A stretch of DNA of 10,171 nucleotides, taken from NCBI GenBank assembly GCA_016286935.1, contig JAEEUO010000018.1, forward strand, positions 1 to 10,171, written 5' to 3'. Position 1 is the stretch's first letter. Every line of letters begins with the position of its first letter. The position numbers and the translations under genes were made by a program. Origin of the DNA: Bacillota bacterium (lineage in GTDB: Bacteria > Bacillota > Clostridia > Peptostreptococcales > Anaerovoracaceae). Positions 1 to 10,171 of the stretch are shown here, one piece after another. The notes below the pieces were generated by a model. That model made no database searches. It was not told the DNA's origin and worked only from the letters and a program-made list of their open reading frames with translations.

Positions 1-2
1 TC

Positions 3-485
3 GAAGCGGCCGTTCTGCCCGGCAGCGGACAGGTCGTCCTGACCGGCCAGCTCGGCGACGTCATGCAGGAATCGGCCCGCGCGGCGTTCTCGTACGTCCG
101 CCAGCACGCCGACGAGCTCGGCATCGAAGGCCCGTTCTACAAGGAGAAGGATCTCCACATCCACATCCCCGAGGGAGCCGTCCCGAAGGACGGCCCGTCC
201 GCCGGCGTGACGATGCTGACGGCGATCGTGTCGGCGCTGACCGGGACCCCGGTCTCCCACACCGTCGCGATGACGGGCGAAATCACGCTCCGCGGCCAGG
301 TCCTCCCGATCGGCGGCCTCAAGGAAAAGGTCCTCGCGGCGTACCGCAACGGCTGCACGAAGATCATCCTGCCGCGCGAGAATATGCGGGACGTCCCGGA
401 GATCCCGGAGAGCGTCCGCGAGAAGATGACGTTCTGTCCCGTCGAGACGGCCGATCAGGTCCTCGCCGAGGCGCTCGTGAAATAA
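3..485 (+). CDS. lon: Lon (La) ATP-dependent serine protease, C-terminal part (5' truncated by window)
   Basis: This is the last 160 codons of Lon, the cytosolic ATP-dependent protease that degrades misfolded and short-lived regulatory proteins. The frame is open from the window edge, so the AAA+ part and the real start lie upstream. What is visible is the S16 proteolytic domain. It opens with [12 protein letters not shown], a conserved Lon signature. The catalytic serine is in PKDGPSAG (codon 198-200), and the catalytic lysine is the second K of GGLKEK (codon 327-329). The 43-residue Ser-Lys spacing equals that of E. coli Lon (S679/K722). The protein ends in TAA soon after the domain, as expected for a complete C-terminus. 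engB starts 34 nt downstream, the same pairing as in Bacillus. Identification is secure; only LonA versus LonB type is not settled from this fragment, though the motifs fit LonA. Confidence 0.96.
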
Positions 486-519
486 TCTGCTTCCGGCGGG
501 CACACCGCCGCGATCCGAA

Positions 520-1164
520 ATGAGAATCCTGAAAGCAGACCTGCTGCAGGTCGCCGCACAGAAGAAACAGTACCCGGACACCGGCGTCGCGGAGATCGCG
601 TTCGCCGGGCGTTCGAATGTGGGAAAGAGTTCCCTCATCAATCTGCTGTGCAACCGGAAGGACCTTGCGCGCGTTTCGGGGAGCCCCGGAAAGACGCGGA
701 CGATCAACTTTTACTCGGTCGTCGTCGAAGCGCCCGATCCCGCGGACGGCAGCGAAAAGCCGGCGAACGTCCGGACGGAATACCGCATCGTCGACCTGCC
801 CGGGTACGGGTACGCGAAGGTGTCGAAGTCGATGTCCGAGGAATGGGGCGGGATGATCGAGACGTATCTCGCGGACCGTCCGAACCTCGCGAAGGTCGCG
901 CTGCTCGTCGACTCACGCCATGCGCCGAACGCCCAGGACGTCCAGATGTACGAGTATATGCGCCATTACGGCTTCGACGGCCTCGTCGTCGCGACGAAGG
1001 CCGATAAACTGTCCCGCTCGGAGCTTCCGAAGAATCTGTCGATGATCCGGAAAACGCTCGGGATGGGACCCGACGACAGGATCTATCCCGTTTCCGCTCT
1101 GAAAAGGACCGGAACGGACGCTCTGTTGGCCGAACTTGAACGGCTCTGGAGGGAAACAAAATGA
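520..1164 (+). CDS. engB: EngB/YsxC/YihA ribosome-biogenesis GTP-binding protein
   Basis: This is a small TRAFAC-class GTPase of 214 aa, needed in well-studied bacteria for late assembly of the 50S ribosomal subunit. All G motifs are present: G1 GRSNVGKS (30-37), G2 threonine in GKTRT (57-61), G3 DLPG (92-95, in the family signature DLPGYGYAKVSKS), G4 TKAD (159-162) and G5 SALK (192-195). The segment DSRHAPNAQDVQMYEY is also typical of the YsxC type. The protein is longer than the usual ~195 aa because of an extra stretch near residues 70-86 between G2 and G3 (see findings). The ATG at 520 gives the normal EngB N-terminus, but no good Shine-Dalgarno sequence precedes it. It lies 34 nt after lon, so it may depend on read-through translation from there. 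It overlaps the next gene by 4 nt (ATGA). Confidence 0.96.
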   Translation: MRILKADLLQVAAQKKQYPDTGVAEIAFAGRSNVGKSSLINLLCNRKDLARVSGSPGKTRTINFYSVVVEAPDPADGSEKPANVRTEYRIVDLPGYGYAKVSKSMSEEWGGMIETYLADRPNLAKVALLVDSRHAPNAQDVQMYEYMRHYGFDGLVVATKADKLSRSELPKNLSMIRKTLGMGPDDRIYPVSALKRTGTDALLAELERLWRETK

Positions 1165-2372
1165 CACTGGACCGCGACGCTTTCGAACAGGCGGCGGAAC
1201 GGCTCGCCCCGCTGATCCACCACACCGAACTCGACCACTCCGTCACCTTCTCGAAGATGGCGGGAGGCAACGTATACCTCAAATGCGAAAACCGCCAGCG
1301 CACCGGTTCGTTCAAGATCCGCGGCGCGGGCAACAAGATCGCTTCTCTGATCGGGCGCGGCGAACGGAACCCCGTCGTCGCTTCGAGCGCGGGCAACCAC
1401 GCCCAGGGCGTCGCGTACGCGGCGTCGCGCTTCGGGATCCCCGCGACGATCGTCATGCCGACGAACGCCCCGATCGCGAAGATCCAGGCGACCGAAGGGT
1501 ACGGCGCGAAGGTCGTGCTGACGGGAACGTGCTACGACGACACGTACGAGGAGGCGCTCCGGATCGCGCGCGATGAGAACGCGACCTTCCTCCATCCGTA
1601 CGACGACGAGGAGGTCATCGCGGGCCAGGGAACGATCGGACTCGAGATCCTGCGCGACCTGCCGGGCGTCGATACAATCGTCGTTCCGGCCGGCGGCGGC
1701 GGACTCCTCTCGGGCGTCGCGGCGGCCGTCAAGCAGATGAACCCGCGCGTCCGCATCATCGGCGTCCAGGCCGAGGGCGCGGACGCGATCGCCCGGAGCT
1801 TCCGTGCCAAAAAGCGCGTCGTGACGCAGTACGCGCGCACGATCGCCGACGGCATCGCGGTCAAGGCGCCCGGCAAGAAGACCGTCGAACTGATCAACGA
1901 ATACGTCGACGACGTCGTGACCGTTTCCGACACCGAGATCGCCGACGCGATCCTGCTCCTCATCGAGCGGTGCAAACAGGTCGTCGAACCGGCCGGCGCG
2001 AGTTCCCTCGCGGCGATCCTGAGCAAAAAGATCGACACGGGATCGAAGCGCTGCGTCGCGGTCCTCTCGGGCGGCAACATCGACGTCAGCTTCATCGAAA
2101 GCATCATCGAACGCGGCCTCGTCGCGCGCGGACGCCGGATCAAATTCCTCGTCCGGCTTCTCGACCGTCCGGGCAGCCTGATCTCGCTCCTGTCGATCAT
2201 CGCGAAGGACGGCGCCAACGTCCTCACCGTCGAACACGACAAGCTCGTGCTCGGCCTCAACCCGAACGAAACGAGCGTCCACATCGCCTGCGAGGTCGGC
2301 GGAAAGGACCATTCCGCGCGCCTCCTGAAGGACATCGAAGCGGCGGGCTTTACCGTCGAGATCGAAGAATAG
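1161..2372 (+). CDS. ilvA: Threonine ammonia-lyase (threonine dehydratase), medium form with one ACT domain
   Basis: This PLP enzyme converts L-threonine to 2-oxobutanoate and ammonia, the first step towards isoleucine or of threonine catabolism. It has 403 aa. Residues 1-320 are the fold-type II PLP domain. The Schiff-base lysine is K52 in TGSFKIRGA, the SSAGNHAQG substrate loop is at 75-83, the glycine-rich phosphate loop AGGGGLLSG at 177-185, and SGGNID at 303-308. Residues ~326-400 form a single ACT-like domain, seen from LVRLLDRPGSL. This matches the family's medium form, as opposed to the long IlvA with a two-part regulatory end or the short TdcB. The ATG overlaps the engB stop, and an SD GGAGGG sits at 1148-1153 with 7 nt spacing. 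Biosynthetic (ilvA) and catabolic (tdcB) roles cannot be told apart from sequence alone; the gene symbol is therefore less certain than the function. Confidence 0.92.
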   Translation: MTLDRDAFEQAAERLAPLIHHTELDHSVTFSKMAGGNVYLKCENRQRTGSFKIRGAGNKIASLIGRGERNPVVASSAGNHAQGVAYAASRFGIPATIVMPTNAPIAKIQATEGYGAKVVLTGTCYDDTYEEALRIARDENATFLHPYDDEEVIAGQGTIGLEILRDLPGVDTIVVPAGGGGLLSGVAAAVKQMNPRVRIIGVQAEGADAIARSFRAKKRVVTQYARTIADGIAVKAPGKKTVELINEYVDDVVTVSDTEIADAILLLIERCKQVVEPAGASSLAAILSKKIDTGSKRCVAVLSGGNIDVSFIESIIERGLVARGRRIKFLVRLLDRPGSLISLLSIIAKDGANVLTVEHDKLVLGLNPNETSVHIACEVGGKDHSARLLKDIEAAGFTVEIEE

Positions 2373-2405
2373 GCCGGCGGCCCCGAAATCATTTCGACTT
2401 TCCGA

Positions 2406-2434
2406 TTGACGGAGAACCCGTTTTACGCTATACT
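2406..2434 (+). promoter_or_regulatory. Sigma-70/SigA-type promoter of the pyr operon
   Basis: TTGACG (2406-2411) and TATACT (2429-2434) are separated by exactly 17 bp, each one base from the consensus hexamers. They lie in the only AT-rich patch of an otherwise GC-rich window. Transcription should start near 2440-2442. The leader would then run about 50 nt to the start of pyrC. No other convincing promoter was seen in the window, so this one probably drives all seven pyrimidine genes. Confidence 0.85.
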
Positions 2435-2448
2435 GTTTCACGGTAAAA

Positions 2449-2481
2449 ATCTTTAATGCGGTCCAGAGAGACCGGAAAGAT
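2449..2481 (+). promoter_or_regulatory. PyrR-type RNA binding loop (UMP-responsive leader hairpin)
   Basis: The RNA can fold into a two-tier hairpin. The lower stem is ATCTTT (2449-2454) with AAAGAT (2476-2481). An asymmetric internal loop has AATG on the 5' side (2455-2458) and a single G on the 3' side (2475). The upper stem is CGGTC (2459-2463) with GACCG (2470-2474), and the terminal hexaloop is CAGAGA (2464-2469). The known PyrR target in Bacillus has this architecture, with consensus ARUCCNGNGAGGYU, in which the hexaloop is CNGNGA. Here GGUC-CAGAGA-GACC fits the hexaloop fully, and the one upper-stem change (G to A opposite U) keeps the pairing. PyrR binds this element when UMP is high. 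The hairpin begins ~8 nt after the predicted transcript start and ends next to the pyrC SD. No terminator or antiterminator fits in the leader, so control of translation initiation is inferred, as described for mycobacterial PyrR. pyrR itself is not in the window. Confidence 0.8.
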
Positions 2482-2494
2482 GAGGGATACTGTG
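2482..2494 (+). promoter_or_regulatory. Ribosome binding site and likely GTG start of pyrC
   Basis: GAGGGA at 2482-2487 is the only good Shine-Dalgarno match before pyrC. It stands 6 nt (measured from GAGG) before an in-frame GTG at 2492. Other in-frame starts are ATG 2456 (inside the PyrR-type hairpin, ~15 nt from the transcript start, no SD), ATG 2480 (its first two bases paired in the lower stem, weak GGA only) and ATG 2506 (SD too far away). The other pyr genes, apart from pyrK, have strong SDs, which favours GTG 2492. ATG 2480 remains possible. The SD starts directly after the hairpin, so PyrR bound there should block ribosome access. Confidence 0.55.
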
Positions 2495-3634
2495 ACTTAC
2501 GTTAACATGCTCAAACCGCACAGCGGACTGTCTTTTGACACGGCGCTCCGTGCGGATTTTTTGTCCCCCGACCGGGAGTATGTTCTCCTCCCCGGCTTCT
2601 GCGATGTCCACGTACATTTCCGCGAGCCGGGGTTTTCGTATAAGGAGACGATCCGGACGGGAAGCCTCGCGGCGGCGCGCGGCGGCTATACGGCCGTGTT
2701 CGCGATGCCGAATCTGAATCCGGTGCCCGACAGCGCGGAACACCTCGAAGCGGAGATGGCGATCATCCGCCGCGACGCGGCCGTTCCCGTCCTGCCCTAC
2801 GCGTCGATCACGGTCGGCGAGAAGGGCGAACAGCTCGCCGATCTCGAGGCCCTCGCGGCGGCCGGCGCCGTCGCGTTCTCCGACGACGGCCGCGGCGTTC
2901 AGTCCCGCGCGATGATGCGCGAGGCGATGGAGCGCGCGAAGGCGCTCGGGAAGGTCATCGTCGCCCACTGCGAGGATGAGGCGTACCCGGCCGAAGACCC
3001 GAGAAGCGAGTGGAAGGAGGTCGAACGCGACCTGATCCTCGCGGACGAGACGGGCGCGGCCTTCCACGCCTGCCACATCTCCTCGAAGGAATCGGTCGAC
3101 CTGATCCGCGACGCGAAAAAGAACGGCGTGGACGCGACGTGCGAGACGGCGCCCCACTACCTGGCTCTCGACGACACGATGCTCGAGGACGACGGCCGGT
3201 TCAAAATGAACCCGCCGGTCCGCACAAAACGCGACCGCGAGGCGCTGCTCGAGGCGGTAGCGGACGGGACGGTCGACATGATCGCGACGGACCACGCGCC
3301 CCACAGCGCGGAGGAGAAGGCGCGCGGGTTCGCGAAGAGCCTGAACGGGATCGTCGGGCTGGAAACGGCCTTCCCGGTCCTCTATACGGACCTCGTGCGC
3401 GGCGGGATCGTGACGCTCGGGACGCTCGTCCGATTGCTCGCGGAGAACCCGCGGAAGCGGTTCGGCCTCCCGGAGGACGGCGGCTTCGCGGTGTGGGATC
3501 TGAACGCGGAATACGCGGTCGACCCGGCGGAGTTCCTCTCGATGGGGAAGTCGTGCCCGTTCACCGGCCGGCGCGTCTTCGGACGGAACAAACTGACCGT
3601 CCTGAACGGGACCGCGGTCTTCAAGGAGTTATAA
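2492..3634 (+). CDS. pyrC: Dihydroorotase (class I, PyrC)
   Basis: This enzyme closes N-carbamoyl-L-aspartate to dihydroorotate, the third step of UMP synthesis, in the cytosol. It is 380 aa from the GTG chosen on SD grounds (392 aa if ATG 2456 is used). It has the amidohydrolase barrel motifs with all expected zinc ligands, numbered from GTG: H40 and H42 in DVHVHFREPG, an aspartate of the SDDG motif (131/132), H159 in HCED, H195 in CHISS and D267 in ATDHAPH. An aspartate in place of a carboxylated lysine as bridging ligand is what the Bacillus/Aquifex class I enzymes use. The spacing between HCED and CHIS is 36 residues, clearly shorter than in B. subtilis PyrC as I recall it (~53). The N-terminal beta-sandwich is also abbreviated. 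It is the first gene after the promoter and PyrR-type hairpin, and carB follows after 27 nt. Confidence 0.94.
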   Translation: MTYVNMLKPHSGLSFDTALRADFLSPDREYVLLPGFCDVHVHFREPGFSYKETIRTGSLAAARGGYTAVFAMPNLNPVPDSAEHLEAEMAIIRRDAAVPVLPYASITVGEKGEQLADLEALAAAGAVAFSDDGRGVQSRAMMREAMERAKALGKVIVAHCEDEAYPAEDPRSEWKEVERDLILADETGAAFHACHISSKESVDLIRDAKKNGVDATCETAPHYLALDDTMLEDDGRFKMNPPVRTKRDREALLEAVADGTVDMIATDHAPHSAEEKARGFAKSLNGIVGLETAFPVLYTDLVRGGIVTLGTLVRLLAENPRKRFGLPEDGGFAVWDLNAEYAVDPAEFLSMGKSCPFTGRRVFGRNKLTVLNGTAVFKEL

Positions 3635-3661
3635 ACAGCGAAAGCGACAGGAGATAAAGAA

Positions 3662-6600
3662 ATGGCGAAAAATACGGATATCAAGAAGGTTCTCATCATC
3701 GGCTCCGGCCCGATCGTCATCGGCCAGGCCGCCGAATTCGACTACGCGGGGACGCAGGCCTGCCTCGCGCTGAAGGAGGAGGGCTACAAGGTCATCCTCT
3801 GCAACTCGAACCCCGCGACGATCATGACCGACACGTCGATCGCGGACAAGGTCTATATGGAGCCGCTGACGCTCGAATACATCGCGAAGATCCTGCGGTA
3901 CGAACGGCCCGACGCGATCGTTCCCGGCATCGGCGGACAGACCGGCCTGAACCTCGCGATGCAGCTCGAGAAGAAGGGCGTCCTCGCCGAGTGCGGCGTG
4001 AAGCTGCTCGGTACGCCGAGCACGTCGATCGAACGCGCCGAGGACCGCGAACTGTTCAAGGAGATGTGCCAGTCGATCGGTGAACCGGTCATCCCCTCCG
4101 AGATCACCTACAGCCTGGAGGAGGCGAAGGCCGCCGCGGGCCGCATCGGCTATCCGGTCGTTCTGCGCCCCGCCTTCACGCTCGGCGGAACGGGCGGCGG
4201 GTTCGCGTACGACGAGGAGGAACTCGTCGAGGTCGGCACGAACGCCTTCCGCCTCTCGCCCGTCCACCAGGTCCTGATCGAGAAGAGCGTCAAAGGCTAT
4301 AAGGAGATCGAGTTCGAGGTCATGCGCGACTCGACCGACCGCGCGATCACGATCTGCGGCATGGAAAACGTCGATCCCGTCGGCGTCCACACCGGCGACT
4401 CGATCGTCGTCGCCCCGATCCTCTCGCTGAACGACCACGATCTCAAAATGCTGAACGACAGCGCCCTCAAGATCATCCGCGAACTGAAGATCGAAGGCGG
4501 CTGCAACGTCCAGTTCGCGCTCAACCCGGATTCGAGCGAATACTACCTGATCGAAGTCAATCCGCGCGTGTCGCGTTCGTCGGCGCTCGCCTCGAAGGCG
4601 TCCGGCTATCCGATCGCGCGCGTGACCGCGAAGATCGCCGTCGGCATGACGCTCGACGAGATCCCGGTCGCGGGCGGAACGGCGGCGAACGAGCCCGTGC
4701 TCGACTACTTCGTCGCGAAGTTCCCGCGCTTCCCGTTCGACAAGTTCGCGTCCGCCTCGAACAAGCTCGGCACCCAGATGAAGGCGACCGGCGAGGTCAT
4801 GGGCATCGGCTCGACGCTTGAGGAATGCATGCTCAAATCCGTCCGCTCGCTCGAGACGGGCGTCGTCCACTTCCACATGGCGAAGTTCGACGAGACCTCA
4901 ACCGACGACCTTCTGGCCTACGTCGGCGAGTTCCGCGACGACGGCGTGTTCGCGGTGTTCGAGCTGCTCCGCCGCGGCGTTTCGATCGCGGAGATCCACG
5001 ACCGCACGATGATCACCGAACTCTTCCTCGAATCGTTCGCGAAGATCGTCGCGATGGAGAAGAAGCTGAAGGAACACGTCAACGAGGTCCCCGTCCTCCG
5101 CGAGGCGAAAAAGATGGGCTTCTCGGATGCGTGGATCGCGGACGCGTGGAAGCTGACCGAGGTCGAGGTCTACGAAAAACGCAAGGCCCATAAGATCACG
5201 CCCGTCTTCCGCATGGTCGACACGCTCCACACCGGAAAATACATCGCCTATCTCTACTCGTCCTACACCGGAAAGAACGATTCGCGCCTCGGCGACAGGA
5301 AAAAGATCGTCGTCCTCGGCGCCGGCCCGATCCGCATCGGCCAGGGCGTCGAATTCGACTATTCGACCGTCCACGCCGTTCAGACGATCCGCCGCAACGG
5401 CTACGAATCGATCATCATCAACAACAACCCCGAAACGGTCTCGACCGACTACACGACGGCCGACAAGCTCTATTTCGAGCCGCTGACGCCCGAAGACGTG
5501 ATGGCGATCCTCGATTTTGAAAAGCCCGAGGGCGTCATTGCCTCCCTCGGCGGCCAGACCGCGATCAACCTCGCGGAGCCTCTGATGGAGCGCGGCGTGA
5601 AGATCATCGGCACGGACTGCGAGGCGATCGAGCGCGCGGAGAACCGCGACAGCTTCGAGAAGGTCCTGATCGATCTCGGCATCCCCCAGCCCCCGGGGCA
5701 CGCGGTGACGCGGATCGAGGACGGCGTCAAGGCCGCGGAGGAGATCGGCTATCCGGTCCTCGTCCGCCCGTCGTTCGTGCTCGGCGGCCGCGCGATGCAG
5801 GTCGTCGCGAGCGAGGCCCAGCTCCGCCATTATCTCAAGACGGCCGTCGAGATCGACGCCGACAAGCCCGTCCTCGTCGACAAGTACATCCTCGGCAAGG
5901 AGGTCGAGATCGACGCGATCTGCGACGGGCGCGACGTGTTCGTTCCGGGCATCATGGAACTCGTCGAGCGGACCGGCATCCACTCCGGCGACTCGATCTC
6001 CGTCTACCCGCCGTTCTCGATCTCGAACAAGGTCAAGGGCACGATCCTCCAGTACGCGAAGAAGCTCGGCCTCGGGATCGGCATCAAAGGCCTCTACAAC
6101 ATCCAGTTCATCGTCGACCGCAACGATGACGTCTACATCATCGAGGTCAACCCGCGCTCCTCGCGCACCGTCCCGTTCCTCTCGAAGGCGACCGGCTATT
6201 CCCTCGCCGACATCGCGACCGAGGTCATCCTCGGCAAATCGCTGAAGGAGCAGGGCATCTTCGACCTCTACGCGGAGGAGAAGAAGCGCTTCTACGTCAA
6301 GGTCCCCGTCTTCTCGTTCAACAAGATCAAGGGCCTCGACGCGTACCTCTCTCCCGAGATGAAATCGACGGGCGAGGCGATCGGCTACGACGACAAGCTC
6401 AACCGCGCGCTCTACAAGGCGCTCCAGGCCGGCGGAACGAAGCTCCGCTCCTACGGCACGGTCTTCGCGACGATCGCCGACGCCGACAAGGAGGAGGCGC
6501 TCCCGCTCATCCGCCGCTTCTACAACCTCGGCTTCAACATCCAGGCGACCGCGGGCACGGCGAAGTTCCTCAAGGCGAACGGCATCCGCACCCACGTCCT

Positions 6601-6835
6601 CGGCAAGATCAGCGACGGCTCCGACGAGATCCCCGAGGCGATCCGCAAGGGCTACATCGCCTTCATCATCAACACGCGCGACATCTCCAACGCGACGGAG
6701 GCGACGGACGGCTCGATGATCCGACAGCTCGCGACCGAGAACAACGCGACGATCTTCACGTCGCTCGACACGGTCCGCGTCCTGCTCGACGTCCTCGAGG
6801 AGACGACGCTGACGATCTCGACGATCGACGCGTAG
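3662..6835 (+). CDS. carB: Carbamoyl-phosphate synthase large subunit
   Basis: This subunit makes carbamoyl phosphate from bicarbonate, ammonia and two ATP; the ammonia normally comes from the CarA glutaminase. It has 1057 aa, close to the family's ~1070. Two homologous ATP-grasp halves are plain. The first begins with KVLIIGSGPIVIGQAAEFDY (~9-28) and has RPAFTLGGTGGG with R169 at the E. coli position and VNPRVSRSSALASK. The second begins near residue 547 with VVLGAGPIRIGQGVEFDY and has RPSFVLGG and EVNPRSSRTVPFLSK. The last ~125 residues (from ~932) form the MGS-like allosteric domain with TAGTAKFL, which binds effectors such as UMP in characterised enzymes. AGGAG at 3649-3653 precedes the ATG by 8 nt. 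The operon context suggests the pyrimidine-type synthase, but the product may also serve arginine synthesis. carA is not adjacent (see findings). Confidence 0.98.
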   Translation: MAKNTDIKKVLIIGSGPIVIGQAAEFDYAGTQACLALKEEGYKVILCNSNPATIMTDTSIADKVYMEPLTLEYIAKILRYERPDAIVPGIGGQTGLNLAMQLEKKGVLAECGVKLLGTPSTSIERAEDRELFKEMCQSIGEPVIPSEITYSLEEAKAAAGRIGYPVVLRPAFTLGGTGGGFAYDEEELVEVGTNAFRLSPVHQVLIEKSVKGYKEIEFEVMRDSTDRAITICGMENVDPVGVHTGDSIVVAPILSLNDHDLKMLNDSALKIIRELKIEGGCNVQFALNPDSSEYYLIEVNPRVSRSSALASKASGYPIARVTAKIAVGMTLDEIPVAGGTAANEPVLDYFVAKFPRFPFDKFASASNKLGTQMKATGEVMGIGSTLEECMLKSVRSLETGVVHFHMAKFDETSTDDLLAYVGEFRDDGVFAVFELLRRGVSIAEIHDRTMITELFLESFAKIVAMEKKLKEHVNEVPVLREAKKMGFSDAWIADAWKLTEVEVYEKRKAHKITPVFRMVDTLHTGKYIAYLYSSYTGKNDSRLGDRKKIVVLGAGPIRIGQGVEFDYSTVHAVQTIRRNGYESIIINNNPETVSTDYTTADKLYFEPLTPEDVMAILDFEKPEGVIASLGGQTAINLAEPLMERGVKIIGTDCEAIERAENRDSFEKVLIDLGIPQPPGHAVTRIEDGVKAAEEIGYPVLVRPSFVLGGRAMQVVASEAQLRHYLKTAVEIDADKPVLVDKYILGKEVEIDAICDGRDVFVPGIMELVERTGIHSGDSISVYPPFSISNKVKGTILQYAKKLGLGIGIKGLYNIQFIVDRNDDVYIIEVNPRSSRTVPFLSKATGYSLADIATEVILGKSLKEQGIFDLYAEEKKRFYVKVPVFSFNKIKGLDAYLSPEMKSTGEAIGYDDKLNRALYKALQAGGTKLRSYGTVFATIADADKEEALPLIRRFYNLGFNIQATAGTAKFLKANGIRTHVLGKISDGSDEIPEAIRKGYIAFIINTRDISNATEATDGSMIRQLATENNATIFTSLDTVRVLLDVLEETTLTISTIDA

Positions 6836-6841
6836 GGGCTA

Positions 6842-7363
6842 ATGCGAAACAGGGAAAGAACGAACACGATGCAGGAAAGAATCTTTACGATCGTATCGAA
6901 CGAACCGCTCGCGCGTGACACGTTCCGGATGGTCCTCACGGGAGATACGTCCGCGATCACGCGCCCCGGCCAGTTCGTCAATCTCAGGATCGGCGGGCTG
7001 TATCTGCGCCGTCCGATCTCCGTGTCGGATTCCGGTCCGGGGACGTGCCCGGCGGGGCTTCCCGGAGCCGGTCTGCCGATGGATTTTCTGACGCTGATCT
7101 ACAAGGTCGTCGGACAGGGAACGGAAGCGATGGCGGAGATGGGAAGCGACACGGAACTCGACGTACTCACGGGCCTCGGCAACGGCTTCGACGTGAGCCG
7201 CGCGGGCGGCAGGCCGCTCCTCATCGGCGGCGGCGTCGGCGTTCCGCCGCTCTATAAGCTCGCGAAGGAACTCACCGCGCGGGGATGCGCCGTAACGGCG
7301 GTCCTCGGCTTCAACACGGCGGACGAAGCCTTCTACGCGGACGAATTCCGCGCGCTCGGGTGA
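6842..7363 (+). CDS. pyrK: Dihydroorotate dehydrogenase electron-transfer subunit PyrK, N-terminal FAD/NAD-binding portion (ends at in-frame TGA)
   Basis: This is the ferredoxin-reductase-like part of PyrK, which passes electrons from PyrD's FMN through a [2Fe-2S] cluster and FAD to NAD+. It has 173 aa from ATG 6842. The family-like N-terminus QERIFTIVSNEPLARDTFRM fits ATG 6869 (165 aa) equally well, and neither start has a convincing SD. The FAD-binding motif RRPIS is at 56-60, with LIYKVVGQGT after it and the NAD-site loop GGGVGVPPLY at 129-138. A Gly/Pro-rich stretch at ~64-79 replaces the usual short loop. The reading frame is closed by TGA at 7361-7363 inside a normally continuous protein, and the missing iron-sulfur half follows in the same frame (7367-7645). 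Either the protein is made as two pieces, or this is a nonsense mutation or a sequence error. Confidence 0.88.
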   Translation: MRNRERTNTMQERIFTIVSNEPLARDTFRMVLTGDTSAITRPGQFVNLRIGGLYLRRPISVSDSGPGTCPAGLPGAGLPMDFLTLIYKVVGQGTEAMAEMGSDTELDVLTGLGNGFDVSRAGGRPLLIGGGVGVPPLYKLAKELTARGCAVTAVLGFNTADEAFYADEFRALG

Positions 7364-7369
7364 GCCATG
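7358..7369 (+). promoter_or_regulatory. Possible termination-reinitiation site inside pyrK
   Basis: GGGTGA (7358-7363) contains the in-frame stop TGA and also matches the GGUGA part of the extended anti-SD complement AAGGAGGUGAUC. An in-frame ATG follows after GCC, at 7367-7369. In that alignment the effective spacing from the SD core to the ATG is about 6 nt. A terminating ribosome could therefore restart here and make the second half of PyrK. The arrangement may be accidental. Confidence 0.35.
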
Positions 7370-7645
7370 ACCGTCGCGACGGCGGACGGCTCCGATGGCG
7401 TGAAGGGCTTCGTGACCGACGCGCTGCCCGGAGAGTGCTCGTACTATTACGCGTGCGGGCCGCTTCCGATGCTCCGCGCCGTTCACCGGAAGCTCGCCGC
7501 GGACGGCGAACTCAGCTTCGCCGAGCGGATGGGCTGCGGCTTCGGCGCCTGCATGGGCTGCACGATGATGACCGCGTCCGGCCCGAAGCGGATCTGCAAG
7601 GACGGGCCCGTGTTCCGGAAGGGGGAGATCGTATGGGACGACTGA
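7367..7645 (+). CDS. pyrK: PyrK, C-terminal [2Fe-2S] portion (in frame with the preceding part)
   Basis: This 92-aa stretch completes PyrK. It begins with TVATADGSDGVKGFVTDAL, which continues the NAD-binding domain. YACGPLPMLRAV (28-39) is the conserved nucleotide-domain end of this reductase family. The iron-sulfur cysteines are C57, C62, C65 and C77, in the pattern CGFGACMGC...ICKDGPVF (C-x4-C-x2-C-x11-C) that is diagnostic of PyrK. Joined through the TGA, the two parts span 267 sense codons, close to the normal ~256 aa. The frame is identical on both sides, so this is a stop and not a frameshift. All functional residues are intact, so selection seems to have held here or the lesion is very recent or artefactual. 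It ends in TGA, overlapping pyrD by 13 nt. Confidence 0.85.
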   Translation: MTVATADGSDGVKGFVTDALPGECSYYYACGPLPMLRAVHRKLAADGELSFAERMGCGFGACMGCTMMTASGPKRICKDGPVFRKGEIVWDD

Positions 7646-8544
7646 GCGTCAACCTCTGCGGGATCGAACTCGCGAATCCCGTGATCCCCGCGTCCGGAAC
7701 GTTCGGCTACGGGTATGAATTCGCGGACCTCTACGACATCGACTGCCTCGGGACGTTCTCGTTCAAGGGCACGACGAAGGAGCCGCGCCTCGGAAACGCG
7801 CTGCCAAGGATCGCGGAAGGACCGTCGGGCGTCCTGAACGCCGTCGGCCTTCAAAACCCGGGCGTCCGCGCCGTCATCGCGGAGGAGCTGCCGAAACTGA
7901 AGAAGGTATTCCACAAGCCGGTCATGGCGAACGTCAGCGGCTTCGCGGTCGACGAATACCGCGACACGGTCGCGCTGCTCGACGCGGAACCCCAGATCGG
8001 CTGGTTTGAGATCAACATCAGCTGTCCGAACGTCCACGGCGGCGGCATGTCCTTCGGAACGGATCCGAAGGCGGCGGCGGAGGTGACGCGCGCGGTGAAG
8101 GCCGTGACGCGAAAGCCCGTCATCATGAAGCTCTCGCCGAACGTGACGGACATCGCTTCGATCGCGAAGGCGTGCGAGGAAGCGGGCGCCGACGGCGTCA
8201 GCCTGATCAACACGCTCCTCGCGATGCGGATCGACCTCCGGACGAGGCGGCCGGTCCTCGCGAACGTGACGGGCGGCCTGTCCGGCCCTGCGGTCTTCCC
8301 GGTCGCGGTGCGGATGGTCTGGCAGGTCGCGAAGGCCGTATCGATCCCCGTCGTCGGCATCGGCGGCGTCGACTCCGCGGAGGCGGTGATCGAGATGATG
8401 GCGGCCGGCGCGACGGCCGTCGAGGTCGGCGCCGCGAACCTCGTCGATCCCTTCGCCGCGAAGCGGATCATCGACGGCCTTCCGGCGGCGATGGACAAAT
8501 ACGGGATCGGAGACATCAAAGACATCATCGGAGGTGCGCTGTAA
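7633..8544 (+). CDS. pyrD: Dihydroorotate dehydrogenase, catalytic subunit, class 1B (NAD+-linked)
   Basis: This enzyme oxidises dihydroorotate to orotate with FMN, in a complex with PyrK that hands electrons to NAD+. It has 303 aa. The class 1 features are SFKGTT with K45, NAVGLQNPG (69-77), and the active-site base C131 in NISCPNVHGGG; cysteine marks class 1 against the serine of class 2. VGIGGV and the C-terminal GATAVEVGAAN segment form the FMN phosphate site. The 1B assignment rests on the adjacent PyrK and on the sequence around GTDPKAAAEV. ATG 7633 is preceded by GGGGGAGA (7621-7628). The frame stays open further upstream (to 7285), but that extension lies over pyrK in another frame and does not look like PyrD. 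It overlaps pyrK by 13 nt, so translation is probably coupled. Confidence 0.96.
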   Translation: MGRLSVNLCGIELANPVIPASGTFGYGYEFADLYDIDCLGTFSFKGTTKEPRLGNALPRIAEGPSGVLNAVGLQNPGVRAVIAEELPKLKKVFHKPVMANVSGFAVDEYRDTVALLDAEPQIGWFEINISCPNVHGGGMSFGTDPKAAAEVTRAVKAVTRKPVIMKLSPNVTDIASIAKACEEAGADGVSLINTLLAMRIDLRTRRPVLANVTGGLSGPAVFPVAVRMVWQVAKAVSIPVVGIGGVDSAEAVIEMMAAGATAVEVGAANLVDPFAAKRIIDGLPAAMDKYGIGDIKDIIGGAL

Positions 8545-9242
8545 TGGGAAAAGACGTCATCATCGCGTGTGATTTCGCGTCCGCCGCGGAAACGTTCGCG
8601 TTTCTCGACCGCTTCACCGGGCGGAAGCCGTTCGTCAAGATCGGCATGGAACTCTTCTACGCGGAGGGGCCCGCGATCGTCCGCGAACTGAAAAGCCGCG
8701 GCCATAAGATCTTCCTCGACCTGAAGCTCCACGACATTCCGAACACCGTCAAAAAGGCGATGGCCGTTCTGTCGCGGCTCGACGCCGACGTCGTGAACGT
8801 CCACGCGGCGGGAACGACGGCGATGATGGAGGCGGCGCTCGAAGGCCTGACGCGGCCGGACGGCACGCGCCCGCTCCTGATCGCCGTGACCCAGCTCACC
8901 TCGACCGACCAGGCCGCGATGGAGCGCGACCTTCTGATCCGGGAGCCGATCGCGGACGTCGTCATGCACTACGCGGAGACGGCGAAGAACGCGGGGCTCG
9001 ACGGCGTCGTCTGCTCGCCGCTCGAGGCGGAACGCGTCCACGAAACGTGCGGGAGGGGCTTCCTGACCGTGACGCCCGGGATCCGCTTCGCGGACGGCGA
9101 GATCGGCGACCAGAAACGCATCATGACGCCCGCGGAGGCGAAGCGCATCGGCTCCGACTATATCGTCGTCGGGCGGCCGATCACGAAAGCGGACGACCCG
9201 GTCGCCGCGTATGAGCGCTGCATCGCCGAGTTCGTCGGCTGA
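8544..9242 (+). CDS. pyrF: Orotidine 5'-phosphate decarboxylase
   Basis: This enzyme decarboxylates OMP to UMP, the last step of the pathway. It has 232 aa, normal for the short bacterial subfamily shared by E. coli and B. subtilis. The catalytic DxKxxD motif is D59-L-K61-L-H-D64 within FLDLKLHDIPNTVK. The phosphate-binding segments are TPGIRF and IVVGRPIT near the C-terminus, and VNVHAAGT is also typical. The start overlaps the pyrD stop by one base (TAATG), and GGAGGTG at 8530-8536 is a strong SD. No unusual feature was seen. Confidence 0.97.
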   Translation: MGKDVIIACDFASAAETFAFLDRFTGRKPFVKIGMELFYAEGPAIVRELKSRGHKIFLDLKLHDIPNTVKKAMAVLSRLDADVVNVHAAGTTAMMEAALEGLTRPDGTRPLLIAVTQLTSTDQAAMERDLLIREPIADVVMHYAETAKNAGLDGVVCSPLEAERVHETCGRGFLTVTPGIRFADGEIGDQKRIMTPAEAKRIGSDYIVVGRPITKADDPVAAYERCIAEFVG

Positions 9243-9254
9243 AAGGAGATACGA

Positions 9255-9899
9255 ATGGAACGCAACGTATTGATCGCGACGGATCTTTTGAAAATAAAGG
9301 CGGTCTTCTTCCGGCCGGAGGAGCCGTTCACATGGGCGAGCGGGATCAAGAGCCCGATCTACTGCGACAACCGCCTGACGCTGACGGCGCCGGAGGTGCG
9401 CAATGACGTGGAGAACGCGTTCGCGGAGCTGATCCGCGCGAAGTACCCCGACGCGGAGGTCCTGATGGGCACGTCGACGGCGGGCATCGCCCACGCCGCG
9501 ATCACCGCCCACATCCTCGGCCTGCCGATGGGCTACGTCCGTTCGGGCGCGAAGGACCACGGCCGCCGGAACCGCATCGAAGGCCGCCTCGAACCCGGTC
9601 AGAAGGTCGTCGTCGTCGAGGATCTGATCTCGACGGGCGGCAGCGCGATCGAGGTCGTGGAGGCACTCCGGGAGGCCGGAGCGGACGTGCTCGGCATCGT
9701 CTCGATCTACACCTACGGCATGAAAAAGGCGGCGGACCGCCTCGCGGCGGCGGACGTGGAGAACACGTCCCTGACCGATTTCGACACGACGTGCCGCGTC
9801 GCGGCCGAACAGGGCTACGTCCGCCCGGAGGACGTCGAACGGCTGATGAAGTTCCGCGACGACCCGTCCGACGAAAGCTGGATCGGAGGTGCGAAATGA
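9255..9899 (+). CDS. pyrE: Orotate phosphoribosyltransferase
   Basis: This enzyme joins orotate and PRPP to give OMP, the substrate of PyrF encoded just upstream. It has 214 aa. The PRPP signature VVVVEDLISTGGSA is at 118-131. IKSPIYCDNR (31-40) is the orotate/PRPP loop, GTSTAGIAHAA (72-82) the second phosphate loop, and AKDHGRRNRIEG (99-110) carries the catalytic-loop lysine K100. AAAGGAG at 9242-9248 precedes the ATG by 6 nt, and 12 nt separate it from the pyrF stop. Its TGA overlaps the next start as ATGA. Length and motifs are ordinary for the Bacillota-type enzyme. Confidence 0.97.
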   Translation: MERNVLIATDLLKIKAVFFRPEEPFTWASGIKSPIYCDNRLTLTAPEVRNDVENAFAELIRAKYPDAEVLMGTSTAGIAHAAITAHILGLPMGYVRSGAKDHGRRNRIEGRLEPGQKVVVVEDLISTGGSAIEVVEALREAGADVLGIVSIYTYGMKKAADRLAAADVENTSLTDFDTTCRVAAEQGYVRPEDVERLMKFRDDPSDESWIGGAK

Positions 9900-10171
9900 A
9901 GGCGGTGCTCGATATCCTCGACCTCTCGACGGATGAGCTTGAGGAGCTGATCGCAAAGGCGGAGGACATCATCGCCCATCCCGCGAAGTACGCCCACGCG
10001 GCGGACGGCAAGAAGCTCGCGACGCTGTTCTTCGAACCGTCGACCCGCACGCGCATGAGCTTCGAGGCGGCGATGTACGAGCTCGGCGGCCACGTCATCA
10101 CCACGGCCGGCGTCGATTCGTCGTCCGCGTCGAAGGGCGCAAGCGTGGCGGTCACCGCGAAGACCGTCTCG
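9896..10171 (+). CDS. pyrB: Aspartate carbamoyltransferase, catalytic subunit (3' truncated by window)
   Basis: The first 92 codons of an enzyme that transfers the carbamoyl group to aspartate, the second step of the pathway. The carbamoyl-phosphate binding motif is seen in FFEPSTRTRMSFEAAMYELG, followed by the SSSASKGAS loop. That SSS-x-x-KG form points to aspartate rather than ornithine carbamoyltransferase; the latter has a different loop there. The start overlaps pyrE (ATGA), with GGAGG at 9885-9889 and 6 nt spacing. The gene stands last among the pyr genes seen here rather than first as in Bacillus. The C-terminal aspartate-binding domain, and whether pyrI, carA or other genes follow, lie outside the window. 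Confidence 0.93.
   Translation, partial: MKAVLDILDLSTDELEELIAKAEDIIAHPAKYAHAADGKKLATLFFEPSTRTRMSFEAAMYELGGHVITTAGVDSSSASKGASVAVTAKTVS

Follow-up and report, generated by a model that had tools for sequence, protein, structure and literature searches.

A PyrR binding loop adjoining the pyrC start in a Clostridia pyr operon, and terminator-like hairpins inside the pyrC frame

How might PyrR control a pyr operon when its binding loop lies directly against the Shine-Dalgarno (SD) sequence and the start codon of pyrC, the first of the pyr genes in the row? The question is raised by the stretch of DNA analysed here, hereafter the window, which is one complete contig of 10,171 bp from a draft assembly, G000, of 304 contigs that total 1.48 Mb at 80.7% completeness, and on which NCBIfam profiles identify, in this order, ysxC/engB, threonine ammonia-lyase, pyrC, carB, pyrK, pyrD, pyrF, pyrE and pyrB (Table 1). 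The closest named PyrC genes (the best 80 among the matches listed) show 56–65% identity and belong for the most part to genomes that were derived from metagenomes and bear the label Oscillospiraceae, Ruminococcaceae or Clostridia. As for the other pyr genes, the pyrK frame is split by an in-frame TGA, each piece separately matching the same NCBIfam families, an interruption that may be a sequencing error, a recent mutation or real; carA lies apart from the operon on another contig (G000:C234:3378-4406), where neither the genome-wide RF00515 search nor the loop-model search found a PyrR loop.

Table 1. Features of the window, with the pyrR locus on a second contig (positions refer to the window unless another contig is named).
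Feature	Position	Strand	Details and basis
Sigma-70-like promoter	2406..2434	+	TTGACG 2406-2411, 17-nt spacer, TATACT 2429-2434; 10/12 matches
Possible outer stem	2440..2493	+	2440-2445/2488-2493, transcript 5′ end with start codon region; folding prediction
PyrR binding loop (BL)	2449..2481	+	lower stem 2449-2454/2476-2481, upper stem 2459-2463/2470-2474, hexaloop CAGAGA 2464-2469
SD-like GAGGGA	2482..2487	+	begins at the base right after BL; duplex −6.1 kcal/mol
pyrC (dihydroorotase)	2492..3634	+	NCBIfam; most likely GTG 2492, ATG 2507 possible
Terminator-like hairpin 1	2516..2562	+	stem 2516-2555 (−19.5 kcal/mol), A, U6 2557-2562; within first 24 codons
Terminator-like hairpin 2	2590..2636	+	CCCCGG 2590-2595/CCGGGG 2627-2632, then U4; codons of PGFCDVHVHFREPGFSY
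carB	3662..6835	+	NCBIfam
pyrK-like frame	6842..7645	+	in-frame TGA at 7361-7363; NCBIfam, frame reading
pyrD	7633..8544	+	NCBIfam; start set by frame reading, search begun at 7642
pyrF	8544..9242	+	NCBIfam
pyrE	9255..9899	+	NCBIfam
pyrB	9896..10171	+	truncated by contig end; NCBIfam
pyrR and next ORF	G000:C242 (L009) 4331-6449	−	profile match; ORF by eye

The loop in front of pyrC and the pyrR gene

The hairpin at 2449-2481 reads AUCUUUAAUGCGGUC-CAGAGA-GACCGGAAAGAU and carries all the elements of a PyrR binding loop, namely a lower stem (AUCUUU/AAAGAU), an asymmetric internal loop that is larger on its 5′ side, an upper stem and a CNGNGA hexaloop; a first-pass annotation of the window had already assigned it to this type, an assignment that our comparison confirms. 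For the 33 nt of the hairpin, the folding energy is −9.1 kcal/mol (z −2.66), 5 of 200 shuffles doing as well, and the longer stretch 2440-2600 is unremarkable against shuffles (z −0.72). With the Rfam model RF00515, by which the annotation proposed to check the loop, the answer was mixed: BL is the best match in the whole genome (34.6 bits, E 0.003) and stays under the gathering score of 54 bits, at which nothing in the window matches; below gathering, the local match covers 181 bases and reaches 28.5 bits (E 0.022). The model spans 115 positions, including a second, terminator-like part; across 148 genomes of the family, 2 pass the cut-off and 69 have a match at E ≤ 1, and the short pyrC sites of four relatives (G112, G037, G117 and G047) score 32 to 38.5 bits. 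The Rfam PyrR model at its curated cut-off thus misses such sites, here as well as in these four relatives.

A model of the loop only (R1) was built from 24 aligned loops of the family, this BL included, with the loops carrying an extra internal base (31) left out. In this alignment, 4 of the 5 pairs of the upper stem show changes in both partners, and pairing holds in 94.3% of cells, compared with 31–48% in slid controls, so that the stems which the first-pass annotation expected to persist in relatives are indeed retained; four of five measures were reached by none of 500 shuffles, and the count of doubly changed pairs by 59 of 500. BL scores 49.5 bits with R1, although the scores of the genome's own two loops are not independent, since both are among the 24 training rows. 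Under strict filters, R1 finds a loop at E ≤ 0.05 in 83 of 296 family genomes and two in the genome studied here.

The second of these loops leads to the pyrR gene, whose presence the annotation's reading called for. It lies on contig C242 and matches NF003549 at 226.4 bits (cut-off 138), and PDB chains named PyrR align over almost the entire protein; the ORF that follows is, judging by eye, presumably a uracil permease. The elements of the pyrR leader are a separate promoter-like sequence, a loop (AUCUUUAAUGCGGUACCGAGAGACCGGCAAGAU) that closely resembles the pyrC loop, a complementary AUCUUGCC and a terminator whose U7 run abuts the pyrR ATG. In minimum-energy folds of the growing RNA, the pyrR loop yields to alternative pairing, whereas the pyrC loop keeps its upper stem in each of six such folds and no antiterminator that would open BL appears. 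One genome seems to hold a classical attenuator on pyrR and another arrangement on pyrC. As judged from sequence and comparison, the 2449-2481 hairpin is a real PyrR binding loop, to which PyrR would be expected to bind; a chance hairpin was considered and ruled out by conservation, covariation and the presence of pyrR.

The arrangement between loop and gene was the next point of the first-pass annotation, and it was found as described, with the SD beginning at 2482 directly after the hairpin. The promoter match (10/12, where 0.2 are expected in shuffles) predicts a transcript start at about 2440-2442. The SD duplex is −6.1 kcal/mol for GTG 2492, −2.1 for ATG 2507 and −3.3 for TTG 2561; GTG 2492 is the best of five candidate starts and the most likely start of pyrC. 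Neither a terminator filter nor folding of the growing RNA found an antiterminator/terminator pair between BL and this start, and the same architecture recurs in relatives, in agreement with the annotation's view that no attenuator intervenes.

Setting the start is of consequence, as it bears on a (near-)classical attenuation mechanism, in which hairpin 2516-2562 would be the terminator, PyrR would stabilise BL against an antiterminator, and pyrC would start at TTG 2561 or have its 5′ codons overlapped by the terminator. Such a mechanism could draw on the BL 5′ arm UGCGGU (2457-2462), which is complementary to ACCGCA (2515-2520), on a strong hairpin with a U6 run that codon choice would not lead one to expect, and on the sister locus L075, where the attenuator is compact and classical, with similar spacing, and the PyrC N-terminus has 6 residues. 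Against it stand the pyrC folds, which keep BL and show no antiterminator although the same method reveals one in the pyrR leader, and the coding character of 2492-2560, where the pyrC frame scores 19.6 log units above the other frames (0.9% of 2000 shuffles; p 0.009), even if codon usage over this stretch is weak (LLR −2.27, with 0.8% of in-frame windows equally low). Moreover, TTG 2561 has a poor SD, apparent PyrC N-terminal extensions of 25–45 residues are common in relatives, and DFLSPDREYVLL, which spans TTG 2561, matches the PyrC of relatives better than 1000 of 1000 shuffles, although its stretches minus the last five residues give no significant match to relatives (p 0.087 to 0.30). 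We consider attenuation of this kind improbable.

In the folding predictions, the SD lies outside the folded BL, and a bonus for bound BL does not reduce its predicted accessibility; masking of the SD by pairing within BL was thereby rejected as a candidate. Since the folded loop leaves the SD exposed, a block by PyrR would have to be steric, and the folding model suggests that PyrR beside the SD would probably exclude the 30S subunit. The short-leader stretches of four relatives fold no better than shuffles (z 0.26, −1.38, −0.48 and 1.25), which fits a protein-driven block and adds no folding support.

The same predictions offer an outer stem that would lengthen the PyrR hairpin, with a probability that reaches 0.99 when the RNA starts at 2440 and is folded to 2510. 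One could then take the loop for a relic or a chance look-alike free of PyrR control and let the outer stem and start-site choice regulate the gene; E. coli pyrC is regulated by start-site choice. However, the probability of this stem is at most 0.31 for starts 2440-2445 once the RNA extends to 2530, and the stem was not seen in the short leaders of the relatives examined, whereas the hexaloop and stems of BL are conserved and covarying and the genome has a pyrR gene whose own leader carries a closely similar loop, all of which makes the relic hardly credible.

Direct-start sites among relatives

From loci of the family we extracted 128 loop sites, labelling them short or attenuator-led by how long the leader is and whether a terminator is missing. 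Behind 107 of the 128 loops there is a terminator-like hairpin, one of these (L087) being spurious, as it lies inside the gene of a site where the gene starts directly at the loop (a direct-start site). The 21 loops without a terminator comprise 12 direct-start sites and 9 longer leaders, the latter (L020, L022, L118, L120, L130 and L134-L137) being kept in the attenuator class. Direct-start pyrC sites occur in the genome studied here, in six genomes of genus g38 and in two of g48, none of which shows a terminator between BL and the PyrC motif; direct-start pyrR sites occur in two g12 genomes (L087 and L098), the other g12 pyrR sites seen carrying terminators, and direct-start pyrB sites in g84 and g35, each time as the second loop of a tandem. 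Among the named PyrC loci, L144 has another short leader, with no terminator found within 300 nt. The short g38 leader of L122 has an almost identical counterpart at L177. Genus g38 is itself mixed, with attenuator-led pyrC in G205 and G248 (L141 and L142).

On a PyrC tree of 69 sequences with 10 short leaders, which is midpoint-rooted and whose bootstrap has not settled, the short label changes four times, and four changes are forced by well-supported branches; these changes may reflect horizontal transfer, or gain and loss. The pyrC studied here is sister to L075 (G003) on this tree. In L075, pyrR and pyrC are each led by a classical attenuator, and the intragenic pyrC hairpin is absent.

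Within the family, one base of the loop largely separates the two classes of sites. At 13 of 13 direct-start family sites, the position facing U6 holds a purine, by which the lower stem is restored or extended, and the same is true of 6 of the 114 others (127 of the 128 sites could be parsed); at attenuator sites this base is mostly C and part of the antiterminator. The Fisher value of this contrast (1.4e-13) is descriptive only because the sites within each set are related, and exceptions are found beyond the 127 sites, direct-start L144 and L240 having C and L244 having U. These exceptions, together with the mixed genus g38, lower the odds of the model that couples the loop to termination inside pyrC.

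An order-wide search for a loop with a near start matched 90 of 393 genomes, and the reversed pattern gave none among the matches listed; one has to bear in mind that this pattern also catches attenuator loops placed before a chance ATG, and we inspected 30 loci. Direct-start pyrB loops were found at seven of them, from six families (L226, L228, L231, L238, L240, L244 and L246), the loop at the pyrB start being the second of two in 6 of these 7. Tandem loops precede pyrB at L016/L231, L032, L226, L228, L238, L240 and L244, the second loop adjoining the SD and start of pyrB, as if one mRNA were controlled by PyrR at two levels; at L016/L231, L032, L238 and L244, the filter finds a terminator behind the upstream loop.

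At the scale of the phylum, loop-SD sites were found in 10 of 398 genomes, the present one included. None of the ten other loci clearly begins a biosynthetic pyr gene at the loop: 9 of the 10 lead into ORFs that are 3 to 25 codons long, and the loop site of L253 continues in frame into permease-like sequence. In L254-L262, which belong to other families of the phylum, a very short ORF (MYAYNMEPG or VKDDIFSG, for example) has its SD overlapped by the loop, and several of these show, by eye, terminator-like sequence behind the short ORF; we read them as leader-peptide attenuators.

PyrR sites at start codons, which the first-pass annotation took to be known mainly from mycobacteria, are apparently less confined, with direct-start sites both in the family and in the order. 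This distribution suggests that PyrR has switched repeatedly between control of transcription and control of translation within one family, using the same loop.

Terminator-like hairpins within pyrC

Two terminator-like hairpins inside the pyrC frame (Table 1) had escaped the first-pass annotation. The strength of hairpin 1 was attained by none of 3000 synonymous samples drawn with the codon usage of the window and by 1 of 3000 drawn with uniform usage, among 154 stretches of the genes in the window there is none as strong, and the + strand of the window has no T6 other than that of this hairpin; no counterpart was noticed among the best matches in the short-leader relatives scanned.

Hairpin 2 is formed by the codons of PGFCDVHVHFREPGFSY, which in related pyrC genes read CCCGG...CCGGG followed by U4-U7. 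A hairpin of −15 kcal/mol or lower with at least T4 is present at this site in 120 of 123 related pyrC genes, and 34 such hairpins occur elsewhere in 42,358 codons. Codon resampling with each gene's own usage (200 draws) gave p ≤ 0.05 in 115 of 132 genes, that is, in 115 of the 123 closer ones and none of the 9 distant ones. The synonymous conservation of this site is also seen column by column: among 198 conserved synonymous columns from 122 genes (median 0.39), the top three, TTT (0.98), CCG (0.97) and TAT (0.95), are neighbours in the 3′ arm and U-tract of the hairpin. Thirteen genes with PSF in place of PGF appear to retain the stem in a shifted register. RNAalifold returned almost no consensus (0.0 for 132 rows and −0.76 for 122 rows), so the case for hairpin 2 is built on codon resampling and codon identity, and not on covariation.

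A side observation concerns the 34 hairpins outside this site, 18 of which share one 30-nt bin, about 270-299 nt after the PGF codons; this bin is possibly a second conserved in-gene signal.

It would be tempting to take hairpin 2 as a sign of translational control by PyrR. At the −15 kcal/mol limit, it is found in 11 of 11 short-led and 58 of 59 attenuator-led genes; being present behind classical attenuators as well, it is a property of the gene and not of the PyrR site, and, being unspecific to short leaders, it is no evidence for translational control by PyrR. By these sequence measures, GC-rich hairpins and U-tracts in pyrC exceed what codon choice would lead one to expect, their role as terminators being putative, and the conserved hairpin points to a regulatory signal carried by synonymous codons of the enzyme's metal-binding motif.

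From a proposed block of pyrC to the operon, and known systems

The first-pass annotation let the block of pyrC repress an entire seven-gene operon, a claim that is not supported in this form: carB, pyrF, pyrE and pyrB have SDs of their own (duplexes of −13.1 kcal/mol for pyrF and pyrB, −8.0 for pyrE and −7.4 for carB), so a block of pyrC alone would be insufficient and a relay would be needed. The intragenic pyrC hairpins are candidates for such a relay to the rest of the operon.

We propose that PyrR, with UMP by analogy to Bacillus, would occupy BL just upstream of the pyrC SD and start and hinder ribosome loading, sterically rather than through pairing of the SD; the pyrC message, left untranslated, would expose the terminator-like hairpins in its first ~50 codons, and the translation block would thereby be relayed, as polarity, to transcription of the downstream pyr genes. 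That a translation-level block of pyrC by the PyrR loop operates here, of whatever kind, is what we hold with good confidence; that it acts on initiation and is relayed by intragenic termination is an account that we favour moderately. If true, premature termination following blocked translation would explain how seven genes are silenced via one start.

A leaner account keeps the block and drops the relay: pyrC would undergo pure translational repression, as in mycobacteria, and the downstream genes would drop through mRNA decay, coupling or Rho. The geometry of BL, SD and start, in this genome and in its relatives, speaks for it, and the U6 hairpin at 2516-2562, with no counterpart among the best matches in short-leader relatives, sits well with it; yet it assigns no role to the conserved hairpin 2 and its U-tract, which are under synonymous constraint, and the strong SDs of several downstream genes tell against it as well. 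We regard it as rather unlikely, if less so than attenuation.

The initiation block relayed by termination can be taken one step further, although this is put forward tentatively: the pyrC frame itself would be the attenuator, with PyrR gating ribosome entry and an intrinsic terminator in the PGFCDVHVHFREPGF codons, kept by synonymous selection, converting loss of translation into operon-wide loss of transcription. In relatives with PyrR leader attenuators, the in-gene terminator would be a second checkpoint that senses translation or, perhaps, UTP-dependent polymerase pausing.

In our literature search, which was thin on subscription papers, we recognised neither PyrR translational sites in Clostridia nor a terminator inside pyrC. 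Several known systems can nevertheless be set beside this locus. PyrR-dependent translational repression of the pyr operon was reportedly described in Mycobacterium smegmatis by Fields and Switzer in 2007; that system shares with the present one a BL at the ribosome binding site of the pyr operon, a leader free of an attenuator and a PyrR expected to block initiation. Unlike M. smegmatis, the present genome belongs to another phylum, the gene that would be blocked is pyrC, pyrR being encoded on a separate contig and led by an attenuator of its own, the SD is situated immediately beyond the loop, and the gene to be blocked contains terminator-like hairpins. A passage of PMC13328217 cites Fields and Switzer 2007 for translational repression in M. 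smegmatis.

The Bacillus pyr attenuators, as captured by RF00515, use the same loop, and the pyrR leader of the present genome is of that type; they differ from the pyrC leader, where no antiterminator-terminator pair was found between loop and start. In the parts consulted, PMC7430163 and PMC4347634 describe the Bacillus attenuator only, and PMC3766115, which covers 255 genomes, gives 211 as the figure for the PyrR motif, with no split by mechanism.

Closer in logic to the proposed relay are systems in which translation masks a terminator, although the frame being read is not the same. In the Thermus type, a PyrR site lies at a leader peptide with a coupled attenuator; both this type and the short-ORF leaders found across the phylum resemble the present locus in having a PyrR loop on an SD and, downstream, terminator-like sequence that translation could mask, and they differ in that a short leader peptide is translated there, whereas pyrC itself would be the frame here. 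In E. coli, pyrBI and pyrE have translation-coupled attenuators, whose terminator is masked by the translating ribosome, as we propose for pyrC; there, however, PyrR plays no part, the translated frame is a leader peptide and not an enzyme gene, and UTP-dependent pausing is the sensor.
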